In this document: positions 1 to 64,000 of the stretch, piece by piece
Layout of the letters: each line of letters starts with the position of its first letter
Numbering within the stretch: position 1 is the first letter of the stretch
Source of the DNA: Planctomycetota bacterium
Lineage (GTDB): Bacteria; Planctomycetota; UBA1135; GCA-002686595
Assembly: GCA_029259605.1 (NCBI GenBank)
Contig: JAJDEV010000142.1
Coordinates: 1-64,000 of the forward strand
DNA length: 64,000 nt
Direction of reading: 5' to 3'
Translations under genes and position numbers: made by a program
Notes under the pieces: generated by a model
Database searches by the model: none
Told to the model about the DNA's origin: nothing
Seen by the model: the letters and a program-made list of their open reading frames with translations, nothing else

Positions 1-40
1 CCTAGCCCGGGTGATTCATGAGGCTTTGCCGAGATCGACG
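1..40 (-). repeat. Inverted copy of an insertion-element end
   Basis: The first 40 bases are nearly the reverse complement of the outer part of the two direct copies at 129-185 and 196-252. They share the core CTAGCCCGG, then a TTCATGAG-type block, then GAGATCGACG. Facing repeats of this kind look like the terminal inverted repeats of a transposable element. The CTAGCCCGG-ATTCATGA style of end reminds me of IS1380-family elements, but that is from memory and no transposase is present. The copy may continue beyond the window edge. Confidence 0.5.
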
Positions 41-128
41 CGGATGTGCGTCAGATCAGCGCTTCGCGACCGAAGCGCGTGGAGGCGACCTTGACGGGTC
101 GTCGAACCCGGTGAGGAAGGGAAGCGTT

Positions 129-185
129 GATATGGCGCGCAACTGCGTCGATCTCGGTGAAGGCTCATGAATGATCCGGGCTAGC
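129..185 (+). repeat. Direct repeat copy 1 of insertion-element end
   Basis: This 57-base unit matches 196-252 at all but four positions. It ends in ATGATCCGGGCTAG, the mirror image of the window start. Its end fuses into the 14-base palindrome CCGGGCTAGCCCGG at 176-189, as if two element ends met head to head. I infer a remnant of nested or tandem insertions. Confidence 0.6.
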
Positions 186-195
186 CCGGGTTATT

Positions 196-252
196 GAGAT
201 GGCGCGCAGCTGCGTCGATCTCGGTGAAGCCTCATGAATGATCCAGGCTAGC
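196..252 (+). repeat. Direct repeat copy 2 of insertion-element end, overlapping a stop codon
   Basis: Second copy of the 57-base unit, 67 bases downstream of the first. Its terminal GGCTAGC contains the stop codon (CTA at 248-250) of the thioredoxin-like gene on the minus strand. The element end therefore appears to supply that gene's termination codon. This would fit insertion at, or just inside, the original 3' end. Confidence 0.6.
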
Positions 253-1402
253 GCGAGAACTCGCGGAAGCGTTCCTTCCACGCGCGGTTCGTCGGCTCGA
301 GCTCGATGCAGCGCTTGAGCGTCTGCAGCGCGTCGTCCCGGCGTCCGGCGGCGAACAGCATGCTGGCCTTCGCGTCGAGCACCGACGGGTCGCCGGGTGC
401 GCGGGCCGCGAGTTGTTCGGCGACTCCGAGCGCCCACTGCACGTCGTCCGTCGTGAACTGATGGCGTCCGTCGAACACCCCGCCGACGACGTCCATGCCG
501 ATGCCGAGGAACGCCGGGTGGTCCGCCGGCGTGTTCGTCCAGACCCGGCGCGACGCGGCGAACGCGCGCGCGCGGTGCGTGGTGCGATCCTCCGCCGACT
601 TCGCGACGCGTTGGAGATACCCCTCGAGCTGCCAGATCGCGTACCAGCCCTCGAACAGAACGGTCGTGTCGCTCTCGTCTTCGAGGAACGCGTAGAGCGC
701 GGTCGGCTTCAGGCTGCTCGCGGCGGCCTGCCGCAGATCGGCCAGCCGGATGCGGCGCGCGGCAACGCTCTTCCCGGTCGGGTCGAGCGCGCGGATCGCG
801 TCGATCTGCTCGCGGTGCCCCTGGGCGTCGCCGAGGGTGCTCAGCTTCTGCGCCAGGGCGAAGCGCGCGGCGAAGTCCTTCGGGTCGGCCGTGATGCGCG
901 CGCGCAAGGCGCTGAGCGTCGAGTCGTTGCGCTTGACGCGCCGCACCTCTTCGACGAACTGCGCCGGATCGAGGTAACCGATCAGCACCTCGCGCAGCTC
1001 GCCGTTCGGCTCGAGGAACGCGAGCGTCGGATAGGACGGCGGCTGCAGGCGGCGCGTCACCGCGGCGTACTGCGGATCCTCGGCGTCGACGCTGAAGCAC
1101 AGCACGTCGCGCATCTCCTTGGCGACCGCCGCGTCGCGGAACGTCGTGTGGTCGAGCTTCTTGCAGAAGCCGCACCACTCGGTCCAGAAGTCGACGAAGA
1201 CGAGCCGGTCGCTGCGCTGCGCCTCGACCAAGAGCTCCTCCCACGTTCCGCAGAACCACTCGAGCGAACCGTGCTTGCCGGGGCGCTCTTCCTGCGCGGT
1301 GGACGCGCCCGCGAGCGTCGTCGCCGCGAGCAGCGCGGCGAGCAGCGCGGCGGCCGAGCGCGATCCGAAGGTGGACGTGTGGAGTCGAGAGGTGAGGGGC
1401 AT
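248..1402 (-). CDS. Exported thioredoxin-fold protein with TPR-like tail
   Basis: A 384-residue protein. Residues 1-36 form a signal peptide (arginine, then an Ala/Leu-rich core, then STAQ). A thioredoxin-like domain follows at about 45-160, with the redox motif WCGFC at 76-80 preceded by VDFW, as in thioredoxin_7/DsbD-gamma type domains. The likely role is thiol-disulfide exchange or protein folding outside the cytoplasm. The C-terminal 200 residues are helical; the last 60 (AARAPGDPSVLDAKASMLFA onward) read as TPR-like repeats. The ATG at 1400-1402 is the only start that includes the whole signal peptide. The stop codon lies inside an insertion-element end, so the native C-terminus may have been trimmed. 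Substrate unknown. Confidence 0.8.
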   Translation of the reverse strand: MPLTSRLHTSTFGSRSAAALLAALLAATTLAGASTAQEERPGKHGSLEWFCGTWEELLVEAQRSDRLVFVDFWTEWCGFCKKLDHTTFRDAAVAKEMRDVLCFSVDAEDPQYAAVTRRLQPPSYPTLAFLEPNGELREVLIGYLDPAQFVEEVRRVKRNDSTLSALRARITADPKDFAARFALAQKLSTLGDAQGHREQIDAIRALDPTGKSVAARRIRLADLRQAAASSLKPTALYAFLEDESDTTVLFEGWYAIWQLEGYLQRVAKSAEDRTTHRARAFAASRRVWTNTPADHPAFLGIGMDVVGGVFDGRHQFTTDDVQWALGVAEQLAARAPGDPSVLDAKASMLFAAGRRDDALQTLKRCIELEPTNRAWKERFREFSR

Positions 1403-1824
1403 CGGGTGGGGGAGCCGGCAGGGGAACGGCGAGGCCGGTCCGATCGCGGGATCCTAGCACCCGCCCCTTCGGCCGCGCCGAAACGCCCACGGAAGGCGGC
1501 CGCGTCCGGACGCGTTTCGGGGCCGAGCGCGCGCGCTCGCGACGCGCGCGCCGCCCTTTCTCCGCCCCCCGGGCCGATTCCGTGGCGCGCACCGGGGCGG
1601 CGCGCGGGAAGCGTCGGACGGCGCTCCGGGGACCTCTTGCACGACCCGAACGGCGGTCTTGCGGTGCGCGCACGTTGGCGCACGGGGCCGCGCGCGTTCC
1701 GTCGCGGCCGGGGTTGCCGTAGGATACGCGCCCGCCGGCGCCGCGCCCGTCCCGGCGTCCGCGTCGCGCGGCGCGGCTCGCACGTCCCATCGCTTCGCAA
1801 GGCCGACCTTTGAATCCGACTTCG
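1403..1824. other. Divergent intergenic region with nested palindromes
   Basis: About 420 bases separate the divergent thioredoxin-like and aminotransferase genes. I see no convincing ORF or RNA gene. A 9-base inverted repeat (CCGAAACGC at 1478-1486, GCGTTTCGG at 1512-1520) encloses and partly overlaps the 14-base palindrome CGCGTCCGGACGCG at 1501-1514. A TAGGAT motif at 1720-1725 could be a -10 element for the + strand gene. I see no clear -35. Confidence 0.4.
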
Positions 1825-3054
1825 ATGAGCCCGTCCGCCCGCCTCGTCCCCGCGAGCGCCTCGCGCCCCGGCGACGACCCGATCTTCGCGCTCAACGCCG
1901 AGGCGACGAGTCGCGCCGCGGCGGGTGAGTCGATCCTGAACTCGACCCTCGGCGCGCTGATGTGGGACGACGGACGGCTCGCCGTCATGCCGTCCGTGTT
2001 CGAGGCGTTCCGTCGCGTGCCGCCGGAGATCGCCGCGGCCTACGCGCCGATCTCGGGCTCGAAGGCGTTCCTCGACGCGATTCGCGAGGACCTGTTCGCG
2101 GACAGCGCGCTCGGGAAGTACGCCGTCGCAGCCGCGACGCCGGGCGGCACCGGCGCCTGCCACCACGCGCTCGTCAACTTCCTCGAGCCGGGCCAGAAGC
2201 TGCTGACGACGTCGTACTTCTGGGGGCCCTACGCGATCCTCGCCGAGCACACGCGTCGCGGCGTCGAAACGTTCGCCATGTTCGCGGAGGACGGTTCGTT
2301 CGACGTCGACGCGCTCGAGGCCGCCTGCGACAAGCTCATCGAGGAGCAGGGCCGCGTGCTCCTGTTCCTCAACACGCCGTGCAACAACCCGACGGGCTAC
2401 TCGCTCGACGACCACGATTGGGAGCGCTTGATCCCGGTGCTCGCCGCCGCGGCCGAGCGCGCGCCCGTCGCGATCTTGCTCGACCTCGCCTACGCGAAGT
2501 TCTCGGCGCCGGACTCGACGCGTTGGACCGACCACGTCGAACGGCTGCTCGGTAAGGCCACCTTGCTCTTCGCGTGGACCGCGTCGAAGGCCTTCGCGCA
2601 GTACGGCGCGCGCGTCGGCGCGCTCGTCGCGGTCGAGCAGGACGACGAAGAGCGCGCGCGCATCAAGAACGCGATCGGGTATTCGTGCCGCGGAACCTGG
2701 TCGAACTGCAACCACCTCGGGATGCTCGCCGTGACCGAGCTCCTGACCGACCCCGCGCTGCGCGCCGCCTGCGACGCCGAGCGCGAGAAGCTGTGCCGTC
2801 TGCTCGACGAGCGCGTCCAGGTCTTCAACGAGCTCGCGTCGAAGGCGGGGCTGGCGTATCCGCGCTACGAGGGCGGCTTTTTCGTCGCCGTCTTCACGCC
2901 GAACGCGAAGAAGACCTCCGAGGTCATGCGTGAGCGCGGCGTCTTCGTCGTGCCGCTGCAGACGACGGCCGTGCGCGTCGCGGTGTGCTCGACGAAGGTC
3001 GACGACATGCCGCGTTTGGTCGACGCGCTGGTCGCGGGCATCGCGGCGAGCTGA
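1825..3054 (+). CDS. PLP-dependent aminotransferase, class I/II
   Basis: A fold-type-I aminotransferase of 409 residues. Family landmarks run in order: the GGTGACHHAL cofactor-phosphate loop, LFLNTPCNNPTGYS for the pyridine-ring asparagine, LLDLAYAKFS for the PLP-N1 aspartate and Tyr, and the Schiff-base lysine at residue 255 in WTASKAFAQYGARVGA. The overall pattern is closest to aromatic/aspartate aminotransferases, transferring an amino group to a 2-oxo acid in the cytoplasm. Substrate cannot be read from the sequence. An alternative TTG start at 1810 has an AAGG seven bases upstream and would add five residues. The diaminopropionate ammonia-lyase-like gene follows seven bases after the stop, suggesting co-transcription. 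Confidence 0.85.
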   Translation: MSPSARLVPASASRPGDDPIFALNAEATSRAAAGESILNSTLGALMWDDGRLAVMPSVFEAFRRVPPEIAAAYAPISGSKAFLDAIREDLFADSALGKYAVAAATPGGTGACHHALVNFLEPGQKLLTTSYFWGPYAILAEHTRRGVETFAMFAEDGSFDVDALEAACDKLIEEQGRVLLFLNTPCNNPTGYSLDDHDWERLIPVLAAAAERAPVAILLDLAYAKFSAPDSTRWTDHVERLLGKATLLFAWTASKAFAQYGARVGALVAVEQDDEERARIKNAIGYSCRGTWSNCNHLGMLAVTELLTDPALRAACDAEREKLCRLLDERVQVFNELASKAGLAYPRYEGGFFVAVFTPNAKKTSEVMRERGVFVVPLQTTAVRVAVCSTKVDDMPRLVDALVAGIAAS

Positions 3055-3061
3055 GCCTCGC

Positions 3062-4165
3062 GTGAGCGGCGTCTTCCTCAACCCGCGCTGCGACGACGGG
3101 CCGATCGGAGGCGGCGGTTCGTCCGAGCCGCGGCGCCTGCACCGACGCCTGCCGGGGTACGAGGTGACGCCGCTGCAGCGCGTGCCGACGCTCGCCCGCG
3201 CGCTCGGTGTCGGCGAGGTGTTCGTGAAGGACGAGACGTCGCGCCTCGGCTTGCCGGCCTTCAAGATCCTCGGCGGCGCGTGGGGCGTCTATCGAGCCCT
3301 CGAACGCTTCGCGGGCGAGCGCTTCGATCCCGACGCGTCGTTCGAAGAGCTGCGCGCACGGGTGAAGACGCTCGGACCGCTGACGCTCGCGACCGCGACG
3401 GCCGGCAACCACGGGCGTGGCGTCGCGCGCGTCGCGCGGCTGCTCGGGCTCGCTGCCGAGATCACCGTGCCGGCGGGCACGCAACCGGCGCGCATCGAGG
3501 CGCTCGTCGCGGAGGGCGCGCGCGTGATCGAGTTCGGCGGCGACTACGACTCCGCGGTCGTGCAGGTGCTCGGCACCGCCGACGAACGCACGCTCGTCAT
3601 CCAGGACAACGCGACGGAAGCCGAGTCGGACATGGTGCGCTGGATCGTCGAGGGGTACGGGACCTTGTTCCACGAGCTCGACGAGCAGCTCGTGCGCGCC
3701 GGCAAGGTCGCGAGCACCGTCTTCCTTCCCGTGGGCGCGGGCGCGCTCGCGGCGGCGGGGATCGCGCACTTCCGCGCCGCGACGCGTGCGGCGCGTCCGA
3801 TCGTGGTTGGCGTCGAGCCGACGGACGCGGCGTGCGCCTTGGCCGCGCTGCGGGCCGGCGAAGTCGTACGCGTCGACGGCCCCCAGCGTTCGATCATGGC
3901 CGGGATGAACTGCGCGCGGATCGCGGCGCCGGCGTGGCCCTACCTGCGCGATGGGATGCGCGCGATCGTCACGATCGACGATGGTGCGTGCCGCTCGGCG
4001 ATGACCGAGCTGCGCGAGCTCGGCATCGAGGTCGGCGAGTGCGGAGCGGCGGGGCTGGCCGGGCTCGAGCGAGCGGCTGTGTGCGACGAGCGTGAGGCGC
4101 TCGGACTCGGCGCCGACGCGACCGTCGTCCTGCTCGCGACGGAAGGTCGGACGTCCGGCGACTAG
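3062..4165 (+). CDS. Diaminopropionate ammonia-lyase-like PLP enzyme
   Basis: A 367-residue fold-type-II PLP enzyme. The N-terminal block RRLPGYEVTPLQRVPTLA, then FVKDETSRLGLPAFKILGG (Schiff-base lysine at about residue 68) and TATAGNHGRGVARVARLLG, is the diaminopropionate ammonia-lyase/threonine dehydratase pattern. Known members convert 2,3-diaminopropionate, and sometimes serine, to pyruvate and ammonia. The GTG at 3062 sits seven bases after the aminotransferase stop; the open frame further upstream only overlaps that gene. The TAG stop at 4163-4165 shares the tetramer CTAG with the stop of the convergent decarboxylase gene. Substrate preference (diaminopropionate versus another beta-substituted amino acid) is uncertain. 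Confidence 0.8.
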   Translation: MSGVFLNPRCDDGPIGGGGSSEPRRLHRRLPGYEVTPLQRVPTLARALGVGEVFVKDETSRLGLPAFKILGGAWGVYRALERFAGERFDPDASFEELRARVKTLGPLTLATATAGNHGRGVARVARLLGLAAEITVPAGTQPARIEALVAEGARVIEFGGDYDSAVVQVLGTADERTLVIQDNATEAESDMVRWIVEGYGTLFHELDEQLVRAGKVASTVFLPVGAGALAAAGIAHFRAATRAARPIVVGVEPTDAACALAALRAGEVVRVDGPQRSIMAGMNCARIAAPAWPYLRDGMRAIVTIDDGACRSAMTELRELGIEVGECGAAGLAGLERAAVCDEREALGLGADATVVLLATEGRTSGD

Positions 4166-5553
4166 TCGGTTTCGTTCGCGATTCGGATCATCGCCGCGAG
4201 GCTGCGTTCGACGTCGTCCGGCGTCGTCGACCACGACGACACGGCGATGCGCATCGCCGTCCGTCCGCGCCACGTGGTCCCGCCCGCCCAGCACGTGCCG
4301 TCGCGCTGGATGGCTTCGATGACGCGTGACGTCCGCTCGTCGGCGCCGAACGAGACGAGCACCTGGTTGAGCTCGACGTCGGCCAGGATTTCGTAGCCCG
4401 CTGCGGCGAGCCCGTCGGCGAAGCGCTTCGCGAACACGCAGCAGCGCTCGACGAGGTCGGCGACACCGGAGCGTCCGAGCGAGCGCAGGGCCGCCCACAC
4501 CTCGATCCCGCGCGCGCGGCGGGACATCTCGGGAGTCGCGTCCGCCGGGTCGGGCGCGACGTCGGGGACGATGTACGGCGCGTGGAAGCGCATCGCCGTG
4601 CGCAGCGCATCGCCGTCGCGGCAAATCACGACGCCCGAGTCGTACGGGACGTTGAGCCACTTGTGCGCGTCGAGCGACCACGAGTCGGCGCCCTCGCAAC
4701 CGGCGGCGAGGTGCGCGCGCTTCGGCGCTGCCGCGGCCCACAGTCCGAAGGCGCCGTCGACGTGCACCCACGAACCGGAAGCCCGCGCGTGCGCGCAGAT
4801 CTCGCCCGCCGGGTCGAAGGCTCCGCTGTTCACGTTGCCCGCGTTGATGCAGATCAGCGCCGGTTCGTCGAGCTTCGGCAGCGCGTCGGCGCGCATGCGG
4901 CCCTGGTCGTCGATCGGAATGCGCTCGACGCGCTCGCGCCCGAAGCCGACCAGACCGAGCGCTTTCAGCAAGCTGATGTGGACCTCGTCGCCGACGAGCA
5001 CGCGCAACTCCGGTGCGCCGAACATGCCGCGGGCGTCGACGTCCCAACCCTGCGCGAGCAAGAGCGACCGGCGCGCCGCGATCACGCCCGAGAGGTTCGC
5101 CATCGTCGCGCCGGTGGTGAATCCCACGGCGCAGTTCGGGTCGAGCGAGAGCGCGTCGAGCATCCACCCGCTCGCGATCTGCTCGAGCCTCGCGCCGATG
5201 GGGGAGACGCGCGCGAGCCCCGCGCACTGGTCCCAGGCCGAGGCGAGGACGGCCGCGCCCGTGCACGCCGGAAGCGAGCCGCCGATGACGAAGCCGAAGT
5301 AGCGACCGCCGGTCGTTGCGGCGGTCGCCGGCGAGCCGTACTCGTCGAGCAGGCTCAGTACGTCGTGCGGATCGGACGGGCCGTCGGGGAACGCGCCGCC
5401 GAGCGCGTCCGTGGCCGCGATCGCGGCGGGCGTCGGAAACACGTCGCGGTCGTCGATCGTGCGGAGGTAGCGCTGTCCGCGCTCGGCCGCGTCGGCGACG
5501 AGCGCGGCGGACTGTTCCAGGGCGTGTTCTGTCTTCACGGGTCTCTCGTTCAT
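4162..5553 (-). CDS. Group II PLP-dependent amino-acid decarboxylase
   Basis: A 463-residue member of the aromatic-L-amino-acid/glutamate decarboxylase family. The catalytic lysine is residue 298 in LDAHKWLNVPYDSG. Upstream lie CAVGFTTGATMANLSGVIAA (cofactor-phosphate region) and WVHVDGAFGLWA (PLP aspartate region). It removes CO2 from an amino acid to give an amine; the substrate is not evident. Two tandem ATGs (5554-5556 and 5551-5553) follow an AGAGG. The second has the better spacing (six bases) and is used here. The ATG pair overlaps the TGA of the oxidase gene upstream (ACATGATGA), so translation is probably coupled. It is the last gene of a three-gene minus-strand operon. Confidence 0.85.
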   Translation of the reverse strand: MNERPVKTEHALEQSAALVADAAERGQRYLRTIDDRDVFPTPAAIAATDALGGAFPDGPSDPHDVLSLLDEYGSPATAATTGGRYFGFVIGGSLPACTGAAVLASAWDQCAGLARVSPIGARLEQIASGWMLDALSLDPNCAVGFTTGATMANLSGVIAARRSLLLAQGWDVDARGMFGAPELRVLVGDEVHISLLKALGLVGFGRERVERIPIDDQGRMRADALPKLDEPALICINAGNVNSGAFDPAGEICAHARASGSWVHVDGAFGLWAAAAPKRAHLAAGCEGADSWSLDAHKWLNVPYDSGVVICRDGDALRTAMRFHAPYIVPDVAPDPADATPEMSRRARGIEVWAALRSLGRSGVADLVERCCVFAKRFADGLAAAGYEILADVELNQVLVSFGADERTSRVIEAIQRDGTCWAGGTTWRGRTAMRIAVSSWSTTPDDVERSLAAMIRIANETD

Positions 5554-6497
5554 CATGTTCCTCTGGCGAGTGTTCGTACTTCCTCCGCGCAACCGATCGA
5601 GAGCGTCACTCCCGCGCCGCCGTGTCCATAGCAGTGCACGACGGGCGTGCCCGAAGCGAGGTGTTCCAGTTCGAGCCGCACGCCCGTGCGGCCGGGGCGC
5701 AGGCCGACGGCGACGTCGCGCGGCTCCTCTTGCGGGATGCGTTCGTCGCGCGCCGCGCAGCGCCGCAGGATGTCGCGCGTGACGTTCGCGTCGGGTGTCC
5801 GCCCTTCCGCGCCGCGCACGTTCGTTCCGCCGAGCACGACGTCGTTGGAGCGCGGCACGATGTAGCCGAACTCGGCGTCGCTCAGCCGGAACAGCTCCCA
5901 GGTGTCGCGACCGAACGACGGAACGCGGACGACCTGGCCCTGGATCGGGAAGACCGCGTCGTCGGAGCACAGCTCGCGCGCGCCCAGGCCGCAGCAGTTC
6001 ACGATCAAATCGGCCTCCGCCTCGACGTCGGCGAGCGCGGCGAGCGTGCGCGGCTCGATCGCGACCCCGAAGCCGGCGAGTTCGCGCTCGAGCCACGCGA
6101 GGTAGACCGGCGTTTCGATGATCGGCACGGTAAAGGCGCGCCCGACCGTGAACGGCGCGGGGATCTCCTCGGCGCGCAGGTCGCGCACGCCGAGGGCACG
6201 CATCCACGGTGGACTGGCGCCGAAGGCGTCGACATCCAGGTCCACCCCGGCGCACAGCGCAACACCCGTGGTCGCGTCCTGCGCGAGCTCCCGGAACACC
6301 TCGAGCGAGCGCAAGGCCCAGGGAGTGACGCGTTCCTCGGGCTCGACCTCATAGGGAAGCCAAAGCGCGGCGGCGACCGACGAAACGACGCGCTCGGGAC
6401 GCTCGCTCGCGACGATGCGCACACGCGCCCCGTCGCGCGCGAGTTCGAGCGCGCTCGTCAGTCCGACCACGCCCGCGCCGACCACGACGGCCCTCAA
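5553..6497 (-). CDS. D-amino-acid oxidase (FAD)
   Basis: A 314-residue DAO-family flavoprotein. The FAD-binding GAGVVGLTSALEL begins at residue 7. The family signature CYGHGGAGVTLSIGCAEEV is near the C-terminus, and GLRPGRTGVRLE carries the substrate-carboxylate arginine. It oxidises D-amino acids to 2-oxo acids, ammonia and H2O2. The frame runs open far upstream, but the flavin-binding strand RAVVVGAG starts immediately after a TTG at 6495-6497. That TTG overlaps the TGA of the dipeptidase gene as TTGA, so I take it as the start. D-aspartate oxidase is a close alternative. Between a D-Ala-D-Ala dipeptidase and a decarboxylase, a role in using D-amino acids from peptidoglycan is plausible. 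Confidence 0.85.
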   Translation of the reverse strand: MRAVVVGAGVVGLTSALELARDGARVRIVASERPERVVSSVAAALWLPYEVEPEERVTPWALRSLEVFRELAQDATTGVALCAGVDLDVDAFGASPPWMRALGVRDLRAEEIPAPFTVGRAFTVPIIETPVYLAWLERELAGFGVAIEPRTLAALADVEAEADLIVNCCGLGARELCSDDAVFPIQGQVVRVPSFGRDTWELFRLSDAEFGYIVPRSNDVVLGGTNVRGAEGRTPDANVTRDILRRCAARDERIPQEEPRDVAVGLRPGRTGVRLELEHLASGTPVVHCYGHGGAGVTLSIGCAEEVRTLARGT

Positions 6498-7561
6498 CGG
6501 CCCGCCTTCGACGAGGGAAAGTCCTCGATGATCGGATAGTCGCGCCACCCCTCGAAGTCGAAGTGCCACCACTCGCCGGGGTAGACCGTGAAGCCCTCGG
6601 CCTCCATCGCGTGGCGTAGGACCCCGCGGTACCAGCGCTCGCGCGCCGTGCCGCCGGGATAGTCCGGGGACGCGCGCGGCGAGAACTCGTCGTAGCCGCT
6701 GACCATCGGAACCGGCGCGCCGGTCGCGCGGTCGTAGAGCGTGAGGTCGATGGCGCATCCCCGGTTGTGGCGCGAGCCCTCGGCCGGGTCTGCCACGAAC
6801 TCGCGCAAGTGTTCGGGCGTCGCGTCCCAGAACATCTTCGTCACGCGCCACGGTCGGAAGGCGTCGTGAATCAGAAGCCCGAGGTTCTGGCGGGCGAGGC
6901 GGTCGCGCACACGCACGAGCGCGGCGGCCACGGGGCGCTGGGCCCACGCCTCGGGCGCCCCGTAGAGCGCGGCGCCGAGGAAGTTGTTCGTCGTCGCGTA
7001 GCGGATGTCGAAGCGCAAGCCCTCGATGGCGCGCAAGTCGACCAGGTCCGCCGGCAGCTTGTCCGTTTCGAGTGGCGGCGTCGCGTTCGCGGCGTCGCGG
7101 CGCAGGACGTCCATCGTCGCGAGCGGAACGATGCGAAAGGTCTCGTCGTTCTCGCCGTCGAGCCAGCGGCGCTCGAACGGAAACCCGGCGATCCGAATCC
7201 GCGCGACGCGACCGAAGTTGCCGCGCTCGAAGAGGAGCTCTGCGCCGGCGCGGACGCCGCCTTCCGGAAAGCGGAAGGGGCCGGGCGCGCGCCCCTCCAG
7301 CGCGACGGCGTTCGCCTGTCCGAGGCGCGCGTGCAGGCGGCCGTCCTGCTCGAACAGGAGGAAGCCGGTCCCCTCGGCGCCGTATTCGCCGAGCCACTCA
7401 CGCAGCGCGGGCGGACAAGGCGCCGGCAAGGGGGCTGCGTACGGATGCAGGGCGTCGTCGACGGTCGCGCACCCGAGCGCGAGCGCCGCGGCCCCGGCAA
7501 CGACGGCGCGCAGGCACCGCAGCGGCGTGCGCGAGCGTCGTGTGTGCGTCGAAGCGGACAT
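6494..7561 (-). CDS. VanX/DdpX-like D-alanyl-D-alanine dipeptidase lipoprotein (M15D)
   Basis: A 355-residue exported lipoprotein with signal peptide and lipobox LALGC (Cys31). Residues 35-170 are an extra beta-rich N-terminal domain of unknown role. The catalytic domain follows: SRHNRGCAIDLTLYD gives the SxHxxGxAxD zinc motif (H265, D272), and GEWWHFDF gives the ExxH motif (E330, H333). This is the peptidase M15D pattern, which cleaves D-Ala-D-Ala. The ATG at 7559-7561 is chosen because the signal peptide starts there. It is the first gene of the operon with the D-amino-acid oxidase and decarboxylase. The genes flanking this operon give no sign of vancomycin resistance, so nutrient or wall turnover is more likely. 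Confidence 0.85.
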   Translation of the reverse strand: MSASTHTRRSRTPLRCLRAVVAGAAALALGCATVDDALHPYAAPLPAPCPPALREWLGEYGAEGTGFLLFEQDGRLHARLGQANAVALEGRAPGPFRFPEGGVRAGAELLFERGNFGRVARIRIAGFPFERRWLDGENDETFRIVPLATMDVLRRDAANATPPLETDKLPADLVDLRAIEGLRFDIRYATTNNFLGAALYGAPEAWAQRPVAAALVRVRDRLARQNLGLLIHDAFRPWRVTKMFWDATPEHLREFVADPAEGSRHNRGCAIDLTLYDRATGAPVPMVSGYDEFSPRASPDYPGGTARERWYRGVLRHAMEAEGFTVYPGEWWHFDFEGWRDYPIIEDFPSSKAGR

Positions 7562-7662
7562 CGCGGCACGTGATAGCACGTCACACGCGGTCGAGCCAGT
7601 TCGCGGCGATTGCTCACCATCGGTCGTTGTCTTCGCCCGTGCCGCTCGGCTCCAATACAGAC

Positions 7663-10476
7663 ATGGCGAACGAAGTTCGACGTCGCGTACGCGCACTCGG
7701 AACCCGAGCCCTGTGCGCCGTGCTCGCGACGTTCGCGCTCGGGAGTTCGTCGCACGCCGGACTCGGGACGATCGAGGACGGCAAGCTCAACCTGCTCGTT
7801 TACTTTGCGTACGACGAGACGGACCCGATGTCGTGGGAGCCGGTGTTCACCGAGTACTCGCGCCTGCTGCTGAACGCGACCGAGGGCGGACTGCAACTCG
7901 GCACCGTGCAGTTCACCGTGTGCCCCGACTTCCAGGACGAAGCGGATGTCTGGGTGCTGAACGATTTCAGCGGCGCGCGCGCGCACCTCTTCGGACTCGG
8001 CCAACGCGGACTGCACATCACGATCTCGCAGACGCACAAGTCGACGAGCGGCGGCGCGCTCGGACAGTTCGGCCTCGCGCACGAGACCGGTCACTACGTC
8101 TGGGGTTGCTACGACGAGTATCGCGGCTGGGTCGGCAACGTGATGAAGAGCGACCCGAACCACAACTGCACGCTGTCGCCCAGCACGGTCGCGTGTCTGA
8201 TGGATGGCGGAACGACCGTGTCGCCGGAGAACACGCGCACCGAGTTCTGCACGAGCAAGGCGACCGGATTCCCGGGGACGGTGCACAACACCGGCGTCAT
8301 GGTGATCTCCGGCGGGGGCGTCAAACTCGTCGCGGCGAAGACGGACCAGGAGTACTACCTGGGGCGCTCGTGTTGGGAGCAGATCCAGCTCAGCGGACGC
8401 GGCGGCCTGACGCATCCGCCGAGCGAGCCGCCGCAGTCGATCCTTCCGCACGACCCGGTCGTGTTCGACCTCGCGCGCTTCCAAGGCGACCTGGCGATCG
8501 CGATCGTGCTCGATCGATCGGGGAGCATGTCGGCCGAGGGGCGGCTCGACAACGCCGTGCTCGGCGCGAAGAGCGCGGTCGGACTCCTGCGCGACGGCGA
8601 GGGGCTCGCGATCGTCGCGTTCGATGACACGCCGCAGACGATCTTTCGCTCGTCGTCGATGTCGGACGCGAACAAGGCGAACGCGAACGCCGCGCTCGAC
8701 GCACTCGTCGCGGGCGGCGGGACGTCGCTCGGGACCGCGCTGCAGGCCGCGGTGTCCGAGCTCGCATCGCTCTCCGGTTGCGTCGAGCCGATCGTCGTCA
8801 TCTCCGACGGGGTCAGCGCCGACCCGCAGGCGGACGATCCGACCATCCTGGCCGCGCTCAACGCCGGCGATCACGCGGTGTATGCGGTCGCCGTCGGCAG
8901 CTTCGCCGACGTGGCCGCGCTCAACGCCGTCGCGACCGCGACCGGCGGCCAGTTCTTCGCGGTGGACGACGCGTCCGAGCTGCCGGGCGTGCTCGCGTCG
9001 ATCTTCGCGAGCGCCGGCTACGGAACGCCGGTGCTCGAGAGCTACGAGGAGGGGGTTCCCGCGCTCGGCGTGCGGTCGCGCGCGTTCGACGTCGGCGAGA
9101 ACGTCGAGGCGCTGCGCGTCTCGCTCGCGTTCGCCGACGGCGCTGACCTCGGGCTGAGCCTCCGGACGCCCTCCGGCGACACGTTCGCGTTCGCGACGCC
9201 GCCGGCCGGTGTCACGACCTTCGCGTCCGGCGTGCAGAAGACGATGACCGTCGCGCGGCCCGAGCCGGGAACGTGGACGGCGACGGTGGACGAGTCGTTC
9301 GGCGTCGCGGCTTCGTTCGACCTCCTCGCCTACGTCGAGGGGCTCGCGCTCGACATCACGACGAGCGTGGCCGAGCCGAGCGTCGCGTTCCCCGCGCCGA
9401 TGCGCGTGTCGGTCCACGTCGTCGCCGGCGTTCCCGTTGGCGACGCGCGCGTCACGGGCGAGGTCCGGCGGCCCGATGGCTTCCATGTCGCGGTGACGTT
9501 CCACGACGACGGCAGCGCGGCACACGGCGACGCGGTCGCGGGCGACGGCGTCTACAGCACGCTGTTCGCGCGCTACGGCGGCGACGGCGCGTACGCGTTC
9601 CAGATCGAGGTCGACGGAACGAACGCGATGGCGGCGTCGAACCTCGAGTGCGGCGTATACGGAGCGGGCGAGGACGGGCAAACGCCCATGGTCATCCCGC
9701 CGTTCCGCGCGTGCACGAGCCGCACGGTGCTTCTGTCGGGCGCGCCGACGGTGCCGAGCTCGGGCAGCGCCACGCTGCGCGCCCACGACGTGCTCGCGCC
9801 GGCGTTCGACGTCGACCTCGAGCGCGCGCCGGTACCGATCGCCGGCTTCGTCCTCGACGTCGCGCCCGACGAGCCGCTCTTCCTCGCGTCGATCGACGTC
9901 GACATCCGCCGCCCCGGCGACGCGATTTCCGAGGCGAGCTTCGTCGAGCTGCACCTCGACGCCGACGCCGACGGCCGCATCGATGTGCCGTCCGTTCCGC
10001 TCGCGATCGGCAGCGTGACGGGCGGTCGCTCGACGCTCCGCTTCGCGAGCGCGACCGGAGCGCTCGCGTTCCTCGGCGCCGGGGACAGCCACTGGTTCCT
10101 GCTCACCGCGGGCGGCGGCATCGAGCCGCAGCCCGCGCAGGGGCGCCTCGCCGCGTCCCCCGGAGCGGCGGGCGGCACGACGTCGCTCGGCGCCGGCTCG
10201 GGCGCCGCGCACGGCGTCGCCCTCGCGTTGCTCGTGCTCGTCGCCGTGCGCGCATCGAGGCGCGAGAACGCACCTCGGGCGTGGCGTGCGGCGAGCGTGC
10301 TCGCGCTCTTCGCCGCGCTCGCCATCGCGTTCCCCGCGTGCTCGGGCGGTGACCACGGCGGCGACGCGCTCGAGCTGCGCGCGTCCGCCACCGGGATCCA
10401 GTTCGAGGGCGCCGTCACGGGCAACGCGATCCGTGCGTCGGGCCCCGCGCTGCGCTTCTCGACGCGCCTCGAATAG
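7663..10476 (+). CDS. CLCA-like secreted metalloprotease with vWA domain
   Basis: A 937-residue exported protein. Signal peptide at about 12-33. Residues 35-260 resemble the N-terminal CLCA (calcium-activated chloride channel regulator) domain and carry the diagnostic zinc motif HExxHxxxGxxDE exactly (H140 to E152). Cysteines at 87, 149, 169, 178, 196 and 237 could form disulfides. A vWA domain at about 275-450 has an intact MIDAS (D284-x-S286-x-S288, T354, S381-D-G). Two beta-sandwich regions follow (about 455-660), then a beta domain at about 720-830. A hydrophobic segment closed by RASRR, near residue 865, resembles a C-terminal sorting tail. A second hydrophobic stretch with a lipobox-like FPACSGG then follows unexpectedly. 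In animals CLCA proteins self-cleave; here a surface protease/adhesin role is inferred. Confidence 0.75.
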   Translation: MANEVRRRVRALGTRALCAVLATFALGSSSHAGLGTIEDGKLNLLVYFAYDETDPMSWEPVFTEYSRLLLNATEGGLQLGTVQFTVCPDFQDEADVWVLNDFSGARAHLFGLGQRGLHITISQTHKSTSGGALGQFGLAHETGHYVWGCYDEYRGWVGNVMKSDPNHNCTLSPSTVACLMDGGTTVSPENTRTEFCTSKATGFPGTVHNTGVMVISGGGVKLVAAKTDQEYYLGRSCWEQIQLSGRGGLTHPPSEPPQSILPHDPVVFDLARFQGDLAIAIVLDRSGSMSAEGRLDNAVLGAKSAVGLLRDGEGLAIVAFDDTPQTIFRSSSMSDANKANANAALDALVAGGGTSLGTALQAAVSELASLSGCVEPIVVISDGVSADPQADDPTILAALNAGDHAVYAVAVGSFADVAALNAVATATGGQFFAVDDASELPGVLASIFASAGYGTPVLESYEEGVPALGVRSRAFDVGENVEALRVSLAFADGADLGLSLRTPSGDTFAFATPPAGVTTFASGVQKTMTVARPEPGTWTATVDESFGVAASFDLLAYVEGLALDITTSVAEPSVAFPAPMRVSVHVVAGVPVGDARVTGEVRRPDGFHVAVTFHDDGSAAHGDAVAGDGVYSTLFARYGGDGAYAFQIEVDGTNAMAASNLECGVYGAGEDGQTPMVIPPFRACTSRTVLLSGAPTVPSSGSATLRAHDVLAPAFDVDLERAPVPIAGFVLDVAPDEPLFLASIDVDIRRPGDAISEASFVELHLDADADGRIDVPSVPLAIGSVTGGRSTLRFASATGALAFLGAGDSHWFLLTAGGGIEPQPAQGRLAASPGAAGGTTSLGAGSGAAHGVALALLVLVAVRASRRENAPRAWRAASVLALFAALAIAFPACSGGDHGGDALELRASATGIQFEGAVTGNAIRASGPALRFSTRLE

Positions 10477-10556
10477 CGCTCCGGACACTCAAGGGCCGCG
10501 CCTCGAACGTCGATGGAGCGCGTGGAGCTCCGTGTTCGCCGGAGCTCCCGATCCCC

Positions 10557-12908
10557 GTGCGATCCCACCGCTCCAAGCCCCGTCGTAACGCCACGCTTCG
10601 CACGCTCGCGAGCATCGCGGCGGCCGTGCTCGTCGCGGCCTGTGGAGGTGGCGGCGGCGGAGGCGGAGGGGGTGCTGCGAAGGGCGGCCTGGTCGCGCCG
10701 GGTGGCGTGTCGCTCCTGCCCCCCGCAGGCGCTGTGACACCGCCGAATCCCGGCGGCTTCGCGAGCGACGCGGCCTACTTCACGGACGCGGTGTTCGAAG
10801 AGGTCTACGATCGTTCGCTCGACGAGCTCGGTCGGATCGGCGCGATGCTGCGCGTGCCGGGCGCGAGCGGTGCAGCCGAGCTCCTGAACGCCGAGACGTA
10901 CGCGGTCCAAGCGAACGCCCTGCCCGTCGCGCGCGGCGCGAGCATCCGCGCATCCGCCACCGCGCGCGGTCGCTCGTTCGCGGCGCGCGCTGCGGACTAC
11001 GAACTGTGGTCGGTCGACAGCACGCGCACGGGCGGACCGCACGACGTGGCCGCGTGGCTTCCTCGCGTGGACGTCGAGTTCGGCGCGCAGACCGTCTTCT
11101 TCGACGCATCGATCTCGTCGTCCGTGTCGGCCGCGCGACCGTTCGGCGTGATGCAGCTCGACTACGCCGGCGCGGCCGATGCCGCGTCGCTCGGCGCCCC
11201 AGGCTTCTCGGGCAGCTTCGCGTCCTACGGCGGCTCGAAGTCCGCCTCCGGCTTCCGCGTGTTCGAAGCCGCGGGCGACTTGACCGCGGTTCCGGCGCCC
11301 GGCGAGCGCGCGAGCGAGGTGCAGGCGGCGGTCGAGCTCGACGTGTCGGGTGCGTCCGGACGCGCGCGCGTGTTCCGGCGCGAACGCTTCGACGACGGCG
11401 GCGGGGACTCCGGCATCGTGGCCTCCGAGTGGTTGCTCGAGTTCGACGCGGACACGGTCGTGCGCAGCCGCGACGGAGCGCCCGCGGAGGCGTTTTCGCG
11501 CGCCGCGCCCGAGCGACACGCGTGGAGCTATGGCTTGTACGCGCCGGGCGGCCCGGACGCGGGGGAGCGCATCGACGTCGCGAACGGCTTGGGCGTGCGC
11601 ACGGCGGGCGGGGTGCGCGGTTGGCTCGGTCCGTTCGGGCTGTGGTTCCCGCCGGGGGTGACGGTGCTCGATGGCGACGACGTCGTGCACGACGCGTGGG
11701 GTGCGAGCGAGGAGGTGCACTACACCGTGCGCCGCGCGCCCGGGCGTCTCGTACGCATGACGAAGAACACGCTCGACCTGACGGAGCTCGACGACCAGGT
11801 CTTCGAGTGGTTCGAGACCGACGCGATGCTCGGCACGACGACGCTCTACGAGGTCACCTACGACAGCATGGCGAGCGCGTGGACGAAGCTCGCCGTCTTC
11901 GACGAACCGTCGTCCGCGTTCGTCGCGCTCACGCCCACGGAGCTCGTCGACATCGCGTCGGAGGGAGCGCTGCCGCTCTACTCGACGGCGCTCGGTGGTC
12001 CGGTCGCGTTCGTCGACGGGAACACCTACGTCACGTGGTACGAGCTCGAGATCGTGGACGGATCCGATCCCGTCTTCGGCGGCGGCGCCACCGAGCTCGA
12101 GCTCTTCGGCTTCATGGATTGCCTGCGCAGCGGGCTGACCGCGGCCGAGGTCGAGGCGGGCGACATCGAGCTCGCCGATGCGACGGATCCGACGGACGGG
12201 CACCGCTTCGTCTTCGCGCAGAGCGACCTGACGCTGTACCACGACCCGACGAAGACCGGAATGCCGCTGGAGCGCGTCGGGCTCGCCGACGGCGAAGTGC
12301 CGGCGAGCGGGTTGTTCGCGTGGGGCATGACGAGCGGTCCGCTCATCGCCGCGTCAAGCGTGCCGTCGGGAACGGTCGAGGGCGTGTGGGACGTGGACGA
12401 GCTCTACGTGTGGGAGACGGGCGCGAACGCATGGAACGCGTTCGGGGGCCTGGTCGACATGGGTGGTGACTTCGTCGATGTGCCGTTGCCGGCGCGGTTC
12501 GCGTACCGGCACTCGACGCTTCGCGATCGCAACGCGAGCGCGGCCTACGACGGGCGCTGCTTCGTGCTCGAGTTCGATCGCACACACGGCGTCGTCGGCT
12601 TCCCGCGCGTCGGTTACGACCTCGACGGGGACACCGAGCCCGATCGCTTCGTTCCGGCCGTCAGCCTCGCCGACGGAGTGATGCTCGGTCCGATCGGGAG
12701 CGAGGCCGTCGTCAAGGCGGTCGAGCTCGAGGAGTGGTTGACGCCGGACGCCGGATATGCGGGTGCGCTGACCGTGTTCGCGGCGAACGACCTCGTCGTG
12801 CCGGATGTGCGCGACTACACGACGCCGGCGATCGGCACCGCACCCGTCGTCGTACAACCGCCGCGCGTGGTGAGCGGCGAGATTGTCGGTCCGCTCGTCG
12901 TCGAGTAA
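10557..12908 (+). CDS. Large lipoprotein of unknown function
   Basis: A 783-residue exported lipoprotein. Basic N-terminus, hydrophobic core, lipobox VAAC with Cys29, then a run of ten glycines as a flexible linker, common after lipidation sites in planctomycetes. The remaining 740 residues are rich in Asp, Val and aromatic residues, with a beta-strand rhythm and few cysteines. I recognise no domain or catalytic motif. Near the C-terminus, YDLDGDTEPDRF resembles an isolated calcium-binding loop. The start is a GTG at 10557 with GGAG twelve bases upstream. It lies between the CLCA-like and HEAT-vWA genes, all + strand and all exported, so a shared cell-surface role is possible. Confidence 0.7.
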   Translation: MRSHRSKPRRNATLRTLASIAAAVLVAACGGGGGGGGGGAAKGGLVAPGGVSLLPPAGAVTPPNPGGFASDAAYFTDAVFEEVYDRSLDELGRIGAMLRVPGASGAAELLNAETYAVQANALPVARGASIRASATARGRSFAARAADYELWSVDSTRTGGPHDVAAWLPRVDVEFGAQTVFFDASISSSVSAARPFGVMQLDYAGAADAASLGAPGFSGSFASYGGSKSASGFRVFEAAGDLTAVPAPGERASEVQAAVELDVSGASGRARVFRRERFDDGGGDSGIVASEWLLEFDADTVVRSRDGAPAEAFSRAAPERHAWSYGLYAPGGPDAGERIDVANGLGVRTAGGVRGWLGPFGLWFPPGVTVLDGDDVVHDAWGASEEVHYTVRRAPGRLVRMTKNTLDLTELDDQVFEWFETDAMLGTTTLYEVTYDSMASAWTKLAVFDEPSSAFVALTPTELVDIASEGALPLYSTALGGPVAFVDGNTYVTWYELEIVDGSDPVFGGGATELELFGFMDCLRSGLTAAEVEAGDIELADATDPTDGHRFVFAQSDLTLYHDPTKTGMPLERVGLADGEVPASGLFAWGMTSGPLIAASSVPSGTVEGVWDVDELYVWETGANAWNAFGGLVDMGGDFVDVPLPARFAYRHSTLRDRNASAAYDGRCFVLEFDRTHGVVGFPRVGYDLDGDTEPDRFVPAVSLADGVMLGPIGSEAVVKAVELEEWLTPDAGYAGALTVFAANDLVVPDVRDYTTPAIGTAPVVVQPPRVVSGEIVGPLVVE

Positions 12909-12989
12909 CGACGCGGCGCGTTTCCGCGGGAAGGAGGGCAACCGGGTGGGGGATCGGGCGGTCGTGAAAGCACCGACCGGGTCTCGATC

Positions 12990-14648
12990 GTGCACCACCT
13001 CACTCCTTCCTACCTTGTTCGATGTGCGGCCCTGGCGGGCCCGTTCGTTCTCTTCGCCCACGCGCTCGGACTGCCCCTGGCGTCGACGGCGTCGAGAACG
13101 GCCGGGTTCGCCCGGACCCCGGACGTGCGGTCGGTGGACGACGACGGCCACGCGCTGACGGAGGCCGAGTTCGACGACCTCGTGCTGCGGACGCGGAGCG
13201 GGAACAAGTGGACGCGCAAACGCGCGCTCGAGCACTTGGCCGAGAGCGGCGACGCGCGCGGTTGGGAGCTGATCGTCGCCGCGCTCGCGGATCGCAAGGG
13301 CGAGGTGGCGGACACGGCGCAGCTCGTCCTCGCCGGCATCCGCTCGAGCGCCGCGCTCGAACGCCTCGGGTCGAAGGACGCTCTGCGGGCGCGGGACGAG
13401 TGGGTGCGGCGGCGTGCGGCGGAAGCGCTCGGGCGCCTGGCGGACGACGTCGATCCGGAGTCCGTGGCGCGGATGCTGGTCGGCGCGCTGGGCGACAAGG
13501 ACCCCGAGGTCCGGCGCATGGCGCTGTGGTCGGTCGAGCGGCGCGCGCGACGCGGCCTGTGCGCGTTGAATCCAACCGGAGACGAGACGCCGCTGCACGC
13601 CGCCGTGCGGACCCGGCTCGCGCGGGAACGCGAGCACGGCGTGCGCGCGCGCGCCCTGGCGGCGTACGCGGCGCTCGATCCGACCGCCGCGCGTGACATC
13701 GTGCGGCGCGAGCTCGACGCGCGTCACGCGGCTGCGCGGTGCATGGCGACCGCGCTCGTGCCCGAGCTGTTCGCGGCGGACGACGCGATCGATTGGGTGC
13801 GTCCGCGCGCGCTCGACGCCGAGCGCGCGGTGCGCGTCCAGGCGATCGACGCGCTGGCGCGGTTGGGAACGCGTGCGGCGCTCGCGGCCATGATCGAGCG
13901 CCTCGCCGACGATATGGACGATGCGGACGCGCTCGACGAACGTGGCGCGCGCCGCATCGTCGAGCACCTGCGACGCGTGTCCGGACGGAAGCACCGCCGG
14001 GATCCACGGCCGTGGCGGGACTGGGTGGCGGGGCTTCCGGACAACTGGCGCGCGCCGAGCGATGGAGGCAGCGCGCTCGATCCGGACGACGACGTCGAGC
14101 GCAGCGTGAGCGAGGTGTCCTTCGGTGGGCTGCCGATCCTCTCGACGCGGTTGACGTTCCTCATCGACCTCTCGGGTTCGATGTGGACCGTGCGGCCGGA
14201 TGGTCTCACGCGCAAGCAGGTCGTCGAGGAGATGCTGCGCGAAGCGCTCGAGCGCTTGCCGGAGAGCACGCGCTTCAACGTGATTCCGTTCACCGAGCGC
14301 CCGCGACCGTTCAAGGACGAGCTCGTCCGCGCGTCGCGCAAGAACGTCCGCGCGGCGATCGAGTTCTTCGAGGACTGCAACGAGCGCGGCACGGGCAACT
14401 TCTGGGACGCCGCCATGCTCGCCTGCGCCGACCCGGACGTGGACACGCTGCTGGTGCTCACCGACGGGGCGCCGACCGGCGGCCGGCGCCACCGGCTCGA
14501 GCTGATGGTGCCGCTGTTCGCCGAGTTCGACGCGACGCGCAAGATCGCCGTCGACTCGCTCTTGATCGACGCGAAGACGAGGGAACTCGACGCGTGGGAC
14601 CAGCTGGCGCGGCTCACGGGAGGGCACTCGATGCCGATCGATCTGTAA
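12990..14648 (+). CDS. Exported HEAT-repeat protein with C-terminal vWA domain
   Basis: A 552-residue protein. The N-terminus has a weak signal peptide or membrane anchor (residues 9-32). Residues 55-330 are helical pairs of the HEAT/PBS-lyase type (ADRKGEVADTAQLVLAGI, VRRRAAEALGRLADDVDP, DKDPEVRRMALWSVE, ERAVRVQAIDALARLG). A vWA domain follows from about 388, with MIDAS D393-x-S395-x-S397 (DLSGSM) and LTDGAPTGG. The pairing suggests a protein-interaction scaffold plus a metal-dependent adhesion site. Partner unknown. The GTG at 12990 is the first codon giving the hydrophobic N-terminus. It stands 81 bases behind the lipoprotein gene. Confidence 0.75.
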   Translation: MHHLTPSYLVRCAALAGPFVLFAHALGLPLASTASRTAGFARTPDVRSVDDDGHALTEAEFDDLVLRTRSGNKWTRKRALEHLAESGDARGWELIVAALADRKGEVADTAQLVLAGIRSSAALERLGSKDALRARDEWVRRRAAEALGRLADDVDPESVARMLVGALGDKDPEVRRMALWSVERRARRGLCALNPTGDETPLHAAVRTRLAREREHGVRARALAAYAALDPTAARDIVRRELDARHAAARCMATALVPELFAADDAIDWVRPRALDAERAVRVQAIDALARLGTRAALAAMIERLADDMDDADALDERGARRIVEHLRRVSGRKHRRDPRPWRDWVAGLPDNWRAPSDGGSALDPDDDVERSVSEVSFGGLPILSTRLTFLIDLSGSMWTVRPDGLTRKQVVEEMLREALERLPESTRFNVIPFTERPRPFKDELVRASRKNVRAAIEFFEDCNERGTGNFWDAAMLACADPDVDTLLVLTDGAPTGGRRHRLELMVPLFAEFDATRKIAVDSLLIDAKTRELDAWDQLARLTGGHSMPIDL

Positions 14649-14689
14649 CGGGACTTGACGGGCGCGCGCGCACCGCGACGATCGTCGCC

Positions 14690-15364
14690 ATGCCGATCGC
14701 CCTGACACGCGCCGCCGCGCGCGAGCTCGACCGGCGCGCGATCGAAGAGCACGGGATCGCGTCGCTGGTCCTGATGGAGAACGCGGGGCGCGCGTGCGCC
14801 GAGCGCGTGCTCGCCCTGCGCGGCGCTGCGCCGGAGCACGTCCTCGTGCTGGCGGGTCCGGGCAACAACGGCGGCGATGGCTTCGTGATCGCGCGGACGC
14901 TGCACAACCGCGGCGTACAGAGCGCGGTCCGCTTCTTCGGCGATCGCGCGCGCCTCGAATCCGGTTCGCCCGATGCGCGCGAGAACGCGCGGCTCTGGGA
15001 GGACCTCGGCGGCGAGCTCGTGCTCGCGCCGCCGGGAGTCGACGCGGCGCTCGACCTCGCCGCGCCGTCCGTCGTCGTCGACGCGCTGTTCGGAACGGGT
15101 CTCGACCGTCCGCTGTCCGGTGGGTTCCTGGAGCTCGTTCGCGCCGTCAACGCGGCGCGTCGCCCGACGCTCGCCGTGGACCTCCCGAGCGGGCTGGACG
15201 CGGACACGGGCGAGCTGCTCGGGGACGCGATCCGCGCGACGACGACCGTTACGTTCGTCGCGCCGAAGGTCGGCTTCGCGCGCGGCGACGGCCCGCGCGT
15301 TTGCGGCGAGGTCGTCGTCGCCGAGATCGGGATCCCGCGCGCCTACCTCGACGCCGCGAAGTAG
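14690..15364 (+). CDS. nnrE: NAD(P)H-hydrate epimerase (YjeF N-terminal domain)
   Basis: A 224-residue stand-alone YjeF_N domain. Landmarks are the N-terminal LTRAAARELDRRAIEEHGIASLVLMENAG, the loop GPGNNGGDGFVIARTL, DALFGTGL, and VDLPSGLDADTG with the catalytic aspartate region. It epimerises the R form of hydrated NAD(P)H so that a dehydratase can repair it. The usual fused C-terminal dehydratase (NnrD) domain is absent, so that activity must be encoded elsewhere. The ATG at 14690 gives the family's normal N-terminus. Its 3' end overlaps the convergent minus-strand gene by 22 bases. Confidence 0.88.
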   Translation: MPIALTRAAARELDRRAIEEHGIASLVLMENAGRACAERVLALRGAAPEHVLVLAGPGNNGGDGFVIARTLHNRGVQSAVRFFGDRARLESGSPDARENARLWEDLGGELVLAPPGVDAALDLAAPSVVVDALFGTGLDRPLSGGFLELVRAVNAARRPTLAVDLPSGLDADTGELLGDAIRATTTVTFVAPKVGFARGDGPRVCGEVVVAEIGIPRAYLDAAK

Positions 15365-15762
15365 GCCGCGAGGTCCGCGCGCAGCATGCGCCGCACCTGG
15401 TGGTGGAAGAAGAACGCCGGCGCGACCGCGTCCGGGTGCGCGGCGAGCCAGCGCTCCTGCGCATCGACGGCGGCGCCGCGCGACGCGTCGTGTGTCATCG
15501 CGTAGTCGACGAGCCGTGGATCGGGGCCCGCGAGCAGGCGCTCGACGAACTCGACATCGAAGACCTCGCCCTGGCTCGCGAGCACATGCAGCGCGAACGC
15601 CGTGCGCTCGGGGCTCGCGCCGTGCACGGACCCGTCGGCGATGCGCCGTGCGTCCCGCGTCGACAGGTGCGGCGCGAACCAGCCGCACAGGTTGAGCGCG
15701 ACGAGTGACGCGAGCGCGACGACGAGCGCGCGCGGCGAAGCGGCGGGGGTGCGCTCGCTCAA
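15343..15762 (-). CDS. Small membrane-anchored protein of unknown function
   Basis: A 139-residue protein. Residues 12-31 form one transmembrane or signal segment (ALVVALASLVALNLCGWFA). The remainder is a soluble helical domain with no motif I recognise. The start is a TTG at 15760-15762 that overlaps the TGA of the upstream glycosyltransferase gene as TTGA; the frame has no better in-frame start nearby. The tight coupling suggests it works with the glycosyltransferase. The 3' end runs 22 bases into nnrE on the opposite strand. Confidence 0.6.
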   Translation of the reverse strand: MSERTPAASPRALVVALASLVALNLCGWFAPHLSTRDARRIADGSVHGASPERTAFALHVLASQGEVFDVEFVERLLAGPDPRLVDYAMTHDASRGAAVDAQERWLAAHPDAVAPAFFFHHQVRRMLRADLAAYFAASR

Positions 15763-17156
15763 AATCCGCGCCCTCCGATGAAAAGGATCTCGCGCAGGTT
15801 GATCAGCCACGCGGCGCCGAGCGCCGCCCACGCGGCCCACGCGAGGCGGCGGGAAGCCGGCGACGGCGCGGGTGCGCCGTCCCGCCCTGCGATCCACCCT
15901 GCGCCGAGGACGATCAGCAGCGGCTCGATCGGCAGGCGATAGCGCGACATGCTGACGACGGCCGCGCCGGCGAGGAACGTGGCGCAATAGGCGAGCAGCG
16001 TCCAGCGCCGGCGCCCGTTCGCGACGCCGAGGAAGAGCCCCCCGAGCCCGGCGACCAGAACGACGCACGTTTGCGCCACGCTCGTGAACGCGAGCGCGCG
16101 CCGCACCCACGGCGACGCGATGGAGCCGGAGTACACCTCGAGCCGGTGGTGACGATGGAAGAAGTTGAGCGGCGTGAACCAGTCGGCGACTTTCTTGATC
16201 CGCGAGCGCACGAAGAACCCGGGATGCGCGCGGGCGAACGCCTTGCCGCGCGCGACGTTGTCGGCGTTGCGCGCGAGCGTGTTCGGCGCCTCGGAACGGC
16301 TCCATTGGAGCGCGTCGGGTGGAGGCTCGACGAACCAGCGTCCGAAGGAAGCGCTCTCCGTAACCGTCGTCATCGCCGGCGCGCCCGCGTAGTCGAAGTT
16401 GACGTAGCCCGCGTTCCAACCCTGGTACATGTTCTCGCCCAGCGTCGCGCCGCTCGGAGCGAAGCGGCCGTACACCGACGTCGTTCGCGCGCTCCACGGG
16501 GCCAACACCGCCGTCGCTGCGAGGACGAGCACGGCGGCGAGGCCGACGCGGACGCGCAACGTGTCGCGCGTTCCGGCGGCGACGAGCACCGCGGGAAGGA
16601 ATGCGAGCAGCGGGAGCGGCGCCTCCTTGAACAGGCACGCCACGCCGATCAGTGCGCCGGACGCGAGCGCGTCGCGCAGCGGACGACGCGCGTCGCCGTC
16701 GACCAGGCGCAGAAAGAGCGCGAGCGCCGGGAGCAGCGCGGCGAGGAAGAGCGTCTCGGGCCACAGATAGTGCGTGAAGCCGATCAACGGCAGGTACACG
16801 GCCCAGGCGGCGGCCGCCCACTTCGCGGCGCGCGCCGAGAACAGTCGCGCCGCGAACCACGCGATCGAGCCGCCGACGACGCCCGACAAGAGCACCTGTC
16901 CGAGCTTCGCCGCGAAGATGCCCGCCTCGCCGAACGCGGCGAGGAACGGAGCGAGGTAGGCCGGGTATCCGGGCGGCCAGACCCAACCCGGCGAGCCGAG
17001 GTAGAAGCCGAAGTGGTTCCAGCTGACAGCCTGGTAGACGTACTGTCCCTCGTCGGCCCAGAGCTCGAGCGGAGTGACCCACCAGAGGAACGCGAGTCGC
17101 ACGCCGACGCCGGCGAGGAGGATGGCGCGTAGCTGCCGGCGGTCGTTTCGAGTCAT
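15759..17156 (-). CDS. Membrane glycosyltransferase, GT39/PMT-like family
   Basis: A 465-residue polytopic membrane protein with about ten hydrophobic segments. After the first segment comes the acidic motif LWADEGQYVY (D35/E36), then WPPGYPAYL, the usual first-loop arrangement of dolichyl-phosphate-mannose and ArnT-like glycosyltransferases. Later GFTHYLWPETLFLAALLPA and a basic positioning loop support this. It probably transfers a sugar from a polyprenyl carrier to a protein or lipid at the outer face of the membrane. The start at 17156 diverges from the SGNH gene. The next gene overlaps by four bases. Acceptor and donor cannot be told from the sequence. Confidence 0.75.
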   Translation of the reverse strand: MTRNDRRQLRAILLAGVGVRLAFLWWVTPLELWADEGQYVYQAVSWNHFGFYLGSPGWVWPPGYPAYLAPFLAAFGEAGIFAAKLGQVLLSGVVGGSIAWFAARLFSARAAKWAAAAWAVYLPLIGFTHYLWPETLFLAALLPALALFLRLVDGDARRPLRDALASGALIGVACLFKEAPLPLLAFLPAVLVAAGTRDTLRVRVGLAAVLVLAATAVLAPWSARTTSVYGRFAPSGATLGENMYQGWNAGYVNFDYAGAPAMTTVTESASFGRWFVEPPPDALQWSRSEAPNTLARNADNVARGKAFARAHPGFFVRSRIKKVADWFTPLNFFHRHHRLEVYSGSIASPWVRRALAFTSVAQTCVVLVAGLGGLFLGVANGRRRWTLLAYCATFLAGAAVVSMSRYRLPIEPLLIVLGAGWIAGRDGAPAPSPASRRLAWAAWAALGAAWLINLREILFIGGRGF

Positions 17157-17162
17157 CTCGTC

Positions 17163-18296
17163 ATGCGAGCGACGCGCATCGCGTGGTTATCATACCGCCA
17201 CCCCGCCGTGCTTCGAACGCTACGCAACACCGTTCTGTACTTCGTGCTCGCGGCGGCGACGTTCGTCTGCGTCGCCGGCGTGATCCGCGGGTTCGTGCCG
17301 TGGCCGGTCGGGCTCGGATTGCAGGCGAAGATGGAGTACTACGCCGCGCACGCGGACGAGTACGACACGCTGATCATCGGGTCGAGCCGCACGGTGCGCG
17401 GGCTCGACAATTCGCTGGTCGAGGAGTACCTGGCGGAGGCCGGCGTCGAGCTGCACTCCTTCAACATGGCGGTGGGGGGCATGCGCACGTTCGAGCAGGA
17501 CTTCGTCTTGCACGAGGTGCTCGCGTCGAAACCCGCGTCGCTGCGCCGCATCTTCTTCGAGGGGGGACCGGTCGGGATGGGGCTGCGCGAGGATCACGTG
17601 TTCCGCGCGCCGCCGAACCTCGAGACCGAGCGCGGCGTGTACTGGCATTCGCTCGGCGAGACGCTGAACGTGCTGGGCGCGATCCGCGCGCTGCCGCTAT
17701 CGAGCTGGCGCAAGGTCGAGCTCGCGACGACGCACATTCTGCTCTGCGCTTGGAAGTACTCGAACTACGGAAAGGGCGAGACGATCCTCGAGCGCATCCG
17801 CACCTCGCCGAAGCGTGAGAGGATTCGGGCGGACGCGCTGCGGCGCATCGCCGAGCGGTCGGGGCACGAGGGGCTCGAGCAGGCGACCGGGCGCGAGCGG
17901 TCCAGGGAGATCACGGAGCTGCTCGACGATCCGGCGCCGTTCGACGCGCGCATGCGCGCGATCCCGGAGGAGAACGCGATGCAGGTGCCGTTCGAAACGG
18001 TCCACCTCGGCGTGTACCGCAAGCAGTTCGCCGCGGCCGCGGCGGCGGGCGTCGACCTCGTGTACTTCGTGCCGCCCGGCTACGAGGGCAGTCCGGAGCG
18101 CAGCCGGCTGCACGAGGCGGGCGAGATCCCGGTGCTGCTCGACTTCAACGACCCCGCCAAGTATCCGGAGCTCTTCCGGCTCGACCACCGCTTCGACAAG
18201 GGGCACCTCAACCGCGCGGGCGTCGTGGCGTTCAGCCGCGCGTTCGCGGACGCCGTCGCCGCGCTCGACTCCGGGACGAGAAAGGGCGCCGAGTAG
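17163..18296 (+). CDS. Membrane-anchored SGNH-like protein, MBOAT partner
   Basis: A 377-residue protein with one N-terminal transmembrane helix (about 22-42) and an exported domain. The motif LIIGSSRTVRGLDN places Ser75 at the position of the SGNH nucleophile. A late DKGHLNRAGVVAFSRAFADA offers the Asp/His pair of an AlgJ/AlgX-type O-acetyltransferase partner. It is joined end to end with the MBOAT gene (TAG then ATG). I infer that it receives acyl groups exported by the MBOAT protein and moves them to a polysaccharide. The start could instead be the GTG at 17208 (codon 16). That would leave room for an AT-rich TTATCATACC box between this gene and the divergent glycosyltransferase. Confidence 0.72.
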   Translation: MRATRIAWLSYRHPAVLRTLRNTVLYFVLAAATFVCVAGVIRGFVPWPVGLGLQAKMEYYAAHADEYDTLIIGSSRTVRGLDNSLVEEYLAEAGVELHSFNMAVGGMRTFEQDFVLHEVLASKPASLRRIFFEGGPVGMGLREDHVFRAPPNLETERGVYWHSLGETLNVLGAIRALPLSSWRKVELATTHILLCAWKYSNYGKGETILERIRTSPKRERIRADALRRIAERSGHEGLEQATGRERSREITELLDDPAPFDARMRAIPEENAMQVPFETVHLGVYRKQFAAAAAAGVDLVYFVPPGYEGSPERSRLHEAGEIPVLLDFNDPAKYPELFRLDHRFDKGHLNRAGVVAFSRAFADAVAALDSGTRKGAE

Positions 18297-19706
18297 ATGC
18301 TCTTCACCGAGGCTCGGTTCTTCGCGTTCTTCGCGCTCGTGCTCGGCGTCCACTGGGCGTTGCGCGGGCATCGGGCGCGCAAGTTCTGGCTGCTCGCCGC
18401 GAGCTATGCGTTCTACGCCGGCTGGGACTTTCGCTTCCTGTCGCTGATTCTGACGTCGACGTGCATCGACTACGTCGTCGGTGTGCAGCTCGATCGGACC
18501 GCCGATCCGAAAGCGCGCAAGCGCTGGCTGCGTCTGAGCCTCGCGGGCAACCTCGGGATGCTCGGCGCGTTCAAGTACTTCGGGTTCTTCGTCGAGTCGG
18601 CCGTCGACTTCGCGCAGCTGCTCGGAATGCACGTGTCGCAGCCGACGCTCAACATCATCCTGCCCGTCGGAATCAGCTTCTATACGTTCCAGACGATGAG
18701 CTACACGATCGACGTGTACCGTCGGAACCTGCGCCCCGTCACGGACTTCCCCGACTTCGCGTTGTTCGTCGCGTTCTTCCCGCAGCTCGTCGCGGGCCCG
18801 ATCGTCCGCGCGATCGACTTCCTGCCGCAGCTGACGAAGAAACGCGTGTTCGCGCGCGACGTCGCGGTCCGCGCGAGCCTCTCGCTGTTCCTTTGGGGCT
18901 TCGTCAAGAAGGCGTGCGTCGCCGACAACGTCTCCGAGATCGTCGACCGCCTCTTCGCGAATCCGGAGGCGTTCTCGGCCAGCGGCACGTGGATCTCCGT
19001 CGCGCTCTACCACGTCCAGGTCTACTGCGACTTCTCCGGGTACAGCGACATGGCGATCGCGACGGCCGGGTTGCTCGGGTATCGGCTGACCGAGAACTTC
19101 GACTTCCCGCACTTCGCGCCGAGCATCGGGCTCTTCTGGCGTCGCTGGCACATCAGCCTGACGAGTTGGGTGAAGGACTACGTCTACGTTCCGCTCGGCG
19201 GCGGGCGGGTCGGCTGGGCGCGTCGCATCCGCAACGTGTACGTGGTCATCCTGTCCGTGGCGGTTTGGCACGGCGCGGGGTGGCACTACATCCTGTTCGG
19301 CTTCATGCACGCGACGATGGTCTCCGTCTGCCACTGGTGGAGGCACTCGCGCCTGCGCGCGGGCATCCTGGGCCGCGTGATCGTGCCGATCAGCTGGCCG
19401 CTCACGACGTTCTTCCTGCTCGCCGGGTGGCCGATGTTCCGCGCGGGCACGGTCGCGGAGTCGGCGCCGATCTACCGCACGATGTTCGGCCTCGAGCCGG
19501 GCGGCGCGCGCGGCGTCGATCCCGCCTGGGCTTGGTTCGTGCTCGCCGCGACGGTCGTGCACTTCGCGTTCTACAAGCGCTTCCTCTTCAAGCGCTTCGC
19601 CGCGCTTCCGCACTGGGCGTTCTCGATCGTCTACGGTGGAGCGTGGGCGCTCGTGCTCCCCTGGGTCGCAACGGGGTACAAGCCGTTCATCTACTTCCAG
19701 TTCTGA
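18297..19706 (+). CDS. MBOAT family membrane O-acyltransferase (AlgI-like)
   Basis: A 469-residue polytopic membrane protein of the membrane-bound O-acyltransferase family. It begins MLFTEARFFAFFALVLGVHW, typical of AlgI/DltB relatives. The conserved CDFSGYSDMAIATAGLLGY and FWRRWHISLTSWVKDYVYVPLGG follow, with H285 in the latter. The WHGAGWHYILFGFMHA block carries the invariant histidine at 338. It moves acyl groups, usually acetyl, across the membrane for polysaccharide O-acylation. It directly follows one SGNH gene and overlaps the next by one base (TGATG), forming a compact three-gene unit. Confidence 0.9.
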   Translation: MLFTEARFFAFFALVLGVHWALRGHRARKFWLLAASYAFYAGWDFRFLSLILTSTCIDYVVGVQLDRTADPKARKRWLRLSLAGNLGMLGAFKYFGFFVESAVDFAQLLGMHVSQPTLNIILPVGISFYTFQTMSYTIDVYRRNLRPVTDFPDFALFVAFFPQLVAGPIVRAIDFLPQLTKKRVFARDVAVRASLSLFLWGFVKKACVADNVSEIVDRLFANPEAFSASGTWISVALYHVQVYCDFSGYSDMAIATAGLLGYRLTENFDFPHFAPSIGLFWRRWHISLTSWVKDYVYVPLGGGRVGWARRIRNVYVVILSVAVWHGAGWHYILFGFMHATMVSVCHWWRHSRLRAGILGRVIVPISWPLTTFFLLAGWPMFRAGTVAESAPIYRTMFGLEPGGARGVDPAWAWFVLAATVVHFAFYKRFLFKRFAALPHWAFSIVYGGAWALVLPWVATGYKPFIYFQF

Positions 19707-20845
19707 TGACCCGCCTGCGCAACAAACTGCTCGTCGCGGCGCTGTCGCTGCTCGTGCCGCTCGCCGTCGTCGAGCTCGGCCTGCGCATCGCCGGCTACGA
19801 TCCGTTCGGGGACATGCTCTCCGGCATGCGGGACGAACCGGGCGAGCTCCTCTCGAAGGACTTCCTGCGCGAGTCGGATGACGAGGTGCTCGTGTACGAG
19901 CTCGCGCCGAACGCGAAGACGCACGCGTGGGAGGCGGACATCGAGACCAACGCCTACGGCTTTCGCGATCGAGAGTACGCGCTCGAGAAGCCGGCGGGCG
20001 TCGAGCGCATCGTCGCGCTCGGGGACTCGGCGACCTTCGGCGTGAAGCTCGCGCCCGAGGTGCTGTGGCCCGAGCTGCTGGAGGCGCGCAGCCCGCTGGG
20101 CGACACGCCGCTCGAGGTCCTGAACCTGGGCATCGTCGGCTACGACGCGCTCGAGGAGGTGGCCTTCTTCGAGCGCGTCGGCGCGCAGTTCGCGCCTGAC
20201 CTCGTCATCGTCGCGCTGCACATCAACGACCTCGGCTACGCGTCGCCGACGCGCGAGTACATCCAACGCGTCAGCACCTACGGCTCGCCGTGGTACCGAG
20301 TTCGGCTGCTGCAGTTCGTTCGCTCGCGGCTCGATGCGTTGTCGGTCGCGCGACAGCAGAAGCGCCTCGCCAGCGACGAGGTCTTCGTGACCGAGAACGC
20401 GCGCTGGATCACGCCACTCGACGCGGACGACCCGCAGATCGCGCGCATCGACGCGTTCGCCGCGAACTACGCCGCTGCCGGCCTCCCCGGCGAACACCGC
20501 TACGTGAAGTGGTTCGGTTCACGCGAGCGCGTCGGCAAGCTGCGCTTCGCGTTCGAGCGCCTCGCACACCTCGGCGAACGCGACGGCTTCGAGGTCGCCG
20601 TGTTCTGTGTCCCGTGGCTGGGGGACGCCGGCAACGAGGCCATCTACGACGCGGCCTACGAAATCGCGCGCGCCGAGGCCGAGCACGCCGGCTTCGCATT
20701 CGTGCCCGTGGTGCACGAATCGCGCTCCGCCGGTCACGACGACCTGCGCATCGACAAGCGCGACTTCGGACATCCGAACGCGCGCGGTCACAGGATCATC
20801 GCGAACGTGCTCGCCGACTGGTTGCGCGCGCACCTCGCCCGTTAG
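19706..20845 (+). CDS. SGNH/GDSL-type hydrolase, membrane anchored
   Basis: A 379-residue protein with an N-terminal hydrophobic anchor (residues 8-23). Block I is IVALGDSATFGVKL (Ser108). VALHINDLGYAS supplies the asparagine block, and a late KRDFGHPNARGHRIIANVLADWL supplies the Asp/His pair, so all SGNH blocks look intact. Such enzymes hydrolyse or transfer esters on carbohydrates. The ATG at 19706 overlaps the MBOAT stop. With the MBOAT and the upstream SGNH-like protein it probably forms an exopolysaccharide or envelope O-acylation system. Its strict GDS motif, against GSS in the first partner, suggests distinct roles, perhaps esterase versus transferase. Confidence 0.82.
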   Translation: MTRLRNKLLVAALSLLVPLAVVELGLRIAGYDPFGDMLSGMRDEPGELLSKDFLRESDDEVLVYELAPNAKTHAWEADIETNAYGFRDREYALEKPAGVERIVALGDSATFGVKLAPEVLWPELLEARSPLGDTPLEVLNLGIVGYDALEEVAFFERVGAQFAPDLVIVALHINDLGYASPTREYIQRVSTYGSPWYRVRLLQFVRSRLDALSVARQQKRLASDEVFVTENARWITPLDADDPQIARIDAFAANYAAAGLPGEHRYVKWFGSRERVGKLRFAFERLAHLGERDGFEVAVFCVPWLGDAGNEAIYDAAYEIARAEAEHAGFAFVPVVHESRSAGHDDLRIDKRDFGHPNARGHRIIANVLADWLRAHLAR

Positions 20846-20851
20846 GCCGCG

Positions 20852-22252
20852 CTACTCCGCGTAGCCGAGGGAGCGCAGTTCCTCGAGCGTTGCCGCGTCG
20901 CGCTCGCCGCCGGGTTGGTCGGACTTCGCGCCCGGCGCCTCGCGCGTGCTCGCCTCGAGCAGCGCATCCAGCGCCGCGCGCAGCTCGGCCACGCGCGCGG
21001 GGTCCTGCGCCGCGAGGTCGTCGCGCTCGTCGGGATCGTCACCGACGCGGTAGTACTCGACGGAGCCGTCGTCGCCGACGATCAGCTTGTCGCCGGCGAC
21101 GCACACGGCCCACAGCCGGCGCTTGAAGCGCGCGACCGCCTCGCTCTCCGCGAGCGTTGCGCCCATCGCGCGCAGCGCCTGCTCCGGATACCCGTAGCTG
21201 AGCAGCAGGGGCCGCGCGGGATCGATCGTCGCGCGCGCGAGGTCGACGCCCTGCGAGTCCGGCGCGCGCACGCCCGCGACCGCGAGCAGCGTCGGGAACA
21301 GGTCGTGGACCTGGACCGGATCGTCGTAGCGCCCGGCGGCGAAGGTCGCGGGATGGCGCACGATGAGCGGGACACGCGTGGTCGAGTCGTAGAGGTTGAA
21401 CACGTGGTCGACGAGCCCGTGATCGCCGAAGTTCTCGCCGTGATCCGAGGTGATGACGACGAGCGTCTCGTCCAGGAGCTCGCGCGCAGCGAGCACGTCG
21501 ATCAACTCGCCGACGATCGCGTCCGCGTACAAGAGTTCGCCGTCGTACCGCTCGCTCAGCGTGTCGAGGTCCTCCTGCGTGAGCTCGACCTCGCCCGCGA
21601 AGAACGCGCGCCAACGGTTGGTTTGCTGCGTGTTGTCGGGGTGCGAGCGGAAGGTGTCGAGGTACGGACCGGAGGTGTAGGGCGAGTGCGGCTCGATCAG
21701 GTTGACGAAGGCGAAGAACGGCGCGTCGTCCGCGTCGACGAATGCCTCCAGTTGTTCGATCGCGGCGTGCGGCCCGCCCTCGCTCGCGGCCGGCTTGCGA
21801 TCCTTGCGCCAGGTCTCGTGATACTCGTCGAAGCCCTGCGCGAAGCCCAGCTCGGCGCGGACCATGGGGTTGCCCGCGATGCCCGCCGTGCGGAAGCCGG
21901 CGTCGCGCAACACTTCGGCGAGCGTGACGAGCGCTTCGGGCAGCTCCCACGCCTCCTGCGTGACGTGATGCGCGGCCGGATAGAGGCCCGTGAACAGCGA
22001 CGCGTGGGCGGCGCACGTCCACGCGCTCGTCGAGTGGGCGTTCGTGTAGACGGCCGAGCTCTCGGCCAGCGCGTCGATCGACGGCGTCGTCTTCCGTCCG
22101 TAGCCGTAGGTCGACAGCCGGTCCTGACGCGTCGTGTCGATCACGATCAGGAGCACGTTCGGTCGCGGGTCCGCGGGCGCGCCGGAGCAGCTCGGCACGA
22201 GGCCGAGGCATACGGTGAGCAAGAGCGCGGAGCGACGGGACGGAGTGAGCAT
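20852..22252 (-). CDS. Sulfatase-fold lipoprotein (alkaline phosphatase superfamily)
   Basis: A 466-residue exported lipoprotein (lipobox-like VPSC, Cys22). The fold signatures are present: NVLLIVIDTTRQDRLSTYGY with D39 for the metal site, and VVITSDHGENFGDHG with D270/H271. The nucleophile region reads SAWTCAAHASLFTGLYP. Aligned with classical C-x-P-S-R motifs, the catalytic position falls on Thr79, with Cys80 one residue later. Formylglycine sulfatases need Cys or Ser there, whereas lipoteichoic-acid-synthase-type enzymes use Thr. It may therefore be a phosphodiesterase or phosphotransferase, or use Cys80 in an unusual register. The ATG at 22250-22252 follows the amidase stop by nine bases, indicating an operon. 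Confidence 0.8.
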   Translation of the reverse strand: MLTPSRRSALLLTVCLGLVPSCSGAPADPRPNVLLIVIDTTRQDRLSTYGYGRKTTPSIDALAESSAVYTNAHSTSAWTCAAHASLFTGLYPAAHHVTQEAWELPEALVTLAEVLRDAGFRTAGIAGNPMVRAELGFAQGFDEYHETWRKDRKPAASEGGPHAAIEQLEAFVDADDAPFFAFVNLIEPHSPYTSGPYLDTFRSHPDNTQQTNRWRAFFAGEVELTQEDLDTLSERYDGELLYADAIVGELIDVLAARELLDETLVVITSDHGENFGDHGLVDHVFNLYDSTTRVPLIVRHPATFAAGRYDDPVQVHDLFPTLLAVAGVRAPDSQGVDLARATIDPARPLLLSYGYPEQALRAMGATLAESEAVARFKRRLWAVCVAGDKLIVGDDGSVEYYRVGDDPDERDDLAAQDPARVAELRAALDALLEASTREAPGAKSDQPGGERDAATLEELRSLGYAE

Positions 22253-22261
22253 CGTGTGTGG

Positions 22262-23896
22262 TTAGAGATCGGGATGACGGTCTTCGTAGTCCGTGGTCGC
22301 CTGCCAGCGCTCGACGATGCGCAGCACACGTGCGTCCTCGAACAGCCGACCCGTGAACGAGACGCTGGTCGGCGTGCCGTCCTCCCGGAAGCCGCACGGG
22401 GCGACGACCGTCGGGTGTCCCGTGAGGTTCGTCATCGTGAGGAGCCCCGCGGCAAAGCTCGGATGCACGCAGGCTTCGACCCCCGCCAGCGCCTGCTCGA
22501 ACTCGATCATCAGCCGCGTGCGCAGCCGGTTGGCCCGCAGATAGTCGACCGCCGGGATCAGGCGCGAGTGGCGGAAGATGTTCGGCCACGCGCCGCGCGA
22601 TTGGCGGACGAGGAGGTCGTCCGCGTCGCCCGCCGAGAACTCGTCGAACGCCGAAGCGGCCTCGGCGGACAGGAGGAAGACCATCGACTGCACCGGATAA
22701 TCGGGTAGCTCGATCGGAACGAGGTCGAGCTCGAGGATGCGCAGTTCCTCGAGCACGGACGCGTACGCCTCGTCGTTCTCGAGCTCCTGCAGATACCCGA
22801 CGCGCAGCCCTTCGATCGATGCGTCGCGATCGTCCAACTCGAAGGCCGCGTCAACCGTCGTCGGATCGCGCGGATCCGCGCCGTGAACGACGTCGAACAC
22901 GAGCGCGGCGTCCCGCGCCGAGCGCGCCATCGGGCCGAGCTTGTCCATCGACCAAGACAACGTCATCGCGCCGAAGCGGCTCACGCGCCCGAAGGTCGGC
23001 CGCAGCGACGAGTTGCCGCACGCCGTCGACGGCGACACGATCGAGCCGAGCGTCTCGGAGCCGATGCCGAACGTCGCGCAACCCGCCGCGACCGCGGACG
23101 CGGGTCCCGCCGAGGAGCCGCTCGAACCCTGGTCGAGCTTCCACGGGTTGTTCGTGCGACCGCCGAACCAGACGTCGCCCATGGCGAGCGCGCCGAGCGT
23201 CACCTTGGCGATGAGGATCGCGCCGGCGTCGTCGAGCCGCTCGACCACGGCCGCGTCGACGTCGAGCACCCGCTCCGCGAACGGCGCGGCGCCCCAGGTC
23301 GTCGGCGCACCGCGCACGGCGAGCAGGTCCTTCGCCACCCACGGGATGCCGTGCAGCGTTCCGCGCGACGTACCCGCGGCGAGTTCGGCGTCCAGCACGC
23401 GCGCCTGTGCGAGCGCGCGCTCCGCGGTCAGCGTGATCACGCACGCGAGCCGCGCGTCGAGCCGGGTGAGGCGAGCGAGGAACATCTCCGTGAGCTCGAC
23501 ACAACTCACGACGCGATGGTCGAGGTAGGCGCGCAGCTCGGGGATGGACTTGAAGGCGAGCGCTTCGAGCTTCGCCGGGCGCGCCGGTGCGGTGCCCGTC
23601 GCGGGGAGCGTGGACGTGCGCGATGCACGGGCGGGTGTCGTGCCTACGCGCTGCGCGCGCGACGGCAGGAAGTACAGCGCCGGCTCGAGTCCGTTCTCGA
23701 GCGGAATGCCGCGCAGTCGCTCGAACGACGCCAGGTTCTCGCGCACGTCGTCGAGCATCAGCTCGAGCTCGTGCGCGTCGAACGACGCGCCGACGACGCG
23801 CGCGGCCGCCGCGATGTCGCCCGTCGACAGGTCGTCGTCGGCGGCCGGCGCTGCCTGGGCAGCGAGCGAGAACGCGAGTGCGATCGAGGTCAGCAT
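22262..23896 (-). CDS. Exported amidase signature enzyme
   Basis: A 544-residue protein with a short signal peptide (residues 1-19, LAAQAAPAA) and a linker region before the amidase signature domain (from about 110). Catalytic elements are Lys189 in HGIPWVAKDLL, the cis-Ser region QGSSGSSAGPASA (258-262), and the nucleophile Ser285 in GSETLGSIVSPS. The family hydrolyses amides in many substrates; a secreted form could act on peptide, wall or amide nutrients. The start ATG at 23894-23896 is the one that includes the signal peptide. It is the first gene of the operon with the sulfatase-fold lipoprotein. Confidence 0.85.
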   Translation of the reverse strand: MLTSIALAFSLAAQAAPAADDDLSTGDIAAAARVVGASFDAHELELMLDDVRENLASFERLRGIPLENGLEPALYFLPSRAQRVGTTPARASRTSTLPATGTAPARPAKLEALAFKSIPELRAYLDHRVVSCVELTEMFLARLTRLDARLACVITLTAERALAQARVLDAELAAGTSRGTLHGIPWVAKDLLAVRGAPTTWGAAPFAERVLDVDAAVVERLDDAGAILIAKVTLGALAMGDVWFGGRTNNPWKLDQGSSGSSAGPASAVAAGCATFGIGSETLGSIVSPSTACGNSSLRPTFGRVSRFGAMTLSWSMDKLGPMARSARDAALVFDVVHGADPRDPTTVDAAFELDDRDASIEGLRVGYLQELENDEAYASVLEELRILELDLVPIELPDYPVQSMVFLLSAEAASAFDEFSAGDADDLLVRQSRGAWPNIFRHSRLIPAVDYLRANRLRTRLMIEFEQALAGVEACVHPSFAAGLLTMTNLTGHPTVVAPCGFREDGTPTSVSFTGRLFEDARVLRIVERWQATTDYEDRHPDL

Positions 23897-24050
23897 GGGC
23901 CCCTCCGGGGGAGCGTCATCCTACGCGCGGCGTCGCGGTGCCGACACGCGCGTTCCCGCGACGAATCGAGGGGTTTCGCGCGGCGCGCTGTCGGGCCGCG
24001 GGCGGCGATCTGATAGAACACTCGCCCCCTTCTCCGAACGGCCCCTCCCC

Positions 24051-24872
24051 ATGACGCTCAACTCTCCCGAAGTCCTGCCGAACGGCAGGGTGAGCTACGC
24101 GACCGGCGACGGCATCGCGCTCCTCACGCTGACGAACCCGCCCGCGAACGGTTACTCGTACGAGATGATGCGCGACCTCGACGAGGCGATCGTGCGCGCG
24201 CGCTTCGACACGGCGGTCCAGGTGCTCGTGCTGGCCGGCGAGGGGGAGAAGTTCTTCTGCGCCGGCGCCGACATCTCGATGCTGAACGACGTCACGCCGG
24301 AGTTCAAATACGCGTTCTGCCTGCACGCGAACGAGACGATGCTGCGCCTCGAGCACACGCCCAAGCTCGTGATCGCCGCGCTCGGCGGACACTGCGTCGG
24401 CGGCGGACTCGAGATCGCGCTGGCCGCCGACCTGCGCGTCGCGCGTCGCGGACACGGCAAGTGCGGCCTGCCGGAGATCGCGCTCGGCGTGTTGCCGGGC
24501 ACGGGCGGCACGCAGCGTCTCGCACGCATCGTCGGCAAGTCGAAGGCGATCGAGCTGATGGCGACGGGCGACCTCTTCGACTTCGAGACCGCGGAGCGGC
24601 TCGGCATCGTGAGCAAGCTGGTCGACGCGGACGACGACGCGGCGTTCCTCGGGCAGGTGCTCGACTACGCGCGCTCCTTCACGAGCCCGGGCAAGGCGGC
24701 GATGAGCGTCGGACACATCAAGCGCGCCGTGCAGACCGGCGCGGAGCTGCCGCTCGAGGCGGGCCTCGCGCTCGAGCGCGAGCTGCAGGCCAAGCTCTTC
24801 GCGAGCGACGACGCGCGCGAGGGCATCGCGGCCTTCGTCGAGAAGCGCAAGCCCGAGTTCAAGGGACGCTAG
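24051..24872 (+). CDS. Enoyl-CoA hydratase/isomerase family protein
   Basis: A 273-residue crotonase-fold protein. KFFCAGADISML and LGGHCVGGGLEIALAADLRVA form the oxyanion-hole regions. GLPEIALGVLPGTGGTQRLARIVG carries the two-glutamate region of true hydratases. It adds water to trans-2-enoyl-CoA. It is followed four bases later by an MDR reductase gene and then by a 3-hydroxyacyl-CoA dehydrogenase, which fits fatty-acid or butyrate/hydroxybutyrate metabolism. The ATG at 24051 is the only start near the family N-terminus. Upstream GATAGAAC at about 24012 could be part of a promoter. Chain-length preference is unknown. Confidence 0.88.
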   Translation: MTLNSPEVLPNGRVSYATGDGIALLTLTNPPANGYSYEMMRDLDEAIVRARFDTAVQVLVLAGEGEKFFCAGADISMLNDVTPEFKYAFCLHANETMLRLEHTPKLVIAALGGHCVGGGLEIALAADLRVARRGHGKCGLPEIALGVLPGTGGTQRLARIVGKSKAIELMATGDLFDFETAERLGIVSKLVDADDDAAFLGQVLDYARSFTSPGKAAMSVGHIKRAVQTGAELPLEAGLALERELQAKLFASDDAREGIAAFVEKRKPEFKGR

Positions 24873-24876
24873 CGCG

Positions 24877-25926
24877 ATGACGGACAGGATGCAGGCCGTG
24901 CGCATCCACGCGCACGGCGGTCCCGAGGTGCTCGCCCTCGACGACGTGCCGCGCCCGGAAGCGGCGCCGGGGCAGGCGCTCGTGCGCGTGTTGGGTGTAT
25001 CGATCAATCACCTCGACCTGTGGGTGCGGCGCGGGATGCCCGGCTTCCCGATCGAGTTTCCGCGCACGCTCGGTTGCGACGGCACGGGCGAGATCGTCGC
25101 GCTCGGCGAGGGCGTGCCTACGTCACTCGCGGTCGGACAGCGCGTCGTGCTCGAGCCCGGCTACACGACGAGCGAGTCGCCCGAGGTGCTCGCGGGCAAC
25201 GATCACCTCGCACGCGACTACGGCGTGCGCGGTGAGCACTCCGACGGCTTCGCGGCCGAGTACGTCGCGCTCGACGCGCGCTACTGCCTGCCGCTGCCCG
25301 ACGGCGTCGATCCCGTGCAGGCGGCCGCCGTGCCGCTCGTGTTTCTGACGGCGTGGGGGATGCTCGTGACGCGCGCGGCGTTGCGCGCCGGCGAGACCGT
25401 GCTCGTGCTCGGCGGAGCGAGCGGCGTCGGCTCGGCCGCGATCCAGATCGCGAAGGACCTCGGCGCGACCGTGATCGCGACCGCGGGAAGCGACGCCAAG
25501 CGCTCGCTCGCCACCGAGCTCGGCGCGGATCACGTCGTCGACCATCGCGCGGACGATTGGGGCAAGCAGGTCAAGGCGCTGACCGATCGCCGCGGCGTCG
25601 ACGTCGTCTTCGAGCACGTCGGCCCCGCGACTTGGAAGACGTCCATGGCGTGCATGGCACCCGGCGCGCGGCTCGTCACGTGCGGCGGCACGACCGGCCC
25701 GAAGGTCGAGATTCTGCTGCCGCATCTCTTCATCAAGAACCTCAGCGTGATGGGTTCGACGATGGGGCCGCGCTCCGCGCTGCATGACATCTTCGCGCGC
25801 GTGGCGAGCGGGGCTTTTCGGCCCGTCGTCCACCGCGTCATGCCGATGTCCGCGGTGGGCGAAGCGCATCGGCTGCTCGAAGGGCGCGAGGTCGTCGGCA
25901 AGATCGTCCTCACCCCCGGAACCTGA
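24877..25926 (+). CDS. Zinc-binding-type alcohol dehydrogenase / quinone oxidoreductase (MDR)
   Basis: A 349-residue medium-chain dehydrogenase/reductase. The N-terminal GroES-like domain contains HGGPEVLALDDVPRPEAAPGQALVRV and FPRTLGCDGTGEIVALG. The Rossmann domain has VLVLGGASGVGSAAIQIAKDLGATVIAT. The cysteine ladder of zinc-dependent alcohol dehydrogenases is not evident, so quinone-oxidoreductase or crotonyl-CoA-reductase-like activity with NADPH is more likely. It starts four bases after the hydratase stop and lies 29 bases before the 3-hydroxyacyl-CoA dehydrogenase gene. It is therefore probably part of the same acyl-CoA pathway. Confidence 0.82.
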   Translation: MTDRMQAVRIHAHGGPEVLALDDVPRPEAAPGQALVRVLGVSINHLDLWVRRGMPGFPIEFPRTLGCDGTGEIVALGEGVPTSLAVGQRVVLEPGYTTSESPEVLAGNDHLARDYGVRGEHSDGFAAEYVALDARYCLPLPDGVDPVQAAAVPLVFLTAWGMLVTRAALRAGETVLVLGGASGVGSAAIQIAKDLGATVIATAGSDAKRSLATELGADHVVDHRADDWGKQVKALTDRRGVDVVFEHVGPATWKTSMACMAPGARLVTCGGTTGPKVEILLPHLFIKNLSVMGSTMGPRSALHDIFARVASGAFRPVVHRVMPMSAVGEAHRLLEGREVVGKIVLTPGT

Positions 25927-25955
25927 CAACCAACCACACTCCCGAGAAACAACGG

Positions 25956-26828
25956 ATGAAGACGGCGGAACAACTGGAGCGCGCGGCGGTGCTCGGCTCG
26001 GGCACGATGGGGCACGGGATCGCGCAGGTCCTCGCGGCGAGCGGGCTCGACGTATGCATGTACGACATCTCGGATGAGTTCCTCGTGAGCGCGACGGGGC
26101 GCATCCGCGCGAACCTCGACAAGGGCGTCGCGAAGGGCAAGGTCACCGAGGAGGCGCGCGACGCGGCGCTCGCGCGACTCACGACGACCACGGACCTCGG
26201 CGTCGCGATCGACGGCGTCGACGTCGTGGTCGAGGCGGTGCCGGAGAAGCTCGAGCTCAAGCGCGAGCTGTTCACGCGGCTCGGCGAGCTCGACGAAGGC
26301 GTGCTGCTCGCCACGAACACGTCGTCGCTGCCGATCACCGAGATCGCCGCCGCGGCCAAGCATCCCGAGCGCGTCACGGGCATGCACTTCTTCAACCCGG
26401 TTCACATCATGAAGCTGGTCGAGGTCGTGTGCGCCAAGCAGAGCTCCGACGCAGCCGTCGAGCTCACGCTCGACCTCGCGCGTCGCATGGGCAAGGAGCC
26501 GATCCGCGTGCAGGACGCGCCGGGCTTCGCCTCGTCGCGCCTTGGGCTCGTGATCGGTCTCGAGGCGATGCGCATGGTCGAGAGCGGCGTCGCGTCGGCC
26601 GAGGACATCGACAAGGCGATGACGCTCGGCTACGGCTTCCCGATGGGACCGCTGCGCCTCACGGACCTCGTCGGGCTCGACGTGCGCCTCTCGATCGCGG
26701 AGTACCTCGCCGGCGAACTCGGCGCACACTTCGAACCGCCCGCGCTCTTGCGTGAGAAGGTCGAGCGCGGCGAGCTCGGTCGAAAGAGCGGCCGAGGCTT
26801 CTACACCTGGGACGCACCCTCGAAATGA
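25956..26828 (+). CDS. 3-hydroxybutyryl-CoA / 3-hydroxyacyl-CoA dehydrogenase
   Basis: A 290-residue short form of the dehydrogenase. The NAD-binding VLGSGTMGHGIAQVLAASGLDV starts near residue 11. TNTSSLPITEIAAAAKHPERVTGMHFFNPVHIMKLVEVV carries the catalytic His region. The helical C-terminal domain includes GYGFPMGPLRLTDLVGLDV. It interconverts 3-hydroxyacyl-CoA and 3-oxoacyl-CoA with NAD. There is no fused hydratase; a separate hydratase lies two genes upstream. Length and sequence fit the Hbd/PaaH group. Confidence 0.9.
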   Translation: MKTAEQLERAAVLGSGTMGHGIAQVLAASGLDVCMYDISDEFLVSATGRIRANLDKGVAKGKVTEEARDAALARLTTTTDLGVAIDGVDVVVEAVPEKLELKRELFTRLGELDEGVLLATNTSSLPITEIAAAAKHPERVTGMHFFNPVHIMKLVEVVCAKQSSDAAVELTLDLARRMGKEPIRVQDAPGFASSRLGLVIGLEAMRMVESGVASAEDIDKAMTLGYGFPMGPLRLTDLVGLDVRLSIAEYLAGELGAHFEPPALLREKVERGELGRKSGRGFYTWDAPSK

Positions 26829-26922
26829 ACTCCGCGTCGTGGCGCATCGCCGCGGCGCTCGTCCCGCTCGATCTTCCGATCGACGCATCCCCGCGCCCCC
26901 GCGCGAGCGACCCCCTGAACGC

Positions 26923-27555
26923 ATGAACGACACGATCGAGGCGGCGAGCGACGCCGAATGGGAGGCGAGCGGCGAGCCGCCGCAGAAGAAGCGCCGCATC
27001 CCCAAGTGGCTGATGTTCGGCTGCGGCTGCGGATGCCTGGTCATGGTCGCGGCCATCGCGCTGCTCGCCGTGATCGGATTCCGCGCGGTCGACCCCGACG
27101 TCCAGTGGCCGAAGATCCAGGAGGTCCTGGCGTTCGACGAGCAGCCCACGGGCTACGACGTGATCGGCGTGCCGGTTCCCGGCGTCGAGATGTTCACGCT
27201 CACGGACGAGACGGATCGCTACGTCGTGAACCTCTACCGCTTCGAATCGCTCGAGGCCGACGACGCGGAAGCGCTGTTCTCCGAACGCCTGGGTGAAACG
27301 CCGTTCGGACTGGGCCAGCCGAAGGGCGCTGAGCTCGGTTCCATGGACGTACAGGGCAAGAGCGTGCGCGTGCTGCGCTTCACCGGGATGGGCGGAACGT
27401 CCGCGATCGATCCGCTCGGCGGCGGCATCCGGTTCGACCTCTCGGAGGACGGCGGTGGGATGCGGGTCGTCGAGTTCCGGACGATGCAGAAGAGCGCCGC
27501 GGTCACCGACGAGCAGATCGAGGACTTCTTCGGGCACTTCGACGTGTGGCGCTGA
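26923..27555 (+). CDS. Single-pass membrane protein of unknown function (A of a pair)
   Basis: A 210-residue protein. Charged cytoplasmic N-terminus (residues 1-28), then a Cys/Gly-rich start to the membrane helix (MFGCGCGCLVMVAAIALLAVIGF, about 31-53), then an extracytoplasmic domain of 155 residues. No known motif. The cysteines at the cytoplasmic face might be acylated or bind metal. The next gene starts one base after the stop codon and encodes a similar topology (one helix, then a 200-residue outer domain with a VRTVEML-type end). The two probably act together. The ATG at 26923 is supported by the hydrophilic N-terminus. Confidence 0.6.
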   Translation: MNDTIEAASDAEWEASGEPPQKKRRIPKWLMFGCGCGCLVMVAAIALLAVIGFRAVDPDVQWPKIQEVLAFDEQPTGYDVIGVPVPGVEMFTLTDETDRYVVNLYRFESLEADDAEALFSERLGETPFGLGQPKGAELGSMDVQGKSVRVLRFTGMGGTSAIDPLGGGIRFDLSEDGGGMRVVEFRTMQKSAAVTDEQIEDFFGHFDVWR

Positions 27556-27556
27556 G

Positions 27557-28306
27557 ATGACGGACGACGAACTCCGCGAGAGCGCCGGATGCGCGATCGG
27601 AACGAGTCTCGGACTCGGGTTGGTCGCCGTCTCGCTCGCGGCCGTCGCGATGCTGCTCTTCGCGGGCGGCGCCGTCCCGATCGAGAAGAACCGCTTCGAC
27701 GGAGCCGAGGCGGTCGCCAAGGTCTTTCGCGGCGGCGTGGCTCCCTTCGGGCTCGAGCTGACCGAGAGCTCGTCGTTCCCGACCGGCGAGAAGCTGCTGC
27801 GCCTGCAGCGTGTCGCGGAGCCGGAGGATGCGACGGAGCCCCAGTCGCAAGGGGCGAACCTGGACCCGAACGAGCTCGTGCTCATCGAGTACGGCTCCAA
27901 CGCCGCGGCGGGCAAGCTCTTCGGCGGCGGTGACGACAACCAGGGTTTCCGCGGCCAGCGCGACTCCAGCTCGGAGGCGCGCGAAGCGAGCGCCAAGCTG
28001 ATCGAGTGGGAGCGCGACCCCGCGACCGAGTGGCACACGACGATCGAGGCCGACGAGCTCGAGTGGAGCAGCTGGCGCGCCGACTATCGCATCGAGCGCG
28101 CGTTCCACATCGGTGGCGACACGCGCGACTCGGTGTGGATCAACCTTTCGCAGAAAACGCGCAACTTGGTGCTCTTCGCGCTCTGGCCGACGAACTACAT
28201 CGCGACGAAGGCCGACGCGTTGCGCGTCGTCCGCACCGTGGAGATGCTCGCACCGGACGCGGGTCCGACGTTCGAGACGCTCGCCACCGATCGCGAGCAG
28301 CGCTAG
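27557..28306 (+). CDS. Single-pass membrane protein of unknown function (B of a pair)
   Basis: A 249-residue protein. One transmembrane helix at about 14-42 (TSLGLGLVAVSLAAVAMLLFAGGA), then a soluble outer domain with acidic and Trp-rich stretches (EWERDPATEWHT, ELEWSSWRADY). No recognisable domain. It begins one base after gene A of the pair and shares its layout, suggesting an ancient duplication. Its stop TAG at 28304-28306 shares a CTAG tetramer with the stop of the convergent Maf-like gene. Confidence 0.6.
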   Translation: MTDDELRESAGCAIGTSLGLGLVAVSLAAVAMLLFAGGAVPIEKNRFDGAEAVAKVFRGGVAPFGLELTESSSFPTGEKLLRLQRVAEPEDATEPQSQGANLDPNELVLIEYGSNAAAGKLFGGGDDNQGFRGQRDSSSEAREASAKLIEWERDPATEWHTTIEADELEWSSWRADYRIERAFHIGGDTRDSVWINLSQKTRNLVLFALWPTNYIATKADALRVVRTVEMLAPDAGPTFETLATDREQR

Positions 28307-29976
28307 TCGCCGCTCTGCAGCGCGCCCTCGAGCGGCCGCTGCACGCGCACGGCGGCGCGTTCGACGATGCGGATCAGCTTGCCCGCGGCCGCGAGGTTGG
28401 CCTCGAGCGTCGTCGTCCTGCGGCCCTCCTCCAACGCGTCGATGATCTCGCGTTGTGCCACGAGGTTGATCGGTCGCAGCGGTTTGATCGCCTTGGACAG
28501 CTCGGCTTCGAGCGCCTCGAACTTCGCGAGCGCGCCCTGGTTCCTCGTCGCCTTGGGCAGCGCCGCCTTCGCGCGCGCCGCCAGCGCGCGGCACGTCTGA
28601 AGCTGTTCGGCGAGCGACACGAGGAAGCGGTCCAGGACCTCGGCGCGCGCGGATACGTCGAAGCCGTGCGTGATCCGATCGAGCGCGGAGTCGAATTCGC
28701 CGGGCACGAGGCGACGGTCCGCGGGAGCGCTCGCGAGCTCCTCGATCGCGGTGGCGAGCGGCTTCGGTTCGGCGCCTGAAATGCGCGCACCGCCCTCGGT
28801 GCAGTTCCAGACCTCGCGCAACCCGTTCAGCGCCTCGATGTTCGCCTCGAACCAGAACAGGAAGGCGCGGAACGACTCCGAGCTCGGCACGGTGCCGCCG
28901 TAGTAACCGGGCAGCTCGACCGTGTCGCGACTCTGCGTGAACCGCTTCGGATCGTCCGCGTCGTGATGCTGGACGCGCGCGTCTTTCGCCGTCGCTTCGG
29001 GCTTCCGGAGGAAGAAGCGACCGTCTTCCTCTAGCTCGACGCGCGCGTCGCCGTCGAGGTTCTCCTTCGCGTAGTAGCGTCCGCCCTCGAACGCGAGGTC
29101 CTGACCGACGAACAGGATCGGCGCGCAGCCCATACGCACGGCGAGGCTGAACGCCGAACACGCCACCGATCCGCCGGTGGGAAGGCGTGCGTCCTCGCCG
29201 AGCGGCTCGAAGATCCAGTCGTCCGAACCCGGGCTGCCCGAGAACGAGAACGTGTGACGTGCGCCGCGCTCGAAGTTGTTGCCGCGCGCGCTGACGGACA
29301 CCGCCATCGCGCCGACCTCCGAGAGGTCGTGCCCGTCGTAGTGCGGGTCGAGGTCGCCCGGGTCGGCGGCCAGCACGATGTCGGGCGCGACTCCCGCCGT
29401 GCGGAACGATGCGAGCGCGTGCGTACCGGTGACGAGCAGCGCGTGACCCTTCAGCTGCTCGAGCAGGTGCAGGTTCTTCGACAGCGACGGTCCGGGCGAG
29501 ACGATGACGCACGGCTTGCGTTCGAACGCGTTGTCGAGCGCCGCGATCGACGGATGACGCGCGACGTGCACGACGTTCGCCAGGCTGCGATCGAGCGTCT
29601 CCGGACCGTTGACGCAGATCGTGTGCAGGTTCAGGCGCTTGGAATGCACGCATTCCTGGATCCGCTCGCCGAGCTCCTGCACGCGCGAGGGAGTCACCCA
29701 GTCGTCGTCGCTCGTGCGCAGCGTGACATGCTGCGGCGGATCGCCCTGGAAGTTCAAGATGGCCTGGAGCAGGTCGACGCGCGCGTTGACGACGACGCCG
29801 GGCGCGGACAAGGCGAACGGCTCGGCCGCCTCGGGAAGCAGCACGATCAGCCGCTCCTGGCCGCCGGCGATCCACGCGCTGGCCTCGACCTCGTGCCCGC
29901 GACCGACGAGCACGACCAGGTCGCGACGGACGTCCCACTCGGGCGGAACGGGCAGGGCGGGCGGTGCGGGTTGCAT
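28303..29976 (-). CDS. Maf/DUF115 (6-hydroxymethylpterin-pyrophosphokinase MptE-like) protein
   Basis: A 557-residue cytoplasmic protein. The central domain carries the DUF115 hallmarks: CVIVSPGPSLSKNLHLLEQL, LLVTGTHALASFRTAGVAPDIVLAADPGD, TGGSVACSAFSLAVRMGCAPILFVGQDLAF. Relatives (motility accessory factors, Maf) transfer nonulosonic acids onto flagellin; others make pterins. There are no flagellar or nonulosonate genes here, so the substrate is open. The C-terminal 150 residues (from about 405) are helical and probably mediate oligomerisation. The ATG at 29974-29976 is the first in frame. Confidence 0.75.
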   Translation of the reverse strand: MQPAPPALPVPPEWDVRRDLVVLVGRGHEVEASAWIAGGQERLIVLLPEAAEPFALSAPGVVVNARVDLLQAILNFQGDPPQHVTLRTSDDDWVTPSRVQELGERIQECVHSKRLNLHTICVNGPETLDRSLANVVHVARHPSIAALDNAFERKPCVIVSPGPSLSKNLHLLEQLKGHALLVTGTHALASFRTAGVAPDIVLAADPGDLDPHYDGHDLSEVGAMAVSVSARGNNFERGARHTFSFSGSPGSDDWIFEPLGEDARLPTGGSVACSAFSLAVRMGCAPILFVGQDLAFEGGRYYAKENLDGDARVELEEDGRFFLRKPEATAKDARVQHHDADDPKRFTQSRDTVELPGYYGGTVPSSESFRAFLFWFEANIEALNGLREVWNCTEGGARISGAEPKPLATAIEELASAPADRRLVPGEFDSALDRITHGFDVSARAEVLDRFLVSLAEQLQTCRALAARAKAALPKATRNQGALAKFEALEAELSKAIKPLRPINLVAQREIIDALEEGRRTTTLEANLAAAGKLIRIVERAAVRVQRPLEGALQSGD

Positions 29977-30038
29977 CGAAGGACGTATCGGGCGTCGGCG
30001 CCCTTTCCCTTAGGACCGGCGCGCCCGCGGGCGGAGGC

Positions 30039-30944
30039 TCAGACGCGCGTCGCGAGGATCTGGATCTCGCGGCCGAGATTCAGGTCGGCGAGGGCGCGGT
30101 ACAGGGCGCGCTTGAGGTCGCCCGCCCCGGTGCTGGCGAGCGTCTCTTCGAGCCGCATGCGCTTCGCATGGCACGCGCGCCCGAGCTCGTCGTTGCCGAC
30201 GTACTCGTCTCCCATCAGCAGGAACAGCTCCATCGGGAACGTGCCCTCACTCGCGAGAACACCGAAGCCCTCGCGCTCGAGCACGCGACGCAGCGAGGGG
30301 GGATCGAAGTAGTTCAGGTGGTGCGGCGGCGCGATCCACCACGGCGCGTGTCCGCTCTTGCGCAGCGCGTCTTGCAGCGGGTTGTAGTCGTTCGGAACGA
30401 CGACGAGCAGGCGTCCGCCGGGGCGCAGCATGCGGCCCGCGAGCGCGAGCAGCTGCGCCGGGTTCGGCACGTGCTCGAGCACGTTGCACAGGTGGATCGC
30501 GTCGAACGTACCGAGTCGTGCGGAGGACGCCTCGTCGAGGAACTCCTCGACGATCTCGAGCCCGAGCTCGCGGCTGTGCGCGGCCGCCTGTGCGGACGGC
30601 TCGATGCCGAGCGTCTCCCAGCCGCGTTGCTTCGCGAGCGCGAGGAAGAAGCCGGGACCCGAGCCGATGTCGAGCAGACGCCGCGCATCGTTCGCGCCGT
30701 CCTCGAGCAGCTCGAGGCGCTCGGCGTACACGACGTTCCACCACGCGAGGTCCTGCCGGTACTGCTCGAGGTAGAGCGGCTTCTCGTTCGCGTAGTAGTC
30801 CTCGTCGTACAAGGCGCCGAGCTCGGCCTCGGTGGGCATCGGCAGTACGTGCTTGTACCCGCACGCCTCGCAGTCGATCACCTCGAAGTCGCCCTTGCGA
30901 TCGAGCACCGGACCGACGTGCGCACCTGTCTCCGTGTTCGTCAC
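30039..30944 (-). CDS. SAM-dependent methyltransferase with zinc-ribbon-like N-terminus
   Basis: A 301-residue class I methyltransferase. The N-terminus has a CEACGY pair (about 27-30), then YDEDYYANEKPLYLEQYRQD. SAM motif I is RLLDIGSGPGFFLALAKQRGWETLGIEPS. AIHLCNVLEHVPNPAQLL is the motif II region, and MLRPGGRLLVVVPNDYN motif III. This arrangement is common in sugar or small-molecule C/O-methyltransferases of envelope biosynthesis. The start GTG at 30942-30944 lies 19 bases downstream of the glcF stop, without a clear ribosome site. Target unknown. Confidence 0.75.
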   Translation of the reverse strand: MTNTETGAHVGPVLDRKGDFEVIDCEACGYKHVLPMPTEAELGALYDEDYYANEKPLYLEQYRQDLAWWNVVYAERLELLEDGANDARRLLDIGSGPGFFLALAKQRGWETLGIEPSAQAAAHSRELGLEIVEEFLDEASSARLGTFDAIHLCNVLEHVPNPAQLLALAGRMLRPGGRLLVVVPNDYNPLQDALRKSGHAPWWIAPPHHLNYFDPPSLRRVLEREGFGVLASEGTFPMELFLLMGDEYVGNDELGRACHAKRMRLEETLASTGAGDLKRALYRALADLNLGREIQILATRV

Positions 30945-30963
30945 GACCGTCGGAGCATAGCGA

Positions 30964-32277
30964 TCACGCGGGCGCGTCGCGATCCGCGTCCGGCTTCGGT
31001 TGCAGCGCGTTCGCGACGAGCTCGGCCAGGTGGACGACCGGCGCGGTCTCGCCTGCGCGACGCAGACCGGCTTCCCACTGGAGCTGGCAGCCGGGGTTGG
31101 CGGTAACCAGCAGGCCCGCACCGCTGCGCCGGAACGCCGCGAGCTTGGGTTCGAACACCGCCGCCGAGTCGGCCGGCCGTGTCACGGAGTAGATGCCGGC
31201 CGAGCCGCAGCACGACTCGCTGCCCTCGAGCTCGACGGATTCGATGCCGCGGATGCGCGCCAGGATCGCGCGCGGCTCGTCGCGCACGCCCTGCCCGTGG
31301 CACAGGTGGCAGGGGTCGTCCCAGGTCAGCGGTCCGGGAACGCCGCGCACCTCGAGCTCGCGTCCGTCCAGGCGCGGGAGCACGAACTCGGAGAAGTCGA
31401 CGACGCGCGCCGCGAACGCGTGGGCGCGCGCGTGCAGCGGATCGTCCGCGGCGAAGAGGTGGTGCAGCTCGCGCATGTGCGCGCCGCAACCGGCGCTGTT
31501 CACGACGATCGGCGTGTCCGCGCCCGCACGCTCGAACGCATCGATCATCGTGCGCGCGAGGTCGCGGGCCGTGTCGAGCTCGCCGTTGTGCGCGTGGAGC
31601 GAGCCGCAGCACACGACGTCCTGCGGCACATGACACGTGACGCCGAGGGCCTGGAGCGAGTCGACCGTCGCGCGGTTCACGCGCGCGAAGAACTCGGGTT
31701 GCGCGCAGCCTTCCAACAGGATCGCCTCCTCGTCCCCGTTCGCGCGCACGGTCGCGGGCAGCAGCCGGCGGAGCGAGAGCGGCGGGATGCGCGGGAGTTC
31801 GGCGAGTCCGCGCGTGCGCTCGCCGCCGAGCTTCGCGACGGCGACGTCGAGGCGCAGGACTTGGGCGAAGCGCAGCAGCGAACCCGTGAGGCGCAGGAGC
31901 AGCCGGCTCGGGAGCAGGCGTCGGAACGCGAGGCGTCGAACGAAGCCGCGCCAGCCGCGCGCGGGCCGCGTGCTCGCGACGCTCGCGCGCGCGAACTCCA
32001 TCATCTCGCCGAAGCGCACGCCGGCGGGGCACACGCTCTCGCAGTGACGACACAGGAGGCAGAAGTCGAGCTCCTCGGCGTAGGCCGCGTCGGGCGTCAG
32101 GCGTTCCTCGCCGACAGCGCGCATCAGGTGGATGCGGCCGCGCGGGCTGGACGTCTCCACGCCGGTGAGTCGGTACGTCGGGCACGTCTGCAGGCACAGA
32201 CCGCAGTGGATGCAGTCGAGCGTCTTGCTGTAGTCGACCAGATCCGACGCGCGCGTGATGGGGCGGGCCTCAGACAC
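30964..32277 (-). CDS. glcF: Glycolate oxidase iron-sulfur subunit GlcF
   Basis: A 437-residue protein. Two 4Fe-4S motifs lie in the N-terminal part: CIHCGLCLQTCP and CLLCRHCESVCP. Two CCG domains follow (CCGSLHAHNG and CCGSAG, each with partner cysteines such as NSAGCG and NPGC). Known GlcF passes electrons from the GlcD flavin towards the quinone pool during glycolate oxidation to glyoxylate. The GTG start at 32275-32277 overlaps the glcE stop by eight bases and has a GGAGG five bases before it. It is the last of the three glc genes. The related lactate or heterodisulfide reductases are less likely given glcD and glcE upstream. Confidence 0.9.
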   Translation of the reverse strand: MSEARPITRASDLVDYSKTLDCIHCGLCLQTCPTYRLTGVETSSPRGRIHLMRAVGEERLTPDAAYAEELDFCLLCRHCESVCPAGVRFGEMMEFARASVASTRPARGWRGFVRRLAFRRLLPSRLLLRLTGSLLRFAQVLRLDVAVAKLGGERTRGLAELPRIPPLSLRRLLPATVRANGDEEAILLEGCAQPEFFARVNRATVDSLQALGVTCHVPQDVVCCGSLHAHNGELDTARDLARTMIDAFERAGADTPIVVNSAGCGAHMRELHHLFAADDPLHARAHAFAARVVDFSEFVLPRLDGRELEVRGVPGPLTWDDPCHLCHGQGVRDEPRAILARIRGIESVELEGSESCCGSAGIYSVTRPADSAAVFEPKLAAFRRSGAGLLVTANPGCQLQWEAGLRRAGETAPVVHLAELVANALQPKPDADRDAPA

Positions 32278-33478
32278 GCGCGCCTCCTGCACCGAGGACG
32301 CCGGTGGGATCGAGCGCGGCTTCGAGCTCGCGCATGAGCGCCGCGGCGTCCGACGTCGCGCCTTCGAGCGATGCGGACGGCGCGCCGGGGACGTCGCGCC
32401 ACGTGACGCGCTCGTCGAAGTTCGAGAGCGAGTCGCGGAAGCGCGTGTAGGCGTCCTCGGTTGCTGGGCCGAGGCGCACCGTCGCGGTCGCGATCGCGGG
32501 ATGGGCGACCGTTTCGGTGGGGACGTCGCACGCGTGCGCCGCGCGCTCGACGCCGTCGAGCGCCGCGGCGAACCGCGAGGGGCGGGTCGCGAGTTCGAGC
32601 GACGGCGCGCCGCTCGGCAGGAAGTCGCGCAGGCGCTCACGCGCGTCGCGTTCGGCGCCTGCGTCCAGCCGCTCGACCGCCTCCCCGTCCGCGGTGTCGC
32701 GCACGCGCTCGAGCTCCCACTCGACGACCTCGGTGCGACCGACGAGGAACACGAACAGCTCGCCGCCGTGTACGACGAGCGCGGTGGGTCGGATCGGTTC
32801 GTTCCCCACGCGCCGCGCGGCGGCGAGCGCGTCGGCGCGGGTCGGGTAGGCGAGCCGCGCGCAGGCCCTCGCGTCGGGCAGCGGATAGAGCCGCAACGAC
32901 GCCTCGAGCACGACGCACAAGCGGCCGAACGAGCCCGCCCATAGTCGATGCAGGTCGTAGCCCGTGACGTTCTTGACCAGCCTGCCGCCCGCGGACGCCA
33001 CGCTGCCGTCCGCGAGCACGACGCGCATCCCGAGCAAGTTGTGTCGCGCCGGGCCGTAGCGCAGTCGGTCGAACCCGCTGCACCCGCTCGCGAGAACGCC
33101 GCCGAGCGTAGAGCGCGTCGGGTGCGCGACGTCCGGCGTGACGTGGTGCCCGCCGCCCGCGCCCACCTCCGCGAGTTCGGCCATGGCGGTTCCCGCGCGC
33201 GCCGTGAGCGTTCCGTCGCCGGGCTCGTACGCGACGACGCCGCGCGTGCGCGCCGTCGACAGCACGAGTTCCGCGGGGCGCGCGTCCGGCGCCCAACCGG
33301 CGCGCGTTCCGTTGCCCTCGACGCGGCACGTGATGCCGCGCGCGAGCGCGAGCTGCAGCACACCGCTCCACTCGACGTCGGTCTCGGGTGCCACGCGCGG
33401 CGTTGAGTCGCCGGCGTCCGCGAGCACCGCGTCGCTCGAGACGACGTCGCGCAACGCAGCGAGCAGCGAATCCGACAT
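32270..33478 (-). CDS. glcE: Glycolate oxidase FAD-binding subunit GlcE
   Basis: A 402-residue FAD_binding_4 protein. VVAYEPGDGTLTARAGTAMAELAEV and HPTRSTLGGVLASGCSGFDRLRYGPARHNLLGMRVVLADG are the flavin-pyrophosphate regions. GRLVKNVTGYDLHRLWAGSFG is a strong GlcE signature. It is the smaller flavin subunit of the GlcDEF complex. It lies two bases after the glcD stop and overlaps glcF. The ATG at 33476-33478 gives the expected short N-terminus (MSDSLLAALRDVV). Confidence 0.9.
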   Translation of the reverse strand: MSDSLLAALRDVVSSDAVLADAGDSTPRVAPETDVEWSGVLQLALARGITCRVEGNGTRAGWAPDARPAELVLSTARTRGVVAYEPGDGTLTARAGTAMAELAEVGAGGGHHVTPDVAHPTRSTLGGVLASGCSGFDRLRYGPARHNLLGMRVVLADGSVASAGGRLVKNVTGYDLHRLWAGSFGRLCVVLEASLRLYPLPDARACARLAYPTRADALAAARRVGNEPIRPTALVVHGGELFVFLVGRTEVVEWELERVRDTADGEAVERLDAGAERDARERLRDFLPSGAPSLELATRPSRFAAALDGVERAAHACDVPTETVAHPAIATATVRLGPATEDAYTRFRDSLSNFDERVTWRDVPGAPSASLEGATSDAAALMRELEAALDPTGVLGAGGARV

Positions 33479-33480
33479 GC

Positions 33481-34905
33481 TCACCGTGCGTCCTCGCGCG
33501 GCGGCATCGTGCGCAGCTCGCCACACGCGTGCAACGGAACGAGCTTGTCCGGATTCATGCGTCGCTCGGGATCCCACACGTCGCGCACGCGGCACATCGT
33601 GTCGAGGTCGCTCGGCGTGAACAAGAGCTCCATCTCGGCGCGCTTCTCGAGGCCGACGCCGTGCTCGCCGGTGAGCGAGCCACCCGCGGCGACGCACGTC
33701 TCGAGGATCAGGTGTCCGGCCTCGAGCACGCGTTTCACTTCGTCCGCGTCGCGTCGGTCGTAGCAGATGTTCGGGTGCAGGTTGCCGTCGCCGGCGTGGA
33801 AGACGTTGGCGAGCAACAGGTCGCGCTCGGCGCAGATCTCGACCGTCTTCCGCACGAGCTCGCGCAGTTTCGTGCGCGGGACGACGGCGTCCGCGACGTA
33901 GAGGTCGGGCGCGACGCGGCCCATGGCGCCGAACGCGCCCTTGCGACCGGCCCATAGCTGGCGGCGCTCGCGTGCGTCGCGCGCGGTGCGGATCTCGAGC
34001 GTCGCGTGCCCTTCGAGGATCGCGCGGATCTCGCGCGTCGTCGACGCCACCTCGCACTCGACGCCCTCGACCTCGATGAGCAGCACGGCCTCGGCCTCGC
34101 GCGGATAGCCGGCGGCGAAGACGCTCTTCTCGACCGCCTCGATCGTCAGCCGGTCGAGGATCTCGAGCGCGGACGGCTCGAGGCGCGCGGCGATGATGTC
34201 CGTCACGCTGTCGCACGCGCCGTCGAGGTCGGGGAAGATCGCGAGCAGCACCTCGACGACCGGCGGCGTCGGAACGAGGCGCACCGTGACCTCGGTCGCG
34301 AGGCCGAACGTGCCCTCGCTCCCGACGAACAGCCCGACCAGGTCGTAGCCGACCGGATCGACGACCGGTTCCGACAGGTCGATGACGCGGCCGTCGTGCG
34401 TGACGAGCACGAGTCCGAGGATGTGGCGCGTCGTCGCGCCGTACTTGAAGCAGTGCGGCCCGCCCGAGTTGTTCGCGACGTTGCCGCCGATCGTGCAGGC
34501 CATCTGGCTCGACGGATCGGGCGCGTACATCAAGCCGCCCTGGCCGCAGGCATGCGACAGGTCGACGTTGACGACGCCCGCTTGCACGCGCGCGAAGCGA
34601 TCCTCGAAGTCGACCTCGAGCACGTCGCGCATGCGCGCCGTCGACACGACCACGCCGCCTTCCACCGGCGTCGCGCCGCCCGCCAGCCCGGTGCCCGCGC
34701 CGCGCGCGACGATCGGGACCTTGTCCGCGTGCAGGATTCGAAAGCAGCGCGCCGCTTCGTCGGTCGTGCGCGGCAGGACGACGAGCTCGGCGTCGACCTG
34801 CATCATCGCGAGTCCGTCCGATTCGTAGGGCAGGAGCAGGGTCGGATCGTCGATCACGCCGCGCGCGCCGACGACTTCCCGCAGTTTCGACGCGAGTCGC
34901 TTCAC
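33481..34905 (-). CDS. glcD: Glycolate oxidase catalytic FAD subunit GlcD
   Basis: A 474-residue FAD-linked oxidase. VPIVARGAGTGLAGGATPVEGGVVVST is the FAD-binding motif, and MACTIGGNVANNSGGPHCFKYGATTRH the second. The C-terminal FAD-oxidase domain carries NVFHAGDGNLHPNICYD and GSLTGEHGVGLEKR. It oxidises glycolate (or D-lactate) to the 2-oxo acid. The start is a GTG at 34903-34905 preceded by ATAGG. First gene of glcDEF, 15 bases behind the ABC permease gene, so the two modules may be co-transcribed. A glycolate source could be photorespiratory exudate from algae (inference). Confidence 0.9.
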   Translation of the reverse strand: MKRLASKLREVVGARGVIDDPTLLLPYESDGLAMMQVDAELVVLPRTTDEAARCFRILHADKVPIVARGAGTGLAGGATPVEGGVVVSTARMRDVLEVDFEDRFARVQAGVVNVDLSHACGQGGLMYAPDPSSQMACTIGGNVANNSGGPHCFKYGATTRHILGLVLVTHDGRVIDLSEPVVDPVGYDLVGLFVGSEGTFGLATEVTVRLVPTPPVVEVLLAIFPDLDGACDSVTDIIAARLEPSALEILDRLTIEAVEKSVFAAGYPREAEAVLLIEVEGVECEVASTTREIRAILEGHATLEIRTARDARERRQLWAGRKGAFGAMGRVAPDLYVADAVVPRTKLRELVRKTVEICAERDLLLANVFHAGDGNLHPNICYDRRDADEVKRVLEAGHLILETCVAAGGSLTGEHGVGLEKRAEMELLFTPSDLDTMCRVRDVWDPERRMNPDKLVPLHACGELRTMPPREDAR

Positions 34906-34920
34906 CCTATGAGTGTGCTG

Positions 34921-36426
34921 TCAGAACTCGATGCGCGCGAGCTTCCACCAGCCGAGCAGGAGCATGACCGCAACGAAAGCGAGCGAGCTTCCGACCGAGA
35001 AGAGGATGTTGAAGCGCCACGGCGCGGTGAGCGTGAAGTGCCTCTCGTACGACGTGCCGCTCGGATCGAGGCCCATGCGGTTCTCCACGCGCGCCAAGAG
35101 TTCGTCGAGGCGCGCGCGCGCGAGCTCGCTCGACGCGACCCCGACGTCGTCCTCGATCCACAGCGTGTAGAGTGCCTTCGCCTCGGCGCCGCGGAAGAGC
35201 ACGGCCATGCGTGGCAGCACGCGACCGCCGTCGACGCGCTCCCAGCGCAGCACGGACGCGGAGACCGACTGGCCGTTGAGGGGAAGGCCGAACGACGCGA
35301 GGTCGCGGTCGACGTCCTCGATCGCGGTGTCCTCGAGCAGCGCGTCGCGCAGCGCCTTTCCGGCGCGCGTCGCGCTCTCCTTGCTCGACGGCCGGCGGAA
35401 CAGCGTATAGGAGGCGCCCGCGTCTCGGGTCCGCAGCGCGAGGCGTACGTCGCCGAGCAGCGCGAGCACGGCCGGGTCCGCGGACGTCTCGGTGGTCGGC
35501 GCCGCGTCGACGCGCTCGAGGTCGTCGGGCAGGCGGAAGAGCGCGACGAGCGTTCCGTCCTCGACGAAGTAGGGCCGGTTGACGGCGCGCCGCAGCTTGC
35601 TGGCGAGCACGTCCGCGTCGCCCGTCTTGGGCAGCGCGTAGTGCAACGCGGCGTTCGTGTTCTTCAGCAGCGTGAGCAGGGGCCCGTCCGTCGGTCGCTT
35701 CTTCTCGCTCGTCTCCGCGACGTCCGCATCGGTCAAGCCGTCGAGCCGACGCAGCTGTCCCTCCTGCGTCTTCTCCCACACGTAGTGCACGCAGCCGTTG
35801 AAGGAGAAGAAGAGCGCGGTGAGCAGGATCGACGCCACCGTGCTGCGCGTCACGACACCGATCCACATCGACAGCGCGAAGATCAGCCCGAAGAGGTAGG
35901 TCAACACCGGTGCGGCGAGCAGCACGCCGGGATCGTGGTACCCCGACGATACGAGCAGCCCGAGGTAGACGCCGCCCGCCATGAGCGTCGACAGCGCGGC
36001 GACGAAGAGCAGCCCGGTGAAGTAGCGCGCGAGGTAGAACGTCAGGCGCGATAGCGGTTTGTGGAAGAGCACGTCCGCGGCGCCCTTCTCGATCATCTGC
36101 GGGACGAAGAACGCCGTCGCGGCGATGCAGAAGATCAACCCGACGCTGCCGGCGAGCGTGTTGAACAGGAGGTCGAGCACGGTGTTGATCAGGACACCCT
36201 GCGGATCCGGAAGCGTCGCGGCGTTCGTTCCGAACGCGGCGAACACGGACGCGTAGCTCCAGCTCTTCAGTCCGAACACCAGGACGATGTCGTCCTCGCG
36301 GAAACCGACGAGGAACGTCGCGAGCACGAGCATCCCGCCGAGGATCGTGAGGATGCGGAACACCCAGTTGTCGAGGATCTGGTAGACGGCGTCCTGGAGC
36401 AGCGCCTTGAGGGCTTGGATGTTCAT
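34921..36426 (-). CDS. ABC-2 type transporter permease with large loop domain
   Basis: A 501-residue membrane protein. About six transmembrane helices lie in residues 20-225 (WVFRILTILGGMLVLATFLVG, GLIFCIAATAFFV, YLFGLIFALSMWIGVV and others). A soluble region of about 240 residues follows (about 230-465), then a last helix near the C-terminus (FNILFSVGSSLAFVAVMLLLGWW). This is the layout of ABC-2 exporters with an inserted domain, as in Gld-type or Na+/antibiotic exporters. Its ATG overlaps the stop of the ATPase gene (ATGA). Cargo unknown. Confidence 0.78.
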   Translation of the reverse strand: MNIQALKALLQDAVYQILDNWVFRILTILGGMLVLATFLVGFREDDIVLVFGLKSWSYASVFAAFGTNAATLPDPQGVLINTVLDLLFNTLAGSVGLIFCIAATAFFVPQMIEKGAADVLFHKPLSRLTFYLARYFTGLLFVAALSTLMAGGVYLGLLVSSGYHDPGVLLAAPVLTYLFGLIFALSMWIGVVTRSTVASILLTALFFSFNGCVHYVWEKTQEGQLRRLDGLTDADVAETSEKKRPTDGPLLTLLKNTNAALHYALPKTGDADVLASKLRRAVNRPYFVEDGTLVALFRLPDDLERVDAAPTTETSADPAVLALLGDVRLALRTRDAGASYTLFRRPSSKESATRAGKALRDALLEDTAIEDVDRDLASFGLPLNGQSVSASVLRWERVDGGRVLPRMAVLFRGAEAKALYTLWIEDDVGVASSELARARLDELLARVENRMGLDPSGTSYERHFTLTAPWRFNILFSVGSSLAFVAVMLLLGWWKLARIEF

Positions 36427-37379
36427 GCGCGCTTGCCCTCGATCAGGTCGATGAACGATTGCTCGAGCGTGAGCTTGCCCGGCTCGATCACGCGGATGCT
36501 GATGCCCGCGGCGCGCAAGCGGTCGACGACCGCGTCCTGTTCATCGCGCGAGAGCTCGAGCTCGAACCCGCTGCGCGTGCGCTCGAAGTTGGCGCCGATC
36601 CCGCCGAGCTTCGCGCCCAGGTCGTCCGACGTCGGTTCGACCTCGAAGCGCACGCGTCCGGTGCGCGGCGTCAGCTCCTCGATCGTGCCCTCGCGGATCA
36701 TCTTGCCCGCCGACATGATCACGACGCGATCGCACATCTTCTCGACCTCCATCAGGAGGTGCGAGTTGATGAACACCGTCACGCCCGTTCCGCGCAGCTC
36801 GGAGATGATCTCGCGCACGACCTTGCGCCCGACCGGATCGACGCCGTCGGTCGGTTCGTCGAGGAAGACGAGCTCGGGCTCGTGCACGAGCGCCTGCACC
36901 AGACCGATGCGCTGCATCATCCCCTTCGAATACTCGCGCAGCTTGCGGTCGACGCTCTTCTCCATGCCGACGCGCTCGATCCAACCGGGGATGCGCTGCT
37001 GGAGCCAGGCCCTGCTGCGGCCGGAATACATGCCGAGCAGCACGAGCGCTTGGCGACCCGTGAGGTAGTTCGGCAGCCGGTGCGCCTCCGGCAGGTAGCC
37101 GACGCGCGTACGCGGGCGCGCGGTCCCCGCCGGTTGGCCGAACACGAGCGCCTCGCCCTCGAAGCGCGGCACGAGTCCCATCAGGATCTTGATCAGCGTG
37201 GTCTTGCCCGCGCCGTTCGGACCGAGCAGGCCGAAGACCGAGCCGCGTCCGACCTCGAGCGTCACGCCGTTCAGCGCGCGGAAGCCGCGCTTGAAGCGCG
37301 ACTTGCCGTAGGTCTTCTCGAGGTTCTTGACCGAGATCAGGGCGTCGCCGTGGGGCGCGCCCGACGTTGGGGCGGGCAT
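36423..37379 (-). CDS. ABC transporter ATP-binding protein
   Basis: A 318-residue ABC ATPase. Walker A is GLLGPNGAGKTTLIKIL, the signature is a variant YSKGMMQRIGLVQALVHEPE, and Walker B is LVFLDEPTDGVDP. The H-loop lies in VFINSHLLMEVEKM. The C-terminal 90 residues form an extra domain common in ABC-2 exporters. It energises the permease encoded just downstream, with a four-base overlap. YSKGM-type signatures are frequent in the CcmA/YhaQ-like exporter group. The start ATG is at 37377-37379. Confidence 0.9.
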   Translation of the reverse strand: MPAPTSGAPHGDALISVKNLEKTYGKSRFKRGFRALNGVTLEVGRGSVFGLLGPNGAGKTTLIKILMGLVPRFEGEALVFGQPAGTARPRTRVGYLPEAHRLPNYLTGRQALVLLGMYSGRSRAWLQQRIPGWIERVGMEKSVDRKLREYSKGMMQRIGLVQALVHEPELVFLDEPTDGVDPVGRKVVREIISELRGTGVTVFINSHLLMEVEKMCDRVVIMSAGKMIREGTIEELTPRTGRVRFEVEPTSDDLGAKLGGIGANFERTRSGFELELSRDEQDAVVDRLRAAGISIRVIEPGKLTLEQSFIDLIEGKRA

Positions 37380-37400
37380 GCGTCGAAGGTGGGGTGGGGG

Positions 37401-38306
37401 TCAGGGGGCGAGCAGGCGCGCCGCGCCGATCCAGCCGGCGCTCGCGCCGAGGGTAGCGCGCTCGAGTCGAACGGCCGCTACCCGATTTCCGTACGCCCAT
37501 TCGGCGAGGCCGCTGCGAATGCCGGATTCGAGCGTGTCGAGCGCCGCCGCGAAGCCGCCGCCGAAGACGAACGTGCGCACGTCGAGCAGGCAAACGACGT
37601 TGCCGAGGCCGTGTCCGAGGTCGCGCCCGATCGAGGTGAGGAGCGCGCGCTCGGGACCGTCCGCTGCGCGCGCGTTCGCCGCGAGCCGCTCGAGGTTGCC
37701 GGGGCTTTCCGCCGGCAGTCCGAGCTCGCGCGCGCGACGCGTGGCAGCGCTTGCCGATGCGAGCGTCTCGAGGCACCCGTGTGAGCCGCAGCCGCACGGC
37801 GGCCCGTCCGGCGCGACGGTGACGTGCCCGATCTCGCCCGCGAGCCCCTCGCCGAGGAACAGTCGCCCGTCGAGGATCAGCCCGCCGCCGATGCCGGTGC
37901 CGAGCGTGACGACGAGGGCGTTGCGCGCGCCCGCTGCGCCGCCGAGCCAGATCTCGCCGAGCGCGGCCACGTTGGCGTCGTTCTCGAGCCGGATCCCCGC
38001 GGCCGGGATGCCGCACGCCGCGCTCGCGAGGCCGCGCACGTCGACGTCGGTCAGCCACGGCAGGTTCGGGCTGTTCTCCACGCGTCCGCGCTCACGGTTG
38101 AGCAGTCCGGGCAGGCCGATCCCGATCGCGTGCGGCGGCGCGGTCGCGAGCGCGGCGACCTCGCGCGCCATGCGCTCGAACACATCGCGCGCCGTCCAGC
38201 CCGGCTCGATGTCGAAGCGTCGTTCTCCCAACCGCTCGCCGTCGGGCGTGACCGCGCCGAGCTTGACGGACGTGCCGCCGACGTCGACGCCGATCCAAGC
38301 CGTCAT
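37401..38306 (-). CDS. ROK family sugar kinase (probable glucokinase)
   Basis: A 301-residue ROK protein. The phosphate-1 motif is GVDVGGTSVKLGAV. LENDANVAALGEIWLGGA carries the catalytic Asp. LGTGIGGGLILDGRLFLGEGLAGEIGHVTV is the glucose-contact region, with Glu and His. The zinc motif CGCGSHGCLE is intact. It has no DNA-binding N-terminal domain, so it is a kinase rather than a repressor, most likely phosphorylating glucose. It lies 21 bases upstream of the ABC ATPase gene and 22 bases after the glycogen-synthase-like gene, on the same strand. Confidence 0.87.
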   Translation of the reverse strand: MTAWIGVDVGGTSVKLGAVTPDGERLGERRFDIEPGWTARDVFERMAREVAALATAPPHAIGIGLPGLLNRERGRVENSPNLPWLTDVDVRGLASAACGIPAAGIRLENDANVAALGEIWLGGAAGARNALVVTLGTGIGGGLILDGRLFLGEGLAGEIGHVTVAPDGPPCGCGSHGCLETLASASAATRRARELGLPAESPGNLERLAANARAADGPERALLTSIGRDLGHGLGNVVCLLDVRTFVFGGGFAAALDTLESGIRSGLAEWAYGNRVAAVRLERATLGASAGWIGAARLLAP

Positions 38307-38328
38307 CGGAACGAAGTGGGGCGCGCGC

Positions 38329-39816
38329 TCAAGCGCTCCCGACGCGCTGCTTCACGCGTCGCCCGACGCGCCGGTACGCCTTCAGATACTCGGCCGCCGT
38401 CGCGGTCCACGAGAAGTCCTGCTGCAGCGCGCGCTTGACGATCAGCTTCCACTTGTTCGCCTCGCGATAGGTCGCGAGGACCTCTTGCATGCAATCCATC
38501 AGGCCGTTCGCGGTGTAGGTCTCGAAGTGGAAGCCCGTGCCGTGGCGCTTGTCGGACGGGTAGTCGATCACCGTGTCCTCGAGCCCGCTCTTCGCGTAGA
38601 CGACCGGCAGCACGCCGTAGCGCATCGCGATCGCGAAGAACGGGTTCGCGGGTTGATAGTGCGACGGGAGGAGCAGGATGTCCGACCCGCCCATCATCAT
38701 GTGCGCGGTGCGCGCGTTGTAGCCCTCGATGACGCGCATGCGTCCGACGAACGCCTTCTCCCACGTCATCAGGCGCTGGGACATCTCACGGCTGCCCTGG
38801 CCCATGACGACGATCTCGACGTTGCGCTCGAGCAGCTCGGTCAGCACTTCGACCAGCAGATCGAACCCGCAGTCGGCGTCCCACCGACCGATCGTGCAGG
38901 CAAGCGGCGTGCGCGGACCGTTGTCGAGCTTGAGCGCCGCCTGGAGCGCGGCCTTGCACTTGCGCTTGCCGTTCAGCTTCGTGTCGGACGGGTCGAACGG
39001 CGCCGGTAGGCAGGGGTCCGAGCTCGGGTCCCAGGCCTGGTAGTCGATCCCGTTGTGGATCCCGATCAGCTCCTTCTTGCGCCGCTCGAAGGTGCTCTCG
39101 AGGCCGTAGCCGCGGTCGCGCTCCTGGATCTTGAGCGCGTGGCCGGGCGAGTGCGTGCCGAGGACCGTCGCGAACTCGGCGCCGGCCTTGAGGTAGTTGA
39201 CGCGCCCGCCGAGCTCGATCCCGTCGATCGCGCGGAACCACTCGTGCGAAACCCCGATGTGGGGGAGGATGTCGCGTTCGAACACGCCCTGCATCGCGAG
39301 GTTGTGGATCGCGAAGTAGGTGCCGGCGCGCGAGAGCGGGTGGTCCGGCTGCTTCTCGACGTACTCGAGGCGGTGGAGCAGCGGGATCAGGCCGGTCGTC
39401 CAGTCGAGCGAGTGCAGGATGTCCGGGCGGAACCCGAGCACCTCCATGCTCGCCAGCACCGCGCGCGCGAACATCGCATAGCGGCGCCAGTTGTCCGGGT
39501 AGGGGCCGTCGGCGTCCCCGTACGGGTGGCGCGATCCGAAGAACGGCTCGTTCTCGAAGAGGTAGACGGGCAGGCCCTCGAGCTGTCCCTCGAGGATCCG
39601 GAACGTCTGCGTCTGGTTGCCGTCCGCGATGCGCACGGAGCCGCGTTCGGCGAGGCTGCCGAGGGGCGCCGTGTCGACGTCCTGCGTCCAGGGAAGGAAG
39701 ACGCGGACATCCTGGCGCGCTTCGGCGAGCGCCTGGGCGAGCGACTCTGCCACGCTCGCCAAGTTGGTGCGCTTGACGAGCGAGACGAGCTCAGGGGTGA
39801 TGAAGGCGATCTGCAC
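38329..39816 (-). CDS. Glycogen/starch synthase-like GT5 protein with degraded catalytic motifs
   Basis: A 495-residue GT-B protein of the GT5 (GlgA) family. It matches at the N-terminus (MQIAFITPEL), WTTGLIPLL, AIHNLAMQGVF (H171 kept), INYLKAGA-like and GIHNGIDYQAWDP. Key catalytic residues differ. The KTGGL loop is KRTNL (15-19). The R-x4-K pair is R311 with Cys316 where GlgA has lysine. The acid motif FEPCG is YQPAN (387-391), so Gln replaces the conserved Glu. ADP-glucose-dependent synthesis therefore looks doubtful. It may be a non-catalytic partner or use another donor. The start is a GTG at 39814-39816. Next to a ROK kinase, a role in storage-glucan metabolism is inferred. Confidence 0.75.
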   Translation of the reverse strand: MQIAFITPELVSLVKRTNLASVAESLAQALAEARQDVRVFLPWTQDVDTAPLGSLAERGSVRIADGNQTQTFRILEGQLEGLPVYLFENEPFFGSRHPYGDADGPYPDNWRRYAMFARAVLASMEVLGFRPDILHSLDWTTGLIPLLHRLEYVEKQPDHPLSRAGTYFAIHNLAMQGVFERDILPHIGVSHEWFRAIDGIELGGRVNYLKAGAEFATVLGTHSPGHALKIQERDRGYGLESTFERRKKELIGIHNGIDYQAWDPSSDPCLPAPFDPSDTKLNGKRKCKAALQAALKLDNGPRTPLACTIGRWDADCGFDLLVEVLTELLERNVEIVVMGQGSREMSQRLMTWEKAFVGRMRVIEGYNARTAHMMMGGSDILLLPSHYQPANPFFAIAMRYGVLPVVYAKSGLEDTVIDYPSDKRHGTGFHFETYTANGLMDCMQEVLATYREANKWKLIVKRALQQDFSWTATAAEYLKAYRRVGRRVKQRVGSA

Positions 39817-39909
39817 GGCCTGCCATCCTGTCGTGCCGCGGATTCGATCGGGGGGTCTGCCGTTGTCGATCGTGATGCTGCCGTGACCGATCCTGCGGAG
39901 GATCCCGTA

Positions 39910-39942
39910 AAGCTAGGGATGCGCCCCCCAAATGCCTAGCTT
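39910..39942. promoter_or_regulatory. Inverted repeat 1, 8-bp arms with 17-base spacer
   Basis: AAGCTAGG at 39910-39917 and CCTAGCTT at 39935-39942 are perfect reverse complements, separated by 17 bases. It lies 94 bases upstream of the glycogen-synthase-like start on the minus strand. It may be an RNA hairpin in that leader or a dimeric operator. A second repeat with the same arm and spacer lengths lies 49 bases away. Confidence 0.45.
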
Positions 39943-39958
39943 CCGTGGGGCCATGTTC

Positions 39959-39991
39959 ACCGTAAGTGGTGTCCAGTTCGTGGCTTACGGT
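39959..39991. promoter_or_regulatory. Inverted repeat 2, 8-bp arms with 17-base spacer
   Basis: ACCGTAAG at 39959-39966 and CTTACGGT at 39984-39991 are perfect reverse complements, again separated by 17 bases. It lies between the M48 protease stop and the glycogen-synthase-like gene. Arm sequences differ from repeat 1 but the geometry is identical, which suggests structure (tandem hairpins) rather than one protein's recognition sequence. Confidence 0.45.
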
Positions 39992-40029
39992 TCCGTTGTA
40001 GGCGCCCGGAACTCTCCGCTGGGCGGCCC

Positions 40030-40833
40030 TCAGGGCCGCGGGCGTTCGGCCAGGGCCTCCGGCAGCCACGCCTCGAGGTCGCGCATGCGGGTCTCGTGCG
40101 AGGGGTGCGTCGAGAGGAACGCCTCGACGCCGCCGAGCACCCCTCCGCTTCCGCCGCCGCCGCCGGACATGCGCCCCCAGAACGCTGGCGCCTCGCGCGG
40201 GTCGTATCCGGCGCGCGCCATGTAGATGATCCCGATGTGGTCCGACTCGGACTCCTGGCGCCGGCCGTGCGGTCGGCTGAGCAGGGAAACCGCGAGCTGC
40301 GCGCCCACCGCGTACTCGTTCGCGTCGACGCCTTGCAGGACCAGGTCGGCGGCGGAAGAGATGCTCATGCGCTCCGTCCCGTGGCGCGCGACGACGTGTC
40401 CGATCTCGTGCCCCATGACGACCGCCAGCGCGTCGTCGGTCGGACAGGCGTTCAGCATCCCGGTGTAGACCGCCATCTTGCCGCCGGGAAGCGCGAACGC
40501 GTTCACGGTGGCGTCGTCGTCGATGACGTTGACCTCCCACTCGTAGCCCGCATCGTCGGCGACGGCGACCAGGCGCTCCATGACGCGCTGCGCGCGCGCG
40601 AGCTCGGGACCCGACGTGATCACGTTGTTCTCGGCGAGGATCTCCGCGTAGGCCTGGCGGCCGATCGCGACGTCGTCCTGCGGGCTGAAGAGGTTCAGCG
40701 AGCGCCGCCCCGTGATCGGTGTCGCCGCGCAGCTCGCGAGCGCCGCCGCGGCGAGGAGCAGCGTGGCCAAGCGGGCCCGCGGGCCGGGCTGCTGGGCGGT
40801 CGCCCGGGGAATGGGATAGGATGCCGCGCTCAC
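40030..40833 (-). CDS. M48-family metalloprotease lipoprotein
   Basis: About 267 residues. Signal peptide with lipobox LASC and residues ATPITGRRSLNLFSPQ, the normal opening of periplasmic M48C (BepA/LoiP-like) proteases. The zinc motif is VVMGHEIGHVVARHG (HExxH), with the third ligand in ESESDHIGIIYMARAGYDP. Its likely job is degradation or quality control of envelope proteins. GTG at 40831-40833 is preferred (GAGGA just upstream). ATGs at 40852-40854 and 40864-40866 are possible but overlap the divergent cyclodeaminase start. A Gly-rich loop (GGGGGSGG) lies before the C-terminal helix. Confidence 0.82.
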   Translation of the reverse strand: MSAASYPIPRATAQQPGPRARLATLLLAAAALASCAATPITGRRSLNLFSPQDDVAIGRQAYAEILAENNVITSGPELARAQRVMERLVAVADDAGYEWEVNVIDDDATVNAFALPGGKMAVYTGMLNACPTDDALAVVMGHEIGHVVARHGTERMSISSAADLVLQGVDANEYAVGAQLAVSLLSRPHGRRQESESDHIGIIYMARAGYDPREAPAFWGRMSGGGGGSGGVLGGVEAFLSTHPSHETRMRDLEAWLPEALAERPRP

Positions 40834-40852
40834 AGGTCCTCTTCTTCGTCTC

Positions 40853-41464
40853 ATGTCGTCCACCAAGCTCGTTGATCTCGCCCTCGAGGCGTTCGCCCAG
40901 GCCGTTGCGGAACCGGGCCCCTCACCCGCCGGAGGCAGCGTCGCTGCCGCGATGGGGGCGTTCGGGGCCGGGCTCGTCAGTATGGCCTTTCGTCAGGCCG
41001 CCGGCACCAGCGCCGTGGCGCCATACATCATCGGGCGGGCGGAGGAGCTCGACGATCTGCGCGAGCTGTTGATCGAGAGCGTCGACCGCGATTCGAACGC
41101 GTATCGCGCGCTGATGGGGGCGTCGAAGCTCCCGCCGGACAAGGCCAAGAAGGCGCGCGTCGAGGCCTTCGAGGCGCCGATGGAGGTCGCCGAGTACGCG
41201 CTCGCGGCCCTACGCCTCTGCGCCGTCGGGGCGAGCGACGTCTCCGCGCACCTCGCGAGCGACGTCGTCACGGCGCGCTGCGCGCTCGGCGCCGCGATCC
41301 AGAGCGGCCTCGCCACCGCCGAGGTCAACCTCGCCGCGTGGCCCGACGACGGGGACGCGGCGGCGATCGAGGATCACCGCGCGACGATCGCGACGATCCG
41401 CTCCGAAGCGGCGCGGCTCCTCGCGGAACTCGAGGCGGCGGACACGGTCGGAGGTCCGCATTGA
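40853..41464 (+). CDS. Cyclodeaminase/cyclohydrolase family protein (FTCD_C)
   Basis: A 203-residue all-helical protein. PSPAGGSVAAAMGAFGAGLVSMAFRQ is the signature of the formiminotransferase-cyclodeaminase C-terminal domain, and LCAVGASDVSAHLASDVVTARCALGAAIQ is the second conserved block. Stand-alone members process formimino- or methenyl-tetrahydrofolate. It shares a TTGA stop/start junction with gpmI, so the two are translationally coupled although the pathways are not obviously linked. A TAGGAT box at 40817-40822 lies 30 bases before the ATG. Confidence 0.82.
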   Translation: MSSTKLVDLALEAFAQAVAEPGPSPAGGSVAAAMGAFGAGLVSMAFRQAAGTSAVAPYIIGRAEELDDLRELLIESVDRDSNAYRALMGASKLPPDKAKKARVEAFEAPMEVAEYALAALRLCAVGASDVSAHLASDVVTARCALGAAIQSGLATAEVNLAAWPDDGDAAAIEDHRATIATIRSEAARLLAELEAADTVGGPH

Positions 41465-42999
41465 AGCGGCGCCCGCTCGTCCTGATCGTCCTCGACGGAT
41501 TTGGCCACCGCGACGCGCTCGAGTACAACGCGATCCGCAAGGAAGCGCGCACGTTCTACGGGCTGTGCGATCGCTATCCGCACGGCCTGCTCTCAGCGTC
41601 GGGAGAGGAAGTCGGGTTGCCGCTCGGCTTGATGGGGAACAGCGAGGTCGGGCACATGAACCTCGGTGCCGGGCGCGTCGTGTACCAGGACGTCACGCGC
41701 ATCGACAAGTCGATCCGCGACGGCGAGTTCCAGGGCAACGCGGCGTTCACGCGGCTCTTCGCGAAGCTCGTCGCGTCGGGCAAGGCGCTGCACTTCGTCG
41801 GCCTCATCGGCGACGGCGGCGTGCACGCGAGCGAGTTCCATCTGCGCCACCTGCTCCGCATGGCGGCGGCCGCCGGACTGCGTGCGGACCAGGTGTTCGT
41901 GCACGCGCTGATGGATGGACGCGATACGCCGCCGCGCTCCGGCGCGCAGTATCTGGAGACGCTCGAGGGCGACATCCTGAAGGCCGGCGTTGGTCGAATC
42001 GCATCCGTTGTCGGCCGCTATTGGGCGATGGACCGCGACTCGCGTTGGGAGCGTGTCGAGCGTGCCTACGACCTGTTGACCGCCGGCGTGGGCGAGCGCT
42101 TCGCAACCGCGGCCGACGCGGTGCGCGCCAGCTACGACGCGGGGACGGGCGACGAGTTCGTCGAGCCGAGCGTCATCGGCGAGCCCGGACTCGGCCGTAT
42201 GGCGGACGGCGACGGCGTCGTGTGTTTCAACTATCGCGCGGACCGCATGCGCCAGATCTGTCGCGCGCTCGGCCTCGCGAACTTCGACGACTTCGAGCGC
42301 AAGACGAAGCCCGAGCTCGAGCTCGTCACCATGACGCAGTATCGCGACGACTTCCCGTTCGCGATCGCCTTCCCACCGAACGAGCTGCGCGGAACGCTGG
42401 GCGAGGTCGTCAGCGCCGCGGGGCTGCGCCAGGAGCGCATCGCGGAGACCGAGAAGTATGCGCACGTCACGTTCTTCTTCTCCGGCGGTCAGGAGGCCGA
42501 GCTCGCCGGCGAGTCGCGCACGCTCGTTCCGAGCCCGAGGGTGGCGACGTACGACCTCCAGCCCGAGATGAGCGCGTTCACCGTGCGCGACAAGATCCTC
42601 GCGTCGCTCGAGCGCGGCGAGACGGACGTCTACATCATCAACTTCGCGAACGCCGACATGGTGGGGCACACGGGCATCATCGCGGCGGCGGAGGCGGCGG
42701 TGCGCGCGGTCGACGCGTGCCTCGCGGCGATCGTGCCCGAGATCACGAAACGCGGCGGTACGGTGGCGATTACCGCAGACCACGGCAACGCCGAGCTCAT
42801 GTGGGACGTCGAGCACGACCAACCGCACACCGCGCACACGGTGAACCCGGTGCCGATCGTCCTGTGCTCCGAAGACCTGATCGGCGCGTCCCTGCGCCCG
42901 ATGGGCATCCTCGCGGACGTCGCGCCGACGCTGCTCGAAATCGGCGGCCTCGACGCGCCCGACGGGATGGACGGACGCTCGCTCTTCGCGGGCGCCTGA
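41461..42999 (+). CDS. gpmI: 2,3-bisphosphoglycerate-independent phosphoglycerate mutase
   Basis: A 512-residue alkaline-phosphatase-superfamily enzyme interconverting 3- and 2-phosphoglycerate with Mn2+. Landmarks: LIVLDGFGHRDALEYNAI, the phospho-serine motif LMGNSEVGHMNLGAG (Ser61), VHALMDGRDTPPRSG, VGRYWAMDRDSRWERVERAY, CFNYRADRMRQI, and the metal motifs NFANADMVGHTG and ITADHGNAELM, all intact. The start is a TTG at 41461-41463 whose last two bases belong to the TGA of the preceding gene. The frame continues upstream only as an overlap. Length is normal for the family. Confidence 0.93.
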   Translation: MKRRPLVLIVLDGFGHRDALEYNAIRKEARTFYGLCDRYPHGLLSASGEEVGLPLGLMGNSEVGHMNLGAGRVVYQDVTRIDKSIRDGEFQGNAAFTRLFAKLVASGKALHFVGLIGDGGVHASEFHLRHLLRMAAAAGLRADQVFVHALMDGRDTPPRSGAQYLETLEGDILKAGVGRIASVVGRYWAMDRDSRWERVERAYDLLTAGVGERFATAADAVRASYDAGTGDEFVEPSVIGEPGLGRMADGDGVVCFNYRADRMRQICRALGLANFDDFERKTKPELELVTMTQYRDDFPFAIAFPPNELRGTLGEVVSAAGLRQERIAETEKYAHVTFFFSGGQEAELAGESRTLVPSPRVATYDLQPEMSAFTVRDKILASLERGETDVYIINFANADMVGHTGIIAAAEAAVRAVDACLAAIVPEITKRGGTVAITADHGNAELMWDVEHDQPHTAHTVNPVPIVLCSEDLIGASLRPMGILADVAPTLLEIGGLDAPDGMDGRSLFAGA

Positions 43000-43008
43000 G
43001 GGACGCGC

Positions 43009-44874
43009 TCAGACCTGGTCGAGCGTCTTGCCCTCGAGCGCGCGCTTCGCGACCGAGTCCATCAGCGCGGCGGCGAGCGGCAGCGTCGCTCGCTCGAGCT
43101 CGTCGCGTGCGGCTTGCACGGCGGCGACGTCCGATGTCGTGGCCGACTTCTCAGCTGCGGCCACGGCCTCCTCGATGTCGAGCACCGTGTCCCGATCGAG
43201 TCCGATCGCCGACGCGAGGTGGGATGAAACGGCGCGCGACATCGTCCCGATCTCGATGCGCAGGTTCGCGAGACGGCTCGCGTCGAAGTCTTCCTGGGCG
43301 TGGTCGTACGAGTCGAGCAGCATCTGTTCGACCTCGGGATCCGTCAGACCGTGCATCGGCGCGAGGTCGATCGACGCCTCGGTGCCCGTCGATTCTTCCT
43401 TGGCCGTCACGTTGAGAACGCCGTCCGCATCGAGCGAGAAGCGCACCGCGACGCGCGCCATCCCCGCGGGCAGCGGCGGGATTCCGCTGAGCTTCATCGT
43501 GCCGAGGCTGCGGCAGTCGCGCGCGAGCTCGCGCTCGCCTTGCACGATGTTGAAGTCGATGCCGGTTTGGTTGTCGGCGTAGGTCGTGTAGCCCTCGGTG
43601 ACCTGCGTCGGGATGGGCGAGTTGCGATCGATGACCTTCGAGACGGCGCCGCCCATCGTTTCGATGCCGAGCGATAGCGGCGTGACGTCGAGCAGCAGCA
43701 TGTCGCGCGTCCCGCCCGAGAGCACGTGCCCCTGGACCGCGGCGCCGAGTGCGACGACCTCGTCCGGATCGAGCGCGGTGTGCGGCTCGCGACCGAAGAA
43801 CTCTTGGACCTGCGAGCGGACCGCGGGCACACGCGTCGATCCGCCGACGAGCACGACCTCGTCGATGTCGGACGGCTGCAACTTCGCGTCCGCCATCGCG
43901 CGCCTGCACGCGTCGAGCGTGCGTTGGATCAGGGGCGCGATGCGCTCCTCGAGCTCAGCGCGTCGGATCGTACGGCGCCACGCGATACCGTGCTCGGGTG
44001 CGACGACGTGCAGCTCGGACTCGGGTCGCGAGCTGAGCTCGATCTTGCACTTCTCGGCCGAGAGGCGGATCCCTTGACGGAACGCGGGATCCGCGAGGGT
44101 CGCCTCGTCCGCCTTTCCCGCGAGCTCCGACAGCGCCAACTCGACGAGCGTCTGGTCGATGTCGTCGCCGCCGAGGTGCGTGTCTCCCGAAGTCGAGAGG
44201 ACGCGGAAGACGCCCTCTTCGATCGAGAGGATCGAGACGTCGAACGTGCCGCCGCCGAGGTCGTACACCGCGACCGTGCCGTCGTTCTTCTGATCGAGTC
44301 CGTAGGCGAGGCTCGCCGCCGTCGGTTCGTTGACGATGCGCGCGACTTCGAGTCCCGCCAGGCGCGCCGCGTCGCGCGTCGCCTGACGCTGCGCGTCGTC
44401 GAAGTAGGCGGGCACGGTGATGACGGCGCGCAGCGGAGCGAGCTCGCCCAGCGCCGCACCCGCGACCTGCCACACGTGATGCAGGATGCGCGCGGACAGC
44501 TCCTGCGGAGAGTACTTCTTGCCGCGAATCTCGAGCTGCAGCAGGCCGCTGTCGGTCTCCGAACCCTCGAACGGGATTCCGTCGAGATCGGTCCGGACGT
44601 CCTCGAGCCCACGACCCATCAGACGCTTCACGCTGAAGAGGCTCGACTCCGGCGACTCGGTCGCGAGCGCGCGCGCGTTGCGCCCGACGACGATGCCGCC
44701 GTCCTCCGGGAAGTGGAGCACGGAGGGAATGCGACCGTCGTTCTGACCCGGCGGCCGCAGCACCGTCGGGCGTCCGTCTTGCCAGATGGCGGCGACGGAG
44801 TTCGTGGTCCCGAGGTCGATGCCGAGGATCGCGTTGTTCGGATTGTTGAGGACGTCGAGTTCGAGGAACGGCAT
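43009..44874 (-). CDS. hscA: Fe-S assembly chaperone HscA (Hsp70 family)
   Basis: A 621-residue Hsp70. The nucleotide-binding domain starts [19 protein letters not shown], with [18 protein letters not shown] and [14 protein letters not shown]. The substrate domain follows [17 protein letters not shown]. The assignment to HscA rather than DnaK rests on the operon (hscB, iscA, iscU and iscS just upstream), the length (621, no long acidic tail) and the presence of the LPPVK motif in the IscU encoded here. HscA uses ATP to help IscU release its cluster. The ATG at 44872-44874 is six bases after hscB. Last gene of the isc operon. Confidence 0.92.
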
Positions 44875-44879
44875 GGGGA

Positions 44880-45536
44880 TCAGCGCTCGGAGGAGGCGTC
44901 GGCGAGGCGGAGCTCCGCGATCTCGCCCAGGGTGCGATCGATGTAGCGGACGGCGTTGAGGCGGCGCCGCACTTCGCGCAGGACCGGTGCGTGCGCTTCG
45001 GGCAGGGGAACGAGTCGGTCGGAGATCTCGGACATCACGCGCGCTCGCTGCTCTTCCAGCGAGGTCGCGAGCGGGTCGAGTTCCGCGCGCGCGGGGGAGT
45101 CGGCCGGGGCGTCGCGCGCGTCTTCCACCGTCTCGTTCCACTCCATGACCTCGGCCAGGAATTCGGACGGCATCTGTCGCTCGTCACTCTCGCTCGGACC
45201 CGCGAGACTCTTCACGATCCAGTCGGCGCGGCGGAAGTCGTCGGAGAGGATCTCGAATGCGGCGTTCAGCTCGGCGGTGTTGCGCTCGGCGAGTGCGCGC
45301 GTCCCGGTGTCGGCGTGGATGTGGAAGTCCGGATGGAGCTGGCGGGAGAGCGTGAGGAGCCGCTTGCGCAGCGCCATCGCATCGATCGGATAGGAAGGCT
45401 CGACGCCGAGAGCGTCGAAGGGGGAGGGGTTCGCGGTCGCTGGCAGGATGGCCTTGCACGACTCGCAGAAGAGCGGCGTCGAGACCTTGGCCCAGCATTT
45501 CGGGCACTCTTCACCCGGCGCGTGCTGATGCTCCAC
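44880..45536 (-). CDS. hscB: Fe-S co-chaperone HscB with N-terminal zinc-finger
   Basis: A 218-residue J-protein. The J domain (about 37-110) has [14 protein letters not shown] with HPD at 68-70. The C-terminal HscB oligomerisation domain (about 120-210) ends [17 protein letters not shown]. It delivers IscU to HscA and stimulates its ATPase. In front of the J domain are two cysteine pairs, CPKC (11, 14) and CESC (24, 27), making a probable zinc-binding finger. E. coli HscB lacks this but eukaryotic HSC20 has it. The GTG start at 45534-45536 is the one that retains all four cysteines. It lies 17 bases after iscA. Confidence 0.88.
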
Positions 45537-45553
45537 GTCGTGGGATGCAGAGC

Positions 45554-45880
45554 TCAGACGCTGAACGACTCGCCGCAACCGCACGTCTTCGACGCGTTCG
45601 GGTTGCCGAACTTGAAGCCGCGGCCCATCAGGCTCTCCTCGAAGTCGACCTCGGTTCCGTTGAGGTAGAGGAAGCTCTTCGGGTCGCACACGACCCGCAC
45701 GCCTTCCGACTCGAAGGTCTGGTCCGTGTCGTGCGTCGTGTCGTCGAAGCCCAAGCTGTAGCTGAAGCCCGAGCAGCCGCCGCCCTTGACGCCGACGCGG
45801 AGCACCGTTTCGGCGGGCAGCTTCTGCTCCTCGACGATGCGGCGGACTTCCTTGATTGCGCGTTCTGTTATGCCGATCAC
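45554..45880 (-). CDS. iscA: A-type Fe-S carrier IscA
   Basis: A 108-residue HesB/IscA protein with the three invariant cysteines: C36 in GGGCSGFSY and C100/C102 in TCGCGESF. It carries or donates iron-sulfur clusters. The start is GTG at 45878-45880 with a full GGAGGT ribosome site five bases upstream, one of the clearest in the window. That site overlaps the iscU stop codon (TAGGAGGT). ErpA is a close alternative, but the operon favours IscA. Confidence 0.92.
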   Translation of the reverse strand: MIGITERAIKEVRRIVEEQKLPAETVLRVGVKGGGCSGFSYSLGFDDTTHDTDQTFESEGVRVVCDPKSFLYLNGTEVDFEESLMGRGFKFGNPNASKTCGCGESFSV

Positions 45881-45889
45881 TTGGACCTC

Positions 45890-46273
45890 CTAGGCGCTCG
45901 CTTTCTTGTTCTTGAAGTCGCTGATCGCGGCCTTGATGGCGTCCTCCGCGAGGACGCTGCAGTGGATCTTGACCGGCGGGAGCGAGAGCTCTTCGACGAT
46001 CTCCGTGTTTTTGATCTTCTCGGCTTCGTCGAGCGTCTTGCCCTTGATCCATTCGGTCGCGAGCGAGGAGCTCGCGATCGCCGAGCCGCAGCCGAACGTC
46101 TTGAACTTCGCGTCGACGATGCGGTCGCCTTCGACCTGGATCTGAAGCTTCATCACGTCGCCGCACTCGGGTGCGCCGACGACTCCGGTGCCGACGTCTT
46201 TCGAGCCCTTGTCGAGCGAACCCACGTTGCGCGGGTTGCTGTAGTGGTCGAGAACTTTGTCGCTGTATGCCAT
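45890..46273 (-). CDS. iscU: Fe-S cluster scaffold IscU
   Basis: A 127-residue scaffold protein. Ligands are C37 and D39 (GAPECGDV), C62 (TFGCGSAIASSS) and H104/C105 (VKIHCSVLAEDAI). The HscA recognition motif LPPVK is present at 98-102, which ties it to the HscA/HscB pair encoded downstream. Sulfur comes from IscS, encoded just upstream. Length and ligands are all canonical. Confidence 0.95.
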   Translation of the reverse strand: MAYSDKVLDHYSNPRNVGSLDKGSKDVGTGVVGAPECGDVMKLQIQVEGDRIVDAKFKTFGCGSAIASSSLATEWIKGKTLDEAEKIKNTEIVEELSLPPVKIHCSVLAEDAIKAAISDFKNKKASA

Positions 46274-46298
46274 GGCTATCGTGTCGTTGGGAGTGGTC

Positions 46299-47516
46299 CT
46301 AGTGTTCGGCCTGCCAGTTCACCGATGCGAGATCGATGCCCTCTTGGGCCATTTCGTAGAGCGGCGACATCGCGCGCAGGCGTCGAACCGCTTCGATCAC
46401 CTTGTCCGCGGCGTAGTCGACCTCTTCCTTGGTCGTGAAGCGTCCGATCCCGAAGCGGATCGAGCTGTGCGCGAGGTCGTCGCCCACCTGCATCGAGCGC
46501 AGAACGTGGCTCGGCTCGAGACTCGCCGACGTGCACGCCGAGCCCGAGGACACGGCGATGTCGCTGATGCCCATGAGGAGCGACTCGCCCTCGACGTAGG
46601 GGAACGAGAGGTTCGAGTTGCCGGGCAGACGGTGTTCCTTGTTGCCGTTCAGATGCACGAAGTCGAGCTCGGACGTGATGCGCGCCTCGAGGTGATCGCG
46701 CAGCGAACCGAGGCGTTGCATCGACTCGTCGAGTTCGTCGCGACAGATCGCGCACGCCTTCCCGAGTCCGACGATGCCGGGGACGTTCAGCGTGCCCGAG
46801 CGCATTCCGCGCTCGTGACCGCCGCCGTCGATCTGCGCGACGAGGCGGACGCGCGGCTTCCGACGCCGCACGTACAGGCAGCCGACGCCCTTGGGACCGT
46901 AGATCTTGTGCGCCGAGAGGCACATCAGATCGACGTTGTCCGCTTCGACATCGACCGGCACCTTGCCGCAGGCCTGCGTGCCGTCCGTGAAGAAGAGCAC
47001 GCCCTTCTCGTGGCACAGCGCACCGATCTCGCGGATCGGGTTGAGTGTCCCGACCTCGTTGTTCGCCCACATGACGGTGACGAGCACCGTGTCTTCGCGC
47101 ATCGCTTCGGCGACCGCTTCGACCGAGATGCGTCCGGTGGAATCGGGGACGAGGTAGGTCACGGGGTGGCCGAGCTTCTCGAGGTGCTTGCACGTGTCGA
47201 GCACCGCCTTGTGTTCGGCTTGGCTCGTGATGATGTGCTTGCCCTTCGAGGCATACATCTCCGCCACGCCCTTGATCGCGAGGTTGATGCCCTCGGTCGA
47301 CCCGGACGTGAAGACGATCTCCTTGGGCGAAGCCCCGATCAGGCTCGCGATGTCTTCGCGCGCCTGCTGCACCGCTCCCTCCGCGCTCCAGCCGAAGGAG
47401 TGGTTGCGGCTCGCGGCGTTGCCGAACGCGTTGGTGAAGAACGGCATCATGGCCTCGAGCACGCGCGGGTCGACGGGCGTCGTGGCTTGGTAGTCGAGAT
47501 AGATCGGCAGGTTCAT
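46299..47516 (-). CDS. iscS: Cysteine desulfurase IscS
   Basis: A 405-residue PLP enzyme taking sulfur from L-cysteine. It starts [23 protein letters not shown] lysine K204 lies in [11 protein letters not shown], and the persulfide cysteine C328 in [17 protein letters not shown], on the long flexible loop of group I enzymes. Numbering matches E. coli IscS almost exactly. It lies seven bases after iscR and supplies IscU. NifS is a less likely name given the context. Confidence 0.95.
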
Positions 47517-47523
47517 CGTCGGG

Positions 47524-48000
47524 TCACGCGGTCGAGCGGACGTCGGTGGAGTCGCCGTCGGCGACTTCGGTGAGTGGATGCGGGCGATGCGGCTGTGCGA
47601 GGTCGGCGAGGGAGATGCGCTCGAAGAGGGCCCAGATCCCTTCGCGCAGCCGATGGATGGGGCTTCGAATCGGACACACGGACTCGACCTCGCAGCGGCC
47701 GCCGGCATAGGCGCCGAGCGATTCGCAACTCGTGAGCGACGGGTGTCCTTCGAGCGCGGAGACGACGTCTCCGACGTTGATCGTTTCGGCGTCGCGCGAC
47801 AGGGCGTAGCCGCCGTGCGCGCCGCGATGCGACGTCACGAAGTTGGACCGCGCGAGCTCCTTCAGCACCTCCGCCAGAAGGCGCTTCGGGACCGGGTAGC
47901 GCTCGACGATCTCGCGCACGGACGTCACCCGCCCCTCGCGCGCGGCGAGGTGCGTCAGGGCGATCAGCCCGTACTCGGTTCGTTTCGTGAGTTGGAGCAT
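47524..48000 (-). CDS. iscR: Rrf2-family Fe-S regulator, IscR-like
   Basis: A 158-residue winged-helix protein. [19 protein letters not shown] and [23 protein letters not shown] are the DNA-binding part. The cluster-binding loop has C92, C103 and C109 (C-x10-C-x5-C); the first gap is longer than in E. coli IscR (x5, x5). It heads the isc operon and probably represses it when loaded with a [2Fe-2S] cluster. The ATG at 47998-48000 is chosen because LTKRTEYGL is the family N-terminus. The frame continues upstream without homology. Upstream DNA holds a dyad and a hairpin. Confidence 0.9.
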
Positions 48001-48012
48001 CGAAAGCGCACC

Positions 48013-48030
48013 AATCCAGTGCGGATTATC
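48013..48030 (-). promoter_or_regulatory. Putative isc promoter -10 with overlapping dyad (candidate operator)
   Basis: On the minus strand, GATAAT (plus 48025-48030) resembles a -10 box about 25 bases upstream of the iscR start. A perfect 5-bp dyad, AATCC-N5-GGATT (48013-48027), overlaps it. A dyad on the promoter of its own regulator is where an Rrf2 repressor would bind. No good -35 is visible. The operator role is inference. Confidence 0.35.
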
Positions 48031-48036
48031 GGCCAG

Positions 48037-48071
48037 AAAAGGGCCGTCCACCCACATCGGGACGGCCTTTT
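48037..48071. terminator. Bidirectional intrinsic-terminator-like hairpin upstream of iscR
   Basis: AAAAGGGCCGTCC (48037-48049) pairs with GGACGGCCTTTT (48060-48071), with one bulged G and a ten-base loop. The stem has A-runs on one side and T-runs on the other in both directions, as in bidirectional terminators. It would stop minus-strand read-through from the thioesterase gene into the isc operon. Confidence 0.5.
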
Positions 48072-48221
48072 CGCCAATCGGTCCACCAGCATAGGGGTCC
48101 GGGAGCGGCGCGCCAAGGGCCGGGAACGGATTCTCTCGGGCCGGGGGCACGCGCGCGGGCTGGCCCCGACGGAAGCCACCGGACCTCAAGCCCACCGGTC
48201 GCGGCGACCGATGCAACCCCC

Positions 48222-48473
48222 ATGGGAATGCGTGAACCGGTCTGTTTCACCTGTGGGGAGCCCGTCGTGGCCGATGCCTTCCAGAATCGTCTGGAGGACG
48301 GTACGCCGTGCCCCGCCTGTCGGGCCCGGCTGCTCGACGAGGCGCCGTCGCTCCTGCCGCGCGACGCGCCGGCACCCGTGCGTGTGACGCGCGAGCACGA
48401 GGCATCGGGCGACTACACCGGACCGCGCCCGTTGGGCTTCACGCCCGACGACGACGGCCCGATCGGGGCCTGA
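48222..48473 (+). CDS. Small zinc-ribbon protein of unknown function
   Basis: An 83-residue protein with two CxxC pairs, CFTCG (8-11) and CPAC (30-33), spaced like a treble-clef or zinc-ribbon finger. A disordered acidic/Pro-rich tail follows (TGPRPLGFTPDDDGPIGA). It is divergent from iscR and convergent with the thioesterase gene, one base before that gene's stop. The ATG at 48222 gives both CxxC pairs; a second ATG at 48228 is possible. Binding partner and role unknown. Confidence 0.6.
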   Translation: MGMREPVCFTCGEPVVADAFQNRLEDGTPCPACRARLLDEAPSLLPRDAPAPVRVTREHEASGDYTGPRPLGFTPDDDGPIGA

Positions 48474-48474
48474 G

Positions 48475-48888
48475 TCAGTCGATCGCGGCCGCGATCGCGT
48501 CGCGAATCCCCTGGGGGAGCGGCGCCGGCCGCATCGTCTCGAGCTCGAGGCTCACGGTCTCGACCGACCCGGTGAGCAGGAGCTCCTCGGTCCCCGCCCG
48601 AACGATCTCGTACCCGTAGCGAATCGAAGCGCCCCGCAGCTGGGTGATGCGCGTGCGGCACAGGATCTCGTCCCCGTAGCGCGCGCTACCGCGGTAGCGC
48701 ACGTCGAGCTTGCGCACGCCCATGGCAAACCCGCTCCGCTCGACCTCTTCGTACTCGACGCCCAGGCTGCGCATGAGCTCGGTGCGACCCTCTTCGAGGT
48801 AGATGAGATAGGAGGCGTGATGGACCACGCCCATCTGGTCCGTCTCGGAGTATCGGACGCGGATTCGGAGTTCGTGCGGGCTGGACAT
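48475..48888 (-). CDS. Acyl-CoA thioesterase, YbgC/4-hydroxybenzoyl-CoA type
   Basis: A 137-residue hot-dog-fold protein. RIRVRYSETDQMGVVHHASYLIYLEEGRTELMRSLG is the diagnostic block, with the catalytic Asp in YSETDQMG. FAMGVRKLDVRYRGSARYGDEI follows. It hydrolyses acyl-CoA thioesters; YbgC members associate with the Tol-Pal system, but no tol genes are here. The ATG at 48886-48888 is the family start. Confidence 0.87.
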   Translation of the reverse strand: MSSPHELRIRVRYSETDQMGVVHHASYLIYLEEGRTELMRSLGVEYEEVERSGFAMGVRKLDVRYRGSARYGDEILCRTRITQLRGASIRYGYEIVRAGTEELLLTGSVETVSLELETMRPAPLPQGIRDAIAAAID

Positions 48889-48973
48889 CGCGCGCACAGG
48901 ATAACGATCTTCGCCTTCCGATCGCGCGCGGCTTTGGCCGGGCCCGCGGATCGCGGGTACCATCTCGCCCCGG

Positions 48974-49804
48974 ATGGCCGACCTACGCCCCAGCGAACGC
49001 CGCGGAGATCCGACCGTGGCGCTGCTCCTCACCTGGTTCGTCCCCGGTGCGGGGCACATGTACCTGGGACGCGTGGTGCCGGGCATCATCGCGCTCGTCC
49101 TGGTGGAGGGGCTGTACGCCCTCGGCTGGTTCCTGTCCGAGGGGCGCATCTTCGAGTTCCTCGATCCCGAGCTCCGCGGCCCCGTCGCGACCGTGCTCAC
49201 GCCCGAGATCGGGAACCTCGGCGCGCTGATCGCGCAGCTGCGGATCGTCGGATACGGGTTCGACGTCCCGACGCCCTTCGCCACGCACACCGCGCTCGGC
49301 GGAATCCTCACGGGACTCTCCGGGATCGCGAACCTGTTCGTCATGGCGGACGCGCACCTCGACGCGCGCACGCCGCGCATGCGCGTCCCGAACGCGGTGC
49401 ATCCGGTGCGACTGATCGCGTTGACCTGGCTCGTTCCGGGGCTCGGGCACATCGCGCAGGGGCGCAAGCTGCGCGGCGCGATCGTCTTCGCGTTGCTCGT
49501 CGGCTTCTTCCTCGCCGGAACCTGGATGGCCGAGGGGACGAACCTCTCGCGCGAGCGCCACTTCTATTATTGGTCGGGACAGTTCCTCGTCGGGCTGCCC
49601 GCGATTCTCTCCGAGCTCGTCTCGGGCCGCCCGCCGGTGGACGGCGAGCTCCGGCTCGGCGACGTCGGTCTGCTCTACGCGTGCATGCCAGGCCTCCTGA
49701 ACATCCTCGCCATGCTCGACGTCTATGGTGTCGCCGAGCGGCGCTGGTTCGGCGAGGACGACGCGCCCTCCGCCGACGCGTCGACCGAAGGGGGATTGGC
49801 GTGA
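48974..49804 (+). CDS. DUF6677-like polytopic membrane protein
   Basis: A 276-residue membrane protein. A motif appears twice: LLTWFVPGAGHMYLGR near residue 18 and LTWLVPGLGHIAQGRKLRGA near residue 150. Each is followed by a hydrophobic helix pair, as in TM2-like domains, so the protein looks like an internal duplication. I associate this architecture with a planctomycete family (DUF6677); function unknown. A small two-helix protein is translationally coupled at its end (GTGA). Confidence 0.7.
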   Translation: MADLRPSERRGDPTVALLLTWFVPGAGHMYLGRVVPGIIALVLVEGLYALGWFLSEGRIFEFLDPELRGPVATVLTPEIGNLGALIAQLRIVGYGFDVPTPFATHTALGGILTGLSGIANLFVMADAHLDARTPRMRVPNAVHPVRLIALTWLVPGLGHIAQGRKLRGAIVFALLVGFFLAGTWMAEGTNLSRERHFYYWSGQFLVGLPAILSELVSGRPPVDGELRLGDVGLLYACMPGLLNILAMLDVYGVAERRWFGEDDAPSADASTEGGLA

Positions 49805-49989
49805 TCCTGCACGTGTTCTTCTTCCTCGCGCTGTGCGTTCCGATCGTCGTGATCGGCGCGTTCTACGCCGAACCGGACGACAGCATCGCGTTCCGCGGAC
49901 TGCCGCGGCGCTACGCGGTCTTCGTCGGTGCGTGCGGCATCGTCGCGGCGGTCATGCTCGCGCTGGAACACGGATTCGCGTCGGTCTGA
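49801..49989 (+). CDS. Small two-helix membrane protein
   Basis: A 62-residue protein with two transmembrane helices (ILHVFFFLALCVPIVVIGAFY and YAVFVGACGIVAAVMLALEHGF) and a short loop with FRGLPRRYA between them. The GTG start at 49801 overlaps the TGA of the DUF6677-like gene, a strong sign of a real coupled gene. No known family recognised. It probably forms a complex with its neighbour. Confidence 0.6.
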   Translation: MILHVFFFLALCVPIVVIGAFYAEPDDSIAFRGLPRRYAVFVGACGIVAAVMLALEHGFASV

Positions 49990-50004
49990 TCCGCGCCCCG
50001 GCGT

Positions 50005-50883
50005 TCAGCGGGTCGCCGCCAGTCGGAACCGACCCCCTGGCGCGCGCACGACGCGGCCCTCGATCTCGTGCCCGATGAGCGCCGCGAGCAGCTCGCCCGG
50101 CGGGCGTGACAGGCGGTTGCAGAGCTCGTCGACGTTCAGCGTCTCCCCCTCGAGCGCGGCCAGGAGCGCGTCGGTGCGCGCCGGACCGCCGGTGTCCGGC
50201 GCGGGCGCGGACAGGATCCCTTCGAGCGCGAGCTCGGCGAGGACGTCCTCGGGCGACTCGACGAGCGCCGCGCCCTCGCGCACCAGCCGGTGACAGCCGT
50301 GCGCCATCGGATGGTCGACGCGGCCCGGCACCGCCATCACCGACTTGCCGAGGTCGGCGCCCCAGCGCGCGGTGATCAACGAGCCCGACGCCTGCGCCGC
50401 TTCGATGACCACGACGCCGAGCGAGAGCGCCGCGATCAGCCGGTTGCGCAGCGGGAAGTGATGCCGCCGCGGTGCGACGCCGGGCGAGAACTCGGAGACG
50501 AGCAGCGCCTCCCTCCGCATGCGGTCGGTGAAGCGCCCCGTGGGCCAGGGACGGTCCGCACCCGAGCCGAGTACCGCGATCGTCCGACCGCCCGCGTCCA
50601 ATGCCGCCTCGTGCGCGACGCGGTCGATGCCGCGTGCGAGCCCGCTGACGACGCACATTCCCGCACTCGCGAGCCGCGCCGCGAAGCGTTCCGCCTGCGC
50701 TTCCCCGTAGGGCGTCGGCGCACGCGTCCCGACGATCGCGATGCGCGGCTGACAGGCGAGCACCTCTGTGTGTCCGGCGAGCCACAGGGACGGGGGGGCG
50801 GCATCGAGGAGGTCGAGCGCGTCCAGATCGGCGGGCCAGTGGGCGTCGCCGCGGGTCAGTCGGGTGAGCGGTTGCGGGTCCAT
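50005..50883 (-). CDS. dprA: DNA-processing protein DprA
   Basis: A 292-residue protein. The Rossmann-like domain has IAIVGTRAPTPYGEAQAERFA, VVSGLARGIDRVAHEAALDAGGRTIAVLGSGADRPWP, and SEFSPGVAPRRHHFPLRNRLIAALSLGVVVIEA. GSLITARWGADLGKSVMAVPG and HGCHRLVREGA follow. The C-terminal winged helix (about 235-285) is present. DprA loads RecA on incoming single-stranded DNA during transformation. The ATG at 50881-50883 is preferred. It lies 31 bases after the DUF309 gene. Confidence 0.92.
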   Translation of the reverse strand: MDPQPLTRLTRGDAHWPADLDALDLLDAAPPSLWLAGHTEVLACQPRIAIVGTRAPTPYGEAQAERFAARLASAGMCVVSGLARGIDRVAHEAALDAGGRTIAVLGSGADRPWPTGRFTDRMRREALLVSEFSPGVAPRRHHFPLRNRLIAALSLGVVVIEAAQASGSLITARWGADLGKSVMAVPGRVDHPMAHGCHRLVREGAALVESPEDVLAELALEGILSAPAPDTGGPARTDALLAALEGETLNVDELCNRLSRPPGELLAALIGHEIEGRVVRAPGGRFRLAATR

Positions 50884-50914
50884 GACCCGCTCGACCGAAG
50901 CGAGCGCGGCGCGG

Positions 50915-51298
50915 TTACCCGCGTTCTTCGAATCGGTGCAGGAGCGGGCGTGCGTCCGGGTCGAACGGCACGTCGGTCGCCGCGCCGCGGGCGAGGACCG
51001 GGCGGCAAACGCGTTGCATCTCACCGAGGAAGCGCTCGACGTCGAGCCCGCGGTGATGGGGCAGGAACGCGGCGAGGAAGCGGCGATGTCCGGAGTACAG
51101 CTTCGCGGCGCCCTCGAGGTTGCCCGATTGAAAGTGGTGCAGGGCGATCGCGGCTTGGATCAGTCCCTTGAAGAAGTCCGCGTCGCCCCCTTCGCTCGCC
51201 TCCCACAGTTCGTCGAACAGCTCGTGCGAGGCGAGATAGCGTCCCGCGTTGAACAGGTCGATCGCCGCGCGCAGCGCGGGCGGCTCAATCGCGGTCAC
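50915..51298 (-). CDS. DUF309 domain protein
   Basis: About 127 residues, all helical. LRAAIDLFNAGRYLASHELFDELWEASEGGDADFFKGLIQAAIALHHFQSGN is the DUF309 signature (Glu/His helix pairs). Function unknown; members are soluble. The GTG at 51296-51298 is used because it overlaps the upstream HEAT gene by only 14 bases. An ATG at 51338-51340 would give 141 residues but a 56-base overlap. Confidence 0.75.
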   Translation of the reverse strand: MTAIEPPALRAAIDLFNAGRYLASHELFDELWEASEGGDADFFKGLIQAAIALHHFQSGNLEGAAKLYSGHRRFLAAFLPHHRGLDVERFLGEMQRVCRPVLARGAATDVPFDPDARPLLHRFEERG

Positions 51299-52079
51299 GC
51301 GTGCGGCGCCTACGCTCGGGATCGTTGCCGCGCTCCTCACGCTTCTCGACGCGACCGTAGCCTTCCTCGTTGCCCCAGAAGTTCGCCCACTGGAGCGCCT
51401 GCGGGCGCGGAAGGAGCGCGGGTTCCGGCGCGACTTCGAACGTCTTCTTGTGGTCCTGCCACCAGCGCTGCCACTGGGCGGAACTCGGTCCGCGGTCGGT
51501 GCCGGTCAGGACCATCAGGCTCAGTCGAAAGTCGCCCATGTAGCGGTCGATCGTGTGCTGGCCCGTGACCTTCATCAGGTCGAGCAGCGCCTCGAGCGAT
51601 TCGCGCGTGCGGATCTTCCCGAACCCGAGGACGCGCGCGCGGATCGCGGCGTAGTTCTTCGTTTCGAAGGCGTCCTTGGAGAGCACGCGCACCGAGCTCG
51701 GGTCCGCGTGCTGTCCGATCGCCTTGATCAGCGAGGCGGTCAGGGCCTCGTCCTTCTTGATCGCGCGGTCGGACGCGAGCGCGCGGTGCAGGAGCGCGAG
51801 CGCGTCTTCGTGATCGAGGAAGCGCAGCGCCTGAATGGTCGCCGCCTTCACCTCGTTTTCGTCGTCCTTGAAGCCGCGCGCGACGAGCTTGATCACCTCG
51901 GGCGCGTTGACGCGGCTCGCGGCCTGGAGCGCGCGCGTCTTCTCGTCCTTGTCGCCCTTGGTGAGCGCGGTCGTCAGCTCCGTGACCGTGCGCGCGACGA
52001 GCTCGGGCGACGGCGGCGTCTCCTGGGCGGGCGAGATGCGGAGGAAAGCGGCGAGTGCGACGAGGAGGAGCGTTCCCAT
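51285..52079 (-). CDS. Exported HEAT-like repeat protein
   Basis: A 264-residue protein with a short signal peptide (MGTLLLVALAAFLRISPAQ). Helical repeats follow: TRALQAASRVNAPEVIKLVARGFKDDENEVKAATIQALRFLDHEDALALLHRAL and later KIRTRESLEALLDLMKV. WQRWWQDHKKTF near residue 215 recurs in planctomycete HEAT proteins, as far as I recall. It is probably a periplasmic scaffold. The ATG at 52077-52079 gives the signal peptide. The charged tail (KREERGNDPERRRRTRDRD) is unusual for an exported protein. Confidence 0.72.
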   Translation of the reverse strand: MGTLLLVALAAFLRISPAQETPPSPELVARTVTELTTALTKGDKDEKTRALQAASRVNAPEVIKLVARGFKDDENEVKAATIQALRFLDHEDALALLHRALASDRAIKKDEALTASLIKAIGQHADPSSVRVLSKDAFETKNYAAIRARVLGFGKIRTRESLEALLDLMKVTGQHTIDRYMGDFRLSLMVLTGTDRGPSSAQWQRWWQDHKKTFEVAPEPALLPRPQALQWANFWGNEEGYGRVEKREERGNDPERRRRTRDRD

Positions 52080-52123
52080 GCGGTGCTCTCGATTCTGACC
52101 CCGCGACGCGCAGCGCGCAAACG

Positions 52124-52155
52124 AAAGCGGCCCCCGGGGATCCGGGGGCCGCTTT
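52124..52155 (-). terminator. Intrinsic terminator of clpC
   Basis: A perfect 14-bp stem (AAAGCGGCCCCCGG at 52124-52137 and its complement at 52142-52155) with a four-base loop, 25 bases beyond the clpC stop. In the minus direction the stem ends in CTTTCGTTTG, a modest T-tract. It is the best terminator in the window and may also work in the + direction. Confidence 0.7.
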
Positions 52156-52179
52156 GCACAAGACCTGTCGAAGGCCCGG

Positions 52180-54714
52180 CTAGTCGGCGGCGCTCGCCTC
52201 GACCGGCTCGGCTTCGGGCTCGTCTTCGACGGGGTCGGACTTGAAGGCCAGCGCCTCGGCGTCCTTGACCTCGCCATCGACCGAGATCGAAACGTTGACC
52301 TTCGCGTCCTCGCCCATGCGCAGGACTTGCTCGGCGAGCGGGTCTTCGATGAAGCGCTCGATCGCGCGACGCAGCGGGCGCGCGCCGTAGTCCGCGTTGA
52401 ACCCTTGTCCGATGAGGAACGCGATCGCCTTGTCGTCGAGCTCGAGGTTGAGCCCGCGGCTCGAAGCGCGCTCGAGCACCTCGGACAGCTGCAGGTGGAC
52501 GATGCGCTTCAGGTCTTCTTCGGTGAGCGGGTTGAAGACGATCAGCTCGTCGATGCGGTTCAGGAACTCGGGACGGAACTGACGCTGGACCTCCGAGAGG
52601 ACGTCCGCGCGGATCTTCTTCATCTTGTCGTCCGCGGAGGCCTGCGAATCCGTCTTGCCGAATCCGAGCCCGCCGCCCGACGTCATGAGGTGCGACCCGA
52701 GGTTGCTCGTCATGATCAGGATCGCGTTGCGGAAGTCGATGTGACGACCGAACGAATCCGTGAGGCGTCCCTCCTCCATGATTTGGAGGAGCATGTTGAA
52801 GACGTCCGGGTGACCCTTCTCGATCTCGTCGAGGAGGATGACCGAGTACGGACGACGGCGCACCTTTTCGGTGAGCTGACCGCCCTCCTCGTAACCGACG
52901 TACCCGGGGGGCGCGCCGACGAGGCGAGAAGCATTGTGCTTCTCCATGTACTCGCTCATGTCGATCGTGATGACGGCGTCTTCGTCGCCGAACATGAACT
53001 TCGCGAGCTGCTTGCAGAGGTACGTCTTCCCGACGCCGGACGGGCCGAGGAAGATGAACGAACCCATCGGGCGGCGCGGGTCCTTCAGTCCGGAGCGCGA
53101 GCGGCGCACGGAGCGCGCGATCGCCTTGATCGCGTCGTCCTGGTGGATGACCGTGCGTTGCAGCTCGGCTTCCATCTGGAGCAGTCGTTCGGCCTCGGCG
53201 CGCTCGAGGCGCGTGAGCGGGACACCTGTCATCTTCGAGACGGTTTCGCGGATGTCGTCGACGTCGACGGTTCCCGCCGACTCGAGCTCGGCCTGCTGCG
53301 AGCGCCACTCCTTCTGCTGCTCTTCACGCTGCTTGCGGAGCTGGTATGCCTCGTCGCGCAGCGACGCCGCCTTTTCGAACTCCTGGTTGTGGACCGCCTC
53401 TTCCTTGGCGCGATCGAGGCCCTCGATCTTGTCGTTCAGCTCCTTGAGGTCCGGCGGGGCGACCATGTTCTTGAGCCGCACGCGCGCGCCGGCTTCGTCC
53501 ATCACGTCGATGGCCTTGTCCGGCAGGAAGCGGTTGGAGATGTAGCGCACGGACAGGTCGACGGCTTCCGCCAGCGCGGCGTCGGTGAACGTGACGCGGT
53601 GGTGCGCTTCGTAGCGATCGCGGAGGCCCATGAGGATCGCGGTGGCCTCGTCCGGCGTCGGCGGCTCGACGTTGACGGACTGGAAGCGGCGCTCGAGGGC
53701 GCCGTCCTTCTCGATGTACTTGCGGTACTCGTCGAGCGTCGTGGCGCCGATGCACTGGATCTCGCCGCGCGAGAGCGCCGGCTTGAGCACGTTCGAGGCG
53801 TCGATCGCGCCCTCGGCGCCACCGGCTCCGACGAGCGTGTGCAGCTCGTCGATGAAGAGCACGACGTCCTGCACGCGACGCACCTCGGTCATGACCGCCT
53901 TGATGCGCTCCTCGAACTGACCGCGGTACTTCGTTCCGGCGACCATCAGCGCGAGGTCGAGGACGACGATGCGCTTGTCGCGCAGGAGGTCCGGAATCTC
54001 GTTGTCGATGATCTGCTGGGCGAGGCCCTCGACGATCGCGGTCTTGCCGACACCGGGTTCGCCGAGCAGAACAGGGTTGTTCTTCGTACGGCGCGACAGG
54101 ATCTGGATCACGCGCTCGATCTCGTGGTCGCGTCCGATCACCGCGTCGAGCTTGCCCTCGCGTGCGAGCTCGGTCAGGTCGCGTCCGAAGGCGTCGAGCG
54201 CCGGGGTCTTGCTCTTGCCGGAGCCGCCCGCGATCGCGGTCTCGGCCGGCTCGTCGTCGTCGTCGTCCTCACCCGGCTCGGCGCCGAGGAATTCGAGCAC
54301 CTCTTCGCGCACGTCCTCGAGCTTGACCCCGAGGTTTGTCAGGACCTTGGCGGCGATGCCTTCGTTCTCTTTGATCAGGCCGAGGAGCAGGTGCTCCGTG
54401 CCGATGTAGTTGTGCCCGAGGTTGCCCGCCTCTTCCATCGAGAGCTCGAGCACCTTCTTCGCCCGCGGCGTAAAGGGGAGCTGGCCCATCGTCACCATCG
54501 ACGGGCCGGTCTTGACCAGCTTTTCGACCTCGGTGCGGATCTTGGCCAGGTCGACCTGCATGTTCCGGAGGACGTTCGCGGCGACGCCGCTGCCCTCCTG
54601 AACGAGGCCGAGCAGGATGTGCTCGGTGCCGAGATATTCGTGGTTGAACCGTTGGGCCTCCTGGCGGGCCAGGTTCATGACCTTCTTGGCGCGATCGGTG
54701 AAGCGATCAAACAT
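52180..54714 (-). CDS. clpC: ATP-dependent Clp protease ATPase subunit ClpC
   Basis: An 844-residue Hsp100. Two Clp-N repeats (about 8-70 and 83-145, each with [10 protein letters not shown] or [10 protein letters not shown]). Acidic linker [13 protein letters not shown]1 with GEPGVGKT (218-225) and [13 protein letters not shown]. Middle coiled-coil with a UVR motif ([22 protein letters not shown]). AAA2 with GPSGVGKT and [14 protein letters not shown]. ClpP-docking and C-terminal domains follow. It unfolds substrates for ClpP. The ATG at 54712-54714 ([16 protein letters not shown]) is the family start. The UVR motif and two Clp-N repeats separate it from ClpA and ClpB. An mcsA-like gene lies 264 bases upstream. 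Confidence 0.95.
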
Positions 54715-54978
54715 GGCGGATGAAGTCCGGGAATTGCCCAGCGTGGATGTGGGGCTCGGTGAGGGGCGGAACCGATTGGTTCCTACGTCTTCGGCGTTCA
54801 AGGGCCCGAGGGTTTACGAATCCCCCGGATGCGCGCGCTCCTGCTGGCCGCGCGCGTCCGATTGCGGCCGACGACGTTCGCCGAATCGATTATGAGGATG
54901 GCGGCAACGATTTCCTAGCGCGCTCGCGCGTGCGTGCCCAGGCCGTACTCGAGGCGCCTCGCGCGTGCGCGCGAGCGG

Positions 54979-55536
54979 TCAGGCCGGTTCTTCGGGGAGC
55001 GCTTCGAGGCTCTGGATCTGATCCCGAAGCTGGGCAGCGCTCTCGTACGCCTCGGCGCGAATCGCCTCCTCGAGCTTCTTTCGGAGGCCGGTCAGGTGAT
55101 CGTCCTTCTCGCGCTCGCTCTCGTCGACGCCGGGGATTCGGCCCTTGTGCGTCGTCGCATTGTGGATCCGCAGGAGCAGCGGCCGGATGTGGGGCGCGAA
55201 GACCTCGTAGTCCTTCGGGCAACCGAGGCGTCCCTTGCTGCGGAATTCGGCCATCGTCATGCCGCAGTCCGGGCACGTGATCGCGCTCTCCTCGCGCGCC
55301 CGTCGTGCGGACTCCTTGAGCATGTTCCACACCGCCAGCCCCTTGTTGGTCGTCGGCGCGGTGAACGGCACCTTGCTGCGATGCGCGCAGCGCTCGCAGA
55401 CGTGGCTCTCCTCGAACTCCGGCGCGGGGACGTTCTCGGCCTCCGCGTCGTCGGCGTGCACATCGACCACCGGGAAGCTCGTGATCTCCGTGATGTGAAC
55501 GGTGGCCTCGTTCTTCTTGCAGATGTGGCAGAGCAT
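54979..55536 (-). CDS. McsA-like zinc-finger protein with UvrB/UvrC motif
   Basis: A 185-residue protein. Cysteine pairs CHIC (3-6), CERC (47-50), CPDC (88-91) and C106 in GRLGCPKDYEVF are the McsA-type zinc ribbons. FAPHIRPLLLRIHNATTHKGRIPG is a typical McsA stretch, and a UVR motif (GLRKKLEEAIRAEAYESAAQLRDQIQSLE) ends it. In Firmicutes McsA activates the arginine kinase McsB and controls ClpC/CtsR. There is no mcsB or ctsR nearby, so here it may act directly as a ClpC adaptor. The ATG at 55534-55536 places the first CxxC at residue 3, as in McsA. Confidence 0.83.
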   Translation of the reverse strand: MLCHICKKNEATVHITEITSFPVVDVHADDAEAENVPAPEFEESHVCERCAHRSKVPFTAPTTNKGLAVWNMLKESARRAREESAITCPDCGMTMAEFRSKGRLGCPKDYEVFAPHIRPLLLRIHNATTHKGRIPGVDESEREKDDHLTGLRKKLEEAIRAEAYESAAQLRDQIQSLEALPEEPA

Positions 55537-55644
55537 GGTGGCGGCCGAAGCGGCGCGGACGCGCGCTCGACCCTTCCACCTATAGCGTAGCTCCGCTCCG
55601 ACGTCGAGCCGCGCGCGGCCTTCCTCGACCTGGCGACCGCGATT

Positions 55645-55665
55645 CCATCCTTAATTACAGGATGG
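55645..55665. promoter_or_regulatory. Inverted repeat with AT-rich core upstream of mcsA-like gene
   Basis: CCATCC at 55645-55650 and GGATGG at 55660-55665 flank the nine-base core TTAATTACA. An A/T stretch like this stands out in DNA of about 70% GC. Arms with a nine-base spacer recall heat-shock operators such as CIRCE, though the sequence differs. It lies about 110 bases upstream of the mcsA-like start, in a 155-base gap. Promoter or operator function is inferred. Confidence 0.4.
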
Positions 55666-55691
55666 ACGCCGTGCGGTCCGCGTCGGGCGCC

Positions 55692-56564
55692 CTACGCCTC
55701 CGGATCGCGGAAGGCCGTGCCCGCGCGTTCCAGCAGCGACTCGGTCACGCGCTGACGATCGAGCAGCAGACGCAGCTCGTCGCTGCCCGCACGAATCAGA
55801 TGCAGGAGGATCGCGGTCGTGCCCGCTCCGTCGGGGAGCGCGCCGACGAGCTCGACGAGCTCCTCCGAAGGCGCGAGGCCACGGTTGGGGAGCGGTGTGT
55901 CGTCGCCGTCGCGCCCCGACGCCGCTTGGCGCACGAGCGAGGCGCGCAGGCCGACGTCGCCGCCGATGGCGCTCCCGTCGTCGAGCGTTCCGATCACGAT
56001 GTGGATCGGCGAGATCGCGTCGCGTCCGTAGGATTGTGCGGTTCGGGCGGCCGCGCTCAGCGCGCGCCGCGCCGCCTTCGAGAAGCGTGCGAGCACGGGG
56101 CCGTCGGCGGGCACCGGATCGTCCGCTTCGTCGGGCCAGACGAGCCCGCTCGGTTCGTACCCGTTGTCCCGGAGCGTGCCGGCGATCGCGTCGTCGATCT
56201 GCTCCATCGCGCTGGCGAAGAGGTGCTGGATCTCCACGTTGGCGTGGCGCCGCGCGACGGCCATACGACGCGCTTCGTCGAGCACCGCGACGCCGCGCAC
56301 GGAAAACGGGCGCGAACGCTTCGAGCCGACGACCATGATCCCCGGGCATTGGGCGACGACCTCGGCCAGGATCGTCTCGGGATCGGCGAACGCGTGCACG
56401 ATGACCTGCGTCGCCGCGCAATCCTCGTCTTCGAGCAAGGCGGCGAAGAGGTGCGGGACGCCCAGGTGATCGGCGTGCAGCCGGAGCGCGAACCGCTCGG
56501 CGCGCGCCCAACACGCGGCGACGTACGGATCGAGGCGTTCGAGCGAGGGGCGCGGCTCAACCAT
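55692..56564 (-). CDS. Clp N-domain-only protein (no ATPase domains)
   Basis: A 290-residue protein. Residues 10-135 resemble a complete Clp-N domain: CWARAERFALRLHADHLGVPHLFAALLED, then a second helical repeat VAVLDEARRMAVARRHANVEIQHLFASAM. A further Clp-N-like unit follows at about 150-285 (FSKAARRALSAAARTAQSYGRDAISPIHIVIGTL). There are no Walker motifs. It probably binds the same clients or adaptors as ClpC, or competes for them. Its ATG at 56562-56564 overlaps the murD stop by eight bases, and the mcsA-like gene and clpC follow downstream on the same strand. Confidence 0.65.
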   Translation of the reverse strand: MVEPRPSLERLDPYVAACWARAERFALRLHADHLGVPHLFAALLEDEDCAATQVIVHAFADPETILAEVVAQCPGIMVVGSKRSRPFSVRGVAVLDEARRMAVARRHANVEIQHLFASAMEQIDDAIAGTLRDNGYEPSGLVWPDEADDPVPADGPVLARFSKAARRALSAAARTAQSYGRDAISPIHIVIGTLDDGSAIGGDVGLRASLVRQAASGRDGDDTPLPNRGLAPSEELVELVGALPDGAGTTAILLHLIRAGSDELRLLLDRQRVTESLLERAGTAFRDPEA

Positions 56565-57990
56565 GCGCGGAGTCTCCGGCGTCCGGGGTCGGGAGCGCGG
56601 CGCGAAAGGCGAGGGCGCGCGCGCGGAAGTTCGGATAGGCGTCGAAACTCGAACACGCCGGCGAGAACAGGACGTCGGACCCAGCCGGAGCGTGCTCGAG
56701 TGCGCTGGCGAGCGCGTCCTCGACGGTCGCGACGCGCTCCACGCGTACGCCGATGCCGGCGAGTGCGTGCGCGATCTCGTCACCGGCCTCGCCGAAGCAG
56801 ACGACGCCCGCGACGCGTTCGCGCGCGACGCGGACGAGCCCGTCCCACGGGAGCGCCTTGCTCCGCCCGCCCGCGATCAGCGTCGTGCCCCGCGGCAGGG
56901 ACTCGAGCGCCGCGATCGTGGAATCGGGCGTCGTGGACACCGCGTTGTCGTGCACGCGCCGGCCGCGAAACGTGCCGAGCGCTTCGAGCCGGTGGGGGAG
57001 GCCGCGCACATCCGCCAACGCGCCGCGCAGCGCGTCCGCGCGCATGCCGAGCAGGCGCGCGAGGCCGAGCGCGACGAGCGCGTTCTCGCGCTGGAAGTCG
57101 CCGGGAAGCAGGAGCTCGTCCGTCGTTGCGAGCACCTCGCCCCCGAGCGTGAACGAACCGCCGTCCAGCGCGAGCTCGCACGCATTCGTTGCGCCGAAGC
57201 GCACGTCGCGACCGCGCTCGAACGTCCAGCGGGACGCGATCGCGTCCCGCGCGGGGAGCAGCGCGACGCCGCCGTCGTGAAGCAGTTCGAGGATGCGTTG
57301 CTTGGCCAACGCGTACTCGTCGATCGTCCCGTGACGCTCGAGGTGATCCGCCAGGATGCCCGTGACCGCGACGGCCGCTGCGACGCGCGTCGTGGCGCGG
57401 GCGCCCAACGCGGCCAGTTGGTACGAGGAGACCTCGAGCACGACCACGTCGCCGGCGTGGATGTCGTCGAGTGTCTCGAGCAACGACGCGCCGATGTTGC
57501 CGCCGAGGTGCGCGCGCTCGCCGCACGCGACGGCGAGCGAGTGGAGGATGTGGCAGGTGGAGCTCTTCCCCTGCGTCCCCGTGACGCAGGCGACGCGCGG
57601 TTTCGCGCGCGGGAAGCGCGCGTTCGATGCGAGCTCCTCGAGGAACAGCTCGATCTCGGTCGTGACACGCGCGCCGTTCGCGCGCGCGCGTTCCAGCAGC
57701 GGGTGGTCGGGCCGCACCGCGGGATTGGCCACGACGCAGTCGGCGCGCTCGAAGTCCTCGTCGCGATGCTCGCCGAGGACGAGGCGCAGGGTGTCCGGCG
57801 CATAGCGCGACGGATCGAGCGCGGCGACCGAAGTCGCGAGCGTGTCCGCGGGCGCGAGGTCGGTGACCGTGACCTCTGCGCCGCGCGCGAGCAGGTAGCG
57901 CGCCGCTCCGACTCCGCCGCCGAAGCGTCCGAGCCCCATGACGACCGCGCGTTCACGGCGCGCTGCCGTGCGTTCGTTCGGTGGTTGCAC
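56557..57990 (-). CDS. murD: UDP-N-acetylmuramoyl-L-alanine-D-glutamate ligase
   Basis: A 477-residue Mur ligase. The N-terminal UDP-binding strand is AVVMGLGRFGGGVGAARYLL. The ATP loop is CVTGTQGKSSTCHILHSL, followed by HLGGNIGASLLE and VVLEVSSYQLA. VTGILADHLERHGTIDEYALAK carries the catalytic His/Lys region. The C-terminal domain has VHDNAVSTTPDSTIAALESL, LIAGGRSKALPW and VLFSPACSSFDAYPNFRARA. GTG at 57988-57990 is chosen because GGAG lies six bases upstream; an in-frame GTG at 58000-58002 is the alternative. The enzyme adds D-glutamate to the peptidoglycan precursor in the cytoplasm. No other mur genes are adjacent, which is unusual. Confidence 0.9.
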   Translation of the reverse strand: MQPPNERTAARRERAVVMGLGRFGGGVGAARYLLARGAEVTVTDLAPADTLATSVAALDPSRYAPDTLRLVLGEHRDEDFERADCVVANPAVRPDHPLLERARANGARVTTEIELFLEELASNARFPRAKPRVACVTGTQGKSSTCHILHSLAVACGERAHLGGNIGASLLETLDDIHAGDVVVLEVSSYQLAALGARATTRVAAAVAVTGILADHLERHGTIDEYALAKQRILELLHDGGVALLPARDAIASRWTFERGRDVRFGATNACELALDGGSFTLGGEVLATTDELLLPGDFQRENALVALGLARLLGMRADALRGALADVRGLPHRLEALGTFRGRRVHDNAVSTTPDSTIAALESLPRGTTLIAGGRSKALPWDGLVRVARERVAGVVCFGEAGDEIAHALAGIGVRVERVATVEDALASALEHAPAGSDVLFSPACSSFDAYPNFRARALAFRAALPTPDAGDSAHG

Positions 57991-58013
57991 GCCGGTCTCC
58001 ACGTCGAGCGCCG

Positions 58014-58523
58014 TCAGCGGGGTCCGCCGGAACCGCGATCGGCGGGCGGTCGCGGCGTGTCGCCCGGATCGCCGGAGTCGCCGGTCGTCGTCGTCTCGAG
58101 CGAAGGAAGCGGGCGCGGCCCCTCGGGCCCCGCGAGGCGCAGCAGGTTCGCGCGCTCGATCACCGACCGCAGCGTCGGCATGCCCTCGAGGTCCTCGCCT
58201 TCGACGAGCTCGATGCGCAGCCGATGCCTGTCCTTCCAACCGAACGGGAGCAGCACTTCGCTGACGATGTCGAGCGGGAAGCGCGAGTACCACGGCGCCT
58301 TCATCTTCACGCGCTCGGAGTGCGTCTGGAATCCCGACTTGAAGACCGTGATCCGGCGTACGCCGTAATGCTCGAACGGTTGCGACAGCGGCGTCGTTCC
58401 GATCTCCTTGCCGTCGAGCAGCACGACCGCACCGGGCGGATCCGTGCGCACTTCGAGCGAGCGCTGCGCCGCGCATCCGGAGAGCAGCGAGCAGGCGATG
58501 GCGGCGACCGAGAATAGGCGCAC
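58014..58523 (-). CDS. PEGA-domain lipoprotein
   Basis: A 169-residue lipoprotein. Signal peptide with lipobox LLSGC (about residue 17), then a PEGA domain (RSLEVRTDPPGAVVLLDGKEIGTTPLSQPFEHYGVRRITVFKSGFQTH). A region with aromatic residues follows, then a low-complexity Pro/Thr/Asp tail. PEGA domains are beta-sandwich modules of surface proteins. The GTG at 58521-58523 gives the signal peptide; the frame upstream runs into tRNA-Ser and cannot be coding. It precedes murD by 23 bases. Confidence 0.75.
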   Translation of the reverse strand: MRLFSVAAIACSLLSGCAAQRSLEVRTDPPGAVVLLDGKEIGTTPLSQPFEHYGVRRITVFKSGFQTHSERVKMKAPWYSRFPLDIVSEVLLPFGWKDRHRLRIELVEGEDLEGMPTLRSVIERANLLRLAGPEGPRPLPSLETTTTGDSGDPGDTPRPPADRGSGGPR

Positions 58524-58550
58524 GGCGACGATCCGGATGGGGGGCTGCGA

Positions 58551-58641
<91 letters not shown>

Positions 58642-58775
58642 CAAAACGAGCGCGGAGTCTAGCAACGGGCCGGGGGCAGGCAAGGGCGCCGCGCGCTCTG
58701 CACGCGACCGTTTGGCTTCGTCTCGTTTCGAGCGGGATCGGATACGTCGCCGGCCGACCGCGCTATAACGGCACG

Positions 58776-60581
58776 ATGCGCCTCCGATTCGTTTGTCTCA
58801 TGCTCAGCGCATCGCTCGCGACGGCCCAGGACGCCGCGCCGGGCGATCCCGACGCCGCGCTCTCGCCCGAGATGCGCGCCGCGCTCCAGGCGATCGACCC
58901 GGCGCTCGACGGCTGGACGAGCGAAGCGCAGGCCTCCGCCGCGTCGCGCTCGCTCCGGGAAGTCGGCGTCGCGCTCGGCGCTCAACCGTCCGTGCTCGAG
59001 GCGATGCTCATCGCCGGCGCCGAGGTCGAGGGCCTGGTGCCGGACGCGTGGACGACGACGTTCGACGACGGCAACTACCACGTGCGGCGTGGAGTCGAGG
59101 ACGCGTCCGCTGCTCCGCCGGCGGTCGCCTTTCGCGAGGGCCTCGAAGCGCTGGGCGCCGCCTGGCTCGACGGAGCGCGCGAAGTCGAGTGCAAGATCGT
59201 CGGCGTGAGCGCGACGGACGGCGGCTTCTCGTGCGACGTGCTCTTCCACGCCTTCGGACGCGCCGCCGCGGACGCCCCGGGCGGAGCGCGCTGGCTCGAG
59301 CGGACGGCCGTGTGGCGCGTGGACTTTCGAGAGCGCCCCGACGCGCCCGATCAACCGCGCATCGCGCACATCCGCGGCTCAGGGGTCGAGGACGTCTTCG
59401 CACGCGCGCACGCCTTCGCGGACGATCGCGACGCGTTCGCCTCGCTGCCCGGCTTCCTGCGCGCGACGGGGGAGAGCGCGCGCGAGTTCGGCGACTTCGG
59501 TTGGGGGGAGGGGATGAACGAGCTGCGCGCGCGGATGGATGCGCGGCTCGGGCTCCCGCTCGTCGGCGCGCCCTCCGGCGTCGCCGTCGCCGATGTCGAC
59601 GGGGACGGCTACGACGACGTGTACCTCTGCCAACCGGGCGGTCTGCCGAACCGGCTCTTGCTCGGCGAGGAGGGGCGCTTCGTCGACCTGTCCGCAGGCT
59701 CGGGAACCGACTATCTCGACTTCTCGCGCAGCGCGCTGCTCATCGACCTCGACGACGACGGCGATCCCGACTTGGTCGTGTCGGTCGGGGCCGAGCTGCT
59801 GTTCCTCTCGAACGACGGGGAGGGCGTGTTCACTCCCGAGGCGAGCTTCTCCGCGCCGGAGAGCACCTCGCTCGCCGCCGCGGACTTCGATCTCGATGGC
59901 GACCTCGACGTCTACGCGTGCGTCTACTTCACTCCGTACGAGGCGAGCGCCGGTGGGGGCGTTCCGCGTCCGTACCACGACGCCGAGAACGGACAGGCGA
60001 ACCTCTTGCTCGAGAACCGTGGCGACTTCTCGTTCGTCGACGTCGCCGCGCTGCGCGGCATGACGGCGACGCGCTTCAGCTTCGCGGCGGCGTGGGAGGA
60101 CTACGATCGCGACGGTGATCCGGATCTCTACGTGGCCAACGACTTCGGTCGCAACAACCTCTATCGGAACGACGTCGATGCGGAGGGCGAGCGGCGCTTC
60201 GTCGACGTCGCCGCGAGCGCCGGCGTCGAGGACATCTCGGCGGGGATGGGCGTCGCGTGGGGCGACTACGACGGCGACGGACTCTTCGATCTGTATGTGA
60301 GCAACATGTTCTCGTCGGCGGGGAATCGCGTCGCGTACCAGGCGCGCTTCCACGCTGACGACGACGCCGAGGCGACCGATGCGCTGCGCCGACACGCGCG
60401 CGGCAACTCGCTCTTCCGCAACCGCGGGGACGGAACGTTCGAGGACGTCAGCGTCGCCGCGCGCGTCACGATGGGGCGCTGGGCGTGGGGCGCGCGCTTC
60501 GTGGACCTGAACGCGGACGGTCGGCTCGACTTGTTCTCTCCGAACGGCTTCCTGACGGGGAAGCGCGAGCACGACCTCTGA
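58776..60581 (+). CDS. CRTAC1-type FG-GAP protein, N-terminal part up to in-frame TGA (selenoprotein candidate)
   Basis: Residues 1-601 of what I read as one gene continuing to 62357. Signal peptide at about 1-17 (FVCLMLSASLATAQ), then a region of about 250 residues without known motifs. From about 270 on there are FG-GAP/VCBS repeats with calcium-binding loops: DVDGDGYDDVYLC, DLDDDGDPDLVV, DFDLDGDLDVYA, DYDRDGDPDLYVANDFGRNNLY, DYDGDGLFDLYVSNM and DLNADGRLDLFSPNGFLTG. The frame then meets TGA at 60579-60581 and resumes at once with SFFWRQVVSLSPG, still in family style. Proteins of this family normally run on into ASPIC/UnbV, which is exactly what follows. TATAAC at 58764-58769, seven bases before the ATG, suggests a leaderless transcript. 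Confidence 0.85.
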   Translation: MRLRFVCLMLSASLATAQDAAPGDPDAALSPEMRAALQAIDPALDGWTSEAQASAASRSLREVGVALGAQPSVLEAMLIAGAEVEGLVPDAWTTTFDDGNYHVRRGVEDASAAPPAVAFREGLEALGAAWLDGAREVECKIVGVSATDGGFSCDVLFHAFGRAAADAPGGARWLERTAVWRVDFRERPDAPDQPRIAHIRGSGVEDVFARAHAFADDRDAFASLPGFLRATGESAREFGDFGWGEGMNELRARMDARLGLPLVGAPSGVAVADVDGDGYDDVYLCQPGGLPNRLLLGEEGRFVDLSAGSGTDYLDFSRSALLIDLDDDGDPDLVVSVGAELLFLSNDGEGVFTPEASFSAPESTSLAAADFDLDGDLDVYACVYFTPYEASAGGGVPRPYHDAENGQANLLLENRGDFSFVDVAALRGMTATRFSFAAAWEDYDRDGDPDLYVANDFGRNNLYRNDVDAEGERRFVDVAASAGVEDISAGMGVAWGDYDGDGLFDLYVSNMFSSAGNRVAYQARFHADDDAEATDALRRHARGNSLFRNRGDGTFEDVSVAARVTMGRWAWGARFVDLNADGRLDLFSPNGFLTGKREHDL

Positions 60582-60610
60582 AGCTTCTTCTGGCGACAGG
60601 TCGTGTCGCT
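60579..60610 (+). promoter_or_regulatory. In-frame TGA with SECIS-like hairpin (candidate selenocysteine recoding site)
   Basis: TGA at 60579-60581 interrupts one continuous frame. Seventeen bases after it begins a five-base loop, GGTCG (60599-60603). The loop is closed by a perfect 6-bp stem, GCGACA (60593-60598) with TGTCGC (60604-60609), plus a G-U pair (60592, 60610). Bacterial SECIS elements sit just after the UGA with a short apical loop starting with G. The E. coli fdhF element, as I recall it, has a GGUCU loop about 18 bases after its UGA. If recoded, Sec would be residue 602. A nonsense mutation or base-call error is the alternative. selA, selB and tRNA-Sec are not in the window. Confidence 0.6.
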
Positions 60611-62357
60611 TTCCCCCGGCGCGGACGCGGGCGGCGCGTCCGGCGACGCGGCGCCCGAAGCCGGCGATGATCCGTACGCACGCGCGTGGGGCGCGCTCAA
60701 CAAGCTCATCCGTCGGGGACACTCCTGGAGTGGGCGCGAGCACAACTGCGCGTACTTGAACCTCGGCAACGGCGCCTTCGCGAACGTGTCGGCGACCTCC
60801 GGCTTCGACTTCGCCGACGACGCGCGCGCGCTGGCGACGACGGACTTCGACCTGGACGGCCGTCCGGAGCTGCTCGTCACGAACCGCACGACACCTCGCG
60901 TTCGGTTGTTGCGTCCGACCGCGTCGGACGGGCGGCGCGCCGTGGCGTTGCGCCTGCGGTCCTCGGGACGCAATCGTGACGCGATCGGTGCGCGCGTCGA
61001 GCTCGTGCTGCGCGCGAGCGGAGACCCGGAGTCGAGCGCCGCGGGCGCAACGCGCATCGTGCGCGCGGTGCGCGCAGGTGAGGGGTATCTCGCGCAGTCG
61101 AGCGCGTGGCTCGCCATCGGGCTGGGCGACGCGCATGTCGAGCGCGCGCTCGTGACCTGGCCCGGCGGAGAGGAGGAGAGCTTCGTGGGCATCGACGACG
61201 CGCGCGCGTACGTGCTCGAGCAAGGCACCGGACGCGCGTTCGAGTTCGTGCGCGCGCCCGCGAAGCATCCGCTCGCGTCACCCTCACGCGCGGTGGAGGC
61301 CCGACGCGTCCACGACGAGTACGGGCAGCGCGTCGTGCTCGCGCAGCCGATTCCGCTCCCGAACCTCGTCGTGCGCCCGTCGACCGGCGGCGAGCTCGCG
61401 CTGTTCGGCGTACGGCCGAACGGCGACGGCAGCGGCACCGGGCGCGCCGTGCTGCTCAACCTTTGGTCCGAGTCGTGCGCGCCGTGCGTCGGCGAGCTGT
61501 CCGAGTTCGCCGCGCGCCTCGGCGAGCTCGACGCGGCGGGCCTCGCGTTCCTCGCGCTCAACGTCGACGCGCCGGATGCTCCCGTCGCGGACGACGAGCA
61601 TCCCGGTGCGACGCTGATGCGCAAGTTGGAATGGCCTTACGCGTGGGCGTCGGCACCGGGGATCACGGTCGAGACGCTCGACGTTCTGCTCGGTGTGATC
61701 CTCGACACGCAGGAGCGCCTGCCGCTCCCGTCGAGCTTCCTCGTCGACGCGGACGGGTTCCTGCGCGTCGTCTACACCGGACGCGTGCGGCCGGAACAAC
61801 TCCTGCGCGACGTCGAACGCTTGCGGCTGCCGCGTGACGAGTGGCTCGACCAGGCGATTCCGTTCGCCGGCATCTGGCATCGAGAGCCGGCGCGCGCCCT
61901 CGCCGCGCTCGAGCCGCGCTTCGCGGCTCGCGGGCTCGAGGACGTCGCGCGCGAGTACGGACGCACCGCGTTCGCCGTCGTGACGAAGACGCGCGCCGAG
62001 ATGCTGCACGAGTTCGGTCGCGAGTACGCGGCCCAGGGCAATACGGCGGGCGCGCTCGACGCCTTCCGCAAGGCGGTCGACGAGGACCCCGAGTACTTCC
62101 AGGCGCGCTTCGACCTCGGGGTTCTGCTCCAGCGCGATGGACAGCTGCACGACGCGATCTCCGCGTACGTCTCCGCGCTGCGCATCGAGCCCGACCACAT
62201 CGACGCGAACTTCAACCTCGCGTTGGCGTACATCGGCACGCGCCAGCTGCGTTCCGCCGAGCGTCAGGTCGAGCGGTTGCGGGAGCTCGGGAGTTCGCTT
62301 GCCGAGGAGCTCGTCCCGTTCCTCGAGAAACTGCGCGAAGATCGGGAATCGAGGTAA
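60582..62357 (+). CDS. CRTAC1-type protein, C-terminal part: ASPIC/UnbV, thioredoxin and TPR domains
   Basis: Continuation of the gene starting at 58776, in the same frame. Residue numbers are for the joined 1,193-residue protein. SFFWRQVVSL follows the TGA directly. A last FG-GAP unit ends in TTDFDLDGRPELLVTNRTT. The ASPIC/UnbV domain is at about 735-815 (IGARVELVL, GEGYLAQSSAWLAIGLG, VTWPGGEEE). A thioredoxin/TlpA-like domain is at about 885-1010 with SCAPC (C901, C904). TPRs at about 1030-1185 (AAQGNTAGALDAFRKAVDEDPEYFQARFDLGVLL) end the protein. If the TGA were a true stop, this half could start only at the internal GTG at 60603, with no signal peptide, although the ASPIC and FG-GAP domains belong outside the cytoplasm. 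That argues for one protein. Confidence 0.85.
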   Translation, partial: SFFWRQVVSLSPGADAGGASGDAAPEAGDDPYARAWGALNKLIRRGHSWSGREHNCAYLNLGNGAFANVSATSGFDFADDARALATTDFDLDGRPELLVTNRTTPRVRLLRPTASDGRRAVALRLRSSGRNRDAIGARVELVLRASGDPESSAAGATRIVRAVRAGEGYLAQSSAWLAIGLGDAHVERALVTWPGGEEESFVGIDDARAYVLEQGTGRAFEFVRAPAKHPLASPSRAVEARRVHDEYGQRVVLAQPIPLPNLVVRPSTGGELALFGVRPNGDGSGTGRAVLLNLWSESCAPCVGELSEFAARLGELDAAGLAFLALNVDAPDAPVADDEHPGATLMRKLEWPYAWASAPGITVETLDVLLGVILDTQERLPLPSSFLVDADGFLRVVYTGRVRPEQLLRDVERLRLPRDEWLDQAIPFAGIWHREPARALAALEPRFAARGLEDVAREYGRTAFAVVTKTRAEMLHEFGREYAAQGNTAGALDAFRKAVDEDPEYFQARFDLGVLLQRDGQLHDAISAYVSALRIEPDHIDANFNLALAYIGTRQLRSAERQVERLRELGSSLAEELVPFLEKLREDRESR

Positions 62358-62603
62358 GCGGCCCGTGGAGGCGCACGTCCGCGCGTCCTCCGCACCCGGA
62401 CCTCGTTCATTCTTTCACACCCCGGCCCGCAGTTCGGGTCTCGCGTGGGTTTCGCGTCCGGGGCGCCGTGATAGGATGCGAGCGCGTTCCCCTTCGCCTG
62501 CAGCGTGCCTGCGAGCGGCGAGCGCCTTGTCATCCCAGCCACTCGCCCCCCTCTCGGTCGGCGCCGCGCGCCGATTCGCACACAGGCAGACAGCTCTACA
62601 GCG

Positions 62604-64000
62604 ATGAAGAAAACTCTCCTCTTCTGTCTCGGTTCGCTCGCTCTTGCGACGGTCGCGACCTCCCAAGAATTGACACGTGTCTCGATCCGGACGCAGGGCG
62701 CCGCCGCGTTGGCGGCCGAGCTCGAGACCGAAGGCTTCGACATCCTCGAAGGAACGGTCACGGGCCGCTCGTTCGAAGCGATCGTGTCCCCCGAGTCGAT
62801 GGGCCTCCTGATCGCGCGCGGTTACGCGCCGCAGATCCTCGAGGTCGGACGCCCGTTCTACGAGATCCAGGCCGAGCGCTCGGTGGGGCAGACCGCGCCG
62901 CAGGGCCCGGGTGAGAACCGCATGCCGCCGCCCGCGGGCTACTCGGACCTCGCCGGGATCTACGCGCAGATGCAGGCCATCGCCGCCGCCGCGCCGTCGA
63001 TCTGCGAGTTCGTCGACCTGACCGCGCGCTACGGCACGCCGAAGACGGTCCAGAACCGCTCGTTCTTCGCGCTCAAGATCTCGGACAACGTCGCGACGGA
63101 CGAGGACGAGCCGGCGACGCTGATCGTCGCCGACCACCACGCGCGCGAGATCGGAACGCCGGTCGTCGCCCTCCACGCTGCGAGCGAGCTCACCACCAAG
63201 TACGGCGTCGACCCCGCGATCACCGCGATCGTGAACGGCAACGAAATCTGGATCGCGCCGGTCTGGAACCCGGACGGCTACAACTACGTCTTCACGACGA
63301 ACAACCTGTGGCGCAAGAACCGCCGCGTGTTCGCCGGCGGCACGGGCGTCGACCTGAACCGCAACTACCCGTTCGGATGGACGGCACCGTGCTCCGGCAG
63401 CTCGAACGCGAGCAGCGACACCTACAAGGGTCCGAGCGCGGGCTCCGAAGCCGCGACGATGACGATGATGACCTGGAGCGAGGCCGAGCGCTTCGCGAAG
63501 GTCATCGACTACCACTCGTTCGGCCGCGAGACGCTCTGGGAGTACGCCTGCAACCCGCACCCGCTTTCCACCTACCTGCGCACCGAGGCGATCGGCCTCT
63601 CGCAGGCTTCGGGGTACGGGAACGCGCAGCGCGGGCCGAGCGCGGAGGGTGAGCACTACGAGTGGCAGCTCGCCACGTACGGCGCGCAAGCGTTCCTGAT
63701 CGAGATCTCGACCGCCTTCCAGCCGTCGTTCGCTTCGGCGCAGAACGAGGCGGCGCAGCTCTTCGGTGGCATCCAGTACATGCTGGAGCGCGACATTCCG
63801 ATGACGGGCATCGTGACGGACGCGATCACCGGCCTGCCGGTCAGCGCGTCGCTCAACTTCCAGGCGCTGAACTACCAGAACGGTGAGACGAACACGAGCG
63901 ACCCGCAAACGGGCCGCTACAGCGCGTTCCTCCCCGCGGGCACGTACATCGGCTCGCTGAAGGCACCGGGCTACCGCGACACCTGCTTCGTCGTCCGGGT
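62604..64000 (+). CDS. Secreted zinc carboxypeptidase, M14 family (3' end outside window)
   Basis: The first 465 residues, cut by the window edge. Signal peptide MKKTLLFCLGSLALATVATS. A propeptide-like region (about 25-105) precedes the M14 domain. Zinc ligands are H179 and E182 in VADHHAREIGTP, plus the His in KVIDYHSFG. Substrate binding is VDLNRNYPFGW, and the catalytic Glu lies in AFLIEISTAF. The tail (GIVTDAITGLPVSASLNF) begins a carboxypeptidase-regulatory beta domain. It removes C-terminal residues from peptides outside the cell. The ATG at 62604 opens the signal peptide. A TAGGAT box at 62472-62477 could be part of its promoter. Confidence 0.88.
   Translation, partial: MKKTLLFCLGSLALATVATSQELTRVSIRTQGAAALAAELETEGFDILEGTVTGRSFEAIVSPESMGLLIARGYAPQILEVGRPFYEIQAERSVGQTAPQGPGENRMPPPAGYSDLAGIYAQMQAIAAAAPSICEFVDLTARYGTPKTVQNRSFFALKISDNVATDEDEPATLIVADHHAREIGTPVVALHAASELTTKYGVDPAITAIVNGNEIWIAPVWNPDGYNYVFTTNNLWRKNRRVFAGGTGVDLNRNYPFGWTAPCSGSSNASSDTYKGPSAGSEAATMTMMTWSEAERFAKVIDYHSFGRETLWEYACNPHPLSTYLRTEAIGLSQASGYGNAQRGPSAEGEHYEWQLATYGAQAFLIEISTAFQPSFASAQNEAAQLFGGIQYMLERDIPMTGIVTDAITGLPVSASLNFQALNYQNGETNTSDPQTGRYSAFLPAGTYIGSLKAPGYRDTCFVVR

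Follow-up and report, generated by a model that had tools for sequence, protein, structure and literature searches.

A gene of a Planctomycetota bacterium encodes what is almost certainly a selenocysteine (Sec), in a CRTAC1-like FG-GAP propeller that is fused to a thioredoxin-like domain. Our combined reading, in which a TGA codon at position 60579 is read as Sec, the propeller is exported, and the Sec is redox-coupled to the CxxC motif of the fused domain, is likely (roughly 0.8), without evidence at the protein level. The decoding taken alone is the firmer part; it is shown by comparison among homologues, again without protein-level evidence. The redox coupling is a likely inference for which there is no biochemistry, and the distance between Sec and CxxC is unmeasured.

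Domain organization and predicted structure

The gene lies on the forward strand at 58776..62357 of the window (the whole 64,000-nucleotide stretch that was analysed) and encodes 1193 residues. Its frame runs from an ATG at 58776 to a TAA ending at 62357 and is interrupted only by a TGA at 60579..60581 (residue 602). FG-GAP repeats precede this codon, and further FG-GAP repeats, an ASPIC/UnbV domain, an AhpC-TSA-like domain and TPR repeats follow it. An earlier note, made from the sequence alone, had described the frame as open except for this TGA, with family-like sequence on both sides, and had proposed a new selenoprotein in a CRTAC1-type gene; translation and homologues bear out the description, and the proposal is supported, no decisive refuting result having been found.

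The product begins with a likely signal peptide, MRLRFVCLMLSASLATA (58776..58826, forward strand), read by eye from the translation with no predictor run, and an N-terminal region. Many homologues instead have lipobox-like N-termini, also read by eye from translations; that the protein is exported is inferred from these two kinds of N-terminus. The Sec-bearing FG-GAP propeller follows (59553..60965, limits approximate), matching Pfam FG-GAP_3/FG-GAP and containing DxDxDG motifs that resemble calcium sites. Domain searches place a UnbV_ASPIC domain (PF07593) at 60981..61193, an AhpC-TSA/TlpA/ResA-like thioredoxin-fold domain, supported by structural match as well, at 61440..61769, and TPR repeats at 62004..62285, all on the same strand. 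The CxxC motif (C901-A-P-C904) is encoded at 61476..61487. The presence of both FG-GAP repeats and UnbV_ASPIC meets the definition of the CRTAC1/FG-GAP-ASPIC family, and the thioredoxin fold with CxxC that of a TlpA/ResA-like domain.

An AlphaFold2 model of residues 230-1020, built from 92 sequences with Sec602 modelled as Cys, scored a pLDDT of 92.6 and a pTM of 0.93. Among solved structures, the propeller is closest to murine CRTAC1 (PDB 9etn) and the C-terminal domain to ResA/TlpA. In the model, Sec602, in the motif D-L-U-S-F-F-W-R, is predicted to be the first residue of a helix in the propeller. Redox-active thiolates and selenolates are often found at helix N-termini.

Conservation of the TGA codon

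The site is conserved across a large set of homologues, with homology extending to both sides of the in-frame TGA. When 60 relatives were searched with TGA read as Cys, dozens of homologues were recovered, each having a single internal TGA. In the alignment, this codon falls in the same column in 73 of 95, mostly within D-[LT]-U-[ST]-x-[FY]-W-R, and the remainder carry A, E, D, N, H or S there. The best 97 matches across 392 genomes of the phylum likewise contain exactly one TGA each, and the source genome itself holds four family members, all with TGA. TGA-bearing homologues are found in other Sec-using genomes. In named genomes, TGA is present in 51 of 77 loci encoding SFFWR[QH]VV, and homologues occur in Planctomycetota, Verrucomicrobiota (including Akkermansiaceae and Roseibacillus), Acidobacteriota and Lentisphaeria. 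In the full set of 184 homologues, TGA occupies the exact column in 137, Cys in 2, and N, S, E, A, D, H or G in 45. D600, W606, R607, S652, E655, D682 and R684 are invariant in the alignment.

The earlier note expected homologues to have either Sec or Cys at this position. The first part of this expectation held; the second failed as written, as only two of 47 non-Sec homologues (L161 and L182) have Cys, most of the others having N, S, E or A.

The SECIS element

Downstream of the TGA is a hairpin with the stem GCGACA/UGUCGC and loop GGUCG (60593..60609, forward strand), which starts 11 nt past the UGA and places its loop 17 nt past it. The published model of bacterial SECIS elements (PMC13188914) calls for a stem of 4-16 bp, a G in the first two loop positions, a spacing of 16-37 nt, and a minimum free energy of -7.5 kcal/mol or lower. 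The hairpin satisfies this model, with a spacing of 17 nt, at least 6 bp, the GGUCG loop, and -11.2 to -11.5 kcal/mol in windows of 38-42 nt; the perfect 6-bp hairpin with SECIS-like placement that had been claimed therefore holds. By itself it is unremarkable for DNA this rich in GC (z of -0.3 to -1.3 against shuffles); what makes the case is the comparison among homologues.

That comparison separates the two groups of genes. In the relatives' set, 60 of the 73 Sec genes, but none of the 22 non-Sec genes, have all six pairs in register; in the larger set, the hairpin is in register in 123 of 137 Sec genes and in one of 45 genes with neither Sec nor Cys. Genes encoding the identical peptide SFFWRQVV serve as a control, and among these the stem forms in 64 of 65 Sec genes compared with 1 of 25 non-Sec genes. 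Sec genes use GTC for one Val (63/65) and GTG for the other (65/65), as opposed to 4/25 and 11/25 in non-Sec genes. Because the difference in the stem persists with an identical peptide, it lies largely in synonymous codons. Part of it is not synonymous, since the residue after SFFWRQVV also differs, being mostly Ser in Sec proteins and Ala in non-Sec proteins.

An Arg codon in the stem covaries synonymously with its partner base. RNAalifold alone, applied to 31 elements, returned no consensus structure, probably owing to the shortness of the element and to a shifted register in about six of the sequences. Pairs were instead counted on the named structure; compensatory changes are seen in these counts, and the covariation score exceeds that of all 500 shuffles, which do not remove the effect of kinship among the sequences. 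In one homologue from the Phycisphaerales (L182, 2498-2530), TGC replaces TGA and the sequence of the hairpin is intact. This is likely a fossil SECIS left by a recent change from Sec to Cys.

Selenocysteine machinery in the source genome

The earlier note looked to selA, selB, selD and tRNA-Sec(UCA) in the genome as a check, and all are found, selC included, in a draft of 305 contigs that is 91.5% complete. Contig C13 encodes SelA (E 1e-122) and contig C46 encodes SelB (343.7 bits, over a cut-off of 242). The tRNA-Sec, with a UCA anticodon (75.6 bits), and selD (155-1099, 314 bits) share contig C263, and this selD is itself a selenoprotein gene with an in-frame TGA at the known Sec position, CAGUAAK. 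Across the source genome and its 60 relatives, selA is present in 59 of 61; as most genomes whose fetched locus is of the non-Sec form carry it too, finding selA does not tell the two forms apart.

Joint presence and absence of Sec and CxxC

Comparison also shows that Sec and CxxC are present or absent together. CxxC is found in approximately 125 of 130 assessable Sec proteins but in only one of 43 non-Sec proteins of the whole set. In the aligned sets, both cysteines are present in 44 of 44 Sec proteins and in two of 44 non-Sec proteins, one of the two being the Cys form L182. Most of the 42 aligned proteins with neither Sec nor Cys keep a thioredoxin-like domain without the cysteine pair; among the 44 aligned non-Sec proteins, Pfam recognizes such a domain in 20.

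A tree of all 184 homologues contains, on supported branches, at least six changes at the Sec position. Among five independent pairs, the average number in which CxxC moves with Sec is 4.4, and the average for the opposite direction is 0. These co-changes (about five) are too few for significance (sign test, p ~0.125), and gain cannot be distinguished from loss, as the tree is in effect unrooted. The earlier note's suggestion of a redox link between the Sec and the thioredoxin domain is thus supported by their joint presence or absence, not by biochemistry.

Four of the Sec proteins that were inspected (L050, L068, L093 and L159) lack either CxxC or the whole domain. L050, encoded on contig C69 of the source genome, and L093 have short tails without a thioredoxin domain and possibly rely on a separate reductant.

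Within the propeller, the column of C658 (60747-60749) contains Cys in 72 of 137 Sec proteins compared with two of 47 non-Sec proteins. We considered C658 as a general resolving Cys; with Cys in only 72 of the 137, at most a subset of the family uses one there.

Alternative explanations

The most serious alternative accepts that Sec is decoded and assigns it a metal-binding or structural role in place of a redox one. In its favor, the non-Sec homologues have N, S, E, A, D, H or G and not Cys, with ligand-type residues (E, D, N, H, S) among them, and nearby D, E and R residues are invariant. However, Ala and Gly are found in the same column, the absence of CxxC where Sec is absent is left unexplained, and the start of a helix commonly hosts a redox thiolate or selenolate; we regard this alternative as unlikely, although a metal-binding Sec is still possible. 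Still less probable is that the TGA is a genuine conserved stop that yields a short propeller protein, with a longer form made when an ordinary tRNA reads through it, either rarely or under regulation. A GTG start at 60603, shortly past the TGA, and the possibility of a truncated product under low selenium are compatible with it. Against it, conservation of the protein runs straight across the codon, the hairpin is specific to Sec genes and synonymously constrained, the genome encodes the full Sec machinery, and a TGC homologue with a fossil SECIS exists.

The two remaining alternatives are all but excluded. Sequencing error or a pseudogene might be suspected in so fragmented a draft, but this is refuted by the homologues: the same TGA is present in well over 100 distinct genes from several phyla, with the downstream half conserved, and its recurrence in many independent genomes cannot be explained by read error. 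For a genome-wide reassignment of TGA to a sense codon, such as Trp, we found no supporting evidence. TGA is an ordinary stop in this genome, terminating McsA and MurD, conserved genes within the window; the site is four codons ahead of an invariant Trp encoded by TGG, and the best family matches hold only one TGA.

A proposed mechanism

We therefore return to Sec602 as a redox center recharged in cis, which is favored because a selenolate at the N-terminus of a helix, invariant polar and aromatic surroundings, and co-occurrence with CxxC point to it. In this proposal, SelB and tRNA-Sec would decode the TGA at the downstream hairpin, giving an exported CRTAC1-like FG-GAP/ASPIC propeller in which Sec602 opens a helix in the conserved site. 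The selenolate may react with an oxidized or electrophilic substrate (peroxide, disulfide, sulfoxide or other), and the fused TlpA/ResA-like CxxC domain would reduce the selenenic acid or selenenylsulfide that forms; a single chain would then act as enzyme and as its own reductant. A DsbD/CcdA-type membrane thiol carrier may in turn restore the CxxC domain to its reduced state.

A bolder reading, towards which we lean only slightly, is that these proteins form a new class of exported selenoenzyme, abundant in Planctomycetota and relatives, in which the Sec site of the propeller is a catalytic center recharged by the in-chain thioredoxin domain, with several switches between Sec and non-Sec forms that CxxC has followed and almost no Cys counterpart.

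Relationship to known proteins

The propeller shares its fold with CRTAC1 (cartilage acidic protein 1; PDB 9etn), its best structural match (E 3e-25, TM-score 0.69 by target length), which is also matched by sequence profile (E 5e-24), and the ASPIC domain is common to bacterial FG-GAP/ASPIC-UnbV proteins. Unlike either, the Sec602 protein has a D-x-U-S-x-x-W-R site, a CxxC thioredoxin domain and TPR repeats; we found no record of a Sec form of CRTAC1 or of the bacterial FG-GAP/ASPIC-UnbV proteins. The C-terminal domain has the fold and CxxC of the TlpA/ResA thiol-disulfide oxidoreductases (PDB 2f9s, 1jfu), but is here fused to a Sec-bearing propeller. The TGA, the hairpin just downstream and the SelA/B/C/D machinery are as in known bacterial selenoprotein families. 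In contrast to the UxxC and UGC thioredoxin-like selenoproteins catalogued in PMC13188914, the Sec is not within the CxxC motif, and whereas nearly all known selenoprotein families have Cys homologues, this one has almost none.

The earlier note knew of no described selenoprotein of this architecture, and this holds within the sources searched. Table 1 of PMC13188914, a 2026 catalogue of prokaryotic selenoproteins with 119 families and subfamilies, contains no family with FG-GAP, CRTAC1 or ASPIC and no DxUSxxWR motif. No NCBIfam model reaches its cut-off for the protein, and open-licence full texts returned nothing for selenocysteine with FG-GAP or selenium with UnbV. The main text of a study of two Planctomycetes (PMC4807772) does not mention FG-GAP, UnbV or ASPIC; an earlier listing among the selenoprotein candidates in its Supplementary Table S9 is not excluded. 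The TGA almost certainly marks a large and apparently undescribed family of selenium proteins, exported by inference, whose CRTAC1-like propeller bears the Sec and almost always comes with a fused CxxC thioredoxin-like domain.

If so, the known selenoproteins gain a very large family, whose TGA forms occur in many Planctomycetota families and in members of at least three further groups, and the bacterial CRTAC1-like protein acquires a chemistry that can be tested, in which a selenol works with a thioredoxin domain of its own chain. Annotation has likely left these genes truncated or split in the organisms that carry them. The family was missed by screens for Cys/Sec pairs, possibly because Cys counterparts are nearly absent, and this near-absence suggests that other such families may be hidden.

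An all-against-all BLASTP comparison of the neighborhoods of 15 Sec genes revealed no conserved neighbor, so gene context gives no clue to the substrate. In some relatives, divergent Sec paralogues (L095, L097 and L103) are encoded side by side in tandem pairs.
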